From NCBI RefSeq assembly GCF_025463825.1, contig NZ_JAODBG010000064.1, positions 1 through 64,000 of the forward strand: 64,000 bases of DNA, written 5' to 3'. The notes beneath the pieces are model-generated. The model did not search any database and was not told the DNA's origin. It worked only from the letters and a program-made list of their open reading frames with translations. Source of the stretch: Cryobacterium sp. Its GTDB lineage: Bacteria; Actinomycetota; Actinomycetes; Actinomycetales; Microbacteriaceae. Shown here one piece after another: positions 1 through 64,000 of this stretch. Both the position numbers and the translations under genes were made by a program. Within the stretch, counting starts at the first letter, position 1. Every line of letters begins with the position of its first letter.

Positions 1-161
1 TGGCCGACCAGGCTGCGAACACCCAGTCGATCTCGATCATCACGGCCCGCAGCGTGGACCATTCCCCGCAGGACATCCCGCCGGGCGGCGATCAGGATCA
101 GGAACAGCAGCAACAGCAACAGCAGAACGCCACTCCGACCGAAAGGACCCTCGAATGCTGA
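1..161 (+). CDS. C-terminal end of a probable circularly permuted ATP-grasp protein (partial)
   Basis: Only the last 52 codons are present, read from base 3 to a TGA that overlaps the start of the alpha-E gene. The visible tail is hydrophilic and runs into a Gln-rich stretch (DQDQEQ followed by seven Q and an N) before ending in TERTLEC. The identity rests on context. In actinobacteria and many other bacteria, alpha-E and transglutaminase-like genes follow a circularly permuted type 2 ATP-grasp protein, in this order and often with overlapping ends. The ATP-grasp core itself lies outside the window, so no motif can be checked. The poly-Gln tail is probably a disordered, poorly conserved extension. 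Confidence 0.6.
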   Translation, partial: ADQAANTQSISIITARSVDHSPQDIPPGGDQDQEQQQQQQQNATPTERTLEC

Positions 162-1084
162 GCCGCATCGCCGAGAGCCTCTTCTGGATCGGCCGCTACA
201 TCGAACGCAGCGACGGCACCGCGCGCATCCTGGATGTGCACCTGCAGCTACTGCTCGAAGACCCGTGGATCGAGGAGAACCTCGCCTGCAGGTCGCTGCT
301 GCACCTGATGGGCAGCCCGGTCCCGCCCAACCGCGACCTCACCCGCAAGGACGTTCTGGCGACCCTGGCGGCCGACCGCGCGCATCCGGCGTCGATCGCC
401 TATTCGCTCGGGGCCGCCCGGGAGAACGCCCGCCGGGCCAGGGAGATCGTCTCCACCGAGCTGTGGGAGTGCCTGAACACGACCTACACGAAGATGCCCA
501 AGAACATCGCCAGCGCCAAGACCCACGATTTCTTCGGCTGGGTGCGGGAACGTGCCGCGCTCGCCGTCGGCATCGTGGAGTCCAGCGCCAGCCGTGACGA
601 CGCCTGGCACTTCTTCACCCTCGGTCGGAGCCTCGAGCAGGCGGACATGACCGCCAGGCTCCTCGCCACCCGGTCGCTGACCGAGAACAGTGGGCCGTCG
701 TGGACCACGATCCTGCGCTCCTGCGGGGCCTACGAATCGTACCTGCGCACCTACCGGGGCGTGCCGTCGGCCCGGAACGCCGCCGAATTCCTGCTGCTGG
801 ACCGCCTCTTCCCCCGCTCGATCGTCTTCTCGATCTCCCGGGCCGAACAGTGCCTGCAGGAACTCGAACCGCGCACCGACCGGGTGGGAGTGTCCGATTC
901 GTCGCAGCGGATCCTCGGCCAGATTCGCAGCCAACTCGAGTACCGGCCGATCATGGAGATCCTGAACGACCTGCCCAAACACATGGACATGGTGCAGGAC
1001 GCGACCAGCACCGCCTCTGAATCGATCGGGCAACGGTACTTCCCGACCAGCGCGGTCCCGACCTGGACGGGGGAGGCCTCATGA
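155..1084 (+). CDS. alpha-E domain protein (DUF403)
   Basis: The 309-residue protein opens with MLSRIAESLFWIGRYIER, the hallmark N-terminus of the alpha-E (DUF403) family. It is predicted all-helical and cytoplasmic, with no signal peptide or membrane segment. Its length matches full-length members. The start is supported by AAAGGA about 7 bases upstream, and the upstream stop codon overlaps it, so it is probably translationally coupled. The gene ends in ATGA overlap with the transglutaminase gene. The biochemical role of the family is not established. The constant ATP-grasp / alpha-E / transglutaminase linkage suggests a peptide-ligation or peptide-processing pathway, which is inference. Confidence 0.9.
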   Translation: MLSRIAESLFWIGRYIERSDGTARILDVHLQLLLEDPWIEENLACRSLLHLMGSPVPPNRDLTRKDVLATLAADRAHPASIAYSLGAARENARRAREIVSTELWECLNTTYTKMPKNIASAKTHDFFGWVRERAALAVGIVESSASRDDAWHFFTLGRSLEQADMTARLLATRSLTENSGPSWTTILRSCGAYESYLRTYRGVPSARNAAEFLLLDRLFPRSIVFSISRAEQCLQELEPRTDRVGVSDSSQRILGQIRSQLEYRPIMEILNDLPKHMDMVQDATSTASESIGQRYFPTSAVPTWTGEAS

Positions 1085-1923
1085 AGCGCCTGCGGATTCG
1101 ACACACCACCGGCTACCGCTATAACGGCGAGGTGGCCACCTCCTACAACGAGGCCCGGATGCTGCCGGTCACCTCGCCCGACCAGTTCGTGTTGTATTCC
1201 AACCTCGACATCAGCCCGGTGTCGAGCAACCACAACTACCTGGACTACTGGGGCACCCGGGTGTCGTCGTTCGAGGTGCTCACCCCGCACGCCGAGCTCA
1301 CCCTCACCGCCAACAGCCTCGTGGAGGTGTCGCCGCGCGACCACCCGCTGCATCCGATGCCGTGGGAAGACCTCGCCGCCTCGGTGGCCCGGTCGACGTC
1401 TTCGGTGGAGCAGTCCTGGCAGACGCCCCTCACCGAACCCCCGGCGGATGTGGTCGCCAGCGCCGCTGAGATCGCGGCCAGGCTCGATCCGTGTGAAGCG
1501 GCCCTGGCGATCTGCCGGTTCGTCGGCGAGAACATGGCCTACGTGCAGGGTGTCACCGGGGTCAAGACCAACGCGATGGAGGCCTGGGCCGACAGGCGCG
1601 GGGTCTGCCAGGACATCACCCACGTGGCCCTGGGTGCACTGCGCTCGGTGGGCATCCCGGCCCGCTACGTGTCCGGCTACCTGCACCCCAAGCCCCAAGC
1701 GGCGATCGGTGAGACCGTCACCGGTGAATCGCACGCCTGGGTGGAGTGGTTCTGCGGTGAGTGGCGCGGCTACGACCCCACCAACCTGATCGACATCGGC
1801 GACCGGCACGTCGGCGTGGGGCGGGGCCGCGACTACAACGACATCGCGCCCTTGCGCGGGGTCTACGCCGGCTCGGGCGGATCGCAACTGTTCGTGAAGG
1901 TGGAGATTACCCGGGAGTCCTGA
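1081..1923 (+). CDS. transglutaminase-like cysteine peptidase family protein
   Basis: The 280-residue protein has an N-terminal beta-rich region typical of bacterial transglutaminase-like proteins (residues 1-95) and a C-terminal transglutaminase core. The presumed catalytic triad is visible: Cys176 in RRGVCQD, His218 in ESHAW and Asp232 in YDPTN. It has no signal peptide, so it is probably cytoplasmic. The start is well supported by GGGGAGG just upstream and an ATGA overlap with the alpha-E gene. Family members act as peptidases or amidases rather than crosslinkers in bacteria. The substrate is unknown. It is the last gene of its operon. Confidence 0.9.
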   Translation: MKRLRIRHTTGYRYNGEVATSYNEARMLPVTSPDQFVLYSNLDISPVSSNHNYLDYWGTRVSSFEVLTPHAELTLTANSLVEVSPRDHPLHPMPWEDLAASVARSTSSVEQSWQTPLTEPPADVVASAAEIAARLDPCEAALAICRFVGENMAYVQGVTGVKTNAMEAWADRRGVCQDITHVALGALRSVGIPARYVSGYLHPKPQAAIGETVTGESHAWVEWFCGEWRGYDPTNLIDIGDRHVGVGRGRDYNDIAPLRGVYAGSGGSQLFVKVEITRES

Positions 1924-1965
1924 GCCGCCCTGTACTTGCGGGTGCGCCCTGTCTACGCTGGTAGT

Positions 1966-1986
1966 TGCAAGCGCGGTATACTTGCA
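1966..1986. promoter_or_regulatory. candidate MarR operator overlapping a -10 box
   Basis: TGCAAG and CTTGCA form a perfect 6-bp inverted repeat with a 9-bp spacer, ahead of the marR start. A TATACT hexamer (1977-1982) lies within the right half and would place the transcription start around 1989. A repressor bound here would block RNA polymerase, the usual MarR autoregulation layout. No convincing -35 box is seen. Confidence 0.45.
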
Positions 1987-2012
1987 CCATCTTTTCGAGG
2001 GAGCGACACGGG

Positions 2013-2474
2013 ATGAGCATCGAGGACGACGCCGTTGAGGTTCGGGCACAGGGCTGGCGCACACTGGCCGCCCTGCACGGACGGATTGAAACCGTGCTCG
2101 AACGCGCCCTGCAGTCCGGTGTCGACCTCTCGGTGGTGGAGTTCACCGTGCTCGACGCCCTGAGCCGCCAGCACGGCTGGCACATGCGGATGCAGCAACT
2201 CGCCCGCGCAGCAGCGCTCTCGAGCAGCGCGACGACCCGCCTGGTGAACCGGTTGGAAGACCGGGCGCTGCTCACCCGCATCCTCTGCGCCGACGACCGG
2301 CGCGGCATCTACACGGAACTCACCGAGGCCGGCAAGGCGCTGCTCGCCCGCGCCCGCCCGGTCTACGACCAGGCCCTGGCCGGCGCCCTCGCGGCGGCGG
2401 AGGAGGAGCCGGAGCTCGGCCCCCTCGTCGACGCCCTGCAGCGCCTGCCCGACCCGACCCGAGCCGCCGTCTAG
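2013..2474 (+). CDS. MarR family transcriptional regulator
   Basis: This 153-residue winged-helix regulator has the MarR layout: an N-terminal dimerisation helix, a recognition helix region MQQLARAAALSSSATTRLVNRLE, and a wing with the conserved DDRR-type turn (CADDRRGIYTELTEAG). The ATG at 2013 is preferred over the upstream TTG because GAGGGAG sits about 8 bases before it and a -10-like box lies between the two. MarR proteins usually repress adjacent drug-efflux or stress genes in response to phenolic ligands. Here no target gene is adjacent: the upstream operon is the alpha-E cluster, and the downstream gene is convergent. Its regulon is therefore unknown beyond probable self-control. Confidence 0.88.
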   Translation: MSIEDDAVEVRAQGWRTLAALHGRIETVLERALQSGVDLSVVEFTVLDALSRQHGWHMRMQQLARAAALSSSATTRLVNRLEDRALLTRILCADDRRGIYTELTEAGKALLARARPVYDQALAGALAAAEEEPELGPLVDALQRLPDPTRAAV

Positions 2475-2608
2475 ACTCGCCCGCCGCACCCGCACCCGCA
2501 CACCGCTCGTCCCGCCTGCCTGCGCTGGCCTGCGTTCCATCGCGAGTTGCTGCATAGCGCCTCTTCAGGGGCGGCAAAGTCAAGTGGTGGATGCAACGGG
2601 TCGGGATT
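2475..2608. other. convergent intergenic gap with a weak hairpin
   Basis: This lies between marR and ramB, which face each other. The only structure seen is a short hairpin, CGCCTC-TTCA-GGGGCG (2558-2573), 6 bp with one T-G pair. It has no T-tract, so it would be a weak terminator at best. Nothing else is recognised. Confidence 0.3.
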
Positions 2609-4123
2609 CTAGGCGGGGGCGTGGGCCTCGAGGAACTCGTAGACCTCGGTGGGGTCGACGCCGGGGAAGGTACCCGTGGGCAGGGCGGCGAGCAGGCTTG
2701 TGGGGGTGCGCGCGACCGGCCAGGACTGGCCCTCCCACCGGCCGGAGAGCTCGTCGGGCGCGCGACGGCAGCAGGACTCGTCCGGGCAGGTGGACACCGC
2801 CCGGTTGGCGGTCTCCCGGCCACGGAACCAGTTGACGTGCGCGAACGGCACCCCCACGCTCACCGAGTAGTCGCCCTCCTTGGCCTTCTCGATGCGGGAG
2901 GTGCACCAGAAGGTGCCGGCGGGGGCGTCGGTGTACTGGTACCAGGGACTGAACCGGTCCGGCACGTCGAAGACCGTGCGCGCCGTCCAGCTGCGGCACA
3001 CGGTGCTGCCCTCCACGGCGCCGAGGGCGTCGCTGGGGAATCGCACATCGTCGTTCTCGTAGGCCTTGATGATGGTGCCGGACTCGTGCACCTTCATGAA
3101 ATGCACCGGGATGCCGAGCCGGGCGGTGGCGAGGTTGGTGAACCGGTGCGCGGCGGTCTCGTAAGACACCGCGAACGCATCCCGCAGGTCCTCGAGCGAG
3201 ATGCGGTGCGCCGCCTTGGCCTCGTTCAGCAGCCGCAGGGTGTCGGTTTCCGGCAACAGGATGGCCGCGGTGAGATAATTCGTCTCCACCCGTTGCCGCA
3301 GAAATTCCGCGTAATTTCCCGGCTCGGCGTGCCCGCAGAGGTGGCTGGCGAACGCCTGGAGGATCGGCGAACGGCTGTCCCGGGACACCGCCTGCTCGGT
3401 GGGCAGATAAATTCGGCCGTTCCGCTTGTCGGTCACCGACCGGGTGGAGTGCGGCAGGTCGCCGACGTAATGCAACGAGAACCCGAGGTGCGCGGCCATG
3501 TCCGCGACCACCCGCTGCGACACCGGACCGCCGGAATGCCCGACGGCGGTGAGGAGCTCACGTGCCTGCGCCTCCAGTTCCGGGAAGTAATTGTCCCTGG
3601 CGCGCATTTCGCCGCGCAGCTGCGCATTGGCGCGCCGGGCCTCCTCCGGGGTGGCCGCCCGCTCCCGGTGCAGCCGTTCGATCTCGTTGTGCAGCGTGAG
3701 GATGGTCTGCAGGGTGTCGTCCGGCTGGCCGGGCCCGACCCGGAAACGGGGCAGGCCGAGGGCCGTGAACACCGGTCCCCGCTGGGCGCGTTCCACCGCG
3801 ATCTCTAGCGCCGCCCGCGGGCTGGGCGCGTCGGCGCGCAGCAGCTCGTCGACCGTGGTGCCGAGGGCGGCGGCGATCAGTCGCAGCATCGACAGGCGGG
3901 GTTCCCGTTTGCCGTTCTCGATCATCGAGATCTGCGACGGCGCCCGGTCCACGGCCGCGGCGAGGATGTCGAGGGTGAGGCCGAGCCGGTGCCGGTGAGC
4001 GCGGATCCGGCGCCCCAGGGTGATCGCGTCGAGGCCGCTCTCGGGGGCTTCTGAGCCGTCGGCGGCGCTGGAGAGCGACGTGGGCGAACTGGCGAGTGAC
4101 GGGACGCGATCGACGGTGACCAT
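2609..4123 (-). CDS. ramB: RamB-type regulator of acetate metabolism (XRE HTH, ImmA/IrrE-like, DUF2083)
   Basis: The 504-residue protein has three parts: an XRE-type helix-turn-helix at about residues 36-95 (LGRRIRAHRHRLGLTLDILA), an ImmA/IrrE-like middle region, and a Cys-containing C-terminal DUF2083 domain of short-chain fatty-acyl regulators. In the middle region the usual HExxH zinc-peptidase signature reads HLCGH, so the catalytic Glu is lost and it is probably a sensing rather than proteolytic domain. In Corynebacterium, RamB represses the isocitrate lyase and malate synthase genes. Here it is divergent from aceA-aceB, which supports the same role. The ATG at 4123 lies inside a strong palindrome, suggesting self-control. 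The reading frame stays open upstream, but that extension is antisense to aceA and not credible. Confidence 0.85.
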   Translation of the reverse strand: MVTVDRVPSLASSPTSLSSAADGSEAPESGLDAITLGRRIRAHRHRLGLTLDILAAAVDRAPSQISMIENGKREPRLSMLRLIAAALGTTVDELLRADAPSPRAALEIAVERAQRGPVFTALGLPRFRVGPGQPDDTLQTILTLHNEIERLHRERAATPEEARRANAQLRGEMRARDNYFPELEAQARELLTAVGHSGGPVSQRVVADMAAHLGFSLHYVGDLPHSTRSVTDKRNGRIYLPTEQAVSRDSRSPILQAFASHLCGHAEPGNYAEFLRQRVETNYLTAAILLPETDTLRLLNEAKAAHRISLEDLRDAFAVSYETAAHRFTNLATARLGIPVHFMKVHESGTIIKAYENDDVRFPSDALGAVEGSTVCRSWTARTVFDVPDRFSPWYQYTDAPAGTFWCTSRIEKAKEGDYSVSVGVPFAHVNWFRGRETANRAVSTCPDESCCRRAPDELSGRWEGQSWPVARTPTSLLAALPTGTFPGVDPTEVYEFLEAHAPA

Positions 4124-4140
4124 GTGCTCATGGTCACATG
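4116..4140. promoter_or_regulatory. divergent operator between ramB and aceA: 9-bp inverted repeat plus CRP/GlxR-like site
   Basis: GTGACCATG and CATGGTCAC are perfect 9-bp arms with a 4-bp spacer (4116-4137), covering the ramB start codon. Nested in it is TGTG-N8-CACA (4123-4138), which has the spacing of the CRP/GlxR consensus TGTGA-N6-TCACA. GlxR, the corynebacterial CRP homologue, is known to bind glyoxylate-shunt promoters, so catabolite control is plausible. The protein that actually binds is inferred. Confidence 0.5.
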
Positions 4141-4309
4141 ACGCCAATGTTCCCACAACCGGAAGAACCCGTCTTCTTCTTCGGATCGGGTCTGGGGCAC
4201 GGGCGGCGGTGCGCCGCAGAGTGGGTGCAGACACACGAACGACCGGCCATCGCCGGAGCACCGGATCTTCCGCACCAGGAACGCAATGACGCCAACCGAG
4301 GAGAACACC

Positions 4310-5656
4310 ATGACGAACCCGACCGCATCCGGCCCAACCGGAGCCCGCACCGGCGACCAGACCCAGACGGCCGCAGAGCTCGCCCTCGAATGGGCGGCCG
4401 ACCCCCGGTGGGAGGGCGTGCGCCGCGACTACACCGCCGACGACGTGATCGCCCTGCGCGGTGCCGTGCGGGAAGAGCGCACCCTGGCCCGCCGTGGCGC
4501 GGAAAAGCTCTGGGACCTCATTCACGAGAACGGCACGCCTGAGAAGCCCGAATGGGTGTCCGCGCTCGGCGCGCTCACCGGCAACCAGGCCGTGCAGCAG
4601 GTGCGCGCCGGCCTCAAGGCCATTTACCTGTCCGGCTGGCAGGTCGCCGCCGACGCGAACCTCTCGGGCCAGACCTACCCCGACCAGTCCCTGTACCCCG
4701 CGAACTCGGTGCCGGCCGTCGTCCGGCGCATCAACAACGCGCTGCTGCGGGCCGGCCAGATCGAGGGCGCGGAGGCGGCAGCATCCGGCGCGGAACCGGG
4801 AATCGACTGGATGGCCCCCATTGTCGCCGACGCCGAAGCCGGCTTCGGCGGCCCGCTGAACGCCTACGAGCTGATGGCCTCCATGATCGAGGCCGGCGCG
4901 GCCGGCGTGCACTGGGAAGACCAGCTGGCCAGCGAGAAGAAGTGCGGCCACATGGGCGGCAAGGTGCTGGTGCCCACCGGCCAGCACATCCGCACCCTCA
5001 ACGCGGCCCGGCTCGCGGCGGATGTCGCTGGCGTGCCCACGATCATCATCGCCCGCACCGACTCGCTCGCGGCCACCCTCATCACGAGCGACATCGACGA
5101 ACGCGACGGTGCGTTCCTCACCGGCGGCCGCACCGCCGAGGGGTTCTACGACACCGCCAACGGCCCGGACGTCGTGATCGCCAGGGGACTCGCCTACGCG
5201 CCGTACGCGGACCTGCTCTGGGTGGAGAGCAGCGAGCCCGACCTCGAGCTCGCGCAGCGTTTCGCCACAGAGATCCACGCGCAGTTCCCGGGCAAGAAGC
5301 TCGCGTACAACTGCTCCCCGTCGTTCAACTGGAAATCCCACTTGGGCGACGAGCAGATCGCCGCGTTCCAGCGCGAACTCGCCGCCTGCGGTTACGCCTT
5401 CCAGTTCATCACCCTGGCTGGCTTCCACGCCCTCAACCACTCCATGTTCACGCTGGCCAAGGACTACTCCGAGCGTCAGATGAGCGCATACGTCGACCTG
5501 CAGGAGGCCGAATTCGCCTCGGAGGCCGACGGCTACACCGCCACCCGCCACCAGCGGGAGGTCGGCACCGGCTACTTCGACCGGATCGCCACCGCGCTCA
5601 ACCCGACCAGCGCCACCCTCGCCCTGGCCGGGTCGACCGAGGCCGAACAGTTCTAG
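4310..5656 (+). CDS. aceA: isocitrate lyase
   Basis: The 448-residue enzyme cleaves isocitrate to succinate and glyoxylate, the first step of the glyoxylate shunt. The catalytic signature KKCGHMGGK is at residues 210-218 with the active-site Cys at 212, and the metal-binding region [16 protein letters not shown] precedes it. Its length is typical of the short bacterial form. The ATG at 4310 is preferred over the in-frame ATG at 4286 because GAGGAG lies just upstream and the N-terminus then matches the family. The malate synthase gene follows 46 bp later, so both enzymes of the shunt are co-transcribed. Control is probably by the divergent RamB-type protein. Confidence 0.97.
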
Positions 5657-5702
5657 CCCGGCCCGGCCCAGACATCCGCACGCTAAGAAGGAGAACACGA
5701 TC

Positions 5703-7451
<1,749 letters not shown>

Positions 7452-7469
7452 GCGCCCGGCTCTTCAGAA

Positions 7470-7500
7470 CGGCCCCGTCGGCACCCCGACGGGGCCGTTT
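7470..7500 (+). terminator. rho-independent terminator after aceB
   Basis: This is a perfect 12-bp GC stem, CGGCCCCGTCGG / CCGACGGGGCCG, with a CACC loop followed by TTTGCTT. It closes the aceA-aceB operon 18 bp after the stop and separates it from the acetyltransferase gene. Confidence 0.88.
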
Positions 7501-7533
7501 GCTTGCGCGGGCCCGGGATGTGAAGCTGGACCA

Positions 7534-8097
7534 ATGACCGATTCCCCGCCCGCCGGGCCCGTCACCGAGGTGCGGGTGCGCCCCGCACGCCCCGGCGAGG
7601 CCGCCGCGCTCGCCGAGCTGGCAGCCGCCACCTTCGCGCTGGCCTGCCCACCGCACACCAGCGCCGACGCCATCGCCGCGTTCCTGCGCGACGTGCTGGC
7701 CCCGGCCAACTTCGAGGTCTTCCTCGCCGACCCGGAGCGGCTACTCCTGGTGGCCGAGAACGACGCGGTCACGCTCATGGGCTACACGATGCTGGTCTTC
7801 GGTGAGCCGCACGACGCGGATGCCGCCGACGCGATCCGCATCCGCCCCACCGCCGAACTCAGCAAATGTTATGTGCGCGCCGAAGCGCATGGCACCGGCG
7901 CCGCCGGCGCCCTGATGGCCGCCACCCTCGACGCCGCCCGGGAGCGTGGTGCGACCGGCTCCTGGCTCGGGGTGAACCAGGAGAACGATCGGGCGTTGCG
8001 CTTCTACGGCAAGCACGGCTACGAGCGGGTGGGCATCAAGCGCTTCCTCGTGGGCGAGCGCTACGAGGACGACTACGTCCTCGAGCGCGCGCTCTAG
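7534..8097 (+). CDS. GNAT family N-acetyltransferase
   Basis: The 187-residue protein has the acetyl-CoA binding motif A at residues 113-128 (YVRAEAHGTGAAGALM) and motif B at 151-164 (NDRALRFYGKHGYE), both characteristic of GNAT enzymes. The start at 7534 is chosen because it lies after the aceB terminator and gives the normal GNAT N-terminus (VRVRPARPGEAAAL). No good ribosome site precedes it. The substrate cannot be deduced. Its closest resemblance is to the RimI-like or small-molecule acetylating group. It faces the photolyase gene, with a palindromic repeat element between them. Confidence 0.85.
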   Translation: MTDSPPAGPVTEVRVRPARPGEAAALAELAAATFALACPPHTSADAIAAFLRDVLAPANFEVFLADPERLLLVAENDAVTLMGYTMLVFGEPHDADAADAIRIRPTAELSKCYVRAEAHGTGAAGALMAATLDAARERGATGSWLGVNQENDRALRFYGKHGYERVGIKRFLVGERYEDDYVLERAL

Positions 8098-8109
8098 CCC
8101 GGCTCACGC

Positions 8110-8181
8110 CGCAACTGTTGCCGAAGCGGACAAATGGTCCCGGTGTGCCGGACGCAATTGTCCGCACGGGCAACAGTTGCG
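8110..8181. repeat. palindromic intergenic repeat, copy A
   Basis: This 72-bp element folds into one long hairpin. The outer arms CGCAACTGTTGCC / GGCAACAGTTGCG (13 bp, perfect) enclose inner arms GCGGACAA / TTGTCCGC and a central CCCGGTGTGCCGG. A related copy (copy B) occurs near 47.8 kb with the same inner arm and centre. It sits between two convergent genes and probably acts as a bidirectional terminator or a REP-like element. Confidence 0.75.
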
Positions 8182-8184
8182 GGG

Positions 8185-9618
8185 CTAGGCCGGGTCGGGG
8201 CGGGCGGCCTTCACCTGGTCGTAGGCGGCGAGGGCGGCCCGGCGGGTCTCACCAAGGTCCACGATCGGTGCCGGATAGGTGTCGGTGCCCCACTCGGGCA
8301 CGTTCTGGCGCACGTACTCGTTGTTCGGGTCGAACTTGGTTGCCTGCAGCTCCGGGTTGAAGACCCGGAAGTACGGTGCGGCGTCCGCGCCGGAGCCCGC
8401 CACCCACTGCCAATTGAACGGGTTGCTGGCCGGGTCGGCGTCGACGAGGGTGTCCCAGAACCACTGCTCGCCCTGCCGCCAGTCGATCAGCAGGTTCTTG
8501 ATCAGGAATGACGCGGTCACCATGCGGATCCGGTTGTGCATGCTGCCGGTGCGCCAGAGTTCGCGCATGCCGGCGTCCACCAGGCGGAAGCCGGTGCGGC
8601 CCTGCTGCCACGCGGTGAGGGCTTCGGCGTCGAGCGGCGGCCAGGGGAACGCGTCGAAGCCGGCGCGCAGATTGGCGGTGGCCAGATCGGGGGCGTGGAA
8701 CAGCACGTGGTAGGCGAATTCCCGCCAGCCGATCTCGGTGAGGAACCGGGTGGCGCTGGTCGCCGCCGCGCCGGTGAGGCCCCGGCGGGCGACGTCGGTG
8801 GCGTGCCAGATCTGGTGCGGGCTGATCTCCCCCCAACGCAGGTGCGGGGACATCCGCGACGTGGCCTGCTGCGCGGGCAGATCTCGCTCGGTGCCGTACG
8901 GCGGCAGGGCCTCGTCGAGGAAGGTGGCAAGGGACTCGTGGGCGGATGCCTCGCCCGGCGACCACGCTTCGCGGAGGCCGCCGGCCCAGTCCGGGCGGGT
9001 GGGCTCAAGCGCCCAGCCGGTGAGGTCGTCGCTGCCCAGCCCGCGGGCGGCGTCGTCGAGTTCTTCCGGCGCCGGATAGGGCGCCCGCGGCGGCGGCCCG
9101 GCCGTGCACGCCCGCCAGAACGGGGTGAACACCGTGTACGGCGTGCCGCCGCCGGTGCGGATGGTCCACGGCTCGAAGAGCAGGGAGCCAGCGAAACTGT
9201 GGGCCACGATCCCGGCGTCGGTGAGGTTGGCCTTGATGGCGGTGTCCACGTCCCGCTCGGCGGCGCCGTAGCGGCGGTTCCAGAACACCGCGCCCGCACC
9301 GAGCTCCTCGGCCAGCGCGCCGATCAGGGGCTCAGCGGCTCCGCGGCGCAGCACCAGGCGGGCGCCACGGGCGGCGGCATCGGCAGCGAGGGAGGCCAGG
9401 CTCTGGTGCAGCCACCAGTGCGCGGCGCCGCCGAGTGGACGGATGCCGGGAGACACCTCGTCGAGGATGTAGACCAGCGCCACCGGGCGGCCGCGCTCCA
9501 CCGCTGCGGTGAGCGCCGGGTTGTCGCCCAGGCGGAGGTCGTCGCGGAGCCAGACCAGGGAGGGGCCGTCCGGCCGAGCGGGCTGGGGAGTGGCCCCAGT
9601 GGTGGCGGTGGCGGTCAT
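8185..9618 (-). CDS. phrB: deoxyribodipyrimidine photolyase (CPD class I)
   Basis: The 477-residue protein has the N-terminal alpha/beta photolyase domain (SLVWLRDDLRLGDNPAL, with WLRDDLR typical of the family) and a C-terminal FAD-binding helical domain. Diagnostic blocks are RWGEISPHQIW, FLTEIGWREFAYHVL, GMRELWRTGSMHNRIRM and the tail block around DADPASNPFNWQWVAG. Conserved FAD and DNA-lesion residues therefore appear intact. It repairs UV-induced cyclobutane pyrimidine dimers using light. The length is normal. It overlaps the upstream oxidoreductase gene by four bases on the minus strand and is probably co-transcribed with it. UV repair fits a surface- or ice-dwelling pigmented actinobacterium, which is inference. 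Confidence 0.95.
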   Translation of the reverse strand: MTATATTGATPQPARPDGPSLVWLRDDLRLGDNPALTAAVERGRPVALVYILDEVSPGIRPLGGAAHWWLHQSLASLAADAAARGARLVLRRGAAEPLIGALAEELGAGAVFWNRRYGAAERDVDTAIKANLTDAGIVAHSFAGSLLFEPWTIRTGGGTPYTVFTPFWRACTAGPPPRAPYPAPEELDDAARGLGSDDLTGWALEPTRPDWAGGLREAWSPGEASAHESLATFLDEALPPYGTERDLPAQQATSRMSPHLRWGEISPHQIWHATDVARRGLTGAAATSATRFLTEIGWREFAYHVLFHAPDLATANLRAGFDAFPWPPLDAEALTAWQQGRTGFRLVDAGMRELWRTGSMHNRIRMVTASFLIKNLLIDWRQGEQWFWDTLVDADPASNPFNWQWVAGSGADAAPYFRVFNPELQATKFDPNNEYVRQNVPEWGTDTYPAPIVDLGETRRAALAAYDQVKAARPDPA

Positions 9619-10685
9619 GCTGCGCTCTCGGCGTCGCCGGTGGCGGCCCGTTCGGCGTCGTCAGTGACGCGAGCGGCGTCCTGCTCGAGGTCGGTGACCC
9701 GCAGCACGATCTTGCCCCGCGTGTGCCCGCCCTCGAGGGCCCGGTGGGCGGCGGCGCCGTCGGCGAGGTCGAAGACCTGGTCGATGTTCACCCGCACGGT
9801 GCCGTTGTCGATGAGCGCGGAGATGGCGTCGAGCACCCGGCCGTCAGCGGGCACCTTGTAGCCGGTGGCGCGCACGCCCGCCGCCGCGGCCTCTTCCTGC
9901 ATGGTCGGCCAGCTGCCGGTGGGTGCGTTCACGAGCAGGCCATTCGGCCGCAACACGCTGAGCGACCGGGTGCCGGTGTTGTCGTGCACGTTGCCGATCA
10001 GGTCGATGACGCTGTCGATGCCCCGCAGTTCGTCGTCGAAGCGGGTGCTCGTGTAGTCGATCACATCGTGCGCGCCGAGCCGGCGAAGGAACTCGACCGA
10101 CGCGGTGGAGCCGGTCGCGGTGACGTGGGCGCCGAGGTGCCGGGCGAACTGCACCGCGAAGTGGCCGACGCCGCCGCTGCCGGCGTGCACCAGCATCCGC
10201 TGACCGGGACCCGCCTGCGCGAGGGTCACCATTCCCCAGGCCGTCAGGGCGGCCAACGGGATGCCTGCGGCCTCGATATGGCTGATCGCGGAGGGCTTCC
10301 GGGCGACCGACAGGCTCGACACCGCCAGGTACTCGGCGTAGCTGCCCGCGATGCGGGGGGCCCGGGCCATGCCGTAGACGGCGTCGCCGGGCTGCAACGG
10401 GAAAGAGTCGTAGGGCGCCCGCACGACGACGCCGCTGAAGTCGTTGCCGAGCACGGCCGGGAAGCCGGGGATCACGGCGGCGGGGCCGGAGCCCGCCCGG
10501 GTCTTGGCGTCGATGGGGTTGATGCCCGCAGCCACGACACGGACGAGCAGTTCGTCACCGACTGCGAGGGGCAGCGGCAGCTCCGCCAGATGCAGCTCGT
10601 CCGGGCCGCCAGCCCGATCGATGACGAGGGCGCGCATGTGCGTGGGCAGGACCGGGTTCATGGGCATGGTCCCATTCTGGATCAC
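9615..10685 (-). CDS. NADP-dependent alcohol dehydrogenase / quinone-oxidoreductase family protein
   Basis: This is a 356-residue medium-chain dehydrogenase/reductase. The N-terminal GroES-like domain begins at MRALVIDRAGGPDELHL. The NADP-binding Rossmann signature AGSGGVG is at residues 168-174 and is preceded by the family block AALTAWGMVTLAQAGPGQRMLVH. The zinc-binding Cys/His set of classical alcohol dehydrogenases is absent, which places it with zeta-crystallin-like quinone reductases. A GTG start at 10685 follows GGGAG by 11 bases, and internal ATGs at 10667 and 10637 are alternatives. It overlaps the photolyase start (ATGA). The substrate is unknown; detoxification of quinones or reactive carbonyls is the usual guess. 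Confidence 0.85.
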   Translation of the reverse strand: MIQNGTMPMNPVLPTHMRALVIDRAGGPDELHLAELPLPLAVGDELLVRVVAAGINPIDAKTRAGSGPAAVIPGFPAVLGNDFSGVVVRAPYDSFPLQPGDAVYGMARAPRIAGSYAEYLAVSSLSVARKPSAISHIEAAGIPLAALTAWGMVTLAQAGPGQRMLVHAGSGGVGHFAVQFARHLGAHVTATGSTASVEFLRRLGAHDVIDYTSTRFDDELRGIDSVIDLIGNVHDNTGTRSLSVLRPNGLLVNAPTGSWPTMQEEAAAAGVRATGYKVPADGRVLDAISALIDNGTVRVNIDQVFDLADGAAAHRALEGGHTRGKIVLRVTDLEQDAARVTDDAERAATGDAESAA

Positions 10686-10733
10686 GAGACTGACAGCTCC
10701 CAGGCGGCTCGGTGCACCGAAGCCGGGTCACGG

Positions 10734-11780
10734 TCAGGTGCCGCTCGGGCCACGGGTGGCGAATCGCTGTTGCAGCAGCACCGCCACCACGATGATGAGG
10801 CCCTTGGTGACGGCCTGCACCGAGGTGTCCAGGTTGTTCTGGGTGAACACGTTGGTGAGGGTGCTGAAGATCAGCACGCCCAGCACCGTGCCCACGATGG
10901 TGCCTCGCCCGCCGACGAGCAGGGTGCCGCCGACCACAACCGCGGCGATGGCGTCGAGTTCGTAGAGCGTGCCGTGCGTCGAGGTTCCGGCGGTGGTGCG
11001 GCCGAGCATCATGATGCCGGCGATTCCCGCGGTCAGGCCGCTCAGCACGTAGACGTAGACCAGGTGCCGCTTCACCCGGATGCCGGCCAGGCGAGAGGCC
11101 TCCCGGTTGCCGCCGATCGCCACGGTGCGGCGGCCGAAGGTGGTGCGGTTCAGCAGGAACCAGGCGATGATCGCGACGATGAGGAAGATCCAGATCAGCA
11201 GCGGAACGCCGATGATGCTGGAGCGGGTGAACTGCAGGAACCCGGTCTCGATCACGATCTGCGTGCGTCGGCCCGAGATCAGTTCGGCCAGCCCGCGGGC
11301 GGCGACGAGCATCGCCAAGGTGGCCATGAACGCCACGACATTGCCGTAGGCGATCACGATCCCGTTCACCAACCCGGCCGCGATGCCCACGCCGAGCGGA
11401 ATCAGGATCATCAGCACCCAGGAGCTCTGGGTTGCGGCCGCCTGCACGGCCGCGAGGCTCGCGACCACGGTGGCCAGCCCCATGACCGACCCGACGGAGA
11501 GGTCGATGCCGCCCGCCGTGATCACGAAGGTCAGGCCGATGCTGATCACACCGATGATCGAGGCGAAACGGATGATGGTGAGGAGATTGTCGTAGCTGGC
11601 GAACCTGTCCCCGGCGGTGATGGTGCCCACGATCACCAGGATCAGGAGGGCGATGACCAACCCCAGGTTGCGGCCGACCGATCCGCTGAGGATCCGCCGG
11701 ACGACGCCGGGACGATTCTGCCCAGGGGCTGGGGGAATTTCCTCGGCCCGGGCGGCGACGGCGCCGTTCTGTTCGCTCAC
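10734..11780 (-). CDS. ribose-type sugar ABC transporter permease
   Basis: The 348-residue polytopic membrane protein belongs to the BPD_transp_2 (RbsC-like) family. After a 30-residue cytoplasmic N-terminus there are about 8-10 hydrophobic segments. The family signature GGIDLSVGSVMGLA sits at about residues 89-102, and IGGNREASRLAGIRV is the cytoplasmic EAA-like loop that contacts the ATPase. It overlaps the ATPase gene by four bases (ATGA) and is translated after it. With the ATPase and the divergent binding-protein gene it forms one importer. The sugar is not known. The neighbouring Idh/MocA dehydrogenase and isomerase suggest an unusual sugar or a polyol such as inositol (inference). Confidence 0.92.
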   Translation of the reverse strand: MSEQNGAVAARAEEIPPAPGQNRPGVVRRILSGSVGRNLGLVIALLILVIVGTITAGDRFASYDNLLTIIRFASIIGVISIGLTFVITAGGIDLSVGSVMGLATVVASLAAVQAAATQSSWVLMILIPLGVGIAAGLVNGIVIAYGNVVAFMATLAMLVAARGLAELISGRRTQIVIETGFLQFTRSSIIGVPLLIWIFLIVAIIAWFLLNRTTFGRRTVAIGGNREASRLAGIRVKRHLVYVYVLSGLTAGIAGIMMLGRTTAGTSTHGTLYELDAIAAVVVGGTLLVGGRGTIVGTVLGVLIFSTLTNVFTQNNLDTSVQAVTKGLIIVVAVLLQQRFATRGPSGT

Positions 11781-13297
11781 GCGGCAGCTCCTTTCATGAC
11801 CAGATCGAGCACGCCGTGCTCGTCTATGTCGCGGGCGTTCGTGGTCTTGAGCACCTCACCATCGCCGATGACGAGCACCCGGTCGGCCAGGCCGATGACT
11901 TCCTCGATCTCGCTGGACACCAGGACGATGGCGGTGCCGGCGGCGGCGAGGCGTCGGATGAGGGCGTAGATCTCGGCGCGGGCGCCGACGTCGACACCCC
12001 GGGTCGGCTCGTCGAGCAGCAATACCTTGGTGCCGTGGACCAGCCAACGGGCCAGCAGCACCTTCTGCTGGTTCCCGCCCGAGAGAGTGCGGGTGGCCCG
12101 TTCCGGGCTGGCCGGTCGCAGTTCGAGCGCCTGCATCTGTTCGAGCGAAACCTGCCGTTCTCGGCGCTCGTCGAGGAACCCGCCGCGGGCGAACCGGGCG
12201 AAGGTCGACAGGGTGACATTGCGGTAGACCGGCTCGTCCAGGATCAGGCCCTGGCTCTTGCGCTCCTCGGGGGCCAACCCGATGCCCGCCTGCACGGCGG
12301 CCTTCACCGAACCTGCCTTGAGCCGGCTGCCGGTCACGGTCACCGCCCCGGACGACGCCTTCCTGGCCCCGTAGACGGTTTCCAGAATCTCGGACCGGCC
12401 GGACCCGACCAGCCCGGCGAGGCCGACGATCTCGCCCGCGCGCACCGAGAAGGCCACGTCGGAGAAGTGTCCACGCAGGCTCAGGCCCTGCACGTCAATC
12501 AACACCGGCGCATCCGGAGGTACCGGCACACGTTCGGGGAAGACGTTCGCGACGGCCCGCCCGGTCATCAGGGTGATCAGGTCGGCGGTCGGAGTCTCCT
12601 GGGCGCTCAGACCGACCGCCATGGTGCGGCCGTCCTTGATGACGGTGATCCGGTCGCCGATCTGCCGGATCTCCTCGAGCCGGTGGGAGATGTAGACGAC
12701 GGCGACCCCCTGCGAGGTGAGTTCGCGGATGACCCGGAAGAGGTTGCGCACCTCCTCCGAGTCGAGCACCGCACTGGGTTCGTCCATGATGATCAGCTTG
12801 GTGTCGTGGGACAGCGCCCGCGCCATGCTGACGATCTGCTTGTTGGCTGCCGAGAGCCGGCCCACCTCCGTGCTCGGCGAGAGGTTGCCGTGCCCGAGCC
12901 GCACGAGCAGTTTGCGGGCCTCCTGGTTGGCCTCGCTCACCTTGAGCACTCCGCCGGCTGCGCGTTCGTGGCCCAGAAAGATGTTCTCGGTGATGGTGAG
13001 GCCGTCCACGACGTCGAGTTCCTGGTACATCGTGGCGATGCCGAGGCCGAGGGCGGCGACCGGATGGTTGATGCTGACTTCGTTCCCCTGCCAGACGATC
13101 ACACCGCCGTCGGGCTGGTGCACGCCGGAGAGCACCTTGATCAGGGTGGACTTGCCGGCGCCGTTCTGGCCGAGCACGCAGTGCACCTCGGCCGCGCGAA
13201 CCTCCAGGTCGACGCCCTTGAGCGCTTGCACGCCGGCGAATGCCTTGGTGATTCCGAGCACTCGCAGAAGGGGCGCCGCATGGTCGTCATCGATCAT
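11777..13297 (-). CDS. ribose-type sugar ABC transporter ATP-binding protein (two ABC domains)
   Basis: The 506-residue protein has two fused nucleotide-binding domains, as in RbsA. The first has Walker A GQNGAGKST at residues 43-51 and Walker B LIIMDEPSAVLD. The second keeps a good signature, [16 protein letters not shown], with LLLDEPTRGVD, but its P-loop region is degenerate (GLVGSGRSE), which is usual for this family. The ATG at 13297 is preferred over an upstream GTG because TATGTT ends exactly six bases before it, the spacing expected of a leaderless transcript; no Shine-Dalgarno is visible. Divergent from the binding-protein gene. Confidence 0.92.
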   Translation of the reverse strand: MIDDDHAAPLLRVLGITKAFAGVQALKGVDLEVRAAEVHCVLGQNGAGKSTLIKVLSGVHQPDGGVIVWQGNEVSINHPVAALGLGIATMYQELDVVDGLTITENIFLGHERAAGGVLKVSEANQEARKLLVRLGHGNLSPSTEVGRLSAANKQIVSMARALSHDTKLIIMDEPSAVLDSEEVRNLFRVIRELTSQGVAVVYISHRLEEIRQIGDRITVIKDGRTMAVGLSAQETPTADLITLMTGRAVANVFPERVPVPPDAPVLIDVQGLSLRGHFSDVAFSVRAGEIVGLAGLVGSGRSEILETVYGARKASSGAVTVTGSRLKAGSVKAAVQAGIGLAPEERKSQGLILDEPVYRNVTLSTFARFARGGFLDERRERQVSLEQMQALELRPASPERATRTLSGGNQQKVLLARWLVHGTKVLLLDEPTRGVDVGARAEIYALIRRLAAAGTAIVLVSSEIEEVIGLADRVLVIGDGEVLKTTNARDIDEHGVLDLVMKGAAA

Positions 13298-13471
13298 GCA
13301 GGCAACATAACACACACATACGTCGAAGCACGAGGTTAAGTCGGCGATAATCGGGTTACTTCTGCTATGGTGTCCGCGTCAACGTTGACAAGCACCCGGG
13401 ATGCACCCCAGCCGGAGCGCTGCACGACTCTTCGTTGGCGAACACTGCGATTCACCAATTAGGAGGACCAC
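13298..13471. promoter_or_regulatory. divergent promoter region with a 12-bp palindrome
   Basis: This region separates the ATPase/permease operon from the binding-protein gene. It holds a perfect palindrome GTCAACGTTGAC (13378-13389), just downstream of a TGCTATGGT extended -10-like box (13363-13371), so a repressor there would sit near the transcription start of the plus-strand operon. On the minus strand TATGTT (13309-13304) gives a leaderless start. The ROK repressor encoded at the end of the gene set is the natural candidate ligand sensor. Confidence 0.4.
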
Positions 13472-14521
13472 ATGCTCGCACTACGCACCCGGCGGCACAA
13501 GACACTCTTCGCCACGGGAGCTTCGCTCGCCGTGGTTGGACTGCTGGCGGCCTGCACGCCCGGTTCCACCACCGAGACCAGCGATGCACCCACCAGCGCA
13601 TCGGTCGAGGGCAATGCCGAGTCCGGCGACACCGTCGTGATCGGCTTCTCCGGCCCCGCCGCCGACCACGGCTGGCTCGGCGCGATCAACTCCGCCGCGC
13701 TCGCCGAAGCGGAGAAATACCCCGATATCGACCTGCGCGTGGCGGAAGGCACCAACGACGCCAACCTGCAGATCAGCCAGGTGGAGGGCTTCATCAACGA
13801 CAAGGTCGACGCCATCGTGCTGCTGCCCACCGATGGCGCCGCACTGACCGAGGTCGCCATCCAGGCGATGGAGGCGGGGATCCCGGTGATCAACGTGGAC
13901 CGGGAGTTTTCCAGCACCTTCGCCGCCCGCACCACCATCCTCGGCGACAACTACGGCATGGGGGTGAGCGCCGGCACCTACATCTGCGAGGAAATCGGCG
14001 ACAACCCCGACGCCATCGTGGCCGAGATCGCCGGCATCGACTCGCTGCCGTTGACCCAGGACCGCAGCAAGGGCTTCGCTGACGCCCTCGACGACTGCGG
14101 GCTGTCGGTGTCGAACCGGGTGGCGGCGGACTTCACCGTGCAGGGTGGTGAGGCGGCGGCGTCCCAGCTGCTGTCCGCGGCCCCGCAGATCGACGCACTC
14201 TGGAACCACGACGATGACCAGGGTGTCGGCGTGCTCGCCGCAATCCAGGCCGCGGGCCGGGATGAGTTCATCATGGTGGGCGGTGCGGGTTCGGCCAACG
14301 CCATGCGGGAGATCCAGTCCGGTGAAGGCGTGCTCAAGGCCACGGTCATCTACCCGTCCACGCAGGCCGCCGACGGCATCCGCCTGGCCCGCCTGCTCGT
14401 GCAGGACAAGGCGATGAGCGACCTCGTCGAGGTGGAGGTGCCCAGCCGGATCGTGCTGGACGCGCCAGTGGTCACGAGCGAGAACGTCGACAAGTACCTG
14501 CCGTCCGCGTTCGAGTCCTAA
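13472..14521 (+). CDS. sugar ABC transporter substrate-binding lipoprotein (ribose/xylitol type)
   Basis: This is a 349-residue periplasmic-binding-protein type I (Peripla_BP_4) protein. A signal peptide with twin Arg/Lys (RTRRHK) and hydrophobic core ends in the lipobox LLAAC, with the lipidated Cys at 28, followed by a Ser/Thr-rich linker. The fold is visible in VIGFSGPAADHGWLGAIN and the hinge block NAMREIQSGEGVLKATVIY. AGGAGG precedes the ATG. It delivers its sugar to the divergently encoded permease and ATPase. A 16-bp hairpin follows, after which the catabolic genes begin on the same strand. Confidence 0.92.
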   Translation: MLALRTRRHKTLFATGASLAVVGLLAACTPGSTTETSDAPTSASVEGNAESGDTVVIGFSGPAADHGWLGAINSAALAEAEKYPDIDLRVAEGTNDANLQISQVEGFINDKVDAIVLLPTDGAALTEVAIQAMEAGIPVINVDREFSSTFAARTTILGDNYGMGVSAGTYICEEIGDNPDAIVAEIAGIDSLPLTQDRSKGFADALDDCGLSVSNRVAADFTVQGGEAAASQLLSAAPQIDALWNHDDDQGVGVLAAIQAAGRDEFIMVGGAGSANAMREIQSGEGVLKATVIYPSTQAADGIRLARLLVQDKAMSDLVEVEVPSRIVLDAPVVTSENVDKYLPSAFES

Positions 14522-14525
14522 CGAT

Positions 14526-14559
14526 CGGGATGCCCGCGGCCCCGGCCGCGGGCATCCCG
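14526..14559 (+). terminator. intercistronic hairpin after the binding-protein gene
   Basis: CGGGATGCCCGCGGCC pairs perfectly with GGCCGCGGGCATCCCG around a two-base gap; the innermost pair would open to give a workable loop. There is no T-tract. It lies between the binding-protein gene and the dehydrogenase gene, so it more likely stabilises the upstream mRNA or causes partial attenuation than ends all transcription. Confidence 0.65.
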
Positions 14560-14601
14560 CGCTTCCGTTTGCACGTTCCCCGTTTTCCGGAAAGAGGACC
14601 A

Positions 14602-15807
14602 GTGGACACGCCCAGCCTTCGCATCGCCATGATCGGCCACGGCTTCATGGGAGCGGCGCACTCCCAGGGCTGGCGAACCGCGCCCCGGTTCTTCGACCTG
14701 CCGGCCCGGCCCCAGATGGCACTGCTGGTTGGCCGCACCGCCGACTCCACCGCTGCCGCCGCCGAGAAATGGGGCTGGGCGGAAACCAGCACCGACTGGC
14801 GTGCGGCGGTGACCCGGGACGACATCGACATCGTCGACATCGTCACGCCCGGTTCCAGCCATGTCGAAATCGCCCTCGCGGCGCTCGCGGCGGGAAAGCA
14901 CGTGCTGTGCGAGAAGCCGCTGGCCAACACCGCCGACGAGGCCGAGGCGATGGCGGATGCGGCACAGCGGGCGGCGAGCAGCGGCGTCTTCGCGATGGTC
15001 GGGTTCACCTACCGTCGGGTGCCCGCGGCGACCCTTGCCCGGGACCTCGTGGCCGAAGGGGCGATCGGCGAGATCCGTCAGGTGCGCGCCGCCTACCTGC
15101 AGGACTGGCTGGTGGACCCCGAGGTGCCGCTGGCCTGGCGCCTGCAAAAACACCTTGCCGGTTCGGGGGCGCTCGGCGACATCGGCGCGCACGCCGTCGA
15201 CCTGGCCCAGTTCATCACCGGTCAGCGGCTCACCAGCGTGAGCGGGGTGATGGAAACCTTCGTGAAGCAGCGGCCGCTGCTGGCGAGCTCCTCGGGGCTG
15301 GGCGGCACGGCCGCCTCCGAGCGGGGCGCCGTCACGGTGGATGATATCGCCCTGTTCACCGGCCGGTTCGAGAACGGGGCGCTCGGATCCTTCGAGGCCA
15401 CCAGGATGGCCACCGGGCGGAAGAACGCGCTTCGAATCGAAGTGGCCGGCTCCCACGGTGCCGTGTCGTTCGACCTGGAAGACCTGAACGCGCTCGATTA
15501 CTACGACGCGACCGCCCCCGGCCCCCGGCAGGGCTTCACCCGGATCCTGGTCACCGAGCCCGAGCATCCGTACCTGTCGGCGTGGTGGCCGGCCGGGCAC
15601 ATGCTCGGCTACGAGCACGGCTTCACGCACCAGGCGAAGGACTTCGTCGAGGCTATTGTGGCCGCACGACAACCGGAACCCTCGTTCGCGGCCGGGCTCC
15701 AGGTGCAGCGGGTGCTCGCCGCTGTCGAGCACAGCGCGGGTACCGGCAGCGCCTGGACCACAGTCGCCGCGCCGATCCCCGAGACCGCACCCGAACCATC
15801 GTCCTGA
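14602..15807 (+). CDS. Gfo/Idh/MocA family oxidoreductase
   Basis: The 401-residue protein has an N-terminal Rossmann fold with GHGFMG at residues 12-17 and the family's catalytic EKPLA at 104-108. A C-terminal beta-sheet domain begins near GDIGAHAVDLAQ. It is NAD(P)-dependent, acting on sugars, sugar acids or cyclitols. A GTG start at 14602 is chosen because GAGG lies about 8 bases upstream and this gives the normal short N-terminus before LRIAMIG. The order binding protein, dehydrogenase, isomerase/epimerase is a common catabolic arrangement for rare sugars or inositol derivatives. The actual substrate is not deducible. Confidence 0.9.
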   Translation: MDTPSLRIAMIGHGFMGAAHSQGWRTAPRFFDLPARPQMALLVGRTADSTAAAAEKWGWAETSTDWRAAVTRDDIDIVDIVTPGSSHVEIALAALAAGKHVLCEKPLANTADEAEAMADAAQRAASSGVFAMVGFTYRRVPAATLARDLVAEGAIGEIRQVRAAYLQDWLVDPEVPLAWRLQKHLAGSGALGDIGAHAVDLAQFITGQRLTSVSGVMETFVKQRPLLASSSGLGGTAASERGAVTVDDIALFTGRFENGALGSFEATRMATGRKNALRIEVAGSHGAVSFDLEDLNALDYYDATAPGPRQGFTRILVTEPEHPYLSAWWPAGHMLGYEHGFTHQAKDFVEAIVAARQPEPSFAAGLQVQRVLAAVEHSAGTGSAWTTVAAPIPETAPEPSS

Positions 15808-15834
15808 TTCATCCACCCTCGTCTGGAGAAATCG

Positions 15835-16836
15835 ATGCCCCGTCCCATCACCCTGTTCACCGGCCAGTGGGCCGACCTTCCCTTCGAAGAAGTGGCCCGG
15901 CTCGCCTCCGGCTGGGGGTACGACGGCCTGGAGATCGCCTGTTGGGGCGACCATTTGGACCCTTGGCGCTGGGATGACGAAGCGTACATCGCCGACCGAT
16001 TGGCGATCCTGGCGAAGTACAACCTCACGGTCTACGCGATCTCGAACCACCTCAAGGGACAAGCGGTATGCGACGATCCGATCGACCAGCGGCACCACGA
16101 CATCCTGCCGGACGTGGTGTGGGGCGATGGTGACCCGGAGGGCGTGCGGCGGCGGGCCGCGGAGGAGATGAAGCACACCGCCCGGCTGGCAGCGAAGCTC
16201 GGAGTGAAGACTGTGATCGGCTTCACGGGCTCGTCGATCTGGAAGTACGTGGCGATGTTCCCGCCGGTGTCCCAGGAGGCTGTCGATGCCGGATACCAGG
16301 ATTTCGCGGACCGGTGGAATCCGATCCTGGACGTCTTCGACGAAGTGGGGGTCCGTTTCGCACACGAGGTGCACCCCAGTGAGATCGCCTACGACTATTG
16401 GACCACCGTGCGCACCCTCGAGGCCATCGGCCATCGGGCGGCGTTCGGTCTCAACTGGGATCCCAGCCACTTCGTCTGGCAAGACCTCGACCCCGTCGGG
16501 TTCCTCTGGGACTTCAAGGACCGGATCTACCACGTGGACTGCAAGGACACCAAGAGGCGGATGGTGAACGGGCGCAACGGCCGGTTGGGGTCGCATCTGG
16601 CCTGGGCCGACCCGCGCCGGGGCTGGGACTTCATCTCCACCGGGCACGGCGACGTGCCCTGGGAGGACAGCTTCCGGATGCTCAACACCATCGGCTACGA
16701 CGGCCCGATCTCGGTGGAGTGGGAGGACGCCGGAATGGACCGGCTGGTGGGCGCCCCCGAAGCGCTGGCGTTCGTGAGGTCGTTGTCGTTTGACGCGCCG
16801 ACGGCGTCGTTCGACGCAGCATTCAGCAGCCGCTGA
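15835..16836 (+). CDS. sugar phosphate isomerase/epimerase family TIM-barrel protein
   Basis: The 333-residue protein has the xylose-isomerase-like TIM barrel (AP endonuclease family 2 fold). Metal-binding positions are recognisable in [15 protein letters not shown] (Glu), [12 protein letters not shown] (Asp and His), [10 protein letters not shown] (His and Asp) and [11 protein letters not shown] (Glu), so the divalent-metal centre appears complete. It starts 27 bp after the dehydrogenase gene, with GGAGA upstream. Family members include inosose isomerases, hydroxypyruvate isomerase and various epimerases. With the dehydrogenase upstream it likely processes the imported compound. Confidence 0.88.
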
Positions 16837-16847
16837 CCGACGCCGAT

Positions 16848-18062
16848 TTACTTCGCCGGGGCGGCCGACTCCATCAGGTCCAGCACCATGGCGTCGACGC
16901 GTGCGGGCGAGAGGGCGTGGTGAATGGCCAGGATGCCCGCTCCGATCACGGCCGCGTCGGGACCCGCGCCGGATTGCACGATCTGGAGGTGCTGGGTGGC
17001 CAGGGGCATGGAGCGGGTATAAACCACTTCGCGAACGCCGGCGATCAGCTGCTCGCCGGCTTGCGCCATCGATCCGCCGATCACGATCACCGACGGATTG
17101 ATCAAGCTGACACACGCCGTGAGCACCTGACCGAGGTCCCGGCCGGCCTGCCGCACCGCCTGGATCGCCTCGAGGTTGCCGTGCTTGACCAGGTCCACCA
17201 CACCCTGGTTGCTGTCGATGTCGAGACCGAGGTGGCGGAGCGCGGAGAGCAGGGCCGGTCCGGAGGCCAGCGCCTCGAGGCAGCCCCGGTTACCGCAGTG
17301 GCAGGGCACGTCGACGCCGCGCGGAACCTGCACGTGGCCGATGTCGCCGGCGATGCCCTGCGCGCCTCGCTGCAGGATTCCGCCGGAGATCACCCCCGAC
17401 CCGATGCCGGTAGCGACCTTCACGAAGATCAGGTGGTCCACGTCCGGCCAGGCCGTTTCCCGTTCCCCAAGCGCGGAGATGTTCACGTCGTTGTCCACCA
17501 GCACCGGAACGTGGAAGTGCGCGTCCAGAGTGCCGCGCACGTCGAACCGATCCCAGCCGGGCATGATCGGCGGGTTGATCGGCCGCCCGCTGCTGTATTC
17601 GACGGGGCCAGGCAGGCCCACGCCGATAGCGAGCAGGTCAGCGACACTCCGGCCGGACTGGCGGATCAGGGCATCGCCCGCTTCGACTACCCAACCGAGG
17701 ACCGCGTCCGGTCCCTCGGCGACGGCGAGCTCGGTCGCGGTCTCGTGCAGTGGTTTGCCGGTGAGGTCGCTGACGGCCAAGCGGATGTGGGAGGCGCCGA
17801 TGTCCACGGCCAACACGATTTTCATACCCGTCGCCAAGGCGACCTGCGATGACGGTCGTCCACCCGTGGACGGCGCGTCAGCGGTCGGTCCAACAAGTCC
17901 GAGCTTCACCAGCGAATCGATCCGCAGCGCGATGGTGGACCGGGCGAGTCCGGTGAGGTTGGCCAGTTCCGTGCGTGTGCGTGATCGACCGTCCCGCAGG
18001 ATCTGGAACAGGTCGCTGGCACCGGACGAGCCCAGCGCGTCGCCGCGACTTATGTCGATCAT
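16848..18062 (-). CDS. ROK family transcriptional repressor
   Basis: The 404-residue protein has an N-terminal winged helix-turn-helix (TRTELANLTGLARSTIALRIDSL, about residues 30-52) followed by a ROK sugar-kinase-like domain. The domain shows the phosphate motif DIGASHIRLAVSD and the zinc signature CHCGNRGCLE. ROK repressors bind DNA until a sugar or sugar phosphate is bound in the kinase-like domain. It faces the isomerase gene with an 11-bp gap, placing it in the same locus as the ribose-type transporter, which is its likely target. Its own promoter overlaps a palindrome, consistent with autoregulation. Confidence 0.92.
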   Translation of the reverse strand: MIDISRGDALGSSGASDLFQILRDGRSRTRTELANLTGLARSTIALRIDSLVKLGLVGPTADAPSTGGRPSSQVALATGMKIVLAVDIGASHIRLAVSDLTGKPLHETATELAVAEGPDAVLGWVVEAGDALIRQSGRSVADLLAIGVGLPGPVEYSSGRPINPPIMPGWDRFDVRGTLDAHFHVPVLVDNDVNISALGERETAWPDVDHLIFVKVATGIGSGVISGGILQRGAQGIAGDIGHVQVPRGVDVPCHCGNRGCLEALASGPALLSALRHLGLDIDSNQGVVDLVKHGNLEAIQAVRQAGRDLGQVLTACVSLINPSVIVIGGSMAQAGEQLIAGVREVVYTRSMPLATQHLQIVQSGAGPDAAVIGAGILAIHHALSPARVDAMVLDLMESAAPAK

Positions 18063-18082
18063 GGCACCATCAAATCACAACA

Positions 18083-18102
18083 TTCGACTTATATCGGTCG
18101 AA
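18083..18102. promoter_or_regulatory. candidate operator/promoter of the ROK repressor
   Basis: TTCGAC and GTCGAA form a 6-bp inverted repeat with an 8-bp spacer, about 20 bases upstream of the ROK start. On the minus strand the spacer contains TATAAG, a -10-like box, so binding at the palindrome would block the promoter. Confidence 0.4.
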
Positions 18103-18128
18103 GGCGAACCGATGACCGTCGGCAGCGG

Positions 18129-18845
18129 TCAGCGGCCGTAGTCGTAGGGCGGGGGAGCGTCGGCCCGTTCCCGTTCCCGCTGGTGGTTGAGCAGGTCGAT
18201 GAGCTGGTCGGCGAAGCCGACCAGGATGCTGATCTGATCGTCGTCCCGGTCTATCCAGCGGAACTCCGGCACGGCCGAGCGAGGGACGAAGTTATCGTGC
18301 TCCTCCCACACCAGCAGCGTGCGGTCGGCCCCGAGTACATACTGCTGCCACCAGATCTGGCGCAGGTACGAACGAGGGATGCTGCGCCACGGCTTGCTGG
18401 TGGTCTTGATCTCGGCGAGTTCGAAGACGCCGTTGCCGGCCAGGCCCAGCCCGTCGGGGGTGGCCAGGTGACGGCGCTGGTCCGCAGCGTGGAAGAGGCT
18501 GGTGCTCGGCTCGATGCCATAATTCGCCAGTACCCAGGCCGCGATCTCCGGTTCCCTGGCGCGGCCGTGGTCGGTGTAGGGGTTGCCCCCGAAGCCGCTC
18601 CCGTTGATCTTCTCCCGAGCCGCGTTGTGCACCGACTTCTCGGTGGCCAGCTTGGCGACATCCGTGGCGGTGATGCCCTGGCTGCGCGCCCGCAACCACG
18701 CGACGCGATCGGTGGAATCGGCCACGATGCGACCGAGGTGCGCGAGAGGCGGGGCGTCGGGGATCGCGGGTGTGGCAATCGGGGCTGTCGGGGTCTGCTC
18801 ATCCAGCTCGAAGAGGGACAGCAGAGAGTGGGGCACAACAACCAT
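18129..18845 (-). CDS. YqaJ-type recombinase/exonuclease family protein
   Basis: This is a 238-residue protein with the YqaJ (lambda-exonuclease-like PD-(D/E)XK) fold. The opening DRVAWLRARSQGITATDVAKL resembles the RxxGIGGSD motif of the family. The catalytic core is seen in GRAREPEIAAW (Glu) and FELAEIKTTSK (E-x-K). Residues 1-40 are a Pro/Ala-rich extension. It is the only phage-like gene here; no integrase, recombinase partner or capsid gene is nearby, so it looks like a resident chromosomal gene. It probably degrades or trims duplex DNA in repair. No clear ribosome site is seen; a GTG two codons in is an alternative start. Confidence 0.8.
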   Translation of the reverse strand: MVVVPHSLLSLFELDEQTPTAPIATPAIPDAPPLAHLGRIVADSTDRVAWLRARSQGITATDVAKLATEKSVHNAAREKINGSGFGGNPYTDHGRAREPEIAAWVLANYGIEPSTSLFHAADQRRHLATPDGLGLAGNGVFELAEIKTTSKPWRSIPRSYLRQIWWQQYVLGADRTLLVWEEHDNFVPRSAVPEFRWIDRDDDQISILVGFADQLIDLLNHQRERERADAPPPYDYGR

Positions 18846-18853
18846 TCTGGTCT

Positions 18854-19102
18854 GTGCCGGCAGCCTCGGCCGACACCCCGCCGGGTAATGCCAGAACCGC
18901 AGCGGGGCACAAATATGACCGGACGTTCACCGGCGATACCCCCTTCTGCGTGACGCCGCCGGCCACCAACACCGCGACCAGCGCCACCGAACCCGCCTCG
19001 ACCGGCGTATCCAGCTGGACAGGCGTCGTTCTGGGTAGCGGCTTCATGACAGTGCTTCTCGGCGCCAGCCTGCTGATCGCCCGCCGGACCCGCCGGGCAT
19101 GA
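18854..19102 (+). pseudogene. remnant or small protein ending in a sortase-type anchor tail
   Basis: This open frame of 82 codons ends with a Thr/Ala/Pro-rich stretch, then PASTG, a hydrophobic span VVLGSGFMTVLLGASLLIA and RRTRRA. That order (pentapeptide, membrane span, basic tail) is the C-terminal cell-wall sorting signal of Gram-positive surface proteins, with xAxTG resembling the LAxTG type used by actinobacterial class E sortases. No signal peptide or ribosome site is found upstream in any frame, and the upstream frame is shared with antisense yqaJ. It is therefore best read as the truncated end of a lost surface-protein gene. A strong hairpin follows. It could still be a short expressed protein. 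Confidence 0.42.
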
Positions 19103-19122
19103 CCCCAACCGGCCATACCCAC

Positions 19123-19159
19123 GAGGACACCCCGGGCGAAAGTCGCCCGGGGTGTCCTC
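19123..19159. terminator. bidirectional terminator-like hairpin
   Basis: GAGGACACCCCGGGCGA pairs perfectly with TCGCCCGGGGTGTCCTC (17 bp) around a 3-base loop (AAG), followed by CTTGTC. It sits between the sortase-tail remnant and the facing ABC ATPase gene and can serve both. Confidence 0.7.
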
Positions 19160-19186
19160 CTTGTCATGTCTGACAGGATCCAAGAA

Positions 19187-19858
19187 TCAGGCGACGTCCC
19201 TGACCACGCCCTGTTTGATCAGCAGGCGGCGTTGAGCCCGCCGGGCCACGGCGGAGTCATGGGTGACCACGATGAGAGTGAGGCCGCGGTCCCGCCACAG
19301 GCCTTCGAGCAGGTCCATGATCTCGTCCCTGGTCTGCTCGTCGAGGTTCCCGGTGGGCTCGTCGGCCAGGAGCACAGCCGGCTCCTTCACCAGGGCGCGG
19401 GCAATCGCCACCCGCTGTTGTTGGCCACCGGACAGTTCAGCGGGAAGGTGGCTGCCACGCTCACCGAGGCCGACGGATTCCAGTGCCGCCGCGGCCCGTG
19501 AGGTGCGATCCGCCGAGGAGACGCCCGACGGGGCGAGGGCCGTCTCCACATTTTCCTGCGCCGTGAGGGTGGGGATCAGGTTGAACCCCTGGAACACGAA
19601 GCCGATCTCGCGCGCCCGGATCTCGCCAAGCGGACCCTGGCCGAGCTTGGACAAGTCGGAGGATCCGAGCTGCACGGTGCCACCGGTGGGCCGGTCGAGG
19701 GCGCCGAGCATCTGCAGCAGCGTGGACTTTCCACCGCCGGTCGGACCCTGGATGGCGACCATCTGGCCATCCGGAATCGACAGCGTGACGTTGTTGAGGG
19801 CGGTCACGGACCGCTTGCCCTGGTCATATTTCTTGGTGACGTTCGTCAGTTCATACAT
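19187..19858 (-). CDS. ABC transporter ATP-binding protein (MacB/LolD type)
   Basis: This 223-residue single ATPase has Walker A GPTGGGKST at residues 38-46, signature LSGGQQQRVAIARAL, Walker B VLLADEPTGNLD and a switch His in VVTHD. The ADEPTGNLD form is typical of the MacB/LolD/FtsE group that works with FtsX-like permeases. It lies 46 bp after the permease gene on the same strand, so the pair forms one complex. Such complexes export peptides, lipoproteins or antibiotics, or act as mechanotransmission systems. Nothing here identifies the cargo. Confidence 0.93.
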   Translation of the reverse strand: MYELTNVTKKYDQGKRSVTALNNVTLSIPDGQMVAIQGPTGGGKSTLLQMLGALDRPTGGTVQLGSSDLSKLGQGPLGEIRAREIGFVFQGFNLIPTLTAQENVETALAPSGVSSADRTSRAAAALESVGLGERGSHLPAELSGGQQQRVAIARALVKEPAVLLADEPTGNLDEQTRDEIMDLLEGLWRDRGLTLIVVTHDSAVARRAQRRLLIKQGVVRDVA

Positions 19859-19904
19859 GAGGACTCAATTCAATTCGTTTGTTCGTCAGTCGACGGGTTC
19901 GGGG

Positions 19905-21377
19905 TCACGCGATGCTGCCAAGCGCTTCGGACGGGCTCAGGCGCGAGGCGCGCCATCCGCCGATGGCACCCGCGAGCAGGCCGCCGAGCACGGCCAGGCC
20001 CACCGCGATCAGGATCACCGACAGAGTCACCGGGACCTGCAGGACGATGTCGGAGGTGGTCGCTTCCACCGCCGCCTGGCCGAAGCCGCCGCCGGGGCCG
20101 CCCAGGGCGCTGGCCTCGGTGGCTGCCGCACCCGCGGTGAGGGTGGGGGCTACCAGGTTGATCACGAGGATGCCGACCAGCCCGACGGCGATGCCGACGA
20201 CCCCGCCGATGAGGCCCTGGATGAGGGACTCGCCGGCTACCTGGCGCACGATCCGGCCGTTCGACCAGCCGATCGCCTTGAGTGTGCCGAACTCGCGGGT
20301 GCGTCGGGTGACACCGGAGATGGTGAAGAGGATGGCGATCAGGAACGCCGCCGCGAGCACGATGAGCGACAGCCAGAGGCCGAGGTTCTTCACCAGGTCT
20401 GAGGCGCTGGAGAGCGATCCCGACACGCTGGAGGCCAGGTCGGCCTGGGTTTCCACGGTGGCGTCGGGAAGCGCCGACTCGACGTCGGCCTGGATCTGCA
20501 CGATGTCGGTGGATGACGCGGCCTGCACGTAGATGTCGGTGACCTGGCCGTCGAGGCCGGCCAGGGTCTGGGCGACGTCGAGCGGAATATACACGTTGGA
20601 GGCGGTGGCCGCATCCGCTGACGACGCCGTGACCAGGCCGACGACGGTGAAGTCGGTTCCGGCGATGGCGACGGTGTCGCCGACGACGACCTCGGCCGTG
20701 GTGGCGTAGCTGGCGTCGAGCACGGCGACGTCGGTCCCCACGTCGGTGCTTTCGAGGCTGCGGCCGTCGGTCAGGCTCACCGCGGAGAGCGGCCCGACGG
20801 CGTCATCGGCCGGGTCGAGGCCGAGAATCGTGAAGGAATCGACGCTGAACGAGCTGCCGCCGGCTCCGTCCGGTCCGCCGCTGGGCGGGGTGCCGCCACC
20901 GGCCGTGCCGTCGTCCGTGGGGGCCGTGCCGGTGTCGGTGGTGGAGCGCTCCGGCAAGGCGCCGTCGAAGGTGGTGTTGCTCAGGGACAGGGTCGCGGCG
21001 GCGGCGGAGACGTTGTCGATGCCGCTCACGGCGTCCAGCGCGGCGGAGTCGAAGGACGTGGTGCCGCGCTCGACCGAGAGCCGGGCCTGGCTGACGGTGG
21101 TGGTTCCGTCTGTGGTGGCGCCGTCATCCGCGCCGAAGTCGAAGTCCTGGCGGCCGCCGCCTTCTTCGCCCTCGGTGGGCGCGGGGGTCTGGCTCACGGT
21201 GATGTCGGTGCCGACACCGTACACCGAGGCGAGCACGGTCGACTGGGCGAGCTGCACGCCGCTTGACACGGCGTTCACGACAATGACCAGGGCAATGGCC
21301 AGTGCCATGCCGATGGCGACGATGGCGGTCTGCTTGCGGCGACCCGCCAGCTCGCGTCGCAAATAGGTGACAAGCAT
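19905..21377 (-). CDS. FtsX/MacB-type ABC transporter permease
   Basis: The 490-residue protein has one N-terminal membrane span (residues about 18-38), a large extracytoplasmic MacB-like core domain, and three C-terminal spans, the standard FtsX-family layout. The cytoplasmic loop TRRTREFGTLKAIGWSNGRI and the end WRASRLSPSEALGSIA are diagnostic. The extracellular domain carries two low-complexity, acidic Gly/Thr/Asp-rich stretches (around residues 65-95 and 155-185). GGAG precedes the ATG. It is divergent from the two-component system, whose promoter region holds mirrored repeats, so the sensor may control this transporter (inference). Confidence 0.9.
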   Translation of the reverse strand: MLVTYLRRELAGRRKQTAIVAIGMALAIALVIVVNAVSSGVQLAQSTVLASVYGVGTDITVSQTPAPTEGEEGGGRQDFDFGADDGATTDGTTTVSQARLSVERGTTSFDSAALDAVSGIDNVSAAAATLSLSNTTFDGALPERSTTDTGTAPTDDGTAGGGTPPSGGPDGAGGSSFSVDSFTILGLDPADDAVGPLSAVSLTDGRSLESTDVGTDVAVLDASYATTAEVVVGDTVAIAGTDFTVVGLVTASSADAATASNVYIPLDVAQTLAGLDGQVTDIYVQAASSTDIVQIQADVESALPDATVETQADLASSVSGSLSSASDLVKNLGLWLSLIVLAAAFLIAILFTISGVTRRTREFGTLKAIGWSNGRIVRQVAGESLIQGLIGGVVGIAVGLVGILVINLVAPTLTAGAAATEASALGGPGGGFGQAAVEATTSDIVLQVPVTLSVILIAVGLAVLGGLLAGAIGGWRASRLSPSEALGSIA

Positions 21378-21438
21378 CGATTCTCCAGTCCGGTGGCAGG
21401 GCTGTTCTGCCTTCCGAGTCCGAAGCTAGAGACGATGA

Positions 21439-21534
21439 CTATGGCCGGACTATCGCCAGCCTATGAATCTGCCCAGCGTGGGGGCGCCTGTTCCTCACAG
21501 GCGGGCCGTGGATAACCCATAGCCGGTTCATAGG
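21439..21534. promoter_or_regulatory. repeat-rich control region between the exporter and the two-component system
   Basis: CTATGGCCGG (21439-21448) recurs in near-inverted context as CCATAGCCGG (21517-21526), and CCTATGAA (21460-21467) has its exact complement TTCATAGG at 21527-21534. A hairpin, CGCCTGT-TCCTC-ACAGGCG, lies between them (21485-21503). Paired short repeats in the shared intergenic region suggest binding sites for the response regulator acting on both divergent operons. Confidence 0.4.
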
Positions 21535-21555
21535 AAGGTCACGGATACTGTCACC

Positions 21556-22302
21556 ATGAGCACACGAACGAACGAGCAGTCAGCCCACGGTCCCCGCCTC
21601 CACAAGGCAGACGGATCGCCCATCCGGGTGCTCGTCGTCGACGACGAACCGACCCTCACCGATCTGCTCTCGATGGCGTTGCGCTACGAAGGTTGGGAGG
21701 TGCGTACCGCCGGTGAGGGCCGGGCGGCGATCACCCTGGCCCGGGAGTTCCGGCCGGACGCGATCGTGCTCGACATCATGCTCCCCGACATCGACGGCCT
21801 GCAGGTGCTGCAGCGGGTGCGGGCGGACGGCTACGAGACGCCGGTGCTCTTCCTCACGGCGAAGGACTCGCTGGACGACCGGATCGCCGGCCTCACCGCC
21901 GGCGGTGACGACTACGTCACCAAGCCGGTCAGCCTCGAAGAGGTCGTCGCCCGGTTGCGGGGCCTCATCCGGCGCTCCACCATGGCGGTCTCAGACTCCA
22001 GCGACCCGCGGATTACCGTGGGCGACCTCACCCTCGACGAGGACAGCTATGAGGTGTTCCGAGCGGGTGAGCAGATCGAACTGACCGCCACCGAGTTCGA
22101 ATTGCTGCGCTTCCTGATGCGCAATCCGCGGCGGGTGCTCAGCAAGGCCCAGATCCTCGACCGGGTGTGGAGCTACGACTTCGGCGGCAAGTCCTCCGTC
22201 GTGGAGATCTACATCTCTTACCTGCGTAAAAAGGTCGACGCCGGCCGTGACCCCATGATCCACACCGTGCGCGGCGCGGGATACATGTTGAAGATCGCCT
22301 GA
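21556..22302 (+). CDS. OmpR/PhoB-family response regulator
   Basis: The 248-residue protein has a receiver domain with the acidic pair DD at 29-30, phospho-acceptor Asp73 (VLDIMLPD) and Lys123 (VTKP), followed by a C-terminal winged helix with ELTATEFELLRFLM and SYLRKKVD. The first 22 residues are a non-conserved extension. GATACT ends exactly six bases before the ATG and there is no close Shine-Dalgarno, so the transcript may be leaderless. Its stop codon overlaps the kinase start. It probably regulates the divergent MacB-like exporter, an arrangement common for antimicrobial or envelope-stress sensing. Confidence 0.94.
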   Translation: MSTRTNEQSAHGPRLHKADGSPIRVLVVDDEPTLTDLLSMALRYEGWEVRTAGEGRAAITLAREFRPDAIVLDIMLPDIDGLQVLQRVRADGYETPVLFLTAKDSLDDRIAGLTAGGDDYVTKPVSLEEVVARLRGLIRRSTMAVSDSSDPRITVGDLTLDEDSYEVFRAGEQIELTATEFELLRFLMRNPRRVLSKAQILDRVWSYDFGGKSSVVEIYISYLRKKVDAGRDPMIHTVRGAGYMLKIA

Positions 22303-23828
22303 TGGTCGCGCGACGCATCCGGGAGGCGACGCCGATCATCCCGACCCGCAGCGGCCGGGCGCCCTGGACCCTGCGCCGGCGCCTGGTCGTGGCCATGGTC
22401 GCGATGCTCGCCCTGGTGAGCCTCGTGATCGGTGTGGTGAGCGTCGCCATCCTCAGCGCCAACCTGATGGACGGCCTCGACGACCAGCTGGGCAACGCCG
22501 CCCAACGCTCCAGCGACGTCGTCGGCGGCCGGCCCGGAGCCACCGACTTCACCACCACGACCCCCACCGCCAGTGACGTGCTCAACCGGCCGGGCCAGGC
22601 GCCCGGCACCCTGGCGCTGGTCTACGACGGCATCTCCGTCTCCGCCGGCTACATCGATGACAGCGGCACCGTCGTGGCTCTCAGCGACGATCAGGTGACC
22701 CAGCTGGTCACCGAACTCGACTCTGCCGTGCAGCAGGACGGCACCTCCGCCCCGTTCAGCGTGAACCTGGGCGGCGACGTCGGCGAGTACCGGGTCCTCG
22801 CAGCGACCGCCCCCCGGACCGGGGAGCTCTACCTCATCGGCCTGCCGGTCTCCAGCGTCACCCAGACCGCAACCCAGCTGGCCGTCATCATCGGCCTGGT
22901 GTCGTTGGCCGGCATCATCGTCGTGGTGTTCCTCGCGACGGCGATCGTGCGGCTGGCGTTGCGCCCGCTGCAACGCGTCACGGAAACGGCCACCCGGGTG
23001 TCCGAACTTCCCCTGGACCGTGGTGACGTGCTGCTGGTCGACCGGGTTCCTGCCGCCGACACCGACCCCCGCACGGAAGTGGGCCGGGTGGGCTCCGCGC
23101 TCAATCGGATGCTCGATCACGTCGACCTCGCCCTTGAAACCCGTCAGGCCAGCGAGCGGAAAGTGCGGCAGTTCGTGGCGGATGCCAGCCACGAGTTGCG
23201 TACGCCGCTCGCGTCGATCCGCGGGTACTCCGAGCTCACGCGTCGCAGCGGCCAGGATCTGCCGCCGGACACCATCCACGCCATCGGCCGCATCGAATCC
23301 GAGTCGGTGCGGATGACCGGTCTCGTCGAGGACCTGCTGTTGCTCGCACGCCTCGATGAGGGCCGTGAATTGGAGCACGAACCGGTCGACCTCACCCGGT
23401 TACTCGTCGACGTGGTCAGCGACGCCCATGCGGCGGGCCGCGACCACACCTGGGACCTCGACCTGCCCGAGGAGCCGGTCCTGGCCGCCGGAGACGGCCC
23501 GCGGTTGCACCAGGTGTTCGCCAATCTGCTCGCCAACGCCCGGGTGCACACCGATCCCGGCACCCGCGTCGAGGTGGCCTTGGCCGCCGAGGGCGACCGT
23601 GCCGTGGTCACCATCACCGACAACGGTCCCGGAATCCCGGAGAACCTGCGGGCGACCCTGTTCGAGAGGTTCGCCCGCGGGGACAGCTCCCGGTTCCGGG
23701 GCACCGGCGGCAGCACCGGCCTCGGCCTGGCCATCGTGCAGGCCGTCGTCGCCGCCCATCACGGCGAGGTCACCGTGGACAGCCGGCCGGGACGCACCAG
23801 CTTCCGGGTGGCGTTGCCGCTGGCCTGA
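22302..23828 (+). CDS. sensor histidine kinase
   Basis: The 508-residue membrane kinase has a first span at about 28-52, an extracytoplasmic sensor region of about 140 residues, a second span at about 192-216 and a HAMP linker. HisKA follows with the phosphorylated His297 in ADASHELRTPLAS. The ATPase boxes are NLLANARVH (N), DNGPGIPEN (G1) and GLGLAIVQAVVAAHHG (G2). All catalytic elements are intact. It overlaps the response-regulator gene by one base and is translationally coupled. The signal is unknown. The gene ends 6 bp from the facing GH2 gene. Confidence 0.95.
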   Translation: MVARRIREATPIIPTRSGRAPWTLRRRLVVAMVAMLALVSLVIGVVSVAILSANLMDGLDDQLGNAAQRSSDVVGGRPGATDFTTTTPTASDVLNRPGQAPGTLALVYDGISVSAGYIDDSGTVVALSDDQVTQLVTELDSAVQQDGTSAPFSVNLGGDVGEYRVLAATAPRTGELYLIGLPVSSVTQTATQLAVIIGLVSLAGIIVVVFLATAIVRLALRPLQRVTETATRVSELPLDRGDVLLVDRVPAADTDPRTEVGRVGSALNRMLDHVDLALETRQASERKVRQFVADASHELRTPLASIRGYSELTRRSGQDLPPDTIHAIGRIESESVRMTGLVEDLLLLARLDEGRELEHEPVDLTRLLVDVVSDAHAAGRDHTWDLDLPEEPVLAAGDGPRLHQVFANLLANARVHTDPGTRVEVALAAEGDRAVVTITDNGPGIPENLRATLFERFARGDSSRFRGTGGSTGLGLAIVQAVVAAHHGEVTVDSRPGRTSFRVALPLA

Positions 23829-23834
23829 CCCCGC

Positions 23835-25697
23835 TCAGTCCGGGCGGTCCCCGGTGATGATCGCCCGGAGACGGTCGATCGGAGCCTTGGCCGTGCGGTT
23901 CTCGTCGACCAACCCGTTGGTCTCCTGCAAGGTGTCGGTCAGCTGGGTGTAGCAGAAGCCCGCCAGCACCCCGCTGCCGCGGGCAGCGTCCACCACCGTG
24001 GCGAGGCGGGCCAGGAAGTCATCCGTCGAGGTGGCGCTGGAGTACCCCCACGAGCCGGCGTCCGCGTCTTCGCCGGGGAACGAGATGCCGCCGAACTCCG
24101 TGAGCATCACGGGCCGGCCCGCCGGGTCCTGGTCGGGCAACAGCAACCGGCGCCCCGCCGGGCCGGTTCCGGCCAGCAGCCGGGCCACCGCCGCATGGTC
24201 GCGGTAGCGCGCGCCGAGGGTGTCACCGTCGGCGTCGTAGTCGTGCACCGTCACGATATCCGAGTCCACGTGCTCCCACCCGTCGTTGGAGACGACCGGG
24301 CGGGACGGGTCCAGCGCCCGGGTGAGGTCGGCCAGTGCCCGGGCGAACGCCGCCTGCGCCGGGTCGTGGGCGAGGTGCGGCACGCCCCAGCTCTCGTTGA
24401 TGGGCACCCAGGTGACGATCGACGGATGCGAGTGGTCGCGTTCGAGCGCTGCCGTCCACTCCGCGGTCGTGCGCCGCACGGCCGCCGGGCTGAAGGCGAA
24501 CGCGCCGGGAGCCTCGCCCCAGATCAGCAGGCCCAGCCGGTCGGCCCAGTAGAGGAACCGCGGATCCTCGATCTTCTGGTGCACGCGGGCGGCGTTGAAA
24601 CCGAGTTCCTTGATCAGCTCGACGTCGCGGCGGAGCGCATCGGCGCTGGGGCTGGCCAGGTGCGAGGTGGGCCAGTAGCCCTGCTGCAGCACCGAGCGCA
24701 GGTAGTAGGGGCGGTCGTTGAGGAGGAAGGCGCTCCCGCCGACGGCAGTTGAGCGCAGCCCCAGGTAGGACTGCACCTCGTCCAGGAGGTGACCGCCGAT
24801 CGAGAGGGTCACCGTGGCGTCGAGCAGTCGCGGGTGCTCCGGGCTCCAGAGCAGGTCCTCGAGGGCCTGGCCGTTGGCCTGCCCGGCCAGGGTGATGACG
24901 GCGGTGGCGGTGGCCTCGGCGATCGTGTGGCTGGCGGCGGCGACGGGGGTCCCCTCGTAGCTGAGCGCGTACGACAGGGTGCTGCCAGCCGGCGGGCGGC
25001 GGGTCAGATCCACCCGCACCCGCACGGTGCCGGCCACCAGGTCCGGAGTCCAGTGCAGCACCGTCACGGCTGTCGCGGCCGTGGCTTCCAACCAGACCGG
25101 CTGCCAGATGCCGCTGGTGCGGTGGTACCAGATGACATGCGGGTCGAGCTGCCAATCTTGTTTGCCGCGCGGCTGCGCGGCGTCCAGCGGATCGTCTTCA
25201 GCGCGCACCACCACGGTGTGCTCGGTGGCTGTGAGGTCGAGGACATCCGTGATGTCGAACGAGAATGGGGTCTGGCCGCCCTCGTGTTCGCCGACGAAGC
25301 TGCCATCCACCCACACCCGGGCACGGTAGTCGACGGCGCCGAATCGGAGATGCAGGCGCTTGGGCGCGGGCGCCCCTGCTCCGAATCCCGCCTGACTGAG
25401 CTCGTCGGCACCGAACTGGCGCGAGTACCAGATGACGGCGTGGAACCCGGTGTCGTGAATGCCGGAGTCCGACGACTCGAACGGGAACGGCACGCGGATG
25501 GTGCGGGTGAACCGGGGGTCGGCATGCCAGCGGCCGGCCTCGCCCTCGTCGTTGTCGTCGAACTCGAACCCCCACGCGCCGCCCAGCTCGTGCCAGTCCC
25601 GCCGCACGAGCTGCGGACGCGGGTAGTCGCCGCCGTGTCGGCTGGCACGGAAATCACTCGAGAGGGCCTCTGCGCTGATGCTCATGCCCTCCATCAT
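23835..25697 (-). CDS. glycoside hydrolase family 2 enzyme (beta-galactosidase/glucuronidase-like)
   Basis: The 620-residue GH2 protein has an N-terminal jelly-roll sugar-binding domain (about 30-200), an immunoglobulin-like domain (200-310) and a TIM barrel. The catalytic acid is in VTWVPINESWGVP and the nucleophile in MLTEFGGISF; both Glu are present. No signal peptide is seen, so the enzyme is cytoplasmic and acts on imported oligosaccharides. Two starts are possible: ATG at 25697, or ATG at 25685 where GGAGGG is too close. Upstream is a 14-bp inverted repeat shared with the end of a marR gene. Substrate specificity within GH2 (galactoside, mannoside, glucuronide) cannot be told from sequence alone. 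Confidence 0.88.
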   Translation of the reverse strand: MMEGMSISAEALSSDFRASRHGGDYPRPQLVRRDWHELGGAWGFEFDDNDEGEAGRWHADPRFTRTIRVPFPFESSDSGIHDTGFHAVIWYSRQFGADELSQAGFGAGAPAPKRLHLRFGAVDYRARVWVDGSFVGEHEGGQTPFSFDITDVLDLTATEHTVVVRAEDDPLDAAQPRGKQDWQLDPHVIWYHRTSGIWQPVWLEATAATAVTVLHWTPDLVAGTVRVRVDLTRRPPAGSTLSYALSYEGTPVAAASHTIAEATATAVITLAGQANGQALEDLLWSPEHPRLLDATVTLSIGGHLLDEVQSYLGLRSTAVGGSAFLLNDRPYYLRSVLQQGYWPTSHLASPSADALRRDVELIKELGFNAARVHQKIEDPRFLYWADRLGLLIWGEAPGAFAFSPAAVRRTTAEWTAALERDHSHPSIVTWVPINESWGVPHLAHDPAQAAFARALADLTRALDPSRPVVSNDGWEHVDSDIVTVHDYDADGDTLGARYRDHAAVARLLAGTGPAGRRLLLPDQDPAGRPVMLTEFGGISFPGEDADAGSWGYSSATSTDDFLARLATVVDAARGSGVLAGFCYTQLTDTLQETNGLVDENRTAKAPIDRLRAIITGDRPD

Positions 25698-25709
25698 GCC
25701 CGCCGGCGA

Positions 25710-25778
25710 ATAAGGAAATAGTGAGGTTATCGGGATGCTTTCGGCAACCGCGTCCTTGAAAGCCCACTATTTCCTTAT
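25710..25778. promoter_or_regulatory. 14-bp perfect inverted repeat upstream of the GH2 gene
   Basis: ATAAGGAAATAGTG (25710-25723) and CACTATTTCCTTAT (25765-25778) are exact complements separated by 41 bp. The right arm covers the marR stop codon and the left arm ends about 12 bp before the GH2 start. The arms are AT-rich in a GC-rich genome. The wide spacing favours two operator half-sites for a cooperative or looping regulator rather than a terminator. Confidence 0.5.
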
Positions 25779-26236
25779 GTCGACGAGTTCAGCCGTTTGA
25801 GCAGCTGCGCGAATTCATGCAGGTCGGCTTCGGGCCAGCCGGCGAGGCGGGCGTGGATGAAGCTTTTGTCGCCGCCGGGCGCTGCCGACATCTTCTCGAT
25901 CGCCAGCGGAGTTGCCGCGAGGAACCGGGCCCGCCCGTCGGCCGGGTCCGCGGCGAGTTCGAGCAGGCCGAGCTCCTCGAGCAGTCGCGCCTGGCGGCTG
26001 ATCACGCTGCGGTCCACGTCCATCGACTCGGCCAGAGCGCTGGCGTGGGTCGGCCCGCACCGGCGCAGCATCCGCAGGATCTTGAGGCCGAAGGGCTGCA
26101 GGGCCGGGTCGATGCTCGTCGCCGCCTCGCGGATGGCGCCGCGCACGTGTGCCGCCAGTTCCATCATCTGCTCTTCGACCTCGGCCAGCGCCTCGGTGGC
26201 GTCGGCGGCCGGCGGCAGGTCGACGTTCTCGCTCAT
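25775..26236 (-). CDS. MarR family transcriptional regulator
   Basis: This 153-residue winged-helix protein has the helix-turn-helix THASALAESMDVDRSVISRQARLLEELGLLE and the wing ADPADGRARFLAATP. It lies directly after the MFS efflux gene on the same strand; with the ATG at 26236 the gap is only 10 bp, and ATG 26242 is an alternative. No ribosome site is seen, so translation probably depends on the upstream gene. Efflux pump followed by MarR repressor is a standard drug-responsive module, and the promoter ahead of the MFS gene carries palindromes fitting MarR binding. The wing lacks the usual DxRxxR Arg spacing but keeps the general pattern. Confidence 0.85.
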   Translation of the reverse strand: MSENVDLPPAADATEALAEVEEQMMELAAHVRGAIREAATSIDPALQPFGLKILRMLRRCGPTHASALAESMDVDRSVISRQARLLEELGLLELAADPADGRARFLAATPLAIEKMSAAPGGDKSFIHARLAGWPEADLHEFAQLLKRLNSST

Positions 26237-26246
26237 GACCATCACA

Positions 26247-28019
26247 CTAGCGATTCGTGCTCGGGGATTCCGACGGGTTCTCGGTGTCCCGGATCACCCG
26301 GATCGAGCCGGTGGGGCGAGCCAGGCCGACCGGGGCAAGTCCGGCGGATGCCGCGCCCACCTCGATCAGCATGTCTTCGGCGTTTTCGAGCTCGCGCTGG
26401 TCGGTGGGCTCCTGGTTGCCGGCGGCCTCGCGGGCCGCCTTGGCGCGGGTCAGGTCGATCGCCGTCTGGGTGCCGAGCGACGCGTTGGGCATCAGAGCGA
26501 CCATCACCAGGCTGATCACGGCCAGCGGTACACCGAGCAGGAACACGGTGCCCACGCCGGAACCGTAGGCGGACTCGACGACTACCTGGATGGTGTGCGG
26601 CAGGCTGCTGACGTGAGGGATCACGCCGGAGCCGAGGGTTTTGATCGCCACGGCCTGATCGGCCGGGTTCAGCCCGGCGATGCCGTCCTTGATGTGCTGG
26701 GCGACGACGGTGCCGAGCACAGAGCCGAGTACCGAGACACCGACGGTGCCGCCGAGGCTGCGGAAAAAGGTGACGGCGCTGGTGGCGACACCGAGGTTGG
26801 TCACCTCGATCGAGTTCTGCACCACGAGGACGAGGTTCTGCATGACCATGCCCAGGCCGGCGCCGAGGACGAACATGTAGATGCCGACCAGGATCAGGTT
26901 GGTGTCGTACTGCAGGGTACCCAGCAGGAGCAGGCCGCCGATGACGAGGACGCTGCCGGAGACCATGATCGACTTCCACTTGCCGGTGCGGCTGATCACG
27001 GTACCGAACAGGGTGGAGGAGATGAGCAGGCCACCCATCATCGGGATGGTCAGCAGGCCGGACTGGGTGGGTGTCGCACCCCGGGCCAGCTGCATGTACT
27101 GGCTGAGGAACACAGAGGTGCCGAACATCGATACGCCCACCGAAATGCTGGCGACGGTGGCCAGGGTGAAGGTGCGGTTCTTGAACAGGGTCAGCGGGAT
27201 GATCGGCTCGGCGACCTTGAATTCCACGATCACGGCGGCGATGAGCAGCAGCGCGGACGCCGCGACCATGACGATGGACTCGACGGAGGCCCACTCGAAC
27301 TGGCTGCCGGCCAGGGTGACCCAGATCATCAGCAGCGAAACGCCACCGGCGATGAGGACGGCGCCGAGGTAGTCGATCTTCACGACGCGCTTAACGCGCG
27401 GCGGCAGGTGCAGGGTGCGCTGCAGGAGCACGATGGCGACGATGGCCACGGGCAGGGCGATGAAGAAGTTCCAGCGCCAGCCGAAAGCATCCGTCACCAC
27501 GCCGCCGAGCAGCGGGCCGCCGACGGTGCCGAGGGCCATGACGCCGCCGAACAGGCCGGCGTACTTGCCGCGGTCGCGGGGGCTGATGATGTCGGCCATG
27601 ATGATCTGGCTGAGCGCGGCGAGTCCGCCGGCACCGAGGCCCTGCAGCACTCGGAAACCGATGAGGGTGCCGGTGTCCTGGGAGAAACCGGCCAGGGCCG
27701 AGCCGATCACGAAGGTGGCCAGGGCGAGCTGGATGAGCAGCTTGCGGTTGAAGAGGTCGGCGAACTTGCCCCAGATGGGCGTGGAGACCGTGGTGGCCAG
27801 CAGGGTGGCGGTGATGACCCAGGTGTACGCGGACTGGTCGCCCTTGAGGTCGGAGATGATGATCGGCAGAGAGGTACTCACCACGGTGCCGGCGAGGATT
27901 GAGACGAACATGCCCAGGAGGAGGCCGGAGAGGGCTTCGAGCACCTGGCGTTGCGTCATGGAGCCGTCGGCCGTGATGGCCCGGCTCGGGGAAGTGGTGG
28001 TGCGGGATCGGCGTGACAT
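26247..28019 (-). CDS. MFS drug-efflux transporter, EmrB/QacA (DHA2) family
   Basis: The 590-residue polytopic protein has about 14 membrane segments. It carries the DHA2 motifs STSLPIIISDLKGD, WGKFADLFNRKLLIQ (motif A) and GLGAGGLAALSQIIMADIISPRDRGKYAG, with motif C in GPLLGGVVTDAFGWRWNFFI. A charged C-terminal tail of about 80 residues is cytoplasmic. The ATG at 28019 is chosen because GGAGAG lies 4-9 bases upstream and it gives a short Arg/Ser-rich N-terminus before the first span. Proton-driven export of toxic amphiphiles is the family role. It is co-transcribed with the MarR regulator downstream. Confidence 0.92.
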   Translation of the reverse strand: MSRRSRTTTSPSRAITADGSMTQRQVLEALSGLLLGMFVSILAGTVVSTSLPIIISDLKGDQSAYTWVITATLLATTVSTPIWGKFADLFNRKLLIQLALATFVIGSALAGFSQDTGTLIGFRVLQGLGAGGLAALSQIIMADIISPRDRGKYAGLFGGVMALGTVGGPLLGGVVTDAFGWRWNFFIALPVAIVAIVLLQRTLHLPPRVKRVVKIDYLGAVLIAGGVSLLMIWVTLAGSQFEWASVESIVMVAASALLLIAAVIVEFKVAEPIIPLTLFKNRTFTLATVASISVGVSMFGTSVFLSQYMQLARGATPTQSGLLTIPMMGGLLISSTLFGTVISRTGKWKSIMVSGSVLVIGGLLLLGTLQYDTNLILVGIYMFVLGAGLGMVMQNLVLVVQNSIEVTNLGVATSAVTFFRSLGGTVGVSVLGSVLGTVVAQHIKDGIAGLNPADQAVAIKTLGSGVIPHVSSLPHTIQVVVESAYGSGVGTVFLLGVPLAVISLVMVALMPNASLGTQTAIDLTRAKAAREAAGNQEPTDQRELENAEDMLIEVGAASAGLAPVGLARPTGSIRVIRDTENPSESPSTNR

Positions 28020-28037
28020 GACTCTCCAGCTAGATGA

Positions 28038-28079
28038 TTGACAGAGGTCAACTATGAATACATAGTGGACTTTTGTCAA
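28038..28079 (-). promoter_or_regulatory. promoter and MarR-type operators of the MFS-marR operon
   Basis: On the minus strand TTGACA (28079-28074) is followed after 17 bp by CATAGT (28056-28051), a good -35/-10 pair. The -10 forms half of the palindrome ACTATG-AATA-CATAGT (28051-28066). A second palindrome, TTGAC-AGAG-GTCAA (28038-28051), lies at the expected start of transcription. Repressor binding at either would shut the operon. Confidence 0.6.
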
Positions 28080-28258
28080 CTAGTTTTCAGGCTGCCGGTG
28101 CCCGTGGTCGATTTGCGCCGGGGGCGGTGGATCCCCTAGGGTGGACAACAGCCAAAGACCGCCGGTTGTCGCTGCCCAGAAATGGAAAAGCGATCGAAGG
28201 TTCATTCACGTGAACGGCCCGCGCAGGTGTTCGAAGTTAGCCAGTCCAACTGGCCTCA
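28080..28258 (+). ncRNA. 5' leader of the rplJ-rplL operon (L10 leader-type mRNA region)
   Basis: The roughly 250 bp ahead of rplJ hold no gene. TTGCGC (28113-28118), 18 bp from TAGGGT (28137-28142), is a plausible promoter, giving a leader of about 185 bases. In bacteria this leader binds the L10-(L12)4 complex, which represses its own translation. The stretch GGTGTTCGAAGTTAGCCAG resembles the paired regions of such leaders, but I cannot fold it rigorously. It runs into the attenuator hairpin. Confidence 0.55.
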
Positions 28259-28286
28259 GCTCCGGCGCTTGCGCTGGGGCTTTTTT
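28259..28286 (+). terminator. attenuator hairpin in the rplJ leader
   Basis: GCTCCGGCGC pairs with GCGCTGGGGC (with G-T wobbles) and is followed directly by six T, a full intrinsic terminator about 50 bp before rplJ. Its place inside the leader points to transcription attenuation of the L10/L12 operon. Confidence 0.75.
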
Positions 28287-28334
28287 CATGTCTGCGCCCC
28301 GGGCTACCGGCACATGAATATTTAGAGGAGCGCC

Positions 28335-28850
28335 ATGGCGAACAAGGAAGCAACGGTCGCCGAGCTGCAGGAGAGATTCCAGAGCTCGACCGCCGTTCTG
28401 CTCACCGAGTACCGCGGACTCACTGTCGCAAAGCTCAAGGAGCTGCGCACATCCATCAGTGAAGACGCCACGTACGCCGTGGTAAAGAACACGCTCACCA
28501 AGATTGCGGCCAACAACGCCGGCATCACGTCTTTTGACGAGGAGCTCGTTGGCCCGTCCGCAATCGCTTTCGTACACGGTGACCCTGTCGCCGTCGCGAA
28601 GAAGCTGCGTGCCTTTACCAAGGCAAACCCTCTCCTGGTTGTCAAGGGTGGTTACTTCGACGGTAACCCCCTGACCGCCGCAGAGGTAGGCAAGCTCGCC
28701 GACCTCGAGTCCCGTGAAGTTCTGCTCGGCAAGCTTGCCGGCGCCTTCAAGGCCTCGCTGTTCGGAGCCGCATATCTGTTCAACGCACCGCTGTCGAAGG
28801 CTGTTCGCACCATCGAAGCGCTGCGTGAAAAGCAGGAGTCCGCGAACTAG
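28335..28850 (+). CDS. rplJ: 50S ribosomal protein L10
   Basis: The 171-residue L10 has the classic N-terminus [29 protein letters not shown] and the C-terminal helix that carries L12 dimers (LREKQESAN end). It anchors the L12 stalk to 23S rRNA at the factor-binding centre. GAGGAG precedes the ATG. It is followed by rplL after 51 bp. Base use is softer (less GC at third positions, preferred codons) than the surrounding sugar genes, as expected of a highly expressed gene. The usual upstream rplK-rplA pair is not adjacent; an efflux operon is. Confidence 0.98.
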
Positions 28851-28901
28851 GCATCTGCCTGTACCGCGGTGAGTAACTAAGAAACTAATAGGAGAAAAAT
28901 C

Positions 28902-29285
28902 ATGGCAAAGCTTTCCACTGAAGAGCTGCTCGAGCAGTTCAAGGGCCTCACCCTCATCGAGCTCTCCGAGTTCGTCAAGGCATTCGAGGAGACCTTCGAG
29001 GTCACCGCGGCTGCACCCGTCGCCGTCGCCGGAGCCGCTGGCCCCGCCGCCGCAGCCGAAGAGGTCGAAGAGCAGTCCGCATTCGACGTCATCCTTGACG
29101 CCGTCGGCGACAAGAAGATCCAGGTCATCAAGGTTGTGCGCGAGCTCACCAGCCTGGGCCTCGGCGAGGCCAAGGCCGTTGTCGATGGCGCGCCGAAGGC
29201 CGTCCTCGAAGGCGTTGCGAAGGAAGCTGCCGACAAGGCAAAGGCTTCCCTCGAGGCCGCTGGCGCCACCGTCACCCTCAAGTAG
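28902..29285 (+). CDS. rplL: 50S ribosomal protein L7/L12
   Basis: The 127-residue L7/L12 has an N-terminal dimerisation domain ([20 protein letters not shown]), an Ala/Pro-rich hinge (about residues 35-58) and the factor-binding C-terminal domain with EKTEFDVIL-like [18 protein letters not shown] and [17 protein letters not shown]. Four or six copies form the ribosomal stalk that recruits elongation factors. A strong AGGAGA ribosome site lies 8 bases upstream. It is the second and last gene of the operon, closed by a GC-rich hairpin. Confidence 0.98.
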
Positions 29286-29345
29286 TCGCATCCCCGCAAG
29301 GGGCAGTTGCTTCCGGTGTAACGGCGCAAGCCGACTCACTAGCGA

Positions 29346-29377
29346 CGGGCGTCGCACCCTCCGGGGTGCGGCGCCCG
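29346..29377 (+). terminator. hairpin terminating the rplJ-rplL operon
   Basis: CGGGCGTCGCACCC pairs with GGGTGCGGCGCCCG (14 bp with one T-G pair) around a TCCG loop. No T-tract follows, which is common for actinobacterial L-shaped terminators. Position 60 bp after rplL supports the role. Confidence 0.65.
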
Positions 29378-29470
29378 CTGCAGTTAACCCCGCCGACGAA
29401 CGTTGACAAGGACAACGGCCGGAAATATGGACCCTGCGTCCAATTCCGTCCTTATCTCGTCGCTTTATCC

Positions 29471-29519
29471 TTGGAACCCGGTTGGCAGACTAGATATATA
29501 GCTTGACTATGTATATAGT
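29471..29519 (+). promoter_or_regulatory. promoter and palindromic operator of the marR-MFS operon
   Basis: TTGGAA (29471-29476), 18 bp from TATATA (29495-29500), forms a promoter. At the predicted start of transcription lies ACTAT-GTAT-ATAGT (29506-29519), an AT-rich palindrome close in sequence to the ACTATG-AATA-CATAGT site of the other MFS-marR module in this window. It is probably the operator of the MarR protein that follows. Confidence 0.55.
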
Positions 29520-29525
29520 GGGTGG

Positions 29526-30023
29526 ATGCCCGCAGAACTCACTGACATCCTTGGGGACCTGGTCTCCGTCAACCACCGTCTGACCCGCGTGGCCGCCCGC
29601 GCGGCGCAGGGCAGCGAATCACCCGCCGTGTGGCGCACGCTGAGCGTACTGCTCACCAGCGGTCCCATCCGCCTCGGCGAGCTGGCCGACCTGAGTCGCG
29701 TCTCGCAGCCGACGGCGACCAAGCTCGTCGGCGGCCTCGCCGCCCGCGGCTGGATCGAACGCACCGGCGACCCGGCCGACGCCCGGGTCAGCCGCACCAG
29801 CATCACCGACGCCGGCACGGCCGCGCTGATCGCCTGGCGCACGGAGCTGGCCGCCGCCCTGCTGCCGTACTTCGCCGACCTTTCCGCCGCCGACGTCGAC
29901 ACGCTCGAGCGCGCCGTCGCCATCCTGCGCGACCGGGTCGAAGCGACCGAGCGACAGGATGCGCCGCCGCCGAGCGCCGCCGCCGGATACCGGGCCGCCG
30001 ACACCGCGGTGGCCGCCCGATGA
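29526..30023 (+). CDS. MarR family transcriptional regulator
   Basis: The 165-residue protein has the helix-turn-helix IRLGELADLSRVSQPTATKLVGGLAARGWIE and the wing GDPADARVSRTSITDAG, with the conserved D-x-R-x-S of the MarR wing. The C-terminus after residue 140 is Ala/Pro-rich and disordered. It ends in an ATGA overlap with the MFS gene, so repressor and pump are made together. The start ATG follows GGGTGG, a weak ribosome site. It likely represses its own operon through the palindrome upstream and is released by the pump's substrate. Confidence 0.9.
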   Translation: MPAELTDILGDLVSVNHRLTRVAARAAQGSESPAVWRTLSVLLTSGPIRLGELADLSRVSQPTATKLVGGLAARGWIERTGDPADARVSRTSITDAGTAALIAWRTELAAALLPYFADLSAADVDTLERAVAILRDRVEATERQDAPPPSAAAGYRAADTAVAAR

Positions 30024-31291
30024 GCCGCGCCACCGCCTCGCCGACCGCCACCGCCGGCACTGCCGCGGCCCGGCCGAGCATCCTGTACCAGCCCAGAGCC
30101 GTGTGGGCCGTCGCCTTCGCCTGCGTGATCGCGTTCATGGGCATCGGCCTCGTCGACCCGATCCTGCCGGCCATCGCCGCGGACCTGGCCGCGACCCCCA
30201 CCGAGACCGAAATGCTCTTCACGAGCTACCTGCTCGTCACCGGCCTCGCGATGTTCTTCACCAGCTGGCTCTCCAGCCGGATCGGTGCCAAGCGCACCCT
30301 GTTGATCGGCCTGGCCCTGATCGTGGTCTTCGCCCTCGCCGCCGGGCTCTCGCAGGACGTCGAGTCGATCATCGGCTTCCGCGCCGGCTGGGGACCGGGC
30401 AACGCCCTGTTCATCTCCACCGCGCTGGCCACCATCGTGGGCGCCGCCGCGGGCGGCACCTCCTCGGCGATCATCCTCTACGAGGCCGCGCTCGGCCTCG
30501 GCATCGCGATCGGGCCACTGCTGGGCGGGCTGCTCGGCAGCATCAGCTGGCGCGGACCGTTCTTCGGCAGCGCCACCCTGATGGCCGTCGGGTTCATCGC
30601 CATCGTGGTGCTGCTCAAGACGGATGGCCCCAAGCCGGCGCCCACCCGCCTCTCCGCCCCGTTCCGGGCGCTGGCCCGGCCGGGCCTGGGCATCCTCGCT
30701 GCCGCCGCCCTGTTCTACAACATCGGCTTTTTCGTGCTTCTGGCCTACACGCCGTTCGCCCTGGTGCCGCTGGGGCTGGGCAGCGCGGTCAGCCTGGGCC
30801 TGGTGTTCTTCGGCTGGGGCATCTCGCTGGCGGTCACGTCGGTCTGGGTGGCCCCGCTGCTCACCCGGCGGATGCGGCGCAGCGGGGTACTCTGGCTGGT
30901 GCTGCCCCTGCTCGCCCTCGACCTGGCCGCGGCCGGCCTGTTCATCGGCACCGCGGTCGGTCTGGTGGTCTGCGTGATCGTGGGCGGACTGCTGCTCGGA
31001 GTGCTCAACACCGTGCTCACCGAGAGTGTGATGGAGGCCACCGACCTGCCGCGCAGCGTCGCCTCGTCCTCGTACTCCGGGGTACGGTTCCTCGGCGGGG
31101 CCATCGCGCCGCCGGCCGCGACGCTGCTGGCGGACCAGTTCACCTCGGCGACACCGTTCTATGCGGCCGCGGCATCCGTGCTCGTGGCAGTGCTGCTCAT
31201 CGTGCTCGGCCGGCGCCACCTGGTCCGGGCCGACGGCGGGGTGGAAAACGCCCTCGACGAGGCGGAGGCAATCGGGGCCGGCGACAGCTGA
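30020..31291 (+). CDS. MFS transporter (DHA1-like)
   Basis: The 423-residue protein has about 12 membrane segments. MGIGLVDPILPAIAADL is the first-helix motif D of drug:proton antiporters, and SSRIGAKRTLLIGLAL is motif A. Motif C-like GIAIGPLLGGLLG follows. The ATG at 30020 overlaps the marR stop and gives a 25-residue Ala/Thr-rich cytoplasmic tail before helix 1. The family exports drugs and other toxic compounds. The pairing with a MarR repressor supports an inducible efflux role. This is the second such module within 5 kb but in the opposite gene order (repressor first). Confidence 0.92.
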   Translation: MSRATASPTATAGTAAARPSILYQPRAVWAVAFACVIAFMGIGLVDPILPAIAADLAATPTETEMLFTSYLLVTGLAMFFTSWLSSRIGAKRTLLIGLALIVVFALAAGLSQDVESIIGFRAGWGPGNALFISTALATIVGAAAGGTSSAIILYEAALGLGIAIGPLLGGLLGSISWRGPFFGSATLMAVGFIAIVVLLKTDGPKPAPTRLSAPFRALARPGLGILAAAALFYNIGFFVLLAYTPFALVPLGLGSAVSLGLVFFGWGISLAVTSVWVAPLLTRRMRRSGVLWLVLPLLALDLAAAGLFIGTAVGLVVCVIVGGLLLGVLNTVLTESVMEATDLPRSVASSSYSGVRFLGGAIAPPAATLLADQFTSATPFYAAAASVLVAVLLIVLGRRHLVRADGGVENALDEAEAIGAGDS

Positions 31292-31384
31292 ACTGCGGCC
31301 CAGCGAGTCGCGGCTCGCCTTCGCGCGCGCGCGGCGGGGCGGCCGAGGTTGAAAAAGGGGATGGCCGGGCGTATCTTTCCCTGC

Positions 31385-31414
31385 GGAACCGATTCCTCGG
31401 TGACGAGGACTCGG
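31385..31414 (+). promoter_or_regulatory. LacI-type operator and overlapping hairpin before the first sugar importer
   Basis: GGAACCGATTCC (31385-31396) differs by one base from the perfect GGAACCGGTTCC sites found twice in front of the second importer, which points to the same repressor. It overlaps a hairpin, CCGATTCCTCG / CGAGGACTCGG (31389-31414, one mismatch). The binding protein is inferred to be the LacI regulator at 36-37 kb. Confidence 0.5.
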
Positions 31415-31455
31415 CCCTTTGATCTCCACAGCCACGTCTCCACACCCCAGGAGGA

Positions 31456-32772
31456 ATGATGAGATCCCAACGACCCCGCCGCCTGCTCGCCACCGTCGCC
31501 ATCGGCGGAACGGCCGCGCTGGTGCTGGCCGGATGCACGAGTGGTTCTGACACCGGCACCGACTCGCCGGCGTCCGGCGAGTTGGACGGCGTGACGCTCA
31601 ACGTGGCGTCCGACTGGTCCGGCGCCGAGCAGACGAACTTCGAGAAAGTGCTCAAGAAGTTCTCGGACGACACCGGTGCCAAAGTCAACTACACCAGTTA
31701 CGGCACCGACGTCGCCACGACCCTCAACACCAAGGTCGAGGGCGGCGACCCGCCCGACGTGGCGGTTATTCCGCAGCCCGGGCTCCTGCAATCGCTGGCC
31801 GCGGACGGCAACCTCGTCGAACTGGACTCGGCCACCCAGGACGAGGTGAAGGCGAACTACTCGCAGGACTGGGTCGACCTCGGCAGCGCCGACGGCAGTC
31901 TCTACGGCGTGTGGTTCAAGGCCGCCAACAAGTCCACCGTCTGGTACAACACCGAGGTGTACGACACCGCCGGTGCCGAGGTGCCGGAAACCTGGGAGGA
32001 CTTCAATGACCAACTCGGGATCATCTCGGACTCCGGCGTGTACGGCCTCTCCATCGGCGCCGACGCCGGCTGGCCGATGACGGACTGGTTCGAGAACGTC
32101 TACCTGCGCACCGCTGGCGGTGAGAAGTACGACCAGCTCTCCACCCACGAAATCCCCTGGACCGACCCGTCCGTCGCCGACGCGCTGACCGAACTCGGCA
32201 CGCTGTGGGGCAACACGACGCTCATCCAGCCCGGCACCGCCCAACGCACCTTCGGTGACTCGGTGATCGCGGTCTTCGGCGATCCGCCTGCCGCCGGCAC
32301 GGTCTTCGAGGGCGACTTCGTAGCCGGCAACATCTCCAGCGACACCGCCGCCGTCGTCGGCGAGACGGCGAAGTTCTACGACTTCCCGTCGGTGAACGAC
32401 TCGGAGCCTTCGGTGGTCGGCGGCGGCAATGTGGCGGTGCAGCTCACCGACAACGAGGGCGCAGCGGCGCTGATGCAGTACCTGGCGACGCCCGAGGCAG
32501 CCACCATCTGGGTGCAGGAGGGCGGCTTCACCTCGCCGAACAAGAACGTGGATATGGGATCCTACCCGGACGAAACCAGCCGGCAGATCGCTGAGTCCCT
32601 GGTCTCGGCCGAAACATTCAGGTTCGACATGTCCGACCTGGCGCCGAGCGCGTTCGGCGGCACCAAGGGCACCGGAGAGTGGCAGATCCTGATCGACTTC
32701 TTCAACAACCCCACCGACATCGCCGGCACGCAACAGAAGCTCGAAGAGTCCGCGGCCGCCGCGTTCGGCTAG
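31456..32772 (+). CDS. sugar ABC transporter substrate-binding lipoprotein (family 1, AglE-like)
   Basis: The 438-residue extracellular solute-binding protein has a signal peptide with RRPRRL-type basic start and lipobox LVLAGC, Cys27 being lipidated. The mature part shows the SBP_bac_1 features VTLNVASDWSGAEQTNFEKVL and GGDPPDVAVIPQPGLLQSLA. AGGAGG lies upstream; ATG 31459 has better spacing than ATG 31456. Homology is strongest to alpha-glucoside and other oligosaccharide-binding proteins, as judged from PDVAVIPQPG and the Trp-rich middle. It is first in a three-gene importer operon. Unlike the other five binding-protein genes here, no hairpin follows it. Confidence 0.93.
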   Translation: MMRSQRPRRLLATVAIGGTAALVLAGCTSGSDTGTDSPASGELDGVTLNVASDWSGAEQTNFEKVLKKFSDDTGAKVNYTSYGTDVATTLNTKVEGGDPPDVAVIPQPGLLQSLAADGNLVELDSATQDEVKANYSQDWVDLGSADGSLYGVWFKAANKSTVWYNTEVYDTAGAEVPETWEDFNDQLGIISDSGVYGLSIGADAGWPMTDWFENVYLRTAGGEKYDQLSTHEIPWTDPSVADALTELGTLWGNTTLIQPGTAQRTFGDSVIAVFGDPPAAGTVFEGDFVAGNISSDTAAVVGETAKFYDFPSVNDSEPSVVGGGNVAVQLTDNEGAAALMQYLATPEAATIWVQEGGFTSPNKNVDMGSYPDETSRQIAESLVSAETFRFDMSDLAPSAFGGTKGTGEWQILIDFFNNPTDIAGTQQKLEESAAAAFG

Positions 32773-32801
32773 GACGACCGAGTCCAGGGCAGGGGAGACC
32801 G

Positions 32802-34175
32802 ATGACCACCGCGGTGGGAAACCCGCCGGCCACGCCGAAGTCGGCGGCGACGGCCGGCGGCACCGGCGGTCGCCACCAGAAGGCGGCCGGCGGTCGGCGG
32901 CTGTTCATCGCGCTGGCCTTCCTCGCCCCCGCACTGGTGCTGCTCGGTGTGCTGGTCGTCTACCCGGTGATCTACTCGATCTACCGGTCCCTGTTCGACG
33001 CGGCCGGCAGCAACTTCCTCGGCCTCGGCAACTACATCACGATGTTCACCGACCCGGCCACCTTCGTCGCCATCCGCAACAATGTGATCTGGGTCCTGGT
33101 GGTGCCGGTCACGGTCACCATCCTGGGCCTGATCTTCGCGGTGCTGATGGACCGGATCAAGTGGGGGATCGCCTTCAAGCTGATCGTTTTCATGCCGATG
33201 GCCATCTCCATGGTCGCCGCCGGGGTCATCTTCCGTACCACCTTCCAGGAGAACCCCAACCTCGGGGTGGTCAACGCGGCGCTCGTCGGGGTGCACGACA
33301 TCTTCGGCGGCAGCTCCGCTTACCCGAACGCCCGGCCGCGGGAGGACGCCGGTCTGGCGGAAGCGGACGGGGCTATTCAGACCGACGGGACCGTGCAGGC
33401 CGGCTCGGTGGCGGACTTCCCGCTGATCGGGATCAACGAGTCGAACATCCCCGGGACCGCGGCATCGGCGGTGGCAGCGGATGACCCTGCCGGCGATGCC
33501 ATCAGCGGCACCGTCTGGCTCGACTTCATCCGCGGTGGCGGCGGAACGCCCGGTGAGATCGGCGACGACAAGGTCGGCCTGCCCGATGTCACCGTGACCG
33601 CCCTCGACTCGTCCGGCGAGGTCGTGGCCACGGCGCGCACTGCCGCCGACGGCACCTACACCCTGACCGGCCTGCCGGCCGAAGACCTGACGCTCTCCCT
33701 GCCGGCCACGAACTTCTCGGCCTCTTACGCCGGGGTGTCCTGGCTGGGCCCCGCCCTGGTGACGGCGGTCGTGATCCTGAGCTACATCTGGATCTGGGCC
33801 GGGTTCGCCATGGTCATGATCGCCTCCGGCCTCTCGGCCATGGACCGGTCACTGCAGGAAGCGGCCCGCATGGACGGCGCCAACGAGTGGCAGGTCTTCC
33901 GCCGGATCACGGCTCCGTTGCTGTCCCCGGTGCTGATCGTGGTGTTCGTGACGCTGATCGTGAACGTGCTGAAGATCTTCGACCTGGTCTACGTCATTCC
34001 ACCACCGTCGTCGTTGCCGGATGCCACGGTGATCGCGGTGCAGATGTGGACGGTGTCCTTCGGCGGCGGCAACGACCAGGGCCTCGGTTCGGCCCTCGCC
34101 GTGCTGCTGTTGATTTTGGTGCTGCCCTTCATGATCATCAACGTGCGCCGCTTCAGAATGGACCGGGAACGATGA
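32802..34175 (+). CDS. MalF-type sugar ABC transporter permease with an extracytoplasmic beta-sandwich insertion
   Basis: The 457-residue permease is far longer than its counterpart in the sister operon (323). Membrane segments flank an insertion at about residues 165-312, exactly where MalF-type proteins face outward. Within it, residues 233-302 (SGTVWLDF, then GLPDVTVTALDSSGEVV, then AADGTYTLTGLPAEDLTLSLP) read like a Cna-B/SdrD-B or carboxypeptidase-regulatory-like beta-sandwich. The stretch before it is acidic and probably disordered. The cytoplasmic EAA loop EAARMDGANEWQVFRRI is at 353-369. The frame is continuous, so this is not a frameshift. GGGGAG precedes the ATG. The insert may contact the binding protein or cell wall, as the MalF P2 domain contacts MalE. 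Confidence 0.9.
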   Translation: MTTAVGNPPATPKSAATAGGTGGRHQKAAGGRRLFIALAFLAPALVLLGVLVVYPVIYSIYRSLFDAAGSNFLGLGNYITMFTDPATFVAIRNNVIWVLVVPVTVTILGLIFAVLMDRIKWGIAFKLIVFMPMAISMVAAGVIFRTTFQENPNLGVVNAALVGVHDIFGGSSAYPNARPREDAGLAEADGAIQTDGTVQAGSVADFPLIGINESNIPGTAASAVAADDPAGDAISGTVWLDFIRGGGGTPGEIGDDKVGLPDVTVTALDSSGEVVATARTAADGTYTLTGLPAEDLTLSLPATNFSASYAGVSWLGPALVTAVVILSYIWIWAGFAMVMIASGLSAMDRSLQEAARMDGANEWQVFRRITAPLLSPVLIVVFVTLIVNVLKIFDLVYVIPPPSSLPDATVIAVQMWTVSFGGGNDQGLGSALAVLLLILVLPFMIINVRRFRMDRER

Positions 34176-35101
34176 CCACCAATACCGTCGCGGATGTCGA
34201 CCTCAGCGGTAGTGCGACGACCTCCGCGAAGCTCACTCTGGTCAAGCCCAAGCGCAGCGCCGCCGGGAAGGTCCTGGACTTCCTCGGCAGCAGCGTCATC
34301 AATCTCGTCCTTGCCCTGGTGGCCATCTTCTGGCTGGTGCCCACGGTCGGCCTGTTCATCGCGTCGCTGCGCGACAGCACCGACAACAGCCAGTCCGGCT
34401 GGTGGACCGTGTTCACCCGGCCGGCCCAACTCACCTTCGACAATTACGCGGAACTGCTGGGCAATCCGCAGTTCGTGGGCTCCTTCGTGAACACGATCGC
34501 CATCGCCATCCCCACGACGGTGCTGGTGATCGTGATCGGCGCGCTCGCAGGCTACGCGTTCGCGTGGGTCGAATTCCCGGGTCGGGACTGGTTGCTGGTC
34601 GGTGTCATCGTGCTCCTGGCCGTCCCGGTGCAGGTGGCGCTGATCCCGATCGCCCGCCTGTTCGGCACCCTGGGGTTGTTCGGTTCGATCGCGGGCGTCG
34701 TCATCTTCCACACCGCTTTCGGGCTGCCGTTCGCGATCTTCCTGCTGCGCAACTTCTTCACCCAGATCCCCGGCGAGCTCATGGAAGCCGCCCGCCTGGA
34801 CGGGGCCAGCGACTGGCGGATCTTCTCCCGCATCGTCTTGCCGCTGGGCATGCCGGCGGTGGCGTCACTGGGGATCTTCCAGTTCCTCTGGGTGTGGAAC
34901 GACCTGCTGATCGCGCTGATCTTCACCAACGCGTCCTCGCAACCGGTGACCGTCGCCATCCAGGGCCAGCTCCGGCAGTTCGGCGCCAACATCGACGTGC
35001 TCTCCAGTGGCGCGTTCCTGTCGATGATCATCCCGCTGATCGTGTTCTTCGCCTTCCAGCGCTACTTCGTCACCGCGCTGCTCGCCGGCTCCCAGCGCTG
35101 A
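34172..35101 (+). CDS. MalG-type sugar ABC transporter permease
   Basis: The 309-residue permease has six membrane segments. The cytoplasmic EAA loop EAARLDGASDWRIFSRIVLP, followed by FQFLWVWNDLLIALIF, is diagnostic of the MalG/AglG group. Its start overlaps the MalF-type stop (ATGA). The N-terminal 40 residues are cytoplasmic and not conserved. No ATPase gene is in the operon; such importers usually share a general MsiK-like ATPase encoded elsewhere, which fits all three binding-protein/MalF/MalG sets in this window. The gene ends one base from the facing DNA glycosylase gene. Confidence 0.94.
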   Translation: MTTNTVADVDLSGSATTSAKLTLVKPKRSAAGKVLDFLGSSVINLVLALVAIFWLVPTVGLFIASLRDSTDNSQSGWWTVFTRPAQLTFDNYAELLGNPQFVGSFVNTIAIAIPTTVLVIVIGALAGYAFAWVEFPGRDWLLVGVIVLLAVPVQVALIPIARLFGTLGLFGSIAGVVIFHTAFGLPFAIFLLRNFFTQIPGELMEAARLDGASDWRIFSRIVLPLGMPAVASLGIFQFLWVWNDLLIALIFTNASSQPVTVAIQGQLRQFGANIDVLSSGAFLSMIIPLIVFFAFQRYFVTALLAGSQR

Positions 35102-35102
35102 G

Positions 35103-36020
35103 TCAGTGGAAGCGGTGATCCTGGATGGTCATCCGGGGGCCCCGGCGTGGGGCGCGGTAGCCGCTGCCCAGGATGAGGCGCACCACGCGGTGGCGATGGC
35201 CGAGGAAGGGCTCGAGCAGTTCGAGCATGCCGTCGTCGTCGACGGGGGATCCGGTGAGTGCCCAGCCCACCTGCGCGGCCAGGTGATAGTCGCCCACGCT
35301 CACCGAATCCGGGTCGCCGTGCGAACGCTGGGTCACCTCGGCGGCAGTCCAACGGCCCACGCCCGGTAGCGACTGCAGCCGGCGCGCGGTCACGGCCACG
35401 TCGACCGGGCGGTCGAGGGAGGTGGCGACGGCGGCCACCGTGACGGCGGTGCGGGAGCGGCGGGGGTCGACGCCGGCCCGGTGCCACCCCCACGACGGCA
35501 CCAGCCGCCAGCGCTCGGGGCCGGGCGGCACCAGCATCCCTTCCGGCGCCGGTCCCGGCGGGCTCTCACCATGGCGGCGGATCAACCGGTACCAGGCGCG
35601 GTGCGCCTCCAGGATGGTGACCTTCTGCTCGAGGACGGCCGGGAGCAGCGACTCGAAGACCAGACCGGAGCTGCCCAGCCGAACGCCGGGCGCGCGACGG
35701 CGCACCTCCGCCAGGGCGGGGTGCGCGCCGAGGTCGAGCCCGGACCAGTCATCGTGCCGGCCCAGCAGCGCCGGAACCTGCTCGATGGCCCACGCGGCTC
35801 CCGGCCCCCAGGCCTGTGCGTCGACGCTGCCGTCGACCACTTGCCGCAGCAGCAGGGTCACCGGCCCCAGCGGCGTGACCTGAACGCGCCAGAGGCCGGT
35901 GGCGTCGACGCGGAAAGTAGGGTCGCCGACGCCGCGGCGGTGCGGAGCCATCGTGGCCGCCAGGTCGAGGGCGTGTCGCGGCGTGTAACGGGTGGCAGCC
36001 GCGGCGGGAACGGAAATCAT
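35103..36020 (-). CDS. DNA-3-methyladenine glycosylase II (AlkA-like, HhH-GPD)
   Basis: The 305-residue protein belongs to the helix-hairpin-helix GPD superfamily. The hairpin motif LQSLPGVGRWTAAEVTQRSHG is followed by the catalytic Asp in SVSVGDYHL. The earlier block FESLLPAVLEQKVTILEAHRAW is typical of AlkA-like enzymes, and no iron-sulphur Cys cluster is present. It removes alkylated bases from DNA in base-excision repair. The ATG at 36020 is preceded on its strand by TAACCT seven bases away, a possible leaderless start. It has no functional link to the flanking sugar genes. Confidence 0.88.
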   Translation of the reverse strand: MISVPAAAATRYTPRHALDLAATMAPHRRGVGDPTFRVDATGLWRVQVTPLGPVTLLLRQVVDGSVDAQAWGPGAAWAIEQVPALLGRHDDWSGLDLGAHPALAEVRRRAPGVRLGSSGLVFESLLPAVLEQKVTILEAHRAWYRLIRRHGESPPGPAPEGMLVPPGPERWRLVPSWGWHRAGVDPRRSRTAVTVAAVATSLDRPVDVAVTARRLQSLPGVGRWTAAEVTQRSHGDPDSVSVGDYHLAAQVGWALTGSPVDDDGMLELLEPFLGHRHRVVRLILGSGYRAPRRGPRMTIQDHRFH

Positions 36021-36109
36021 GCCCTAGAGGTTAACCCGGGAAGGAGCGCGCTCGCTGGCCGGGTTCGTGCCCGGCGCTGGTCACGGCGGCCGGGGCAACG
36101 CGGCCTGGG

Positions 36110-37120
36110 CTACCGGGGCGCGCTGGTGCTGGAGCGCATGACCAGGTTGGTCGGTGCGCGCCTCAAGCCAAGCATGGCCGGGTCCGCATCGGGCGCCAGC
36201 GCGGCCAGCAGGGATTCCACCGCCATCCGGGCCTGGTTCCTCGGGTGCTGTTCAATGGTGGTGAGCCGGAACATCTCGGCGTACGGATGCCCGTCGATGC
36301 CGATCACCGACAGCTCGCTCGGCACCTGGATGCCGAGGTCCCGCGCCGCGATGATCAGGCCGATGGCGATCTCGTCGCTCGCCGCGAACACCGCCGTCGG
36401 CCGGCGCCGCGGATCTCCGAAGAGAGCCAGGCCGGCCTCGTAGCCGCCGGGGATCGTGAACGCGCACGGGGTGAAGCAGCCGTCGATGGGCAGTCCGGCC
36501 GCCTGCATGGCGCGGTTGAAGCCGGTGAGGCGCTGGGTGTGCACGGCGAAGTCCATCTGGTCGGCCTGGTCGCCGCCGATGTGGCGGATGTCGGTGTGGC
36601 CCAGGCTCAGCAGGTGCTCGGTGGCCAGCCGCGCGGCGCCGACGTCGTCGATGGCGATGGTGCGCGCGCCGGGGATGTCGCCGCCGATGCCGACCAGGGG
36701 TCGGCCCAGGCGGTGCAGCAGGTCGACCTCGGCGTCGGTGAGCTCGACACCGACCGAGATGACGCCGTCGAACCGCTTGCGGGCCAGGAAGAAGTCGAAA
36801 ATGCGTTCCCGCTCATCGGAGACCGCTGGCAGGTTGTACAGGGTCATGTCATAGCCCTGGGCGAGCAGCGCCTGCTCGAGGCTTTCGAGAACCTCCGCAA
36901 AGAACCACCGACTGATGAAGGGGATGATGACGCCGACACTCTGGGTGCGCCCGGTGACCAGGCTGGCCGCGTTGGGGGAGGCGACGTAGCCGATCCGGGC
37001 CGCCGCTTCGACGACCCTGCGCCGGGTTTCCTCGGAGACATAGCCGCGGCCGCTGAGGGCGCGGGACGCCGTGGCCTTCGCCACGCCGGCAAGGCGTGCG
37101 ACATCCGCAATCGCGCTCAT
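36110..37120 (-). CDS. LacI family transcriptional repressor
   Basis: The 336-residue repressor starts directly with the helix-turn-helix and hinge (SAIADVARLAGVAKATASRALSGRGYVS), then a periplasmic-binding-protein-like sensor domain (TQSVGVIIPFISRWFFAEVLESLEQAL onward). GGGAGG precedes the ATG. It is divergent from the second AglE-like importer and encoded between the two parallel importers. The intergenic region has two perfect GGAACCGGTTCC palindromes plus degenerate copies, and a one-mismatch copy lies before the first importer. It is therefore the likely repressor of both, released by the imported sugar or its product. Confidence 0.93.
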   Translation of the reverse strand: MSAIADVARLAGVAKATASRALSGRGYVSEETRRRVVEAAARIGYVASPNAASLVTGRTQSVGVIIPFISRWFFAEVLESLEQALLAQGYDMTLYNLPAVSDERERIFDFFLARKRFDGVISVGVELTDAEVDLLHRLGRPLVGIGGDIPGARTIAIDDVGAARLATEHLLSLGHTDIRHIGGDQADQMDFAVHTQRLTGFNRAMQAAGLPIDGCFTPCAFTIPGGYEAGLALFGDPRRRPTAVFAASDEIAIGLIIAARDLGIQVPSELSVIGIDGHPYAEMFRLTTIEQHPRNQARMAVESLLAALAPDADPAMLGLRRAPTNLVMRSSTSAPR

Positions 37121-37178
37121 GCCAGCCTCCCGTCCTTGGAACCGCTGAAGACACCCTAGCGCTGCCTACTTCCGGAGT

Positions 37179-37336
37179 GGAACCGGTTCCCGAAATTGGG
37201 ACCTGAGCGTGACCTCGTCGAAGAACGCAGTGCGTGAGAGCGCGATTTTTGTCAATCTGTGATCATTCAGGGTTGTGGCGAACGGTTCTGTGCCGTAATT
37301 TGTGCTGTGGAACCGGTTCCTTATGCAACCGTTTCC
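37179..37336. promoter_or_regulatory. cluster of LacI-type operators in a 307-bp divergent gap
   Basis: The gap between the LacI gene and the second importer contains GGAACCGGTTCC twice (37179-37190 and 37309-37320, 130 bp apart), GCAACCGTTTCC (37325-37336) and GAACGGTTC (37280-37288). The first lies about 60 bp before the repressor gene, the others before the importer. This spacing suits repression of both promoters and possible DNA looping. The remainder of the gap shows no gene. Confidence 0.65.
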
Positions 37337-37427
37337 AGCACCGTCACCATGAGCACCAGCATCACATTTCCGGCCGCAGCGGCACACCGCGAACGGCCAC
37401 CAGCAACACTCAACGAGGAGGATTTGC

Positions 37428-38789
37428 ATGAGCGTGAAACAGCACCGCCGGCTCTTTGTCCCGGTCGCTGCAGCCGCAGTGCTGGGACTGGCCCTGACTG
37501 GCTGCACCGGCGACATCGCCGCCCAGACCGCGGAAGACACCGACTGCGCGGACTACACCGACTACGGCACCTTCGAGGGCAACCCCGAGGTCAGCATCGG
37601 CGGCACCATCCAGGACGACGAGGCCGACCGCCTCGTTTCCTCCTGGGCGGACTTCCAGGCCTGCACCGGCATCACCGTGAACTACACGGGAACCAAAGAG
37701 TTCGAGGCCCAGATCGCCGTTCTCGCCGAGGGCGGCAGCGCTCCGGACATCGGCATCATCCCGCAGCCCGGACTGTTCAACAAGCTAGCCGACGCCGGCT
37801 TCCTCAAGGCCGCCCCCGAGGCCGTCGAGGCCAACGTCGACACGTGGTGGTCCACCGACTGGAAGGGCTACGGCACCGCTGCCGACGGCACCTTCTACGC
37901 CGCACCGCTGATGGCCAGCATCAAGGGCTACGTGTGGTACTCCCCGGCAGGGTTCGAAGAACAGGGCTACGCGATCCCCGAATCCCTCGGTGAACTGACC
38001 GAGCTCAGCGAGCAGATCGTCGCCGACGGCAACGTGCCGTGGTGTGTCGGCATCGGCTCCGGTGACGCCACCGGTTGGCCGGGAACGGACTGGGTTGAGG
38101 ACTACGTCCTTCGCCAGGCCGGCGCGGAAACCTACGACAAGTGGGTCAGCCACGAAATCCCGTTCAACGACCCGGCCATCGTCAGCGCGTTCGACTCGGT
38201 CGGCGAGATCCTGAAGAACCCCGAATTCGTCAACGCCGGTCTCGGCGACGTGTCGTCGATCATCTCCACGGAGTTCGGTGACGCCGGACTGCCGATCCTC
38301 GACGGAAGCTGCTCCCTGCACCACCAGGCCTCGTTCTACGAGGGCTTCTGGAAGAACGCGGACGAGTCCAAGGTCACCGTTGCTCCCGACGGCGATGTTT
38401 ACGCCTTCCTGCTGCCGCCCGCCGAGGTCGGCGGAGAGCAGGCCGTCACCGGCGGTGGCGAGCTGGTTGGTGCCTTCGCCGAGAGCGACGAAATCACCGC
38501 AGTGCTCAGCTACCTCTCCAGCGACACCTGGGCGAACAACCGCGTGGAGCTGGGCGGCGTCATCAGCGCCAACACCGGCCTGGACGCCTCGCTCGCCTCG
38601 AGCGACATCCTGAAGCAGAGCGTCGAGATCCTGCAGGACCCGAACACGGTCTTCCGTTTCGACGGCTCTGACCTGATGCCGGGTGCCGTGGGCACCGACT
38701 CCTTCTGGAAGGGCGTCGTGAACTGGCTCAGTGGCGACGACACCCAGAAGGTCGTCGACACCATCGAGTCCAGCTGGCCGAAGAGCTAG
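37428..38789 (+). CDS. sugar ABC transporter substrate-binding lipoprotein (AglE-like)
   Basis: The 453-residue binding protein has signal peptide MSVKQHRRLFVPVAAAAVLG and lipobox LALTGC (Cys26). The mature region shows IGGTIQDDEADRLVSSWADFQ, GGSAPDIGIIPQPGLFNKLADAG and FWKGVVNWLSGDDTQKVVDTIE, the pattern of alpha-glucoside-type family 1 binding proteins. It shares the PDIGIIPQPG block with the other AglE-like protein, so the two are paralogues. Extra Cys pairs (for example DCADY and FQACTG, WCVG and GSCSLHH) suggest disulphides, unlike the first paralogue. GAGGAGG precedes the start. A hairpin separates it from the permease genes. Confidence 0.94.
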   Translation: MSVKQHRRLFVPVAAAAVLGLALTGCTGDIAAQTAEDTDCADYTDYGTFEGNPEVSIGGTIQDDEADRLVSSWADFQACTGITVNYTGTKEFEAQIAVLAEGGSAPDIGIIPQPGLFNKLADAGFLKAAPEAVEANVDTWWSTDWKGYGTAADGTFYAAPLMASIKGYVWYSPAGFEEQGYAIPESLGELTELSEQIVADGNVPWCVGIGSGDATGWPGTDWVEDYVLRQAGAETYDKWVSHEIPFNDPAIVSAFDSVGEILKNPEFVNAGLGDVSSIISTEFGDAGLPILDGSCSLHHQASFYEGFWKNADESKVTVAPDGDVYAFLLPPAEVGGEQAVTGGGELVGAFAESDEITAVLSYLSSDTWANNRVELGGVISANTGLDASLASSDILKQSVEILQDPNTVFRFDGSDLMPGAVGTDSFWKGVVNWLSGDDTQKVVDTIESSWPKS

Positions 38790-38802
38790 CAACCGCACCA
38801 CC

Positions 38803-38832
38803 GGGTGGGTCCGCCGCGAGGCGGGCCCACCC
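38803..38832 (+). terminator. intercistronic hairpin after the binding-protein gene
   Basis: GGGTGGGTCCGCC pairs with GGCGGGCCCACCC (13 bp, one T-G pair) around GCGA. No T-tract follows; a C-run comes later. It probably keeps binding-protein mRNA in excess over permease mRNA. Confidence 0.65.
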
Positions 38833-38892
38833 CGCAGTACCCCCCCAACTTTTTGTACCACCCCCTCTCGAGACCATAGAAGGGTCCGGCCA

Positions 38893-39864
38893 ATGACGAC
38901 CGCGGATCTACTCGGCAAGATAATTCAGGTGGTGGCGGCACTCGCCGCCTTCTCGCTCGTGATCGGGCTAGTGCTCTTCCTGATCGACAAGGCGCCCAAG
39001 CGTGGGCGCGACTACTGGCAACTCGCCTTCTTCCTCCTTCCGGCGGTGCTGTTGCTGCTGGTCGGACTCATCTACCCGGCGTTCCGCACCTCGCTGCTGG
39101 CCTTCAGCAACAGCTCGGGCGAATGGGTGGGCGGAGAGAACTTCGTCTGGATGTTCACCCAGCCGGCGGCGCTCGTCACCCTCGGCAACACCGTGATCTG
39201 GGTCGTCGTCGTGCCGATCCTCTCCACCATCATCGGCCTGACCTACGCGCTGTTCATCGACAAGTCCCGCGGCGAGAAGTACTTCAAGGCGCTGGTCTTC
39301 ATGCCCATGGCGATCTCGTTCGTGGGGGCCGGCATCATCTGGCGCTTCGTCTACGACTACAAGTCCGGCGACAACGCGCAGATCGGCCTGCTCAACCAGA
39401 TCCTGGTCTGGGTCGGCGCCGAACCCGTGCAGTGGCTGCAGACCTCACCGATCAACACGTTCCTGCTGATCATCGTGATGATCTGGATCCAGACCGGGTT
39501 CGCCATGGTCATCTGCTCCGCCGCGATCAAGGGCGTGCCCACCGAGCAGATCGAGGCCGCGCAGCTGGACGGCACCAACCCGTGGCAGCGGTTCACCAAC
39601 GTGACCCTGCCGGGCATCCGTGGGTCGCTGGTCGTGGTGATCACCACCATCTCCATCGCCACCCTCAAGGTGTTCGACATCGTGCGCACCATGACCGCCG
39701 GAAACTTCAACACCAGCGTCATCGCCAACGAAATGTACACGCAGGCCTTCCGGGCCGGTGAGCAGGGTCGAGGCGCCGCACTGGCGATCGTGCTGTTCCT
39801 CCTGGTGCTGCCGATCGTCATCTACAACGTACGTATCCTGCGCCAGCAGAGGGAGATCCGATGA
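38893..39864 (+). CDS. MalF-type sugar ABC transporter permease (AglF-like)
   Basis: The 323-residue permease has about seven to eight membrane segments. The cytoplasmic EAA loop EAAQLDGTNPWQRFTNVTLP and the block KALVFMPMAISFVGAGIIWRFVYDY are characteristic. The latter is shared almost unchanged with the enlarged paralogue in the first importer (KLIVFMPMAISMVAAGVIFR), which allows the extra domain there to be placed precisely. An unusual extra hydrophobic segment sits at the N-terminus (about residues 11-31). The ATG at 38893 has only a weak ribosome site (GGGTCCGG). It overlaps the next gene by ATGA. Confidence 0.93.
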   Translation: MTTADLLGKIIQVVAALAAFSLVIGLVLFLIDKAPKRGRDYWQLAFFLLPAVLLLLVGLIYPAFRTSLLAFSNSSGEWVGGENFVWMFTQPAALVTLGNTVIWVVVVPILSTIIGLTYALFIDKSRGEKYFKALVFMPMAISFVGAGIIWRFVYDYKSGDNAQIGLLNQILVWVGAEPVQWLQTSPINTFLLIIVMIWIQTGFAMVICSAAIKGVPTEQIEAAQLDGTNPWQRFTNVTLPGIRGSLVVVITTISIATLKVFDIVRTMTAGNFNTSVIANEMYTQAFRAGEQGRGAALAIVLFLLVLPIVIYNVRILRQQREIR

Positions 39865-40844
39865 GCGACAATGTTGTCGACCTGCCCGTTCCGGGTATCA
39901 AGACGTCGAAGACCGACACCACCGCCGAGGTGATGGGCAAGGCCACCCGGGTGAAACGGCGGCTGACGTCCCGCACGGCGACGGTGGTGGCCCTGGTCAT
40001 CGCGGTTCTGTGGACTCTGCCGACGTTCGGGCTCTTCATCTCGTCGTTTCGACCGGCGGGCCTGATCAGCACCACCGGCTGGTGGACGATCTTCCAGAAC
40101 CCCGGCTTCACCCTGGGCAACTACCAGGAAGTGCTGTTCAGCACCTCGCAGTCCTCGCCGCAGCTGGGCGCCTACTTCGTGAACTCGCTGGCCATCGCCA
40201 TCCCGGCCACCCTGTTCCCGCTGGTGATCGCCGCGATGGCCGCGTACGCCTTCGCGTGGATCAAGTTCAAGGGCAGCGGCGCCCTGTTCGTGCTGATCTT
40301 CGCACTGCAGATCGTGCCGTTGCAGCTCGCCCTGATCCCGCTGCTGCAGATGTTCACCCAACTGCTGCGCCCCGGCCAGGAATGGGTCCACAGCATCATC
40401 CCGATGATCCCGGAGCAGGGTTACCTGCCGGTCTGGATTGCGCACACGATCTTCGCCCTGCCGCTGGCGATCTTCCTGCTGCACAACTTCATCTCGGAGA
40501 TCCCCGGCGAGGTCATCGAAGCGGCCCGCGTGGATGGGGCCAGCCACGGCCAGGTCTTCTTCCGGATCGTCCTGCCGCTGGCGGTTCCCGCGCTGGCGTC
40601 CTTCGCGATCTTCCAGTTCCTCTGGGTCTGGAACGACCTGCTGGTGGCCCTGATCTTCTCCGGCGGCACCCAGGACGTCGCGCCGTTGACCCAGCGATTG
40701 GCCGAGCTCACCGGCACCAGGGGCCAGGACTGGCAACGCCTGACCGCTGCCGCGTTCGTGTCGCTGGTCGTTCCGTTGATCGTGTTCTTCAGCCTGCAGC
40801 GTTACTTCGTGCGCGGCCTGCTGGCCGGGTCCACCAAGGGTTGA
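39861..40844 (+). CDS. MalG-type sugar ABC transporter permease (AglG-like)
   Basis: The 327-residue permease has six membrane segments. EAARVDGASHGQVFFRIVLP and FAIFQFLWVWNDLLVALIFSGG are the MalG-type EAA loop and following helix. The 45-residue N-terminus is cytoplasmic. Its start overlaps the AglF-like stop. It completes the second importer, which like the first lacks its own ATPase gene. A short GC hairpin follows before the ABC exporter gene. Confidence 0.94.
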   Translation: MSDNVVDLPVPGIKTSKTDTTAEVMGKATRVKRRLTSRTATVVALVIAVLWTLPTFGLFISSFRPAGLISTTGWWTIFQNPGFTLGNYQEVLFSTSQSSPQLGAYFVNSLAIAIPATLFPLVIAAMAAYAFAWIKFKGSGALFVLIFALQIVPLQLALIPLLQMFTQLLRPGQEWVHSIIPMIPEQGYLPVWIAHTIFALPLAIFLLHNFISEIPGEVIEAARVDGASHGQVFFRIVLPLAVPALASFAIFQFLWVWNDLLVALIFSGGTQDVAPLTQRLAELTGTRGQDWQRLTAAAFVSLVVPLIVFFSLQRYFVRGLLAGSTKG

Positions 40845-40868
40845 CTCCTGACGACAGACGCTGACGGA

Positions 40869-40892
40869 CCGGCCCCGGAGTTGTGGGGTCGG
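40869..40892 (+). terminator. weak terminator hairpin after the second importer
   Basis: CCGGCCCC pairs with GGGGTCGG (8 bp with one G-T pair) around an 8-base loop; no T-tract. It would separate the importer operon from the ABC exporter gene 23 bp further on. Confidence 0.4.
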
Positions 40893-40914
40893 CCCGCTGT
40901 CTTAGAGTGAAACA

Positions 40915-42783
40915 ATGAGCGGAATGCACGGCGGGGGAGCCCGCCCCGTAGAACAGTTCCGGGGTGGCCGCATCCGGTCCGGCGACACGGAGGCCCAGCG
41001 GGCACAGAACGCCGAAGCGCCGGAGATTCCCAACTTGCTCCGCCGCATCCGGGGTTTGTTCGCGCCCCACGGCCGCAAGCTCACCGTCACGGTCATCCTG
41101 GTGCTCCTCTCCGCCGGGTTGTCGGTGCTGCCCCCGCTGCTGATCCAGCGGGCGTTCGACGATGGGCTGTTCCCCCCATCCGGCGGCCCCAACCTGCCCG
41201 CCCTGGCCGTTCTGGTGGGGCTGATGATCGCCGCGTACCTCACAACCGCGCTGCTGGGCGTGTGGCAGACCTGGCTCACCGCCACCGTGGGCAACTCGGT
41301 GATGGGCGCCCTGCGGGTGCGGCTGTTCACCCACCTGCAGGCCATGGAGCTGAGCTTCTTCACCCGCACCAAGACCGGCGTGATCCAGTCCCGGCTGCAG
41401 AACGACGTCGGCGGGGTCGCCAACGTGCTCACCAACACCGTCTCCAGCGTGCTCGGCAACTCCGTCACCGTGATCGCCGCGTTCGTGGCCATGGTGCTGC
41501 TCAACTGGCAGCTGGCGATCGTGGCGGTGATCCTGATGCCCATCCTGGTCTTCGCGCAGAGACGGGTGGGCCAGGTGCGCGCGCGCATCGCGGCCAAGAC
41601 GCAGGAATCGCTCTCGGACATGACAGCGATCACGCAGGAGACGCTCAGCGTGTCGGGCATCCTGTTGTCGAAGAGCTTCACCCGGCAGCGCACCGAGATC
41701 GCCCGCTACTCGGACGAGAACGACAACCAGGTGCGGCTGCAGGTCAGCCAGCAGATGAGTGGGCAGTGGTTCTTCGCCATGGTCAGCATCTTCCTCTCCA
41801 GCATCCCGGCGATCGTGTACCTCGTCGCCGGCGTGCTGCTCACCAACGGAGCCACTGACATCACCGCGGGCACCGTGGTGGCCTTCACCACGGTGCAGGC
41901 GCGGTTGCTGTTCCCACTGCTGGGCCTCATGCGGGTGGCGCTGGACCTGCAGACCTCCAGCGCCCTGTTCGCCCGGATCTTCCAATACCTCGACCTGGTC
42001 CCGGCGATCAGGAATGCACCGGGCGCCAGGCCGGTTCCCGACGTGACCGGCCGGGTGCAGTTCGACGCGGTCACCTTCGCCTACCCGGACGCCCCGGCCG
42101 ACGCCCGGCCGACCCTCGACGCCGTCTCCTTCGTGATCGAACCGGGCGAGTTCGCCGCCTTCGTCGGGCCGAGCGGCGCGGGCAAGACCACGGTGTCGTA
42201 CCTGATCCCGCGGTTCTACGAGGCGTCCGGCGGCCGGGTGCTGTTCTCCGGCATCGACGTGCGCGACCTGGCCCAGGAATCCCTGGTCTCGCACATCGGT
42301 ATCGTCAGCCAGGAGACCTACCTCTTCCACGCGACCATCGCCGAGAACCTCCGGTACGCAAAACCGGAGGCCACGGCCGCCCAGCTCGAGGCCGCCGCGC
42401 GCGCCGCCAACATCCACGACACCATCGCCTCGTTCCCGGACGGGTACGACACCGTGGTCGGCGAACGCGGTTACCGGCTCTCCGGCGGCGAGAAACAGCG
42501 CGTGGCGATCGCCCGGGTCCTGCTGAAGGATCCCGAGGTGCTGATCCTCGACGAGGCCACCAGCGCCCTCGACGTCATCTCGGAGCGGGTGGTGCAGGCG
42601 GCCCTGGACACGGCATCCCGAGGGCGCACGACCATCGCGATCGCGCATCGGCTATCGACCATCGTGACCGCCGACGTCATCTTCGTGGTCGACGGCGGCC
42701 GCGTGGTGGAGCGGGGCACCCACCTGGAGCTCCTCGCCGCCGGCGGCACCTACGCCGAGCTGTACGCCGAACAGCTCCCCTAG
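40915..42783 (+). CDS. ABC transporter, fused permease-ATPase (multidrug/lipid exporter type)
   Basis: The 622-residue half-transporter has an N-terminal six-span membrane domain (about 55-360) and a C-terminal ATPase with Walker A GPSGAGKTT, Q-loop VSQETYLF, signature RLSGGEKQRVAIARVL, Walker B VLILDEATSALD and switch His in IAHRLS. It likely works as a homodimer, since no partner half is adjacent. MsbA/LmrA-like exporters move lipids or drugs outward. The first 40 residues are hydrophilic. No link to the adjacent importers is evident. Confidence 0.93.
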   Translation: MSGMHGGGARPVEQFRGGRIRSGDTEAQRAQNAEAPEIPNLLRRIRGLFAPHGRKLTVTVILVLLSAGLSVLPPLLIQRAFDDGLFPPSGGPNLPALAVLVGLMIAAYLTTALLGVWQTWLTATVGNSVMGALRVRLFTHLQAMELSFFTRTKTGVIQSRLQNDVGGVANVLTNTVSSVLGNSVTVIAAFVAMVLLNWQLAIVAVILMPILVFAQRRVGQVRARIAAKTQESLSDMTAITQETLSVSGILLSKSFTRQRTEIARYSDENDNQVRLQVSQQMSGQWFFAMVSIFLSSIPAIVYLVAGVLLTNGATDITAGTVVAFTTVQARLLFPLLGLMRVALDLQTSSALFARIFQYLDLVPAIRNAPGARPVPDVTGRVQFDAVTFAYPDAPADARPTLDAVSFVIEPGEFAAFVGPSGAGKTTVSYLIPRFYEASGGRVLFSGIDVRDLAQESLVSHIGIVSQETYLFHATIAENLRYAKPEATAAQLEAAARAANIHDTIASFPDGYDTVVGERGYRLSGGEKQRVAIARVLLKDPEVLILDEATSALDVISERVVQAALDTASRGRTTIAIAHRLSTIVTADVIFVVDGGRVVERGTHLELLAAGGTYAELYAEQLP

Positions 42784-42792
42784 GTCGACCGG

Positions 42793-43449
42793 TCAGCGGG
42801 CAGCGAGCATGTCTTCCATCAGGGTGATCTCGGCCTCCTGGGAGATGATCACCGAGTTCGCGAAGCCCAGCACCGACGTGTTCACAGCCCGGTCCTGCAC
42901 GGCCTCGGCCATCTCGACGGCGCCCAGGTGGTGCGCAATCATCAGGGTGAGGAACTGGCGCTCGGCAGCCACACCGGTCGCGGCGGTGAGCGCGGCGATC
43001 TGCGCATCCGTGGCCAGGCCCGGCATGGGCTCGCCCGGCGTGTGCGCGCCGTCGGTGTGCGTGTGCGCGTCATCCGTACGGCCGGGCCGGGTCATCCAGG
43101 TCATCGACGGCTCGGGGCCGGCCTGGGACAGGTCCCACTCGGTGAGCCAGCCGTACAGCTGGCCGGCCTGCTGCGCCTGGGTGGTGGCGATGTCGTAGCC
43201 GAGCAGGCGCACGGCCTCGTCATCGGTGCGGTCCCGGATGATCATGGCCAGTTCGACGCCCTGCAGGTGGTGCACCTGCATATCCCGGGCGAACCCGGCC
43301 TCAGCGCTCGTCGACGTGGGGGCAGGGTCGTCCAGGGTACTCAGCCGGCCAACCGAGAACCCGACGACCCCCACCGCGATGGCCGCGACGGCCGCGGCGA
43401 GGATCAGTGCAACGCGGCGGGCGCCCAGGCTAGACCTTGCCAGGGGCAT
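42793..43449 (-). CDS. DUF305 family membrane-anchored protein
   Basis: The 218-residue protein has an N-terminal membrane anchor (about residues 13-35) and an outward ferritin-like DUF305 domain with the two signature His-Met motifs, DMQVHHLQGVELAMII and MIAHHLGAVEMAEAV. A His-rich loop (DDAHTHTDGAHT) lies between them. The motifs suggest metal binding, and copper is proposed for several relatives. It overlaps the upstream DUF3105 gene by 20 bp on the minus strand and has no ribosome site, so it is translationally coupled. The DUF3105-DUF305 pair is recurrent in actinobacteria; the joint role is not known. Confidence 0.88.
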   Translation of the reverse strand: MPLARSSLGARRVALILAAAVAAIAVGVVGFSVGRLSTLDDPAPTSTSAEAGFARDMQVHHLQGVELAMIIRDRTDDEAVRLLGYDIATTQAQQAGQLYGWLTEWDLSQAGPEPSMTWMTRPGRTDDAHTHTDGAHTPGEPMPGLATDAQIAALTAATGVAAERQFLTLMIAHHLGAVEMAEAVQDRAVNTSVLGFANSVIISQEAEITLMEDMLAAR

Positions 43450-44116
43450 CGTAGGCGCCGGTGCACAGTGCGCCGGGTTCGGGCACGTCGTTGCTCTTCC
43501 AATACTCCTCGATGAACGCGGCCACGCGCTCGTCGTCGGCCGACTCGACCTGCAGCTGGGTGTTCCAGCCGCTCACGACGATGGGGGAGGGCAGGCCCTC
43601 GAAGGGCGACAGGATCAGGTAGGTGGAGGGCAGCACCGCCTTGAGGGTGGCGAGCTCGGCGTCGGAGATGGCCGGGTCATAGGTGACCCAGAGGGCGCCG
43701 TGCTCGAGGGAATGGACCGCGTTCTCGTTCGGCACCGCTTCCGTGTACACGCCGCAGTTGAGCCAGGTGGGGTTGTGCTCGCCGCCGGCCGGTGGCGTCT
43801 GCGGATACGTCACCGGTGTCTCGACGTGCAGGGAGGCGTTCTCGAACGTCTCCACGCCATCGATCGAGGTGCCGTCGCCGCCTGCGGAGTAACTCACGCT
43901 CTGCGGGGTGAGCACAATGGAGGTGACCAGGATGCCGACGACAGCGACTCCGGCCGTGATCCCCGCGATGAGGCCGATCCGCCGGTTGCGGGCGCTGCGC
44001 TTCTGCTCTCGGTGGTACTGCTCGAGCTTCTGGGCGCGCTGCTGGGCACGCTGTTGTTTCACACCGGGCTTGGCCGAGGACGATCCGGACGGACCGGTGG
44101 GCGGGGCAGGGGTCAA
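43430..44116 (-). CDS. DUF3105 family membrane protein
   Basis: The 228-residue protein has a Lys/Arg/Gln-rich cytoplasmic N-terminus (about 1-45), one membrane span (about 47-68) and an external DUF3105 domain with the recognisable blocks YPQTPPAGGEHNPTWLNCGVY, NAVHSLEHGALWVTYDP and GALCTGAY. The conserved His and Cys could bind metal. The start is TTG at 44116, supported by GAGG at suitable distance; no ATG or GTG fits. It is co-transcribed with the DUF305 gene and divergent from the cysteine leader. Function unknown. Confidence 0.85.
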   Translation of the reverse strand: MTPAPPTGPSGSSSAKPGVKQQRAQQRAQKLEQYHREQKRSARNRRIGLIAGITAGVAVVGILVTSIVLTPQSVSYSAGGDGTSIDGVETFENASLHVETPVTYPQTPPAGGEHNPTWLNCGVYTEAVPNENAVHSLEHGALWVTYDPAISDAELATLKAVLPSTYLILSPFEGLPSPIVVSGWNTQLQVESADDERVAAFIEEYWKSNDVPEPGALCTGAYDAPGKV

Positions 44117-44236
44117 CGAGGGCCTCTTTCAGTTGCTGTTCTCTTATTCGAACGTATGGAGATGAATGGACTCTTCCCCGCAACCCGGTTTCACAGTTGG
44201 TTCACAGGCTCTGGCCCCGTTCCCCGACCGCGGACT

Positions 44237-44242
44237 AGAGTG
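44237..44242 (+). promoter_or_regulatory. -10 box positioned for a leaderless leader-peptide transcript
   Basis: TAGAGT ends exactly six bases before the GTG of the Cys-rich leader peptide, so transcription would begin on the start codon. No matching -35 box is evident. The same -10 + N6 + start layout recurs at other genes in this window. Confidence 0.5.
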
Positions 44243-44248
44243 AGGGTG

Positions 44249-44290
44249 TGATCATCCTGACGCCGTGTCCCTGTTGCTGCTTTCACTAGC
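44249..44290 (+). CDS. polycysteine leader peptide (putative cysteine-responsive attenuator)
   Basis: The 13-codon frame reads MIILTPCPCCCFH with GTG start and TAG stop; four of five consecutive residues from position 7 are Cys. It ends about 100 bp before the cystathionine beta-synthase gene. Leaderless short frames rich in Cys codons, sited ahead of sulphur-assimilation genes, are known in mycobacteria as cysteine-responsive attenuators: ribosomes stall when Cys-tRNA is scarce and expose the downstream ribosome site. Here CCTTC at 44305-44309 could pair with the GAAGG ribosome site of the next gene (44381-44385), giving a possible switch. The pairing is a proposal, not a computed fold. Confidence 0.75.
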
Positions 44291-44391
44291 CGACTCGCAC
44301 ACGCCTTCCTTTTCGGTTCCAGGACCGTCCACCCCACACAGCGGCACCACTCGCCCCGGGCCGCAGCACGTCTCCCAGACGAAGGATCATC

Positions 44392-45756
44392 ATGAAAATC
44401 GCTGACACCATCCTCGACCTCATCGGCAACACGCCCCTGGTCAAGCTGCACAAGGTCACCGACGGCCTCTCCGCCACCGTCTTGGTCAAGCTCGAGTACC
44501 TCAACCCGGGCGGCTCGGCCAAGGACCGCATCGCGGTCAACATCATCGATGCCGCCGAGCGTGAGGGGCAGTTGTTGCCTGGCGGCACCATCGTCGAACC
44601 CACGTCGGGAAACACCGGAGTCGGCCTGGCCCTCGTGGCTCAGCAGCGGGGCTACAGGTGCGTGTTCGTGCTGCCGGACAAGGTGGGCGAAGACAAGCGC
44701 AACGTGCTCACCGCCTACGGCGCCGAGATCGTCGTGACGCCGACCTCCGTGGCGCCGGACGACCCGGAGTCCTACTACAGCGTCTCGGACCGGCTGGCCC
44801 GCGAGATTCCCGGCGCGTTCAAGCCCAACCAGTACGCCAACATCAACGGGCCGCTCAGCCACTACGAGACCACCGGCCCGGAAATCTGGCGCGACACCGA
44901 CGGCACCGTCACCCATTTCGTCGCCGGCGTCGGCACCGGCGGCACCATCACCGGCACCGGCCGCTACCTGCGCGAGGTGTCGAACGACGCCGTGCGCATC
45001 ATCGGCGCGGACCCCGAAGGATCGGTGTACTCGGGCGGTACCGGCCGCCCATACCTCGTCGAGGGGGTCGGCGAGGACTTCTGGCCGACCGCCTACGACC
45101 CGGCCGTGCCGCACGAGATCATCGCCGTCTCCGACGCGGACTCCTTTGCCATGACCCGCCGCCTCGCACTCGAAGAGGGAATCCTCGTGGGCGGCTCCAG
45201 CGGAATGGCCGTCGTCGCGGCCCTCCGGGCCGCGAAGGACCTGCCAGCCGACGCCGTCGTGGTGGTGCTGCTGCCCGACGGCGGCCGCGGTTATCTGGGC
45301 AAGATCTTCAACGACGGCTGGATGCGAAGCTACGGGTTCTCCAACGCTCCCGCCGGCCACACAGTCGCCGACCTGCTGCAGTCGAAGACCGGGGCACTCC
45401 CGGCGTTCGTCTACGTGCACCCCAATGACACCGTGCGCGACGCGATCGAGACGATGACGGCAGCCAGTGTGTCGCAGCTGTTGGTGCTCGCGGCCAAGCC
45501 GCCCGTCGTGATGGGCGAGGTGCTCGGCGCGCTCGACGAGCGCAGCCTGATGGGCCGGGTGTTCTCCGGCGAGACCAAGCTCACCGACAAGGTCGGCTCC
45601 ATCATCGGCCACGCGCTGGCGTTGATCGGCGTGAACGAGCCGGTCGGCTCCGCCCGCGCCGCGTTCGCAGATCACGACGCCCTGCTCGTCACCGACGGTG
45701 GCAAGCCGCTCGGTGTGATCACCCGCCACGACCTCCTCACCTACCTGAGCGTTTAG
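44392..45756 (+). CDS. cystathionine beta-synthase
   Basis: The 454-residue protein has an N-terminal PLP fold type II domain with the cofactor Lys44 in NPGGSAKDRIAVN, the phosphate loop GVGTGGTITGTG and the substrate loop TSGNTGVGLALV. It ends in a tandem CBS-domain module (about residues 335-454) that distinguishes it from plain cysteine synthases. It joins homocysteine and serine (or a serine ester) to form cystathionine. GAAGGA lies upstream. The cystathionine gamma-synthase/lyase gene follows, making a transsulfuration pair, and the Cys-rich leader upstream suggests control by cysteine supply. It could also act as an O-acetylserine sulfhydrylase. Confidence 0.93.
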   Translation: MKIADTILDLIGNTPLVKLHKVTDGLSATVLVKLEYLNPGGSAKDRIAVNIIDAAEREGQLLPGGTIVEPTSGNTGVGLALVAQQRGYRCVFVLPDKVGEDKRNVLTAYGAEIVVTPTSVAPDDPESYYSVSDRLAREIPGAFKPNQYANINGPLSHYETTGPEIWRDTDGTVTHFVAGVGTGGTITGTGRYLREVSNDAVRIIGADPEGSVYSGGTGRPYLVEGVGEDFWPTAYDPAVPHEIIAVSDADSFAMTRRLALEEGILVGGSSGMAVVAALRAAKDLPADAVVVVLLPDGGRGYLGKIFNDGWMRSYGFSNAPAGHTVADLLQSKTGALPAFVYVHPNDTVRDAIETMTAASVSQLLVLAAKPPVVMGEVLGALDERSLMGRVFSGETKLTDKVGSIIGHALALIGVNEPVGSARAAFADHDALLVTDGGKPLGVITRHDLLTYLSV

Positions 45757-45791
45757 CCCTGCCCGCCGGCCCGCGCGGCCGCCCCGCAGGG
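45757..45791 (+). other. intercistronic hairpin between the two transsulfuration genes
   Basis: CCCTGC pairs with GCAGGG, and CGGCC with GGCCG inside it, giving an imperfect GC hairpin directly after the cystathionine beta-synthase stop. No T-tract, so co-transcription with the next gene remains likely. Confidence 0.4.
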
Positions 45792-45826
45792 TCCCCCGCA
45801 CGACTTCTTCCGAAAGAGACCGCATC

Positions 45827-46987
45827 ATGAGCACGACCGAGAACCAGAAGTTCAGCACCATCGCCATCCACGCCGGCCAGGAGTTCGACCCGACCACCGG
45901 CGCGGTCATCCCGCCGATCTACCAGACCTCCACCTACGTGCAGGACGGCATCGGCAACCTCCGCGGCGGCTACGAGTACAGCCGCGGCGGCAACCCCACC
46001 CGCACGTCTCTGGAGACCATGCTCGCCGCGCTCGAGGGCGGCAAGCACGGTCTGTCGTTCGCCAGCGGCCTCGCCGCCGAAGACAGCCTGCTGCGCGCGA
46101 TCCTGGTGCCCGGCGACCACGTGGTGCTCGGCAACGACGTCTACGGCGGCACCCACCGGCTGATCAACCGGGTGCACGGCGCCTGGGGCGTGCGCAACAC
46201 CACCGTGGAGATGAGCGATCTCGCCGCCGTCGAAGCGGCGATCCTGCCAGGGGAAACGAAGATCCTCTGGGTGGAGACGCCCAGCAACCCGTTGATGAAG
46301 ATCAGCGACATCGCGGGTCTGGTCGAGATCGGCCACCGGCACGGGGTGATCGTGGTCGTGGACAACACCTTCGCGTCGCCCGCCCTGCAGCAGCCCCTCT
46401 CCCTCGGCGCCGACGTCATCGTGCACTCGACCACCAAATACCTCGGCGGCCACTCCGACGTCATCGGCGGCGGACTGGTCATCAACGACGACGAGCTCGC
46501 CGAGAAGACCGCATTCATCCAGTTCGCAGCCGGACCGGTCTCCGCGCCGTTGGACGCCTGGCTGACCGTGCGCGGCATCAAGACCCTCGCCGTGCGCATG
46601 GAACGGCACAGCAGCAACGCCCTCACCATCGCCCGGTTCCTCGACTCCCACCCGGCTATCGAGACCGTCTACTACCCCGGTCTGGAAAGCCACCCGGGCC
46701 ACGAATTGGCCAAGGCGCAGATGAGCGCCTTCGGCGGGATGCTGTCGGTCGCGTTCTCGGGCGGAGAGACCGCCGCCCGCCGGTTCGCCGAGTCGATGCA
46801 CCTCTTCCAGCTGGCGGAATCGCTCGGCGGTGTCGAATCCCTGGTGAACTACCCGTCCGAGATGACGCACGCTTCGGTGCGCGGCACCGAACTGGAGGTC
46901 GCCACGAACATCGTGCGGCTGTCGGTGGGCATCGAAGACATCGACGACCTGCTCGCCGACCTCGATCAGGCCCTGCCCACCAGCTGA
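45827..46987 (+). CDS. metB: cystathionine gamma-synthase / gamma-lyase
   Basis: The 386-residue Cys/Met-metabolism PLP enzyme carries the cofactor Lys204 in STTKYLGGHSD, the block YEYSRGGNPTRTSLE and the C-terminal RLSVGIEDIDDLLADLDQAL. GAAAGAG precedes the start. It pairs with cystathionine beta-synthase 70 bp upstream. With a beta-synthase neighbour, the gamma-lyase direction (cystathionine to cysteine) is as likely as the gamma-synthase direction used in methionine synthesis; sequence alone does not decide. The product set explains control by a cysteine-sensing leader. Confidence 0.92.
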   Translation: MSTTENQKFSTIAIHAGQEFDPTTGAVIPPIYQTSTYVQDGIGNLRGGYEYSRGGNPTRTSLETMLAALEGGKHGLSFASGLAAEDSLLRAILVPGDHVVLGNDVYGGTHRLINRVHGAWGVRNTTVEMSDLAAVEAAILPGETKILWVETPSNPLMKISDIAGLVEIGHRHGVIVVVDNTFASPALQQPLSLGADVIVHSTTKYLGGHSDVIGGGLVINDDELAEKTAFIQFAAGPVSAPLDAWLTVRGIKTLAVRMERHSSNALTIARFLDSHPAIETVYYPGLESHPGHELAKAQMSAFGGMLSVAFSGGETAARRFAESMHLFQLAESLGGVESLVNYPSEMTHASVRGTELEVATNIVRLSVGIEDIDDLLADLDQALPTS

Positions 46988-46997
46988 CCCGTGAGAT

Positions 46998-47030
46998 GGC
47001 AGTAATGCGACAGACAATGTCGTTTCTGCC
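46998..47030 (+). terminator. imperfect hairpin after the transsulfuration operon
   Basis: GGCAG and CTGCC bracket an inner CGACA / TGTCG pair, forming a bulged stem 11 bp after the stop codon. No strong T-tract. It probably closes the operon before the cyclase-family gene. Confidence 0.4.
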
Positions 47031-47101
47031 ACCCCGCCGGGTTCTCGGTACGGGCACGATGAGAGTGTCCCCAGCCGTCCGCTGCCGAAAAGAGAACCCG
47101 C

Positions 47102-47770
47102 ATGCTCGCTCCCACCTCCCGCCTGGTCGAACTCAGCCACGAGATCAGTGCGGGACTGGTGACCTACCCCGGCCTGCCCGCCCCGGTGATCACCCCGCAC
47201 CTCAGCCGGGCGGAGTCTCGCAGCCACTACGCGGCCGGCACCGAATTCGCGCTGGACACCATCACGATGATCGGCAACACCGGAACCTACCTCGACAGCC
47301 CGTTCCACCGCTACCAGGGCGGCGCCGACCTGGCGGCGTTACCGCTGGAAATCCTCGTGGACCTTCCCGCCCGCCTCTTCCACCAGTCGTTCGAGCGGGG
47401 GATCGGTGCCGAGGCGTTCACCGGCCAGGATCTCGCCGGCACGGCGGTGCTGCTGCACACCGGCTGGGACCGGCATTTCGGCACCTCCGCCTATGTCGCG
47501 GGCGCGCCGTTCCTCACCGAGGCCGGCGCCCAGGTGCTGGTGGCCGCGGGGGTGACGCTGGTGGGCATCGACTCGCTCAACATCGACGACACGGAGTCCG
47601 GCGGTACGCGGCCGGCCCATTCGATCCTGCTGGCCGCCGGCATCCCGGTGGTCGAGCACCTCACCGGGCTGGGCGGGCTTCCCGACCGCGGAGCCTCCTT
47701 CAGCGCGGTGCCGCCGCGCGTGCGCGACTTCGGCACTTTCCCGGTGCGCGCCTACGCCCGGCTGCCCTGA
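47102..47770 (+). CDS. cyclase family protein (kynurenine-formamidase-like fold)
   Basis: This is a 222-residue protein of the metal-dependent cyclase / KynB-like hydrolase family. The fold is recognisable from LVELSHEISAGLVTYPG through GIDSLNIDD. The metal signature, normally HxGTHxDxPxH, reads NTGTYLDSPFH here: two of the His ligands are replaced by Asn and Tyr, while the Asp and last His remain. The enzyme may bind metal differently or be inactive as a formamidase. AGAGAA precedes the ATG. It stands alone, facing the GH42 gene across a palindromic repeat. Role unknown. Confidence 0.8.
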   Translation: MLAPTSRLVELSHEISAGLVTYPGLPAPVITPHLSRAESRSHYAAGTEFALDTITMIGNTGTYLDSPFHRYQGGADLAALPLEILVDLPARLFHQSFERGIGAEAFTGQDLAGTAVLLHTGWDRHFGTSAYVAGAPFLTEAGAQVLVAAGVTLVGIDSLNIDDTESGGTRPAHSILLAAGIPVVEHLTGLGGLPDRGASFSAVPPRVRDFGTFPVRAYARLP

Positions 47771-47794
47771 CGCCCGGCCCGCCGGCCCGGCCCG

Positions 47795-47864
47795 CCAACT
47801 GTCGCCCGTGCGGACAAGTGCACCCGGTGTGCCGGGACCAGTTGTCCGCACGGGATCCAGTTGG
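47795..47864. repeat. palindromic intergenic repeat, copy B
   Basis: The 70-bp hairpin has outer arms CCAACTG / CAGTTGG, inner arms CCCGTGCGGACAA / TTGTCCGCACGGG (13 bp, perfect) and a central CCCGG-TGTG-CCGGG. The inner GCGGACAA / TTGTCCGC and the centre match copy A at 8.1 kb, while the outer arms differ but stay self-complementary. Like copy A it separates two convergent genes. Confidence 0.75.
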
Positions 47865-47869
47865 TCGCG

Positions 47870-49900
47870 TCAGCGGGCGGAGTGCACGACCCGGGTGAGA
47901 CCGGCGGGCACGAGCACGGTGCCGTCGACAGCGGTGTTCGTGAGCAACTCGGTGCCGGTGGCGGACATGGCCTGCTCGGCATCCGTGTGGTTGATCAAGA
48001 AGAGGAAGTCGTCGGTATCGGTGGAGCGGGTGATGGCCTCCACCCCGGTCACGCCGCGGGCCGCGTCGATGCCGGCCGTGTTGAGCACGTCCAGGAGCAG
48101 GGAGTCCAGGTCGTCGCCGTCGAGCTTGGTGGAGACGTACCAGGCCGTGCCGGCGCCGAAGGAATTGCGGGTGATGGCCGGCCCGTTCACTGCGGGGCCG
48201 TCGACGTACCTGGCCAGGACCTCGGCTGTCGACACCTCGATGTCGTCGGTCCAGGCGGTACCGGTGCGGGAGTCGCTGAGGGTGACCGTCTCGGCCTCGT
48301 GCAGGGGTAGGAACTCGGGGATGGTGAGGCCAAGGACCTCACGCAGGGCGCCGGGCGCCGCACCGGGGTAGACGGTATCGTTCAGGTCGACGATGCCGGA
48401 GAAGTAGGAGACCAACAGATGGCCGCCGTCCCGCACGAACCCGGTGAGGTTCTCCGATGCGGCCGGCCCGGCGAGATACAGGCTGGGCGCGATGACCAGC
48501 TCGTACCCGCTGAGCTCACTGGTGGGGTGCACGAAGTCCACCGTCACGTTGCGATTCCAGAGCACCGTGTAAAAGGCCTCGATGCGTTCCCGGTGACCAA
48601 GCTCCGCGCTCGGACGCCACTCGAAGTCCTGCGCCCAGAACGATTCGGTGTCCCAGACCAGCGCCACGCAGGCCGTGACCCGAGAGGAACGCACGGGCGC
48701 AAGTGATCCGAGGGACTGGCCGAGCGCGACGACCTCGCGCCAGATGCGCGTCTCGGCGCCGGCGTGGGGCAGCATCGCCGAGTGGAACTTCTCCACCCCG
48801 AACCGCGAGGCGCGGAACTGGAAGAACAGGATTCCGTCAGCGCCCCTGGCGAGGTGGGAGAGCGAGTTGCGGGCCAGTTCGCCGGGGCGCTTGGCGATGT
48901 TGCGCGGCTGCCAGTTGACCGCACCGGTGGAGTGCTCCATCAGGATCCACGGCGCCCCGCCGGCCAGCGACCGGGTGAGGTCGGCATCCAGTGCCAGGAG
49001 CACGTGGTTGTCGGCGCGTTCGGCCACGAGATAGTGGTCGTTGGCGACGACGTCCACCTCCTGGCTCCAGCGCCAGTAGTCGGCTGAGAGGCAGTTGGTG
49101 GCCATAAAGTTCGTGGTGACGGGGATGTCCGGGGTGAAGCGCCGGATGACGTCGCGCTCGTTGATATAGCACTCCAGCAGCGCGTCGGAGGTGAACCGGT
49201 GGAAATCCAGGCGCTGCGCCTGGTTGGTCACCGAGGCCGACTGGCGGGGCGCGTCGATCTCGTCCCATTCGCCGTAAACCTGGCCCCAGAAGGTCGTGCC
49301 CCACTTCTCGTTGAGGGTGTCGAGGGTGCCATAGCGGTTCTGCAGCCAGACCCGGAACGCGGCGACGGAGTCGTCGTCGTAGGAGTCGCTGATCGGTGCG
49401 CCGTATTCGTTGTGCACGTGCCACAGCACCAGCGCGGGGTGGTTGGCGTACCGGCGGGCGAGTTGCTCGGTGATCGCGGCGGCGGCGCGGCGGTAGTCGG
49501 GGCTCGATGGGCTGACCATGCCGCGGGAGCCGTTGCCCAGGGTGATTCCGTCCCGGGTGACGGGGCGGGAATCCGGGTACTTCTTCCAGAACCAGGCCGG
49601 CGGGGCGGCGGTGGGGGTCGCAAGGTCGACGTCGATGCCGGCCTTGTGCAGCAGGTCGATGATGTCGTCCAGTTGACGGAAGTCGTATTCGCCCTCGCGC
49701 GGTTCCAGGAGGCCCCAGGCGAAGATGGCGACACTGACCAGGTTGATCCCGGCCTGTTTCATCAGCTCGATGTCTTCGACCCAGGTGGCACGCGGCCACT
49801 GTTCGGGGTTGTAGTCGCCGCCGTAGCGGATTCCGGTGGTTCCGTGCAGCAGCCGCTGCATCGCGGGGGAATCGGCGGGAAGTGGGGTCTGGATCGGCAT
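47870..49900 (-). CDS. beta-galactosidase, glycoside hydrolase family 42
   Basis: The 676-residue GH42 enzyme opens with GIRYGGDYNPEQWP, the family start. Catalytic acid Glu165 is in LWHVHNEYGAP and nucleophile Glu322 in ILMEHSTGAVNW; a trimerisation domain (about 390-610) and a short C-terminal beta domain follow. It has no signal peptide and is cytoplasmic, splitting imported beta-galactosides. GGAG precedes the ATG. It is divergent from a binding-protein importer and close to a LacI gene, forming one galactoside-use module. Its promoter lies within an 11-bp inverted repeat. Confidence 0.96.
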   Translation of the reverse strand: MPIQTPLPADSPAMQRLLHGTTGIRYGGDYNPEQWPRATWVEDIELMKQAGINLVSVAIFAWGLLEPREGEYDFRQLDDIIDLLHKAGIDVDLATPTAAPPAWFWKKYPDSRPVTRDGITLGNGSRGMVSPSSPDYRRAAAAITEQLARRYANHPALVLWHVHNEYGAPISDSYDDDSVAAFRVWLQNRYGTLDTLNEKWGTTFWGQVYGEWDEIDAPRQSASVTNQAQRLDFHRFTSDALLECYINERDVIRRFTPDIPVTTNFMATNCLSADYWRWSQEVDVVANDHYLVAERADNHVLLALDADLTRSLAGGAPWILMEHSTGAVNWQPRNIAKRPGELARNSLSHLARGADGILFFQFRASRFGVEKFHSAMLPHAGAETRIWREVVALGQSLGSLAPVRSSRVTACVALVWDTESFWAQDFEWRPSAELGHRERIEAFYTVLWNRNVTVDFVHPTSELSGYELVIAPSLYLAGPAASENLTGFVRDGGHLLVSYFSGIVDLNDTVYPGAAPGALREVLGLTIPEFLPLHEAETVTLSDSRTGTAWTDDIEVSTAEVLARYVDGPAVNGPAITRNSFGAGTAWYVSTKLDGDDLDSLLLDVLNTAGIDAARGVTGVEAITRSTDTDDFLFLINHTDAEQAMSATGTELLTNTAVDGTVLVPAGLTRVVHSAR

Positions 49901-49914
49901 TGGTCAAAGGCTCC

Positions 49915-50023
49915 TTTTACTGTGTGCGCTCCCAGTTCTAACACAGTAAAACCACACTCGCCAGACGAATGTCCCATGTTGACAAAGCAATTGATGTATG
50001 GATTACTAGTACCGCTCCCAGTT
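49915..50023. promoter_or_regulatory. divergent control region of the beta-galactoside module
   Basis: TTTTACTGTGT (49915-49925) and ACACAGTAAAA (49941-49951) form a perfect 11-bp inverted repeat just before the galactosidase gene. CGCTCCCAGTT occurs inside it (49927-49937) and again at 50013-50023. On the plus strand TTGACA (49979-49984), 17 bp from ATTACT (50002-50007), would start transcription right at the second copy. CGCTCCCA equals one half of the TGGGAGCGCTCCCA operator known for the actinobacterial LacI protein CebR, so the LacI regulator at the end of the module is the likely binder. Confidence 0.55.
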
Positions 50024-50095
50024 GCCGATGCGAATACCGCGACGAGACTGCCGGGGACGCCACTCACAGCACCAGCATTCATCAAGGAGGACGAG

Positions 50096-51397
50096 ATGCG
50101 CACGTCGATTCGAGTCGGGGCACTGGCCATGGCCACTGCCGCCACCCTGCTCATGTCAGGTTGTTCGGCAACTGCGGGCGGAGGTGACGACGGACCGGTG
50201 AAGCTGAACTACTGGGCGTGGGCGCCGAACCTCGAAAAGGTCGTCGACATCTGGAACGAAAAAAACCCCGACATCCAGGTGACGGTACAAAAGCAGGATG
50301 GTGGCGACCCCGCCATCACGAAGCTTCTCACTGCCATCAAGGCCGGCAGCGGTGCCCCCGACCTGATCCAGGCCGAGTACCAGAAGATCCCCACCCTGGT
50401 GTCCTCCGACGCTCTCGCCGACCTGTCCGAGTACGGCGCCGATGACATCGAGGATTCGTTCGCTGCCGGTGTCTGGGATTCCGTCACCCTCGGCTCCGAC
50501 GCGATTTACGCCATCCCGCAGGACAGCGGCCCCATGATGTTCTACTACCGTGCCGACATCTTCGAGGAGCTCGGCCTCGCCGTGCCCACCACCTGGGACG
50601 AGTACGCCGAGGTCGCCCGTGCGGTGCACGCCGCCGACCCGGCCAAGTATCTCGGCACGTTCTCCTCGAACGACGCCGGCTGGTTCACCGGCATGGCGCA
50701 GCAGGCCGGTGCCTCCTGGTGGGGCATCGACGGCGAGGCCTGGAGCGTCGACATCGCCCAGACCCCCACCGAGACCGTCGCGGGCTACTGGGGCGGACTG
50801 GTTGAAGAGGGCGTCATCGACAACAAGCCGATGTACACCCCGGAGTGGAACGCCGGACTCAACAACGGCGAGCAGGTCGGCTGGTTGAGTGCCGTCTGGG
50901 CTCCCGGCGTACTCGGCGGCAACGCCGCCGACACCACGGGCCTCTGGAAGGCCGCGCCCATGCCCCAGTGGGACGTCGACGCTCCCGCAACCGGCAACTG
51001 GGGTGGCTCGTCCACCGCCGTCACCACTCAGTCCAAGCACCAGGAGGCCGCCACCGAGTTCGCCACCTGGCTGAACACGGACGAGGAAGCCGTACAGGCC
51101 TTGGTCACCACCTCGGGCATCTACCCCGCCGACGCCGCACAGGCCAAGGCTGTCCTCACCGCTCCGCCGGAGTTCTTCAGCAACCAGCCGGAGTTCTACG
51201 ACATCGCCGCCGACGTGGCCGCAACGGTGAGCCCGTTCACCTATGGCCCGAACGTGAACGTCGCCTACAGCGCCTACAACGACGAGTTCGCCAAGGCCGC
51301 AGAGGCCAAGACGCAGAGCGCGTTCCTGGCTGCCGTCGAAGCCATGCAGGAGATCACCACCGCCGACATGAAGAAGAGCGGATTCACCGTCAAGTAG
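50096..51397 (+). CDS. sugar ABC transporter substrate-binding lipoprotein (beta-galactoside module)
   Basis: The 433-residue family 1 binding protein has signal peptide MRTSIRVGALAMATAATL and lipobox LMSGC (Cys23). Mature blocks VKLNYWAWAPNLEKVVDIWNE, GSGAPDLIQAEYQKIPTLV and FWPLAVWAPG-like WLSAVWAPGVLGGN match oligosaccharide-binding proteins. AAGGAGG precedes the ATG. It is first in the operon of two permeases and a LacI repressor and divergent from the GH42 gene. The cargo is thus likely a beta-galactoside or galacto-oligosaccharide (inference from context). A perfect 12-bp hairpin separates it from the permeases. Confidence 0.94.
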   Translation: MRTSIRVGALAMATAATLLMSGCSATAGGGDDGPVKLNYWAWAPNLEKVVDIWNEKNPDIQVTVQKQDGGDPAITKLLTAIKAGSGAPDLIQAEYQKIPTLVSSDALADLSEYGADDIEDSFAAGVWDSVTLGSDAIYAIPQDSGPMMFYYRADIFEELGLAVPTTWDEYAEVARAVHAADPAKYLGTFSSNDAGWFTGMAQQAGASWWGIDGEAWSVDIAQTPTETVAGYWGGLVEEGVIDNKPMYTPEWNAGLNNGEQVGWLSAVWAPGVLGGNAADTTGLWKAAPMPQWDVDAPATGNWGGSSTAVTTQSKHQEAATEFATWLNTDEEAVQALVTTSGIYPADAAQAKAVLTAPPEFFSNQPEFYDIAADVAATVSPFTYGPNVNVAYSAYNDEFAKAAEAKTQSAFLAAVEAMQEITTADMKKSGFTVK

Positions 51398-51404
51398 CAC
51401 CAAC

Positions 51405-51432
51405 GGGGCGTCGGCCTGCTGGCCGACGCCCC
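51405..51432 (+). terminator. intercistronic hairpin after the binding-protein gene
   Basis: GGGGCGTCGGCC pairs perfectly with GGCCGACGCCCC around TGCT, 8 bp after the stop. No T-tract; likely attenuates or stabilises rather than fully terminates, since the permease genes follow on the same strand. Confidence 0.7.
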
Positions 51433-51481
51433 CGAGCGGTCCAATTCCCCCCACCACACTCGCGTCGATTGAGGACAACCC

Positions 51482-52450
51482 GTGACAGTGACAGAGGCCC
51501 CCGTGGCCACCAGGAGCAGCACGCCGCCGGTTCGCCGGGGACGCGGCACCTTTCGCACGAGGGTGCTCGTGCCGTACGCCATGCTCGCGCCCGGCATCAT
51601 CCTCTTCGTGGCCTTCATGGCCGCGCCCATCGTGTACACGCTCTTCCTAAGCTTCCAGAAGACCAAGGTGTCCGGCCTCGGTCTGGGCGCCGGCGCCCGC
51701 AGCACCGTTTTCGCCGGGATCGACAATTACGTCACCACCCTCACGAACACCGAGTTCGGAGCCAGCGTCGGCCGCGTGCTCCTCTACGGCTTCATCCTGA
51801 TCCCACTGATGCTCGGCCTCGCGCTGCTCTTCGCATTGCTGCTTGACTCCCGGCGCACCCGCGCCGCCGGATTCTCCCGCACCGCGATCTTCCTGCCGTA
51901 CGCCGTGCCGGCCGTGATCAGCTCGCTGCTCTGGGGCTTCCTGTACCTGCCGGCCGTCAGCCCGTTCTACTTCGTGTTCGACACGCTCGGCTGGGACGTG
52001 CCTTCGCTGCTTTCGGCCGGCGGAGTCACCTTCGCCATCGCAAACATCGCCCTCTGGGGCGGCGTGGGCTTCAACATGATCGTGATGTACACCTCGCTCA
52101 AGTCGGTGCCCTCCGACATCTACGAGGCGGCCAAGCTCGACGGCGCCAGTGAGGTGCAGATCGCGTTGCGCATCAAGGTCCCCATCATCGCCCCGGCGAT
52201 CGTGATGACGGCGCTGTTCTCGATGGTCGCCACCCTGCAGGTCTTCGCCGAACCGACCACCCTGCGCCCGCTGACCAACTCGCTGTCCACCAGCTGGTCG
52301 CCGCTGATGCTCGTCTACCGGGATGCCTTCACCCGCGACGACATCTACTCGGCCGCCGCCACCTCGATCGTCATCGCCCTGGTGACCTTCGCCTTCTCAT
52401 TCCTGTTCCTGCGCGTCGTGCAGAAACGTGCCTTCGGCCAGGAGGACTGA
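51482..52450 (+). CDS. MalF-type sugar ABC transporter permease
   Basis: The 322-residue permease has six membrane segments. The EAA loop is EAAKLDGASEVQIALRIKVP, and the first-helix block is VPYAMLAPGIILFVAFMAAPIVYTLFLSF. The start is GTG; a GAGGA site lies about 6 bases upstream. It is followed by its MalG partner after 3 bp. Together with the binding protein it imports the substrate of the GH42 enzyme. The ATPase is not encoded here. Confidence 0.93.
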   Translation: MTVTEAPVATRSSTPPVRRGRGTFRTRVLVPYAMLAPGIILFVAFMAAPIVYTLFLSFQKTKVSGLGLGAGARSTVFAGIDNYVTTLTNTEFGASVGRVLLYGFILIPLMLGLALLFALLLDSRRTRAAGFSRTAIFLPYAVPAVISSLLWGFLYLPAVSPFYFVFDTLGWDVPSLLSAGGVTFAIANIALWGGVGFNMIVMYTSLKSVPSDIYEAAKLDGASEVQIALRIKVPIIAPAIVMTALFSMVATLQVFAEPTTLRPLTNSLSTSWSPLMLVYRDAFTRDDIYSAAATSIVIALVTFAFSFLFLRVVQKRAFGQED

Positions 52451-52453
52451 CCC

Positions 52454-53359
52454 ATGAGCATCGCCACCACTCTTATCCGGCCGGACCGCGCCCAGCGCAA
52501 AGCCGCCCGCGACTCCGCCCGCGTCTTCCGGCAGAAGGCCAGCCCGGTCTCCACCGGCATCCTCATCATCGGCGCCATCTACTGCCTGTTCCCGGTCTTC
52601 TGGGTGCTGATGGCGTCGAGCAAGGATAGTTCCGAGCTGTTCTCCACCTTCACCCTGATGCCCAGCACCCACCTGTGGGACAACATCATCGAGCTCAGCC
52701 AGTACCGGGACGGTCTGTTCTGGCGCTGGGTGCTCAACACGGCGATTTACGCCGGTGTCGGCGCCTTGGCGTCCACCTGGATCTCGGCTATCTGCGGTTA
52801 CGTGCTGGCCAAGTTCGAGTTCCCCGGCAAGAAGATCGTCTTCTCGATCCTGCTGATGGGCGTGCTGGTCCCCGGCGTCATCCTCGCCATCCCGCAGTAC
52901 TTCCTGCTGGCCGAAGTGGGACTGACTAACACCATGTGGTCGGTGCTGCTGCCCCAGATCATCAGCCCGTACGGCATCTACCTCGCCCGCATCTACGCGG
53001 CGGCTTCAGTTCCCACCGAGGTCATCGAGGCGTCCCGCACCGAGGGTGCCGGAGAGCTGTACATCTTCAACCGCATCGCCCTGCCGATGATGGGGCCGGG
53101 CCTGGTGACGATCTTCCTGTTCCAGTTCGTCGCGGTCTGGAACAACTTCATGCTTCCCTACATCATGCTCGGCGACGACCAGCTTTTCCCGGTGACGGTC
53201 GGCCTGAGCGGCCTGCTCAACCAGGGCGCCAGCGCACCGTCGATGTACACACTGGTGATCACGGGCGCGCTGCTGTCGATCATCCCCCTCATCATCATGT
53301 TCCTCGTGCTGCAGCGGTACTGGAAGGTCGACCTGGCAGCCGGTGCGGTCAAGGCCTGA
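52454..53359 (+). CDS. MalG-type sugar ABC transporter permease
   Basis: The 301-residue permease has six membrane segments and the MalG-type EAA loop EASRTEGAGELYIFNRIALP, in which the usual Ala-Asp is replaced by Ser-Arg and Thr-Glu but the key Gly is retained. It starts 3 bp after the MalF-type gene (GGAGGA ribosome site). The following LacI gene begins 19 bp after its stop, so the operon probably includes the repressor, although that gene also has its own -10 box. Confidence 0.93.
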   Translation: MSIATTLIRPDRAQRKAARDSARVFRQKASPVSTGILIIGAIYCLFPVFWVLMASSKDSSELFSTFTLMPSTHLWDNIIELSQYRDGLFWRWVLNTAIYAGVGALASTWISAICGYVLAKFEFPGKKIVFSILLMGVLVPGVILAIPQYFLLAEVGLTNTMWSVLLPQIISPYGIYLARIYAAASVPTEVIEASRTEGAGELYIFNRIALPMMGPGLVTIFLFQFVAVWNNFMLPYIMLGDDQLFPVTVGLSGLLNQGASAPSMYTLVITGALLSIIPLIIMFLVLQRYWKVDLAAGAVKA

Positions 53360-53378
53360 CGGTCGCTAGGATTCACTC

Positions 53379-54395
53379 GTGACCCCGCCCCCAGCCAAGC
53401 GCCGGCCGACAATCGATGATGTCGCCGCTGCCGCCGGCGTGTCCCGCGGCACGGTGTCCCGGGTGCTCAACGGCGGCCACTGGGTGAGTCCGGACTCCCT
53501 GGCCTCGGTGAACACCGCCATCAAGAAGACCGGTTACCGGGTCAACCCGCACGCGCGCAGTCTGGCCACCAGTCGGGCAAACTCGGTCGCCTTTCTGCTC
53601 ACCGAGTCCCATGACCGACTGTTCGAAGACCCGAACTTCGCGGTGCTGATGCGTGGAGCGTCGCGGGCGTTGTCGGCTCACGACATTTCCCTGGTGCTGA
53701 TCATGGCGGGCAACGAAGACGAACAGCGGCGGGCGACGGAGTTCATCACCGCCGGTCACGTCGACGGCGTGCTGCTGGTCTCCTCGCACAGCGGTCGCCG
53801 CGGCCTGATCTCCGAGATCATCGCAGCCGGGGTTCCCGCCATCGCCTGCGGGGTGCCCCTGGGATTCGAACGCAAGATGGGCTACGTGGCGGCGGATGAC
53901 TACGACGGTGCCCGGGAGATGCTGCGCTACCTGCAGGGACTCGGCCGGTCCCGGGTGGCCACCATTGCCGGCCCGGAAGATACCTCGGGCGGCATGCGTC
54001 GCTACCAGGCCTATGCGGACGCGCTCGGCGATGCTCTGGACGAGAGCTACGTGGCCCGCGGCGACTACAGCCGCGGGAGCGGCGCCGCGGCCATGACCGA
54101 ACTGCTGGCGCGGCATCCCGACCTGGACGCCGTCTTCGCAGCGAACGACGTGATGGCCGCCGGAGCCATCGACGTGCTGCTGGCCTCCGGCCGCCGCGTG
54201 CCCGAGGACGTGGCGGTCGGCGGCTTCGACGACGCGCCGGTGGCGACCACCACCACGCCGGCGCTGACCACCATGCACCAGCCGTTCGAGCGGATCAGCG
54301 AGGAAATGGTGCGGTTGCTGCTGCAGGTCATCGACGGCGAGCGTCCGGCTGCCGTCGTGCTGCCCACCGACCTCGTGGTGCGCGACAGCGCCTGA
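53379..54395 (+). CDS. LacI family transcriptional repressor (beta-galactoside module)
   Basis: The 338-residue repressor has a helix-turn-helix at residues 11-35 (TIDDVAAAAGVSRGTVSRVLN) and a sugar-sensing core ending in TTMHQPFERISEEMVRLLLQ. It begins with GTG, and TAGGAT ends exactly six bases upstream, so a leaderless transcript from its own promoter is likely besides read-through from the permeases. Position and the CGCTCCCAGTT sites suggest that it represses the importer and the GH42 gene. The effector is probably galactose, allolactose-like sugar or the imported oligosaccharide. Confidence 0.92.
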   Translation: MTPPPAKRRPTIDDVAAAAGVSRGTVSRVLNGGHWVSPDSLASVNTAIKKTGYRVNPHARSLATSRANSVAFLLTESHDRLFEDPNFAVLMRGASRALSAHDISLVLIMAGNEDEQRRATEFITAGHVDGVLLVSSHSGRRGLISEIIAAGVPAIACGVPLGFERKMGYVAADDYDGAREMLRYLQGLGRSRVATIAGPEDTSGGMRRYQAYADALGDALDESYVARGDYSRGSGAAAMTELLARHPDLDAVFAANDVMAAGAIDVLLASGRRVPEDVAVGGFDDAPVATTTTPALTTMHQPFERISEEMVRLLLQVIDGERPAAVVLPTDLVVRDSA

Positions 54396-54423
54396 GAGAT
54401 CGGTGGCCGTCATCCGCCCCGGC

Positions 54424-54514
54424 ATGTGACAGTCACATTCGCGTGATCGGGGGATGTGACAGTCACACGGTGTGTGCATAATTGACCTGCGGCCCCAATT
54501 GTGACCGTGCACAT
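54424..54514 (+). promoter_or_regulatory. three LacI-type operators before the AraR-like gene
   Basis: ATGTGACAGTCACAT (54424-54438, a perfect palindrome around one base), ATGTGACAGTCACAC (54454-54468) and TTGTGACCGTGCACAT (54499-54514) lie ahead of the repressor gene. They match the single site before the AraD operon (TGTGACCGTTCACA). The repeated half-site TGTGAC identifies one binding protein, most simply the repressor encoded directly downstream. Confidence 0.7.
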
Positions 54515-54532
54515 CCGATCGAGGCCATCCCC

Positions 54533-55552
54533 GTGTCAGCTGAATTGCCCAAGAGTCGCGCACCCAGCATCCGGGATGTGGCGCGCCTTGCCGGGGTGTC
54601 GCACCAGACCGTCTCCCGGGTGCTGAACAACCACCCCAGCATTCGCGAGTCCACCAAGGCCCGGGTGCAGCAGGTGATGGAGGAGCTACAATATCGGCCC
54701 AACCGCGCGGCCAGGGCACTCTCCCGCGGCACCTCGCGCACGATCGGCGTGCTCTCGGCATCCAGTTCGCAGTACGGCCCGGCCAGCAGCATCGCGGCCA
54801 TCCAGGATGCGGCGCGGGACGCCGGCTACTACGTGAACACAGCCAACATCACCTCGGCCGACCCCGACTCCATCGAAGCGGCCCTCGACCACCTAATGCT
54901 GCAGTCCGTGGAGGGCATCGTCGTGATCGCTCCGCAGGCCCGGGTCTTCGAGGTCCTCGAGTCGCTGTCGATCTCCGTGCCGTACGTGGCCCTGCAATCC
55001 ACCGGGGGAATGACCGACCACGGGCTCTCGGTCGACCAGATCGCCGGCGCCCGGCTGGCGACCCGGCACCTGATCGACCTCGGGCACCGCGATATCTATC
55101 ACCTTGCCGGGCCCCAGGACTGGATCGAGGCCGAGGCGCGGATGCGCGGCTTCCTCGACGAAATGAGTGCCATGGACGTGCCGACGACGGCACCCATTCT
55201 GGGCGACTGGACCGCTGACTTCGGTTACTACGCCGGCCGGGAACTCCTCCGGGTGCGGGACTTCACCGCGATCTTCTGTTCCAACGACCAGATGGCGCTG
55301 GGCCTGATGCATGCCATCCGGGACGCCGGGCTGGACATCCCCGGCGACATCAGCGTGGTCGGCTACGACGACATCCCGGAGTCGGCACACTTCTGGCCGC
55401 CTCTGACCACGGTGCGCCAGGACTTCGCCGAACTCGGCCGGCGCTGCATGGCCCTGCTGCTCGATGACATCGCCGCCGGTCCGGCCCACGACCGCAGCCC
55501 CATCATTCCCGCGCTCATCGTGCGCGCCTCCACGGGTCCGCCCGCTTTCTGA
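54533..55552 (+). CDS. LacI family repressor, AraR-like
   Basis: The 339-residue repressor has a helix-turn-helix at about residues 11-36 (SIRDVARLAGVSHQTVSRVLN) and the standard sensor core. The GTG at 54533 is chosen because GAGG lies about 9 bases before it and an earlier start would run through the operator at 54499-54514. Three TGTGAC-type palindromes precede it and one precedes the following AraD/transport operon, so it very likely represses itself and that operon. The inducer is proposed to be L-arabinose or a related pentose, from the AraD gene. Confidence 0.92.
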   Translation: MSAELPKSRAPSIRDVARLAGVSHQTVSRVLNNHPSIRESTKARVQQVMEELQYRPNRAARALSRGTSRTIGVLSASSSQYGPASSIAAIQDAARDAGYYVNTANITSADPDSIEAALDHLMLQSVEGIVVIAPQARVFEVLESLSISVPYVALQSTGGMTDHGLSVDQIAGARLATRHLIDLGHRDIYHLAGPQDWIEAEARMRGFLDEMSAMDVPTTAPILGDWTADFGYYAGRELLRVRDFTAIFCSNDQMALGLMHAIRDAGLDIPGDISVVGYDDIPESAHFWPPLTTVRQDFAELGRRCMALLLDDIAAGPAHDRSPIIPALIVRASTGPPAF

Positions 55553-55653
55553 TTCGCGACGGGACCCCTCCAGCAGGAGCTTCGCGGCGGCGTTACCCAA
55601 AAGTGACAAACCGGACTTGACAGAAGTTTGCCGGATGCGGCTAACATGAGGAC

Positions 55654-55671
55654 AATGTGACCGTTCACATT
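55654..55671 (+). promoter_or_regulatory. LacI-type operator of the araD-sugar transport operon
   Basis: AATGTGA-CCGT-TCACATT is a perfect inverted repeat with 7-bp arms, 50 bp before the first coding signal of the operon. It shares TGTGACCGT and CACAT with the sites before the AraR-like gene. TTGACA (55618-55623) lies upstream as a possible -35 box. Confidence 0.7.
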
Positions 55672-55721
55672 AATTTCTCCTTCTGCACCAACCGCAGCAC
55701 CTCAGACAAGGAAGTCGATCT

Positions 55722-55781
55722 GTGAGCATGATGACCGCGCAGCCCAGCGCCGACGCCATGACTGTGCCGGTACGCGCATGA
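55722..55781 (+). CDS. 19-codon upstream ORF coupled to araD
   Basis: GTG with a strong AAGGAAG ribosome site 7 bases upstream opens a frame of 19 codons (VSMMTAQPSADAMTVPVRA) whose TGA overlaps the araD ATG. The araD start itself has no ribosome site, so ribosomes probably reach it by finishing this small frame. It could be a true leader or the remnant of a preceding gene (for example a deleted ribulokinase end). No stalling motif is recognisable. Confidence 0.5.
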   Translation: MSMMTAQPSADAMTVPVRA

Positions 55782-56488
55782 GCACCTTCGGCCCGCAGAT
55801 CGAGGTCGCCATCGCCCGGGTTCGCGCCGACATCGCCCGCCTGCACGGCGAATTGACCAGCAACGGCCTGGTCGTCTGGACCGGAGGCAACGTCTCCGGC
55901 CGCGTGCCGGGTGCCGACCTGTTCGTGATCAAGCCCTCCGGCGTCGACTACGCCGCCCTCGCGCCCGAGAACATGATCCTGTGCGACCTCGACGGCCGCG
56001 TCATCCCGGAGACACCCGGATCCGACCGGTCACCGTCCAGCGACACCGCCGCGCACGCCTACGTGTACCGGCACATGCCGGAGGTCGGCGGCGTCGTGCA
56101 CACCCACTCCACCTATGCCACCGCGTGGGCTGCCCGCGGCGAAGAGATTCCCTGCGTCATCACGGCCATGGCGGACGAGTTCGGCGGTCCGATCCCGGTC
56201 GGCCGGTTCGCGATCATCGGGGACGACACCATCGGCCAGGGCATCGTCGAGGCCCTTTCCGGACACCGCTCCCGAGCGGTGCTGATGCAGAACCACGGAC
56301 CTTTCACCATCGGCTCCGACGCCCGCGACGCCGTCAAGGCCGCGGTCATGGTCGAAGACGTCGCCCGCACCGTGCAGATCGCCCGTCAGGGCGGGGACCT
56401 CCTACCCATCCCGCAGGAAGCGATCGACAGCCTCTTCAACCGTTACCAGAACGTTTACGGACAAGCCCCGCAGGGAGCCCTGAAGTAG
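55778..56488 (+). CDS. araD: L-ribulose-5-phosphate 4-epimerase
   Basis: The 236-residue class II aldolase-like enzyme carries the substrate loop TGGNVSGRVPG, the zinc ligands in GGVVHTHSTYATAWA (two His) and a third His in LMQNHGPFTIGSDA, so the metal site is complete. It converts L-ribulose 5-phosphate to D-xylulose 5-phosphate, feeding arabinose into the pentose phosphate pathway. It starts in overlap with a small upstream frame and is followed by the ChvE-type importer. The kinase and isomerase of the pathway are not in this window. Confidence 0.94.
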   Translation: MSTFGPQIEVAIARVRADIARLHGELTSNGLVVWTGGNVSGRVPGADLFVIKPSGVDYAALAPENMILCDLDGRVIPETPGSDRSPSSDTAAHAYVYRHMPEVGGVVHTHSTYATAWAARGEEIPCVITAMADEFGGPIPVGRFAIIGDDTIGQGIVEALSGHRSRAVLMQNHGPFTIGSDARDAVKAAVMVEDVARTVQIARQGGDLLPIPQEAIDSLFNRYQNVYGQAPQGALK

Positions 56489-56631
56489 TGGCGCCCGCCG
56501 GCGCACGTCCCCACGATTTCGCACGAGCCGCTCGCACCGGTCTCGTGACCGAGAAGACCACCACCCCGCGGGCATCCACCCACGGAGTGCATTGGACCCA
56601 GGCGCATCGCCGCCTGGTGCACGGCCTGTAA
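56488..56631 (+). CDS. small hypothetical ORF after araD
   Basis: GTG overlaps the araD stop by one base (TAGTG) and opens a 47-codon frame rich in Arg, Ala, Thr and His with no membrane segment. It carries no recognised motif. The overlap and the otherwise unexplained roughly 200-bp gap argue for coupled translation, but amino-acid composition is what random GC-rich DNA would give, so it may be fortuitous. Confidence 0.3.
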
Positions 56632-56659
56632 TCACACGCACCACCCCCGATTCACAGAT

Positions 56660-56688
56660 TTGACATCAAAGTCGATTGAAAATACGAA
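56660..56688 (+). promoter_or_regulatory. candidate internal promoter before the ChvE-type gene
   Basis: TTGACA (56660-56665) is a perfect -35 box, 17 bp from TACGAA (56683-56688), a weak -10. It would give the binding-protein gene its own promoter inside the operon, consistent with high expression of binding proteins. Confidence 0.4.
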
Positions 56689-56698
56689 AGGAACCACA

Positions 56699-57829
56699 GT
56701 GAAGAAGAAAGCATTCCTCGCGACACTGGCTGCCGGAGCCATGGTTGTGTCCCTGGCAGCATGCTCCAGCGGCGGAGACTCCGCAGACGGCGCCGGCGCC
56801 GGCGCCGGCGACGGCGGACTGGTCGGCGTCGCGATGCCCACCAAGTCCTCCGAGCGCTGGATCAACGACGGTAACGCCGTCAAGGAGCAGCTCGAAGCCG
56901 AGGGCTTCAAGGTCGACCTGCAGTACGCAGAAGACGACATCCCCATGCAGGTTTCGCAGATCGAGAACATGATCACCAAGGGCGCGGAAGCCCTGATCGT
57001 CGCCTCCATCGACGGCACCACCCTCACCAGCGTCCTCCAGGACGCCGCAGACGCCGACATCCCCGTCATCGCCTACGACCGCCTGATCCGCGACACCGAC
57101 AACGTCAGCTACTACGCGTCGTTCGACAACTTCAAGGTCGGCCAGCAGCAGGCCTGGTCCTTGCTCAACGGCCTCGGCCTGACCGAGCTGGACGGCACGC
57201 CCATCGAGGGCGCCCCGGCCGGCCCGTTCAACGTGGAGCTGTTCGCGGGTTCGCCGGATGACAACAACGCGACGTTCTTCTTCGACGGCGCGATGGAAGA
57301 ACTCCAGCCGCTCATCGACTCCGGCGTGCTGGTTGTCGGCAGTGGCCAGACCGACTTCGAGCAGGTCGCAACCCTGCGCTGGGACGGTGAAGAGGCACAG
57401 AGCCGTCTGGAGAACATCCTGACGTCCACGTACTCCGACGGCACCGTCATCAACGGCGTACTGTCCCCGTACGACGGCATCTCGCGGGGCATCATCTCCG
57501 CCCTCGAAGGCGCCGGCTACTCGGTCGGCGACACTTGGCCGATCATCTCCGGCCAGGACGCCGAGCTCGACTCGGTCAAGGCCATCGTCGCCGGTGAGCA
57601 GTACGGCACGATCTTCAAGGACACTCGCAAGCTCGCCGAGGTTGCGGTCGACATGACGATCGCGCTGCTGAACGACGAAGAGCCCGAGGTCAACAACACC
57701 ACCGATTACGACAACGGCAAGAAGGTTGTGGCCTCCTACCTCCTCGACTCCTCGATCGTCATCAAGGAGAACATCACGGAGCAACTGGTTGACAGCGGCT
57801 ACTGGACCCAGGCAGAGATCGACGGCTAA
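56699..57829 (+). CDS. chvE: multiple-monosaccharide ABC transporter substrate-binding lipoprotein
   Basis: This 376-residue type I periplasmic-binding protein is of the ChvE family. Signal peptide [17 protein letters not shown] ends in lipobox SLAAC (Cys22). The mature part shows the ChvE-type opening [17 protein letters not shown] and [25 protein letters not shown]. The GTG at 56699 is preferred because AAAGGA precedes it and it opens a perfect signal peptide. ChvE relatives bind arabinose, xylose, glucose and galactose. With AraD upstream and an AraR-like repressor, arabinose is the best guess. A perfect 14-bp hairpin follows. Confidence 0.95.
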
Positions 57830-57844
57830 CAGTTCAGTGTTTCC

Positions 57845-57881
57845 GACCGGCCGGCGGGGCATCGCGTCCCGCCGGCCGGTC
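57845..57881 (+). terminator. intercistronic hairpin after the ChvE-type gene
   Basis: GACCGGCCGGCGGG pairs perfectly with CCCGCCGGCCGGTC around a 9-base loop, between the binding-protein and ATPase genes. No T-tract. It probably lowers ATPase/permease expression relative to the binding protein. Confidence 0.7.
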
Positions 57882-57914
57882 AGCACAACGAGTAGACCAA
57901 AGAAAGGAACGCAC

Positions 57915-59444
57915 GTGACCACCAACATCCTCGAGATGCGCGGTATTACCAAGACCTTCCCCGGCGTCAAGGCGCTGCAGGACGTGACGCTCAATGTCGC
58001 TCGCGGCGAAGTTCACGCCATCTGCGGTGAGAACGGCGCGGGCAAGTCCACGCTGATGAAGGTGCTCAGTGGCGTTTACCCGCACGGCACTTACGCCGGC
58101 GACATCGTCTTCGAAGACGAGGTCGTTGAATTCAAGGACATCAGGGACAGCGAAGCCAAGGGCATCGTCATCATCCACCAGGAACTCGCGCTGAGTCCCT
58201 ACCTTTCCATCGCGGAGAACATCTTCCTCAACAACGAACAGCGTGGCGGCCTCGGCCTGATCGACTGGAACAAGACCAACAGTGAGGCCGTGAAGCTGCT
58301 CGCCCGCGTGGGCCTGCGCGAGAACCCCACAACCAAGATCATGGACATCGGCGTGGGCAAGCAGCAGCTGGTGGAGATCGCCAAGGCGCTCTCCAAGCGC
58401 GTGAAGCTACTCATCCTGGACGAGCCGACGGCCGCCCTCAACGACGAGGACTCCGACCACCTGCTCAACCTGATGCTGCACCTCAAGGGCCAGGGCATCA
58501 CGTCGATCATCATCAGCCACAAGCTGAACGAGATCAAAAAGGTCTCGGATGCCGTCACGATCATCCGCGACGGCAAGGCGATCGAGACGATCGCCAAGGC
58601 CGACGTGACCGAAGACCGCATCATCAAGGACATGGTCGGCCGCGACCTCGAGCACCGCTACCCGGACCACACGCCGAACATCGGCGAAGAAATCCTGCGC
58701 GTCGAGGACTGGACCGCCCATCATCCGCAGGACCCGTCCCGCGTGATGGTGGACAACGTGAACCTCAACGTGCGCTGTGGCGAGATCGTCGGTATCGCCG
58801 GCCTCATGGGAGCCGGACGCACCGAGTTCGCGATGAGCCTGTTCGGCCGCACCTACGGCAGCCGCATCTCCGGAAAGGTCTTCAAGGCGGGCAAGGAGAT
58901 CAAGACCCGCACGGTGACCGAGGCGATCGACAACGGCATCGCGTACGCCACCGAGGATCGCAAGACCTACGGGCTCAACCTCATCGAGGACATCAAGCGC
59001 AACATCTCGATGGCGTCGCTGGGCAAGCTCGTCAAGGGCGGACTCGTGGACGACAACGAGGAATTCAAGGTCGCCAACGAGTACCGCACGAGCATGAACA
59101 TCAAGGCGCCGACGGTGCTGGCCAAGACCGGGAAACTCTCCGGCGGCAACCAGCAGAAGGTCGTGCTGTCGAAGTGGATCTACTCGAACCCCGACGTGCT
59201 GATCCTCGATGAGCCCACCCGCGGCATCGACGTCGGCGCGAAGTACGAGATCTACGCGATCATCAACGCCCTCGCAGCACAGGGCAAGGGTGTCATCGTG
59301 ATCTCGTCCGAGCTGCCGGAACTGATCGGCATCTGCGACCGCATCTACACCCTTTCCGAGGGGCGCATCACGGGGGAATTCCCGATCGTCGATGCCACCC
59401 CGGAAACCCTTATCAAGCACATGACCATGGAAAAGGCCCGCTAG
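57915..59444 (+). CDS. mmsA: multiple-monosaccharide ABC transporter ATP-binding protein
   Basis: The 509-residue protein has two fused ATPase domains. The first has Walker [10 protein letters not shown] and [12 protein letters not shown]; the second has signature [16 protein letters not shown] and [12 protein letters not shown], with a degenerate P-loop GLMGAGRTE as in related proteins. The GTG at 57915 is chosen for its AGAAAGGA ribosome site; an earlier in-frame start would overlap the binding-protein gene without homology. It energises the ChvE/MmsB importer. The permease follows after 33 bp. Confidence 0.95.
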
Positions 59445-59477
59445 CGTCGGCGCTAACGGCAAAGGAGAAACGTCAAA

Positions 59478-60719
59478 ATGAGTGATCTTGAAACCAAGCC
59501 GGCGAGCAGCACGGCTGCAGGCGGACAAGTCAACCCCAGCACCTCCAAGGTGGGGACCTGGCTCAGCCACGTCGTCACCGACCTCGGCAAGAACGGTATT
59601 TTCATCGCGCTGATCGTGGTGGTGGTGCTGTTCAGCTTCCTGACCGACGGCATCCTGCTGCGGCCGCAGAACATCTCCAACCTGATCGTGCAGAACGGGT
59701 ACATCCTGGTTCTCGCGGTGGGCATGGTGATGGTCATCATCGCCGGCCACATCGACCTGTCGGTCGGATCGGTCGCCGCGTTCGTCGGCGCCGTGTCGGG
59801 TGTGTTCGCGGTGACCTGGGGCCTGCCCTGGTGGCTGTCGATCATCCTGTCGCTCCTGGTCGGTGCCCTGGTGGGCGTCTGGCAGGGCTTCTGGATCGCC
59901 TACGTGGGCATCCCGGCGTTCATCGTGACGCTGGCGGGCATGTTGATCTTCCGCGGCCTCGCGCTCGCGGTTCTCGGCAACGCCAACATCGGATCCTTCC
60001 CGGCCGAGTACCGGGCGCTGGGCAACGGCTTCCTCACCGACCTGTTCGGTGAATTCGACCTCGACCCGCTCACCCTGGGTGTCGCGGCCATCGCGATCAT
60101 CGCCCTGGTCGTGCAGCAGCTGCGCACCCGCAAGGGCCGTGCCTCGTACGGGCAGGAAGTCGAGCCGCTGGTGTGGTTCGTTGCCAAGCTCGTGCTGATC
60201 ACCGTGGTCATCGGCATGTTCGCCTACGCTCTGGCCTCCTACAAGGGCATCCCGGTCACCCTGATCGTGTTGGCCGTGCTGATCCTGGTCTACGGCGTCA
60301 TCATGAACCGCAGCGTTTTCGGCCGTCACATCTACGCGATCGGTGGCAACCTGCACGCCGCCGAGCTGTCGGGTGTCAAGACCCGCAACGTGACGTTCTG
60401 GTTGTTCGTGAACATGGGTGTGCTCGCAGCGCTGGCCGGCCTGATCTTCACCGCCCGCCTCAACCTGGCCGGCCCGAAGGCCGGTGACGGCTTCGAGCTC
60501 GAGGCTATCTCCGCCGCCTTCATCGGTGGCGCGGCCGTGCAGGGTGGTGTCGGCACCATCGGTGGCGCCATCATCGGTGGTCTGATCATCGGTGTGCTGA
60601 TCAACGGTATGTCGATCATGGGCATCGGCATCGAGTGGCAGCAGGCCGTGAAGGGCCTCGTGCTGCTCCTGGCCGTCGCCTTCGACGTATACAACAAGCG
60701 TCGCTCCGGCGGACGCTAG
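59478..60719 (+). CDS. mmsB: multiple-monosaccharide ABC transporter permease
   Basis: The 413-residue permease of the BPD_transp_2 family is longer than RbsC-type permeases, with about 11-12 membrane segments. Family blocks are GMVMVIIAGHIDLSVGSVAAFVG and the ATPase-contact loop IGGNLHAAELSGVKTRNV. A cytoplasmic loop TRKGRASYGQEVEPL lies mid-protein. AAAGGAGA precedes the ATG. It is the last gene of the araD-chvE-mmsA-mmsB operon, closed by a strong terminator. Confidence 0.95.
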   Translation: MSDLETKPASSTAAGGQVNPSTSKVGTWLSHVVTDLGKNGIFIALIVVVVLFSFLTDGILLRPQNISNLIVQNGYILVLAVGMVMVIIAGHIDLSVGSVAAFVGAVSGVFAVTWGLPWWLSIILSLLVGALVGVWQGFWIAYVGIPAFIVTLAGMLIFRGLALAVLGNANIGSFPAEYRALGNGFLTDLFGEFDLDPLTLGVAAIAIIALVVQQLRTRKGRASYGQEVEPLVWFVAKLVLITVVIGMFAYALASYKGIPVTLIVLAVLILVYGVIMNRSVFGRHIYAIGGNLHAAELSGVKTRNVTFWLFVNMGVLAALAGLIFTARLNLAGPKAGDGFELEAISAAFIGGAAVQGGVGTIGGAIIGGLIIGVLINGMSIMGIGIEWQQAVKGLVLLLAVAFDVYNKRRSGGR

Positions 60720-60734
60720 CCCTTTCTGCAACAC

Positions 60735-60780
60735 GGCCGCTGGCCCCGCATCCTCCCGGATGCGGGGCCAGCGGCCTTTT
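60735..60780 (+). terminator. strong rho-independent terminator after mmsB
   Basis: GGCCGCTGGCCCCGCATCC pairs perfectly over 19 bp with its complement at 60758-60776 around TCCC, followed by TTTT. It is the strongest terminator in the window and ends the pentose-transport operon. Confidence 0.92.
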
Positions 60781-60811
60781 GCGCGCCCCGCCCGCCGCCC
60801 CCGCCCCCGCC

Positions 60812-60906
60812 GCGTGCGCAAATGCTCGCGGCGTGCGAAAGTGCTCGCAGCGTGCGAAATGTGGCGCATTAACGCTTGCCGCGAGCATTAACGCGTGCGG
60901 CGAGCA
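60812..60906. repeat. array of five contiguous 19-bp units with internal inversion
   Basis: Units 1-3 (60812-60868) read GCGTGCGCAAATGCTCGCG, GCGTGCGAAAGTGCTCGCA and GCGTGCGAAATGTGGCGCA. Units 4-5 (60869-60906) read TTAACGCTTGCCGCGAGCA and TTAACGCGTGCGGCGAGCA, which on the other strand contain the same TGCTCGC and GCG(T/A)(G/A)CG elements. The array therefore forms a large palindrome (AAATGCTCGC at the left, GCGAGCATTT at the right). It follows the mmsB terminator and lies 130 bp before the AbiEi-like gene. The flanks (60781-60811 and 60907-61038) show only GC-rich DNA. Confidence 0.75.
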
Positions 60907-61038
60907 TTTTCCCGAGCCGAGACGGATGGTGCGGGGCCGTGCTTTGCGGGCGGGCCTCCACAGGGGCGGCAGCGGTGAGAGTATCCACTGAACGTGAGCG
61001 GGACCGTGTGCCGTGGCCGGGTTGAGAGACGCTGCGGT

Positions 61039-62025
61039 ATGGTCATCTCCCAGTCCCCGTTTTCAGCCCACGAGGTTCTCCGTCTCGCCGAAGTGGCGGC
61101 TCTCCTGTACGACGGACTGCTACCTTCCGAGGCCCTGCGGGAGGCGGGCGTGCCGCCGCACAGCTTCCGGCGCCTCTGCCTCGAGGGGGTGCTGCACTGC
61201 ATCCGTCACGGTGTGTATGTCACGGGGGAGCGCTGGCGGGCAGCGGGTGCCAGCGAGCGGTATCGGCTGCTGGTCCGGGCGACCGCGTTGGCGGCGAACC
61301 GCCAGCCCGTGCTCTCGCACCACTCCGCGGCCGTGCTGCACGGTCTTCCGATCATCGGCGGGTGGCCCGCAACGGTGCACACCGTTACTCCCGGCGCCAG
61401 CGGAGGCAGCCGGAACCGATCCACGACTGGGCATCGGGGACCCGCGCCGGAGCTTGTGGAGACCATTGACGGGTGCCGGGTGACGTCACTGGCGCGCACT
61501 TTGGTGGACGTGGCGGCATCATCTTCGTTGCTGGTGGGCGTGACGATGCTTGACCATGCCCTGCGCGTCGGGGGAGACCCCGTGCTGACCAAGGATGCGC
61601 TGTATCAGGAGCTCGCCCTGGTGAACCCGCGGACGGGGCGGCGCCAAGCCGAGCAGGCGATCGCCTTCGCGAACCCGCTGTCGGCCAACCCGGGCGAGAC
61701 TCTCAGCAGGGTGCGCATCTTTCAGCTCGGCTTCGAGGTGCCGGAGTTGCAGGTGTGCTTTCCCGGAATCCTCGGCGGTAATGCCTACGTGGATTTCTGG
61801 TGGCGGCAGGTGCGCAAGATCGGCGAATTCGACGGCTTTCTCAAGTACGGGATGGGACCGGTGCTGGGGGACCGTGACCCCGGTTCGGTGGTGTGGCAGG
61901 AGAAGCAACGTGAGGACGCGTTGCGGGCCCGGGTGAACAGCTTCGACCGGTGGGGCTGGGACCTGGCGCTGACGCCCGAACGGTTCTCCGCATTTCTGAC
62001 GGAACGAGGTGTGCCGCGCGCCTGA
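61039..62025 (+). CDS. AbiEi-like antitoxin-domain protein with a PD-(D/E)XK-type C-terminus
   Basis: The 328-residue protein has an N-terminal winged-helix AbiEi-like antitoxin domain (about 22-63: SEALREAGVPPHSFRRLCLEGVLHCIRHGVYV) and a long middle region. Its C-terminus looks like a very-short-patch-repair/DUF559-type nuclease core: Glu220 (NPGETLSR), Asp252 (AYVDFWW), Glu263-x-Asp265 (IGEFDG) and Lys269. The ATG at 61039 is preferred (GAGAG upstream). No AbiEii-type nucleotidyltransferase toxin gene is adjacent, so it is not a classical type IV toxin-antitoxin pair. Such proteins are common as orphans in actinobacteria and their function is unknown; the nuclease reading is inference from spacing of acidic residues. 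Confidence 0.7.
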   Translation: MVISQSPFSAHEVLRLAEVAALLYDGLLPSEALREAGVPPHSFRRLCLEGVLHCIRHGVYVTGERWRAAGASERYRLLVRATALAANRQPVLSHHSAAVLHGLPIIGGWPATVHTVTPGASGGSRNRSTTGHRGPAPELVETIDGCRVTSLARTLVDVAASSSLLVGVTMLDHALRVGGDPVLTKDALYQELALVNPRTGRRQAEQAIAFANPLSANPGETLSRVRIFQLGFEVPELQVCFPGILGGNAYVDFWWRQVRKIGEFDGFLKYGMGPVLGDRDPGSVVWQEKQREDALRARVNSFDRWGWDLALTPERFSAFLTERGVPRA

Positions 62026-62090
62026 TCAGCGGTGGGGGAGGGGAGAGCTCCCGCCGTGCGGGGCGGGCGGAATCGGGCTATTTTGGGGGT

Positions 62091-62118
62091 TGTGAGCGCT
62101 AACTTGTGAGCGCTAACA
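62091..62118 (+). promoter_or_regulatory. tandem LacI-type operators before the YtfQ-like gene
   Basis: TGTGAGCGCTAAC (62091-62103) is repeated immediately as TGTGAGCGCTAACA (62105-62118), 14 bp apart. Each is the near-palindromic TGTNAGCGCTNACA consensus of LacI-family repressors. No LacI gene is adjacent inside the window on this side; the cognate repressor may lie beyond 64 kb. Confidence 0.7.
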
Positions 62119-62203
62119 TTCCTGAAGATCTGAAAGGCCCGTTCCCGGCACCAAGATCGCAGCATTTTCCTCGCCGGGAAACTAAACAAGGAGGTTTGGT
62201 TAC

Positions 62204-63187
62204 ATGAAGAAAATCATTGGAATGGCGGCTGCCGGAGCGATGCTCCTGGCGCTGGCCGGGTGCTCGGGCGGCGGCGGTTCGACGTCGGGCGAGGGCGAGG
62301 CCCCTGCAACCGAAGACCTCATCGTCGGCTTCTCCCAGGTGGGCGCCGAGAGCGGTTGGCGCGCAGCGAACACCAAGGATATCCAGGCGGCCTTCGAGGA
62401 GGCCGGCATCGAACTGAAGTTCTCGGATGCCCAGCAGAAGCAGGAGAACCAGATCAAGGCCATCCGCTCCTACATCCAGCAGGGGGTGGACGTCATCGCG
62501 TTCTCTCCGGTGGTGGAATCCGGCTGGGACACCGTGCTCAAGGAGGCCAAGGACGCCGACATCCCCGTCGTGCTGACCGACCGGTCGGTCGATTCCGCCG
62601 ACACCTCGCTCTACGTGTCCTTCCTCGGCTCGGACTTCGTCGAAGAAGGCAAGAAGGCCGGTGAATGGGTGACCGAGGAGTTCGCGGATGCGGACGCTGT
62701 CAAGATCATCCAGCTCGAGGGCACCACCGGTTCCGCTCCGGCCATCGACCGCGCGGAGGGCTTCGCCGACGTGATCGGCAGCGACCCGAAGTTCGAGGTC
62801 GTGGCCAGCCAGACCGGCGACTTCACCCGCTCCGGCGGTAAGCAGGTCACCGAGGCGCTGCTGAAGTCCAACCCTGACGTCGACCTGATCTACGCACACA
62901 ACGACGACATGGGGCTTGGCGCGATCGAGGCCATCGAAGCGGCCGGCCTGACGCCGGGCGTGGACATCAAGATCGTGACCGTTGACGCGGTCAAGGACGG
63001 CATGCAGGCCCTGGCCGACGGCAAGATCAACTTCATCGTGGAGTGCTCGCCGTTGCTCGGCAAGCAGCTCGTCGAGATCGTGGAGAAGGTCGTCGCCGGC
63101 GAGGAGGTCGAACCGCGTATCGTCACCGAGGAGACCACCTTCACCCAGGAGCAGGCCATCGAGGCCCTGCCCGACCGCCAGTACTAG
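62204..63187 (+). CDS. ytfQ: galactofuranose-type sugar ABC transporter substrate-binding lipoprotein
   Basis: The 327-residue type I periplasmic-binding protein is of the YtfQ family. Signal peptide MKKIIGMAAAGAMLL ends in lipobox LALAGC (Cys20). The mature opening IVGFSQVGAESGWRAANTKDIQAAF and DADIPVVLTDRSVDSADTSLYVSFLGSDFVEEG are typical of galactofuranose/furanose-sugar binders. AAGGAGG precedes the ATG. It is controlled by tandem LacI-type operators and followed, after a hairpin, by its ATPase gene. Substrate assignment (galactofuranose or another furanose) is by family only. Confidence 0.9.
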   Translation: MKKIIGMAAAGAMLLALAGCSGGGGSTSGEGEAPATEDLIVGFSQVGAESGWRAANTKDIQAAFEEAGIELKFSDAQQKQENQIKAIRSYIQQGVDVIAFSPVVESGWDTVLKEAKDADIPVVLTDRSVDSADTSLYVSFLGSDFVEEGKKAGEWVTEEFADADAVKIIQLEGTTGSAPAIDRAEGFADVIGSDPKFEVVASQTGDFTRSGGKQVTEALLKSNPDVDLIYAHNDDMGLGAIEAIEAAGLTPGVDIKIVTVDAVKDGMQALADGKINFIVECSPLLGKQLVEIVEKVVAGEEVEPRIVTEETTFTQEQAIEALPDRQY

Positions 63188-63219
63188 ACCCACCCGAACC
63201 ACCAGAACCACCCCGCTAT

Positions 63220-63256
63220 CGTCGTGGGCCGGCGCTCGACCGGCTGGCCCACGACG
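63220..63256 (+). terminator. intercistronic hairpin between ytfQ and ytfR
   Basis: CGTCGTGGGCCGGC pairs with GCTGGCCCACGACG (14 bp with one G-T pair) around a 9-base loop. No T-tract. It has the same position and build as the hairpin after the ChvE-type gene. Confidence 0.7.
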
Positions 63257-63333
63257 CGGCGCCCCCCCCGCTTCGCGGCACCCGCAGTTCGGCACCACCA
63301 GCCACACACCCGTCTCGATGAAGAGAGCTCGGC

Positions 63334-64000
63334 ATGACCACTCAGGCCCCCGTCGTCGATATGACGGACATCTCCATCTCCTTCCCCGGCGTGAAGGCGC
63401 TCGACCGGGTCAATTTCCGCATGTTCCCCGGCGAAGTGCACTCGTTGATGGGGGAGAACGGTGCGGGAAAGTCCACCATGATCAAGGCGCTCACCGGCGT
63501 CTACCCGATCGACTCCGGCAGCATCCTGCTGGATGGCAAACCGCTGCTGATCACCGGTCCGGCCCAGGCCCAGGAAGCCGGCATCAGCACGGTGTACCAG
63601 GAGGTGCACCTGCTCACCAACCTGTCGGTGGCCGAGAACATCATGCTCGGCCGCGAACCCCGTCGGGGAGCCGCGATCGACTGGCGTGCCATGCGCGCCC
63701 GCGCCACCGAGATCCTCGACGGCCTCAACCTCGACATCGACCCGGCCTCGCAGCTGGGCACGCACTCGCTCGCCGTGCAGCAGCTCGTGGCCATCGCCCG
63801 CGCCATCGACGTGCAGGCCAAGGTGCTCATCCTGGACGAACCGACCTCCAGTCTCGACGTCGACGAGGTCTCCGAACTGTTCCGGGTCATCCGCTCCCTC
63901 AAGGAGAGCGGCGTCGCGATCCTGTTCGTCTCGCACTTCCTCGAGCAGGTGTACGAGATCTCCGACCGGCTCACGGTGCTGCGGAACGGCCAACTCGTCG
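63334..64000 (+). CDS. ytfR: sugar ABC transporter ATP-binding protein (partial, YtfR-like)
   Basis: The first 222 codons are present. They cover the first ATPase domain, with Walker [11 protein letters not shown]-loop STVYQEVHLL, the family signature region THSLAVQQLVAIARAI (degenerate, as usual in RbsA-like proteins), Walker [13 protein letters not shown] and switch His FVSHFLEQ. The second ATPase domain lies beyond the window. GAGAG precedes the ATG. It should energise the YtfQ-type importer, with the permease genes expected next. Confidence 0.9.
   Translation, partial: MTTQAPVVDMTDISISFPGVKALDRVNFRMFPGEVHSLMGENGAGKSTMIKALTGVYPIDSGSILLDGKPLLITGPAQAQEAGISTVYQEVHLLTNLSVAENIMLGREPRRGAAIDWRAMRARATEILDGLNLDIDPASQLGTHSLAVQQLVAIARAIDVQAKVLILDEPTSSLDVDEVSELFRVIRSLKESGVAILFVSHFLEQVYEISDRLTVLRNGQLV

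Follow-up and report, generated by a model that had tools for sequence, protein, structure and literature searches.

Palindromic repeats at gene ends in Cryobacterium and a candidate AbiEi-like partner protein

Introduction

What are the two 72-bp palindromes that lie in the gaps between facing genes in this stretch of a Cryobacterium genome, and how did they come to be there? Palindromes of this kind are widespread at bacterial gene ends. In the accounts we draw on here, the partner described for them is the RAYT transposase (PMC2817692, PMC3733652). An initial annotation of the 64-kb stretch examined in this study (the window) described the two elements as a REP-like mobile palindrome or a specialised bidirectional terminator. 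We asked how many copies the genome carries, what is conserved among them, and which protein, if any, accompanies them.

Palindromes A and B in the window

Element A is a palindrome at positions 8110-8181 that carries four 11-bp sites (8112-8122, 8131-8141, 8150-8160 and 8169-8179) and, as for B, is assigned no strand. It is located in an 87-bp gap between a GNAT acetyltransferase gene on the plus strand (7534-8097; longest open reading frame from 7366), whose stop lies 12 bp before A, and a DNA photolyase gene on the minus strand (8185-9618) that ends 3 bp after it. Element B (47794-47865; sites at 47796-47806, 47815-47825, 47834-47844 and 47853-47863) is located in a 99-bp gap between a putative cyclase gene on the plus strand (47102-47770), which ends 23 bp before B, and a beta-galactosidase (GH42) gene on the minus strand (47870-49900), which ends 4 bp after it. 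Both elements were where the initial annotation had placed them, with B better delimited by the coordinates given here than by 47795-47864.

The core pattern shared by A and B occurs twice in the window, compared to an expectation of 0 from 100 shuffles. The proposed hairpins of approximately 70 bases are likewise borne out, with computed energies of −54.4 kcal/mol for A (z = −7.29) and −55.5 kcal/mol for B (z = −6.96), and the outer arms indeed differ between the two copies and are self-complementary in each. Membership in an Rfam family was rejected, as evident by the fact that the window yields 0 matches at the gathering score. Integron attC sites, Xer/dif sites and DNA-uptake sequences were also considered as candidate readings and not retained.

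Six other GC hairpins, each present as a single copy, are found soon after genes in the window (7468-7499, 14526-14559, 19123-19159, 51405-51432, 57845-57881 and 60735-60776). These are probable terminators, and the last of them is followed by TTTT.

Most copies of the family lie just past stop codons

The exact core of the family to which A and B belong, F1, is present at 19 places in this genome, and a 40-bp core allowed up to three mismatches is present at 77, with controls of 0 in both instances. Searching with a covariance model of these 19 exact-core copies led to at least 84 distinct 72-mers in the fetched stretches of this genome (G000). This count is a lower bound because the scan, made in fixed 72-base windows, merged identical 72-mers and drew on an incomplete set of matches. 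Gapped model matches also span 72 bases, save those at locus L170 (71 bases), and the alignment takes in 83 of the 84 copies.

Placement was judged with a purpose-written gene caller trained on the window. By these calls, 32 of the 84 copies are located between convergent genes, 40 between tandem genes, three between divergent genes and two within a called gene, and seven are unclassified due to their proximity to a contig or locus end. For the 75 classified intergenic copies, the intergenic lengths of the window would predict approximately 6 convergent, 43 tandem and 26 divergent locations. The median distance from an element to a gene 3′ end is 13.5 bp, and 93 of 104 such distances fall between −8 and 30 bp. 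Of the 40 tandem copies, 38 are nearer to the stop codon of the gene before them than to the start of the gene after them. A distance of −5 recurs seven times among the 104, and the stop codon in these cases is therefore formed by element columns 3-5. The adjoining genes on two copy-rich contigs are ordinary (10 proteins). The genome thus holds a large family whose members are mostly just 3′ of genes, and neither of the outcomes that would have spoken against the initial annotation, two copies only or random placement, was observed.

Model matches to F1 are found in 32 of 57 Cryobacterium genomes, at 1 to at least approximately 87 per genome, although these numbers often count both strands of one place. 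A 22-bp part of F1 is shared by 47 named stretches, all of which come from Cryobacterium.

Sequence constraint and a four-site plan

It had also been proposed that base pairing, and not sequence, is what selection maintains in these elements. Within F1, this claim fails. For 19 copies, 92.6% of cells are paired, which equals the mean of 92.6% obtained after shuffling, and for 84 copies 3 of 36 symmetric column pairs (10/63, 21/52 and 25/48) exceed shuffling at p ≤ 0.01. Positions C12, C18, G20, C22, T26, G27, C31 and G34 are invariant together with their mirrors, with the exception that A is found opposite T26 in only 82 of 84 copies. Covariation of pairing among the 19 copies does not go beyond chance, and selection on pairing alone is not supported for F1, in which shuffled copies pair equally well and many positions do not vary. 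It is the sequence itself that is constrained, which is to be expected of a site recognized by a protein.

Each element follows a plan with a 19-bp pitch, in which two copies of an 11-bp site separated by 8 bp are followed, after another 8 bp, by the mirror image of this arrangement. Four sites are therefore present, with two on each arm. When the model matches sequences in other genera, the 72-bp frame CGGAC-N8-CCGG-TGYG-CCGG-N8-GTCCG is kept and the arms are changed.

Identity at a lag of 19 bp is 0.58 for G000 (84 copies), 0.59 for g78 (20 copies), 0.68 for g32 (seven copies), 0.63 for both g17 (two copies) and g29/G013 (four copies), and 0.70 for two congeners (three copies). Values are lower for M2 (0.54, 16 copies), for g3 (0.50, one copy) and for g58 (only 0.37, three copies). 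Among sets with at least two copies, five of seven fall between 0.58 and 0.70, the others being M2 and g58. M2 is a second family, dispersed in 15 of 57 Cryobacterium genomes at up to 47 places (control 0), and 16 of its copies are placed as eight tandem, two convergent, three divergent, two in a called gene and one unclassified.

The 11-bp site differs by lineage, reading CAACTGTTGCC in Cryobacterium F1, CAGTAGTGCCC in g78 and CATCGCGCCCC in g32. At site positions, arms pair at 0.69-0.88 within their own family versus 0.32-0.64 with other families, and the two Cryobacterium F1 sets pair with each other at 0.75-0.76. Own-family and other-family pairing differ less clearly at spacer positions. 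The arms change together between families, and it is only at this level that the proposal of pairing over sequence stands.

Elements bracket a partner gene

In the g78 genomes, two elements located 1.1 kb apart enclose a gene of approximately 300 codons. Homologs of this gene in G000 (contig C25) and in G017 are both enclosed by elements as well, and their surroundings are unrelated. The gene in the present genome (G000:C25:10247-11158) lies between two copies of this element.

Close homologs (at least 49% identity) are carried by 20 of the 57 Cryobacterium genomes, and one is listed per genome except for G010. Elements flank 16 of these 20 genes on both sides and four on one side (L294, L295, L299 and L304). 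Wherever an upstream element is found, 139-198 bp separate its end from the matched reading frame, whereas the downstream element begins −2 to 122 bp after this frame. For 18 of these 20 genes the downstream neighborhood is a single shared locus, and therefore few independent events are represented. The proteins of G030 and G052, which are approximately 49% identical to the query, are encoded elsewhere in the genome, and their elements carry a different site, CGAGAGTGACC.

Many of the more distant paralogs have palindromes of their own on both sides, although L314, L329 and some others do not. Both flanks scored positive for 30 of 51 family genes versus 5 of 141 control genes, in a test that misses elements overlapping a stop codon and for which two of the five control positives are the partner gene itself, some controls having come from loci chosen for holding elements. 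When upstream flanks were matched to downstream flanks, the own flank ranked first of 51 for 15 of 26 paralog representatives and among the top three for 21 of 26. The five genus representatives without a high rank are L310, L314, L329, L332 and L335, and the cut loci L301, L317 and L326 were left out of both tests. Palindromes chosen by pairing only (36 from 54 genus paralog flanks) exhibit an identity of 0.66 at lag 19 and no more than 0.36 at other lags. The corresponding values for 38 palindromes from 58 phylum flanks are 0.43 and no more than 0.32, indicating that the 19-bp plan is less pronounced in lineages remote from Cryobacterium.

A paralog of the partner gene is also present in the window (61039-62025, plus strand). 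Its product has an AbiEi-like N-terminal half and a putative PD-(D/E)XK C-terminal part. Five 19-bp units, of which three are direct and two mirrored, form an array (60812-60906, no strand) that is located 132 bp upstream of this gene and includes a diverged four-site palindrome (60829-60900). A combined palindrome and lag-19 scan of the 64 kb is matched by A, B, the palindrome at 60829 and an overlapping one at 60785; the flank comparison found no matched downstream element for this paralog. Beyond the gene, TGTGAGCGCTAAC is directly repeated at 62157-62184, ahead of a sugar-binding protein gene (62204-63187), and is perhaps a LacI-type operator.

Genes beside the partner at three loci encode transporters, 6PGD, a DUF1206 protein, a HAD hydrolase and a sugar-binding protein, and at these three loci no toxin gene (AbiEii) is next to it. 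Several similar palindromes are clustered around the paralog at L317 (G000:C136), and a search of 525 kb of the genome's own sequence revealed one such stretch elsewhere (L015, 2575-2637). The paralog at L319 (G010:C21) has one in-frame stop in the matched region, yet it is flanked by M2-type palindromes; G010 has 37 M2 places.

An AbiEi-like protein with a putative nuclease domain

The N-terminal half of the partner protein matches the PADLOC model for AbiEi, with E values of 1.8e-15, 5.8e-18 and 6.4e-13 for three members and 2.5e-13 for the window paralog; the protein of L375 gives no match. Pfam matches in the genus are all below the cut-off (AbiEi_1 in four of 31 proteins, AbiEi_4 in one, and DUF559 in one, at E = 0.032), and one of 10 phylum homologs passes the AbiEi_1 cut-off. 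Searches with the partner protein yielded no NCBIfam match, no known transposase domain and no solved structure that matches by sequence, and a single-sequence AlphaFold model had a mean pLDDT of 34.8 and was unusable.

An alignment of 31 of the homologs found reveals that E220, D252, E263, D265, K269, K289, R291 and E292 (window numbering) are invariant in the C-terminal part. These residues resemble those of a PD-(D/E)XK-type enzyme, and we read this part as a putative nuclease. The putative fold, in a possibly selfish setting, would be shared with Vsr-like homing endonucleases and DUF559 proteins, but the DUF559 match in the genus is sub-threshold only. Homologs currently carry the names ‘AbiEi family antitoxin domain-containing’, ‘DUF559 domain-containing’ or ‘hypothetical’, and one related protein in PLSDB is named DUF559 in its record.

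Partner and element diverge together

A homolog of the partner at E ≤ 1e-15 is present in 33 of 396 genomes drawn from Actinomycetota. For 29 of the phylum loci, whose proteins exhibit 28-41% identity, the flanks were compared as described above. The own-flank match ranked first of 57 at 20 loci, although at L363 by one point only. Match scores of at least 24 were obtained at 19 of the 29 loci, versus 0 of 29 and 1 of 29 for outward-shifted controls, and 46 window genes tested as another control never scored more than 21. The match is absent or weak at 10 of the 29 loci. At some distant loci, such as L370 and L362, the flanking palindromes are almost identical.

Eight PLSDB records carry a homolog. 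Matched flanking repeats are present at all six loci examined (four from Tsukamurella tyrosinosolvens, and one each from Collinsella aerofaciens and Arthrobacter sp. ERGS1:01), with scores of 26-83 and a highest cross score of 23. The filed plasmids of T. tyrosinosolvens NCTC13231 (L380, L381, L384 and L385) carry genes such as tatB, rpmG and pdxS, and look like pieces of a chromosome.

Protein similarity and element similarity are correlated across 26 loci (Mantel r = 0.77, 0 of 5000 permutations as high), for elements that were chosen partly by lag 19, and r is 0.61 among pairs with less than 62% protein identity. Diverged paralogs, in other words, have diverged but matched element pairs. 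F1 is present in 18 of 18 genomes with an F1-type partner and in 14 of the 39 that lack one (Fisher p = 1.6e-6 in a test that ignores phylogeny), and M2 is present in three of three genomes with an M2-type partner versus 12 of 54 without, again ignoring phylogeny. The repeats therefore also occur without the partner.

Reach and turnover of F1

The exact frame pattern is found in one of 396 genomes drawn from the order, a draw that included two other Cryobacterium and approximately 30 other Microbacteriaceae, and this one genome is that of the window. With up to two mismatches, the pattern matches 46 of 398 genomes of the family versus three for a backward control pattern, such that genomes with a single match may reflect chance. 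The covariance model at E ≤ 1e-6 recovers 31 of the 398 genomes, representing 17 of 85 genera.

Carriage by viruses was rejected. The one F1 match in viral sequence falls within the coding frame of a contig and was judged to be due to chance, and neither the frame pattern nor a confirmed relative of the partner protein was found in viral sequence. Searches of phage and plasmid DNA for the element gave short, weak matches only, and phage records yielded no match to the partner protein.

Of 29 orthologous places compared, 26 retain F1, which gives no sign of movement at present. Mean identity is 0.82 for orthologous copies versus 0.77 for non-orthologous copies, a comparison that is biased because most loci were fetched for holding the element, and some of the named loci are from genomes already in the G series. 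F1 looks to be old and mostly inherited in place, with much internal change. Near-identical elements located 124-205 bp apart (L284 at 7545/7669, L274 at 1197/1334, and L273 at 6652/6857) suggest recent local doubling.

A proposed repeat-plus-partner system and its alternatives

We consider it most probable (approximately 0.6) that A and B are dispersed members of a repeat-plus-partner system that resembles REP/RAYT in its plan and whose protein is not homologous to RAYT. The N-terminal AbiEi-like domain would bind the four 11-bp sites. This is the most economical guess given that AbiEi, as described in PMC3985639, uses 11-bp inverted sites. The nuclease-like C-terminal part might then nick or cut the palindrome, which could be extruded as a hairpin at that point, and new copies might arise elsewhere through repair or strand transfer. 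Insertions would survive mainly just past stop codons, either because they are harmless there or because the hairpin serves both facing genes. DNA binding, cutting, spreading and termination are thus activities that we infer for the system.

Organization, placement, bracketing and co-divergence all fit the REP/RAYT plan as it is outlined in PMC2817692 and PMC3733652. As described for REPtrons in these papers and in PMC8266576, dispersed palindromes are mostly downstream of genes, a partner gene is located between two repeats, partner and repeat diverge together, and repeats can exist without the partner. The REP-like organization proposed by the initial annotation holds, with dispersed copies at gene 3′ ends and a bracketed partner gene, but the RAYT transposase was not found in any of 57 genomes of the genus. 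The partner is AbiEi-like and not a Y1/HUH tyrosine transposase, and the elements are symmetric over 72 bp with four 11-bp sites and have no one-sided tag, although the site of g78 and g17 does include GTAG and CGTC in each arm. Because two defining features of REP/RAYT are missing, we do not file the family under that name.

Some likeness to other known arrangements is apparent. REPINs are composite inverted arrangements of repeat units, as are the present elements. In TIRtrons, according to PMC3733652, the repeats on either side of a transposase gene also exist as dispersed families, and the bracketing observed here is similar. In contrast to both, the present elements combine direct and mirrored sites within a single palindrome, and no tyrosine transposase was found. 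The partner protein and the DNA plan differ from every kind of system that we could name. Among the open-licence PMC papers searched, no title or abstract opening connects flanking or dispersed palindromes with AbiEi or DUF559 proteins.

A broader version of this reading, which we hold only tentatively and at somewhat less than even odds, is that AbiEi-like nucleases form a phylum-wide class, each copying and maintaining its own multi-site palindrome around the chromosome. Such a class would parallel REP/RAYT without being related to it, and would comprise many independent lineages that have amplified in repeated bursts, as perhaps represented by F1 and M2 in Cryobacterium. Position, copy number and co-divergence link palindromic repeats to a second protein family, which is unrelated to RAYT and has homologs across Actinomycetota. 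This gives a tentative role to proteins that now bear the names listed above. For each such protein the bracketing pair is a predicted binding site, and both the origin of gene-end repeats and the reason for their location become testable.

An unlikely alternative is that the protein is only a DNA-binding (auto)regulator, for which the upstream element is the operator, the downstream element is a terminator, and the dispersed copies act at gene ends as roadblocks or as additional binding sites, with nothing mobile at present. The AbiEi protein of the type IV toxin-antitoxin system AbiE represses its own promoter, according to PMC3985639, through two 11-bp inverted repeats whose starts are 38 bp apart (11 + N27), a spacing of 2 × 19 that may be a coincidence. 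The recurrent position of the upstream element ahead of the partner gene and the retention of elements at orthologous places would also suit a regulator. However, the dispersed copies are 3′ of genes rather than at promoters (divergent for 3 of 75), the two flanking elements match even though a terminator would not need the sequence of an operator, and the putative catalytic residues are conserved. Moreover, unlike AbiE, the present system has an additional C-terminal part, has no toxin gene beside the partner at the three loci checked, and has sites on both sides of the gene and throughout the genome.

Could the elements simply be bidirectional terminators that end the transcription of facing genes, with the partner gene being incidental? 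Strong hairpins, tight placement after stop codons, and the existence of other palindromes at the photolyase place in other genomes are all in keeping with this idea, and a role in termination is possible from placement. However, 0 of 84 copies have a run of TTTT less than 16 nt away in either direction, the sequence is constrained beyond pairing, and the 19-bp plan, the bracketing and the co-divergence would be left unexplained. This reading is very improbable. It is similarly improbable that the elements are the ends of an ordinary insertion sequence, wherein element, gene and element form a transposon and solo copies are MITEs or remnants. The matched, in some cases almost identical, palindromes around one gene and the dispersed solo copies would be expected of such a transposon, but close homologs are at one conserved place in 18 genomes and are listed once per genome except for G010, which differs from multi-copy insertion sequences, and the protein has no recognizable transposase domain. 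Classic REPs moved by a RAYT (Y1, HUH) transposase are scarcely credible despite the REP-like placement and dispersal, because PF01797, the model used in the search for such a transposase that had been proposed, matches 0 of 57 genomes of the genus and 5 of 14 control genomes, which rejects RAYT as the mobilizer in the genus unless the transposase escapes the Pfam model, and because REPs are 20-40 bp in length with a one-sided GTAG or CGTC tag in the descriptions of PMC2817692, PMC3733652 and PMC8266576.

Other palindromes at places of F1 copies

Among 30 photolyase loci of the genus, the place of A holds F1 in three (G000, G032 and G044), and the others have different palindromes in several instances and abutting genes in further instances. 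Three palindromes that are unrelated to F1 are found 3′ of the photolyase gene, at or near the place filled by A in this genome: F2 (L184, L185 and L188-L191), F3 (L193, L199, L209 and L210) and F4 (L200). F2 includes a GC stem with runs of T that resembles a classic terminator, and L186 retains just part of it. At L090, which is orthologous to the place of copy c14, F1 is missing and the gap instead holds GGTCGAGCTTGTCGAGACC, a short palindrome that we take to be frequent in actinobacteria.
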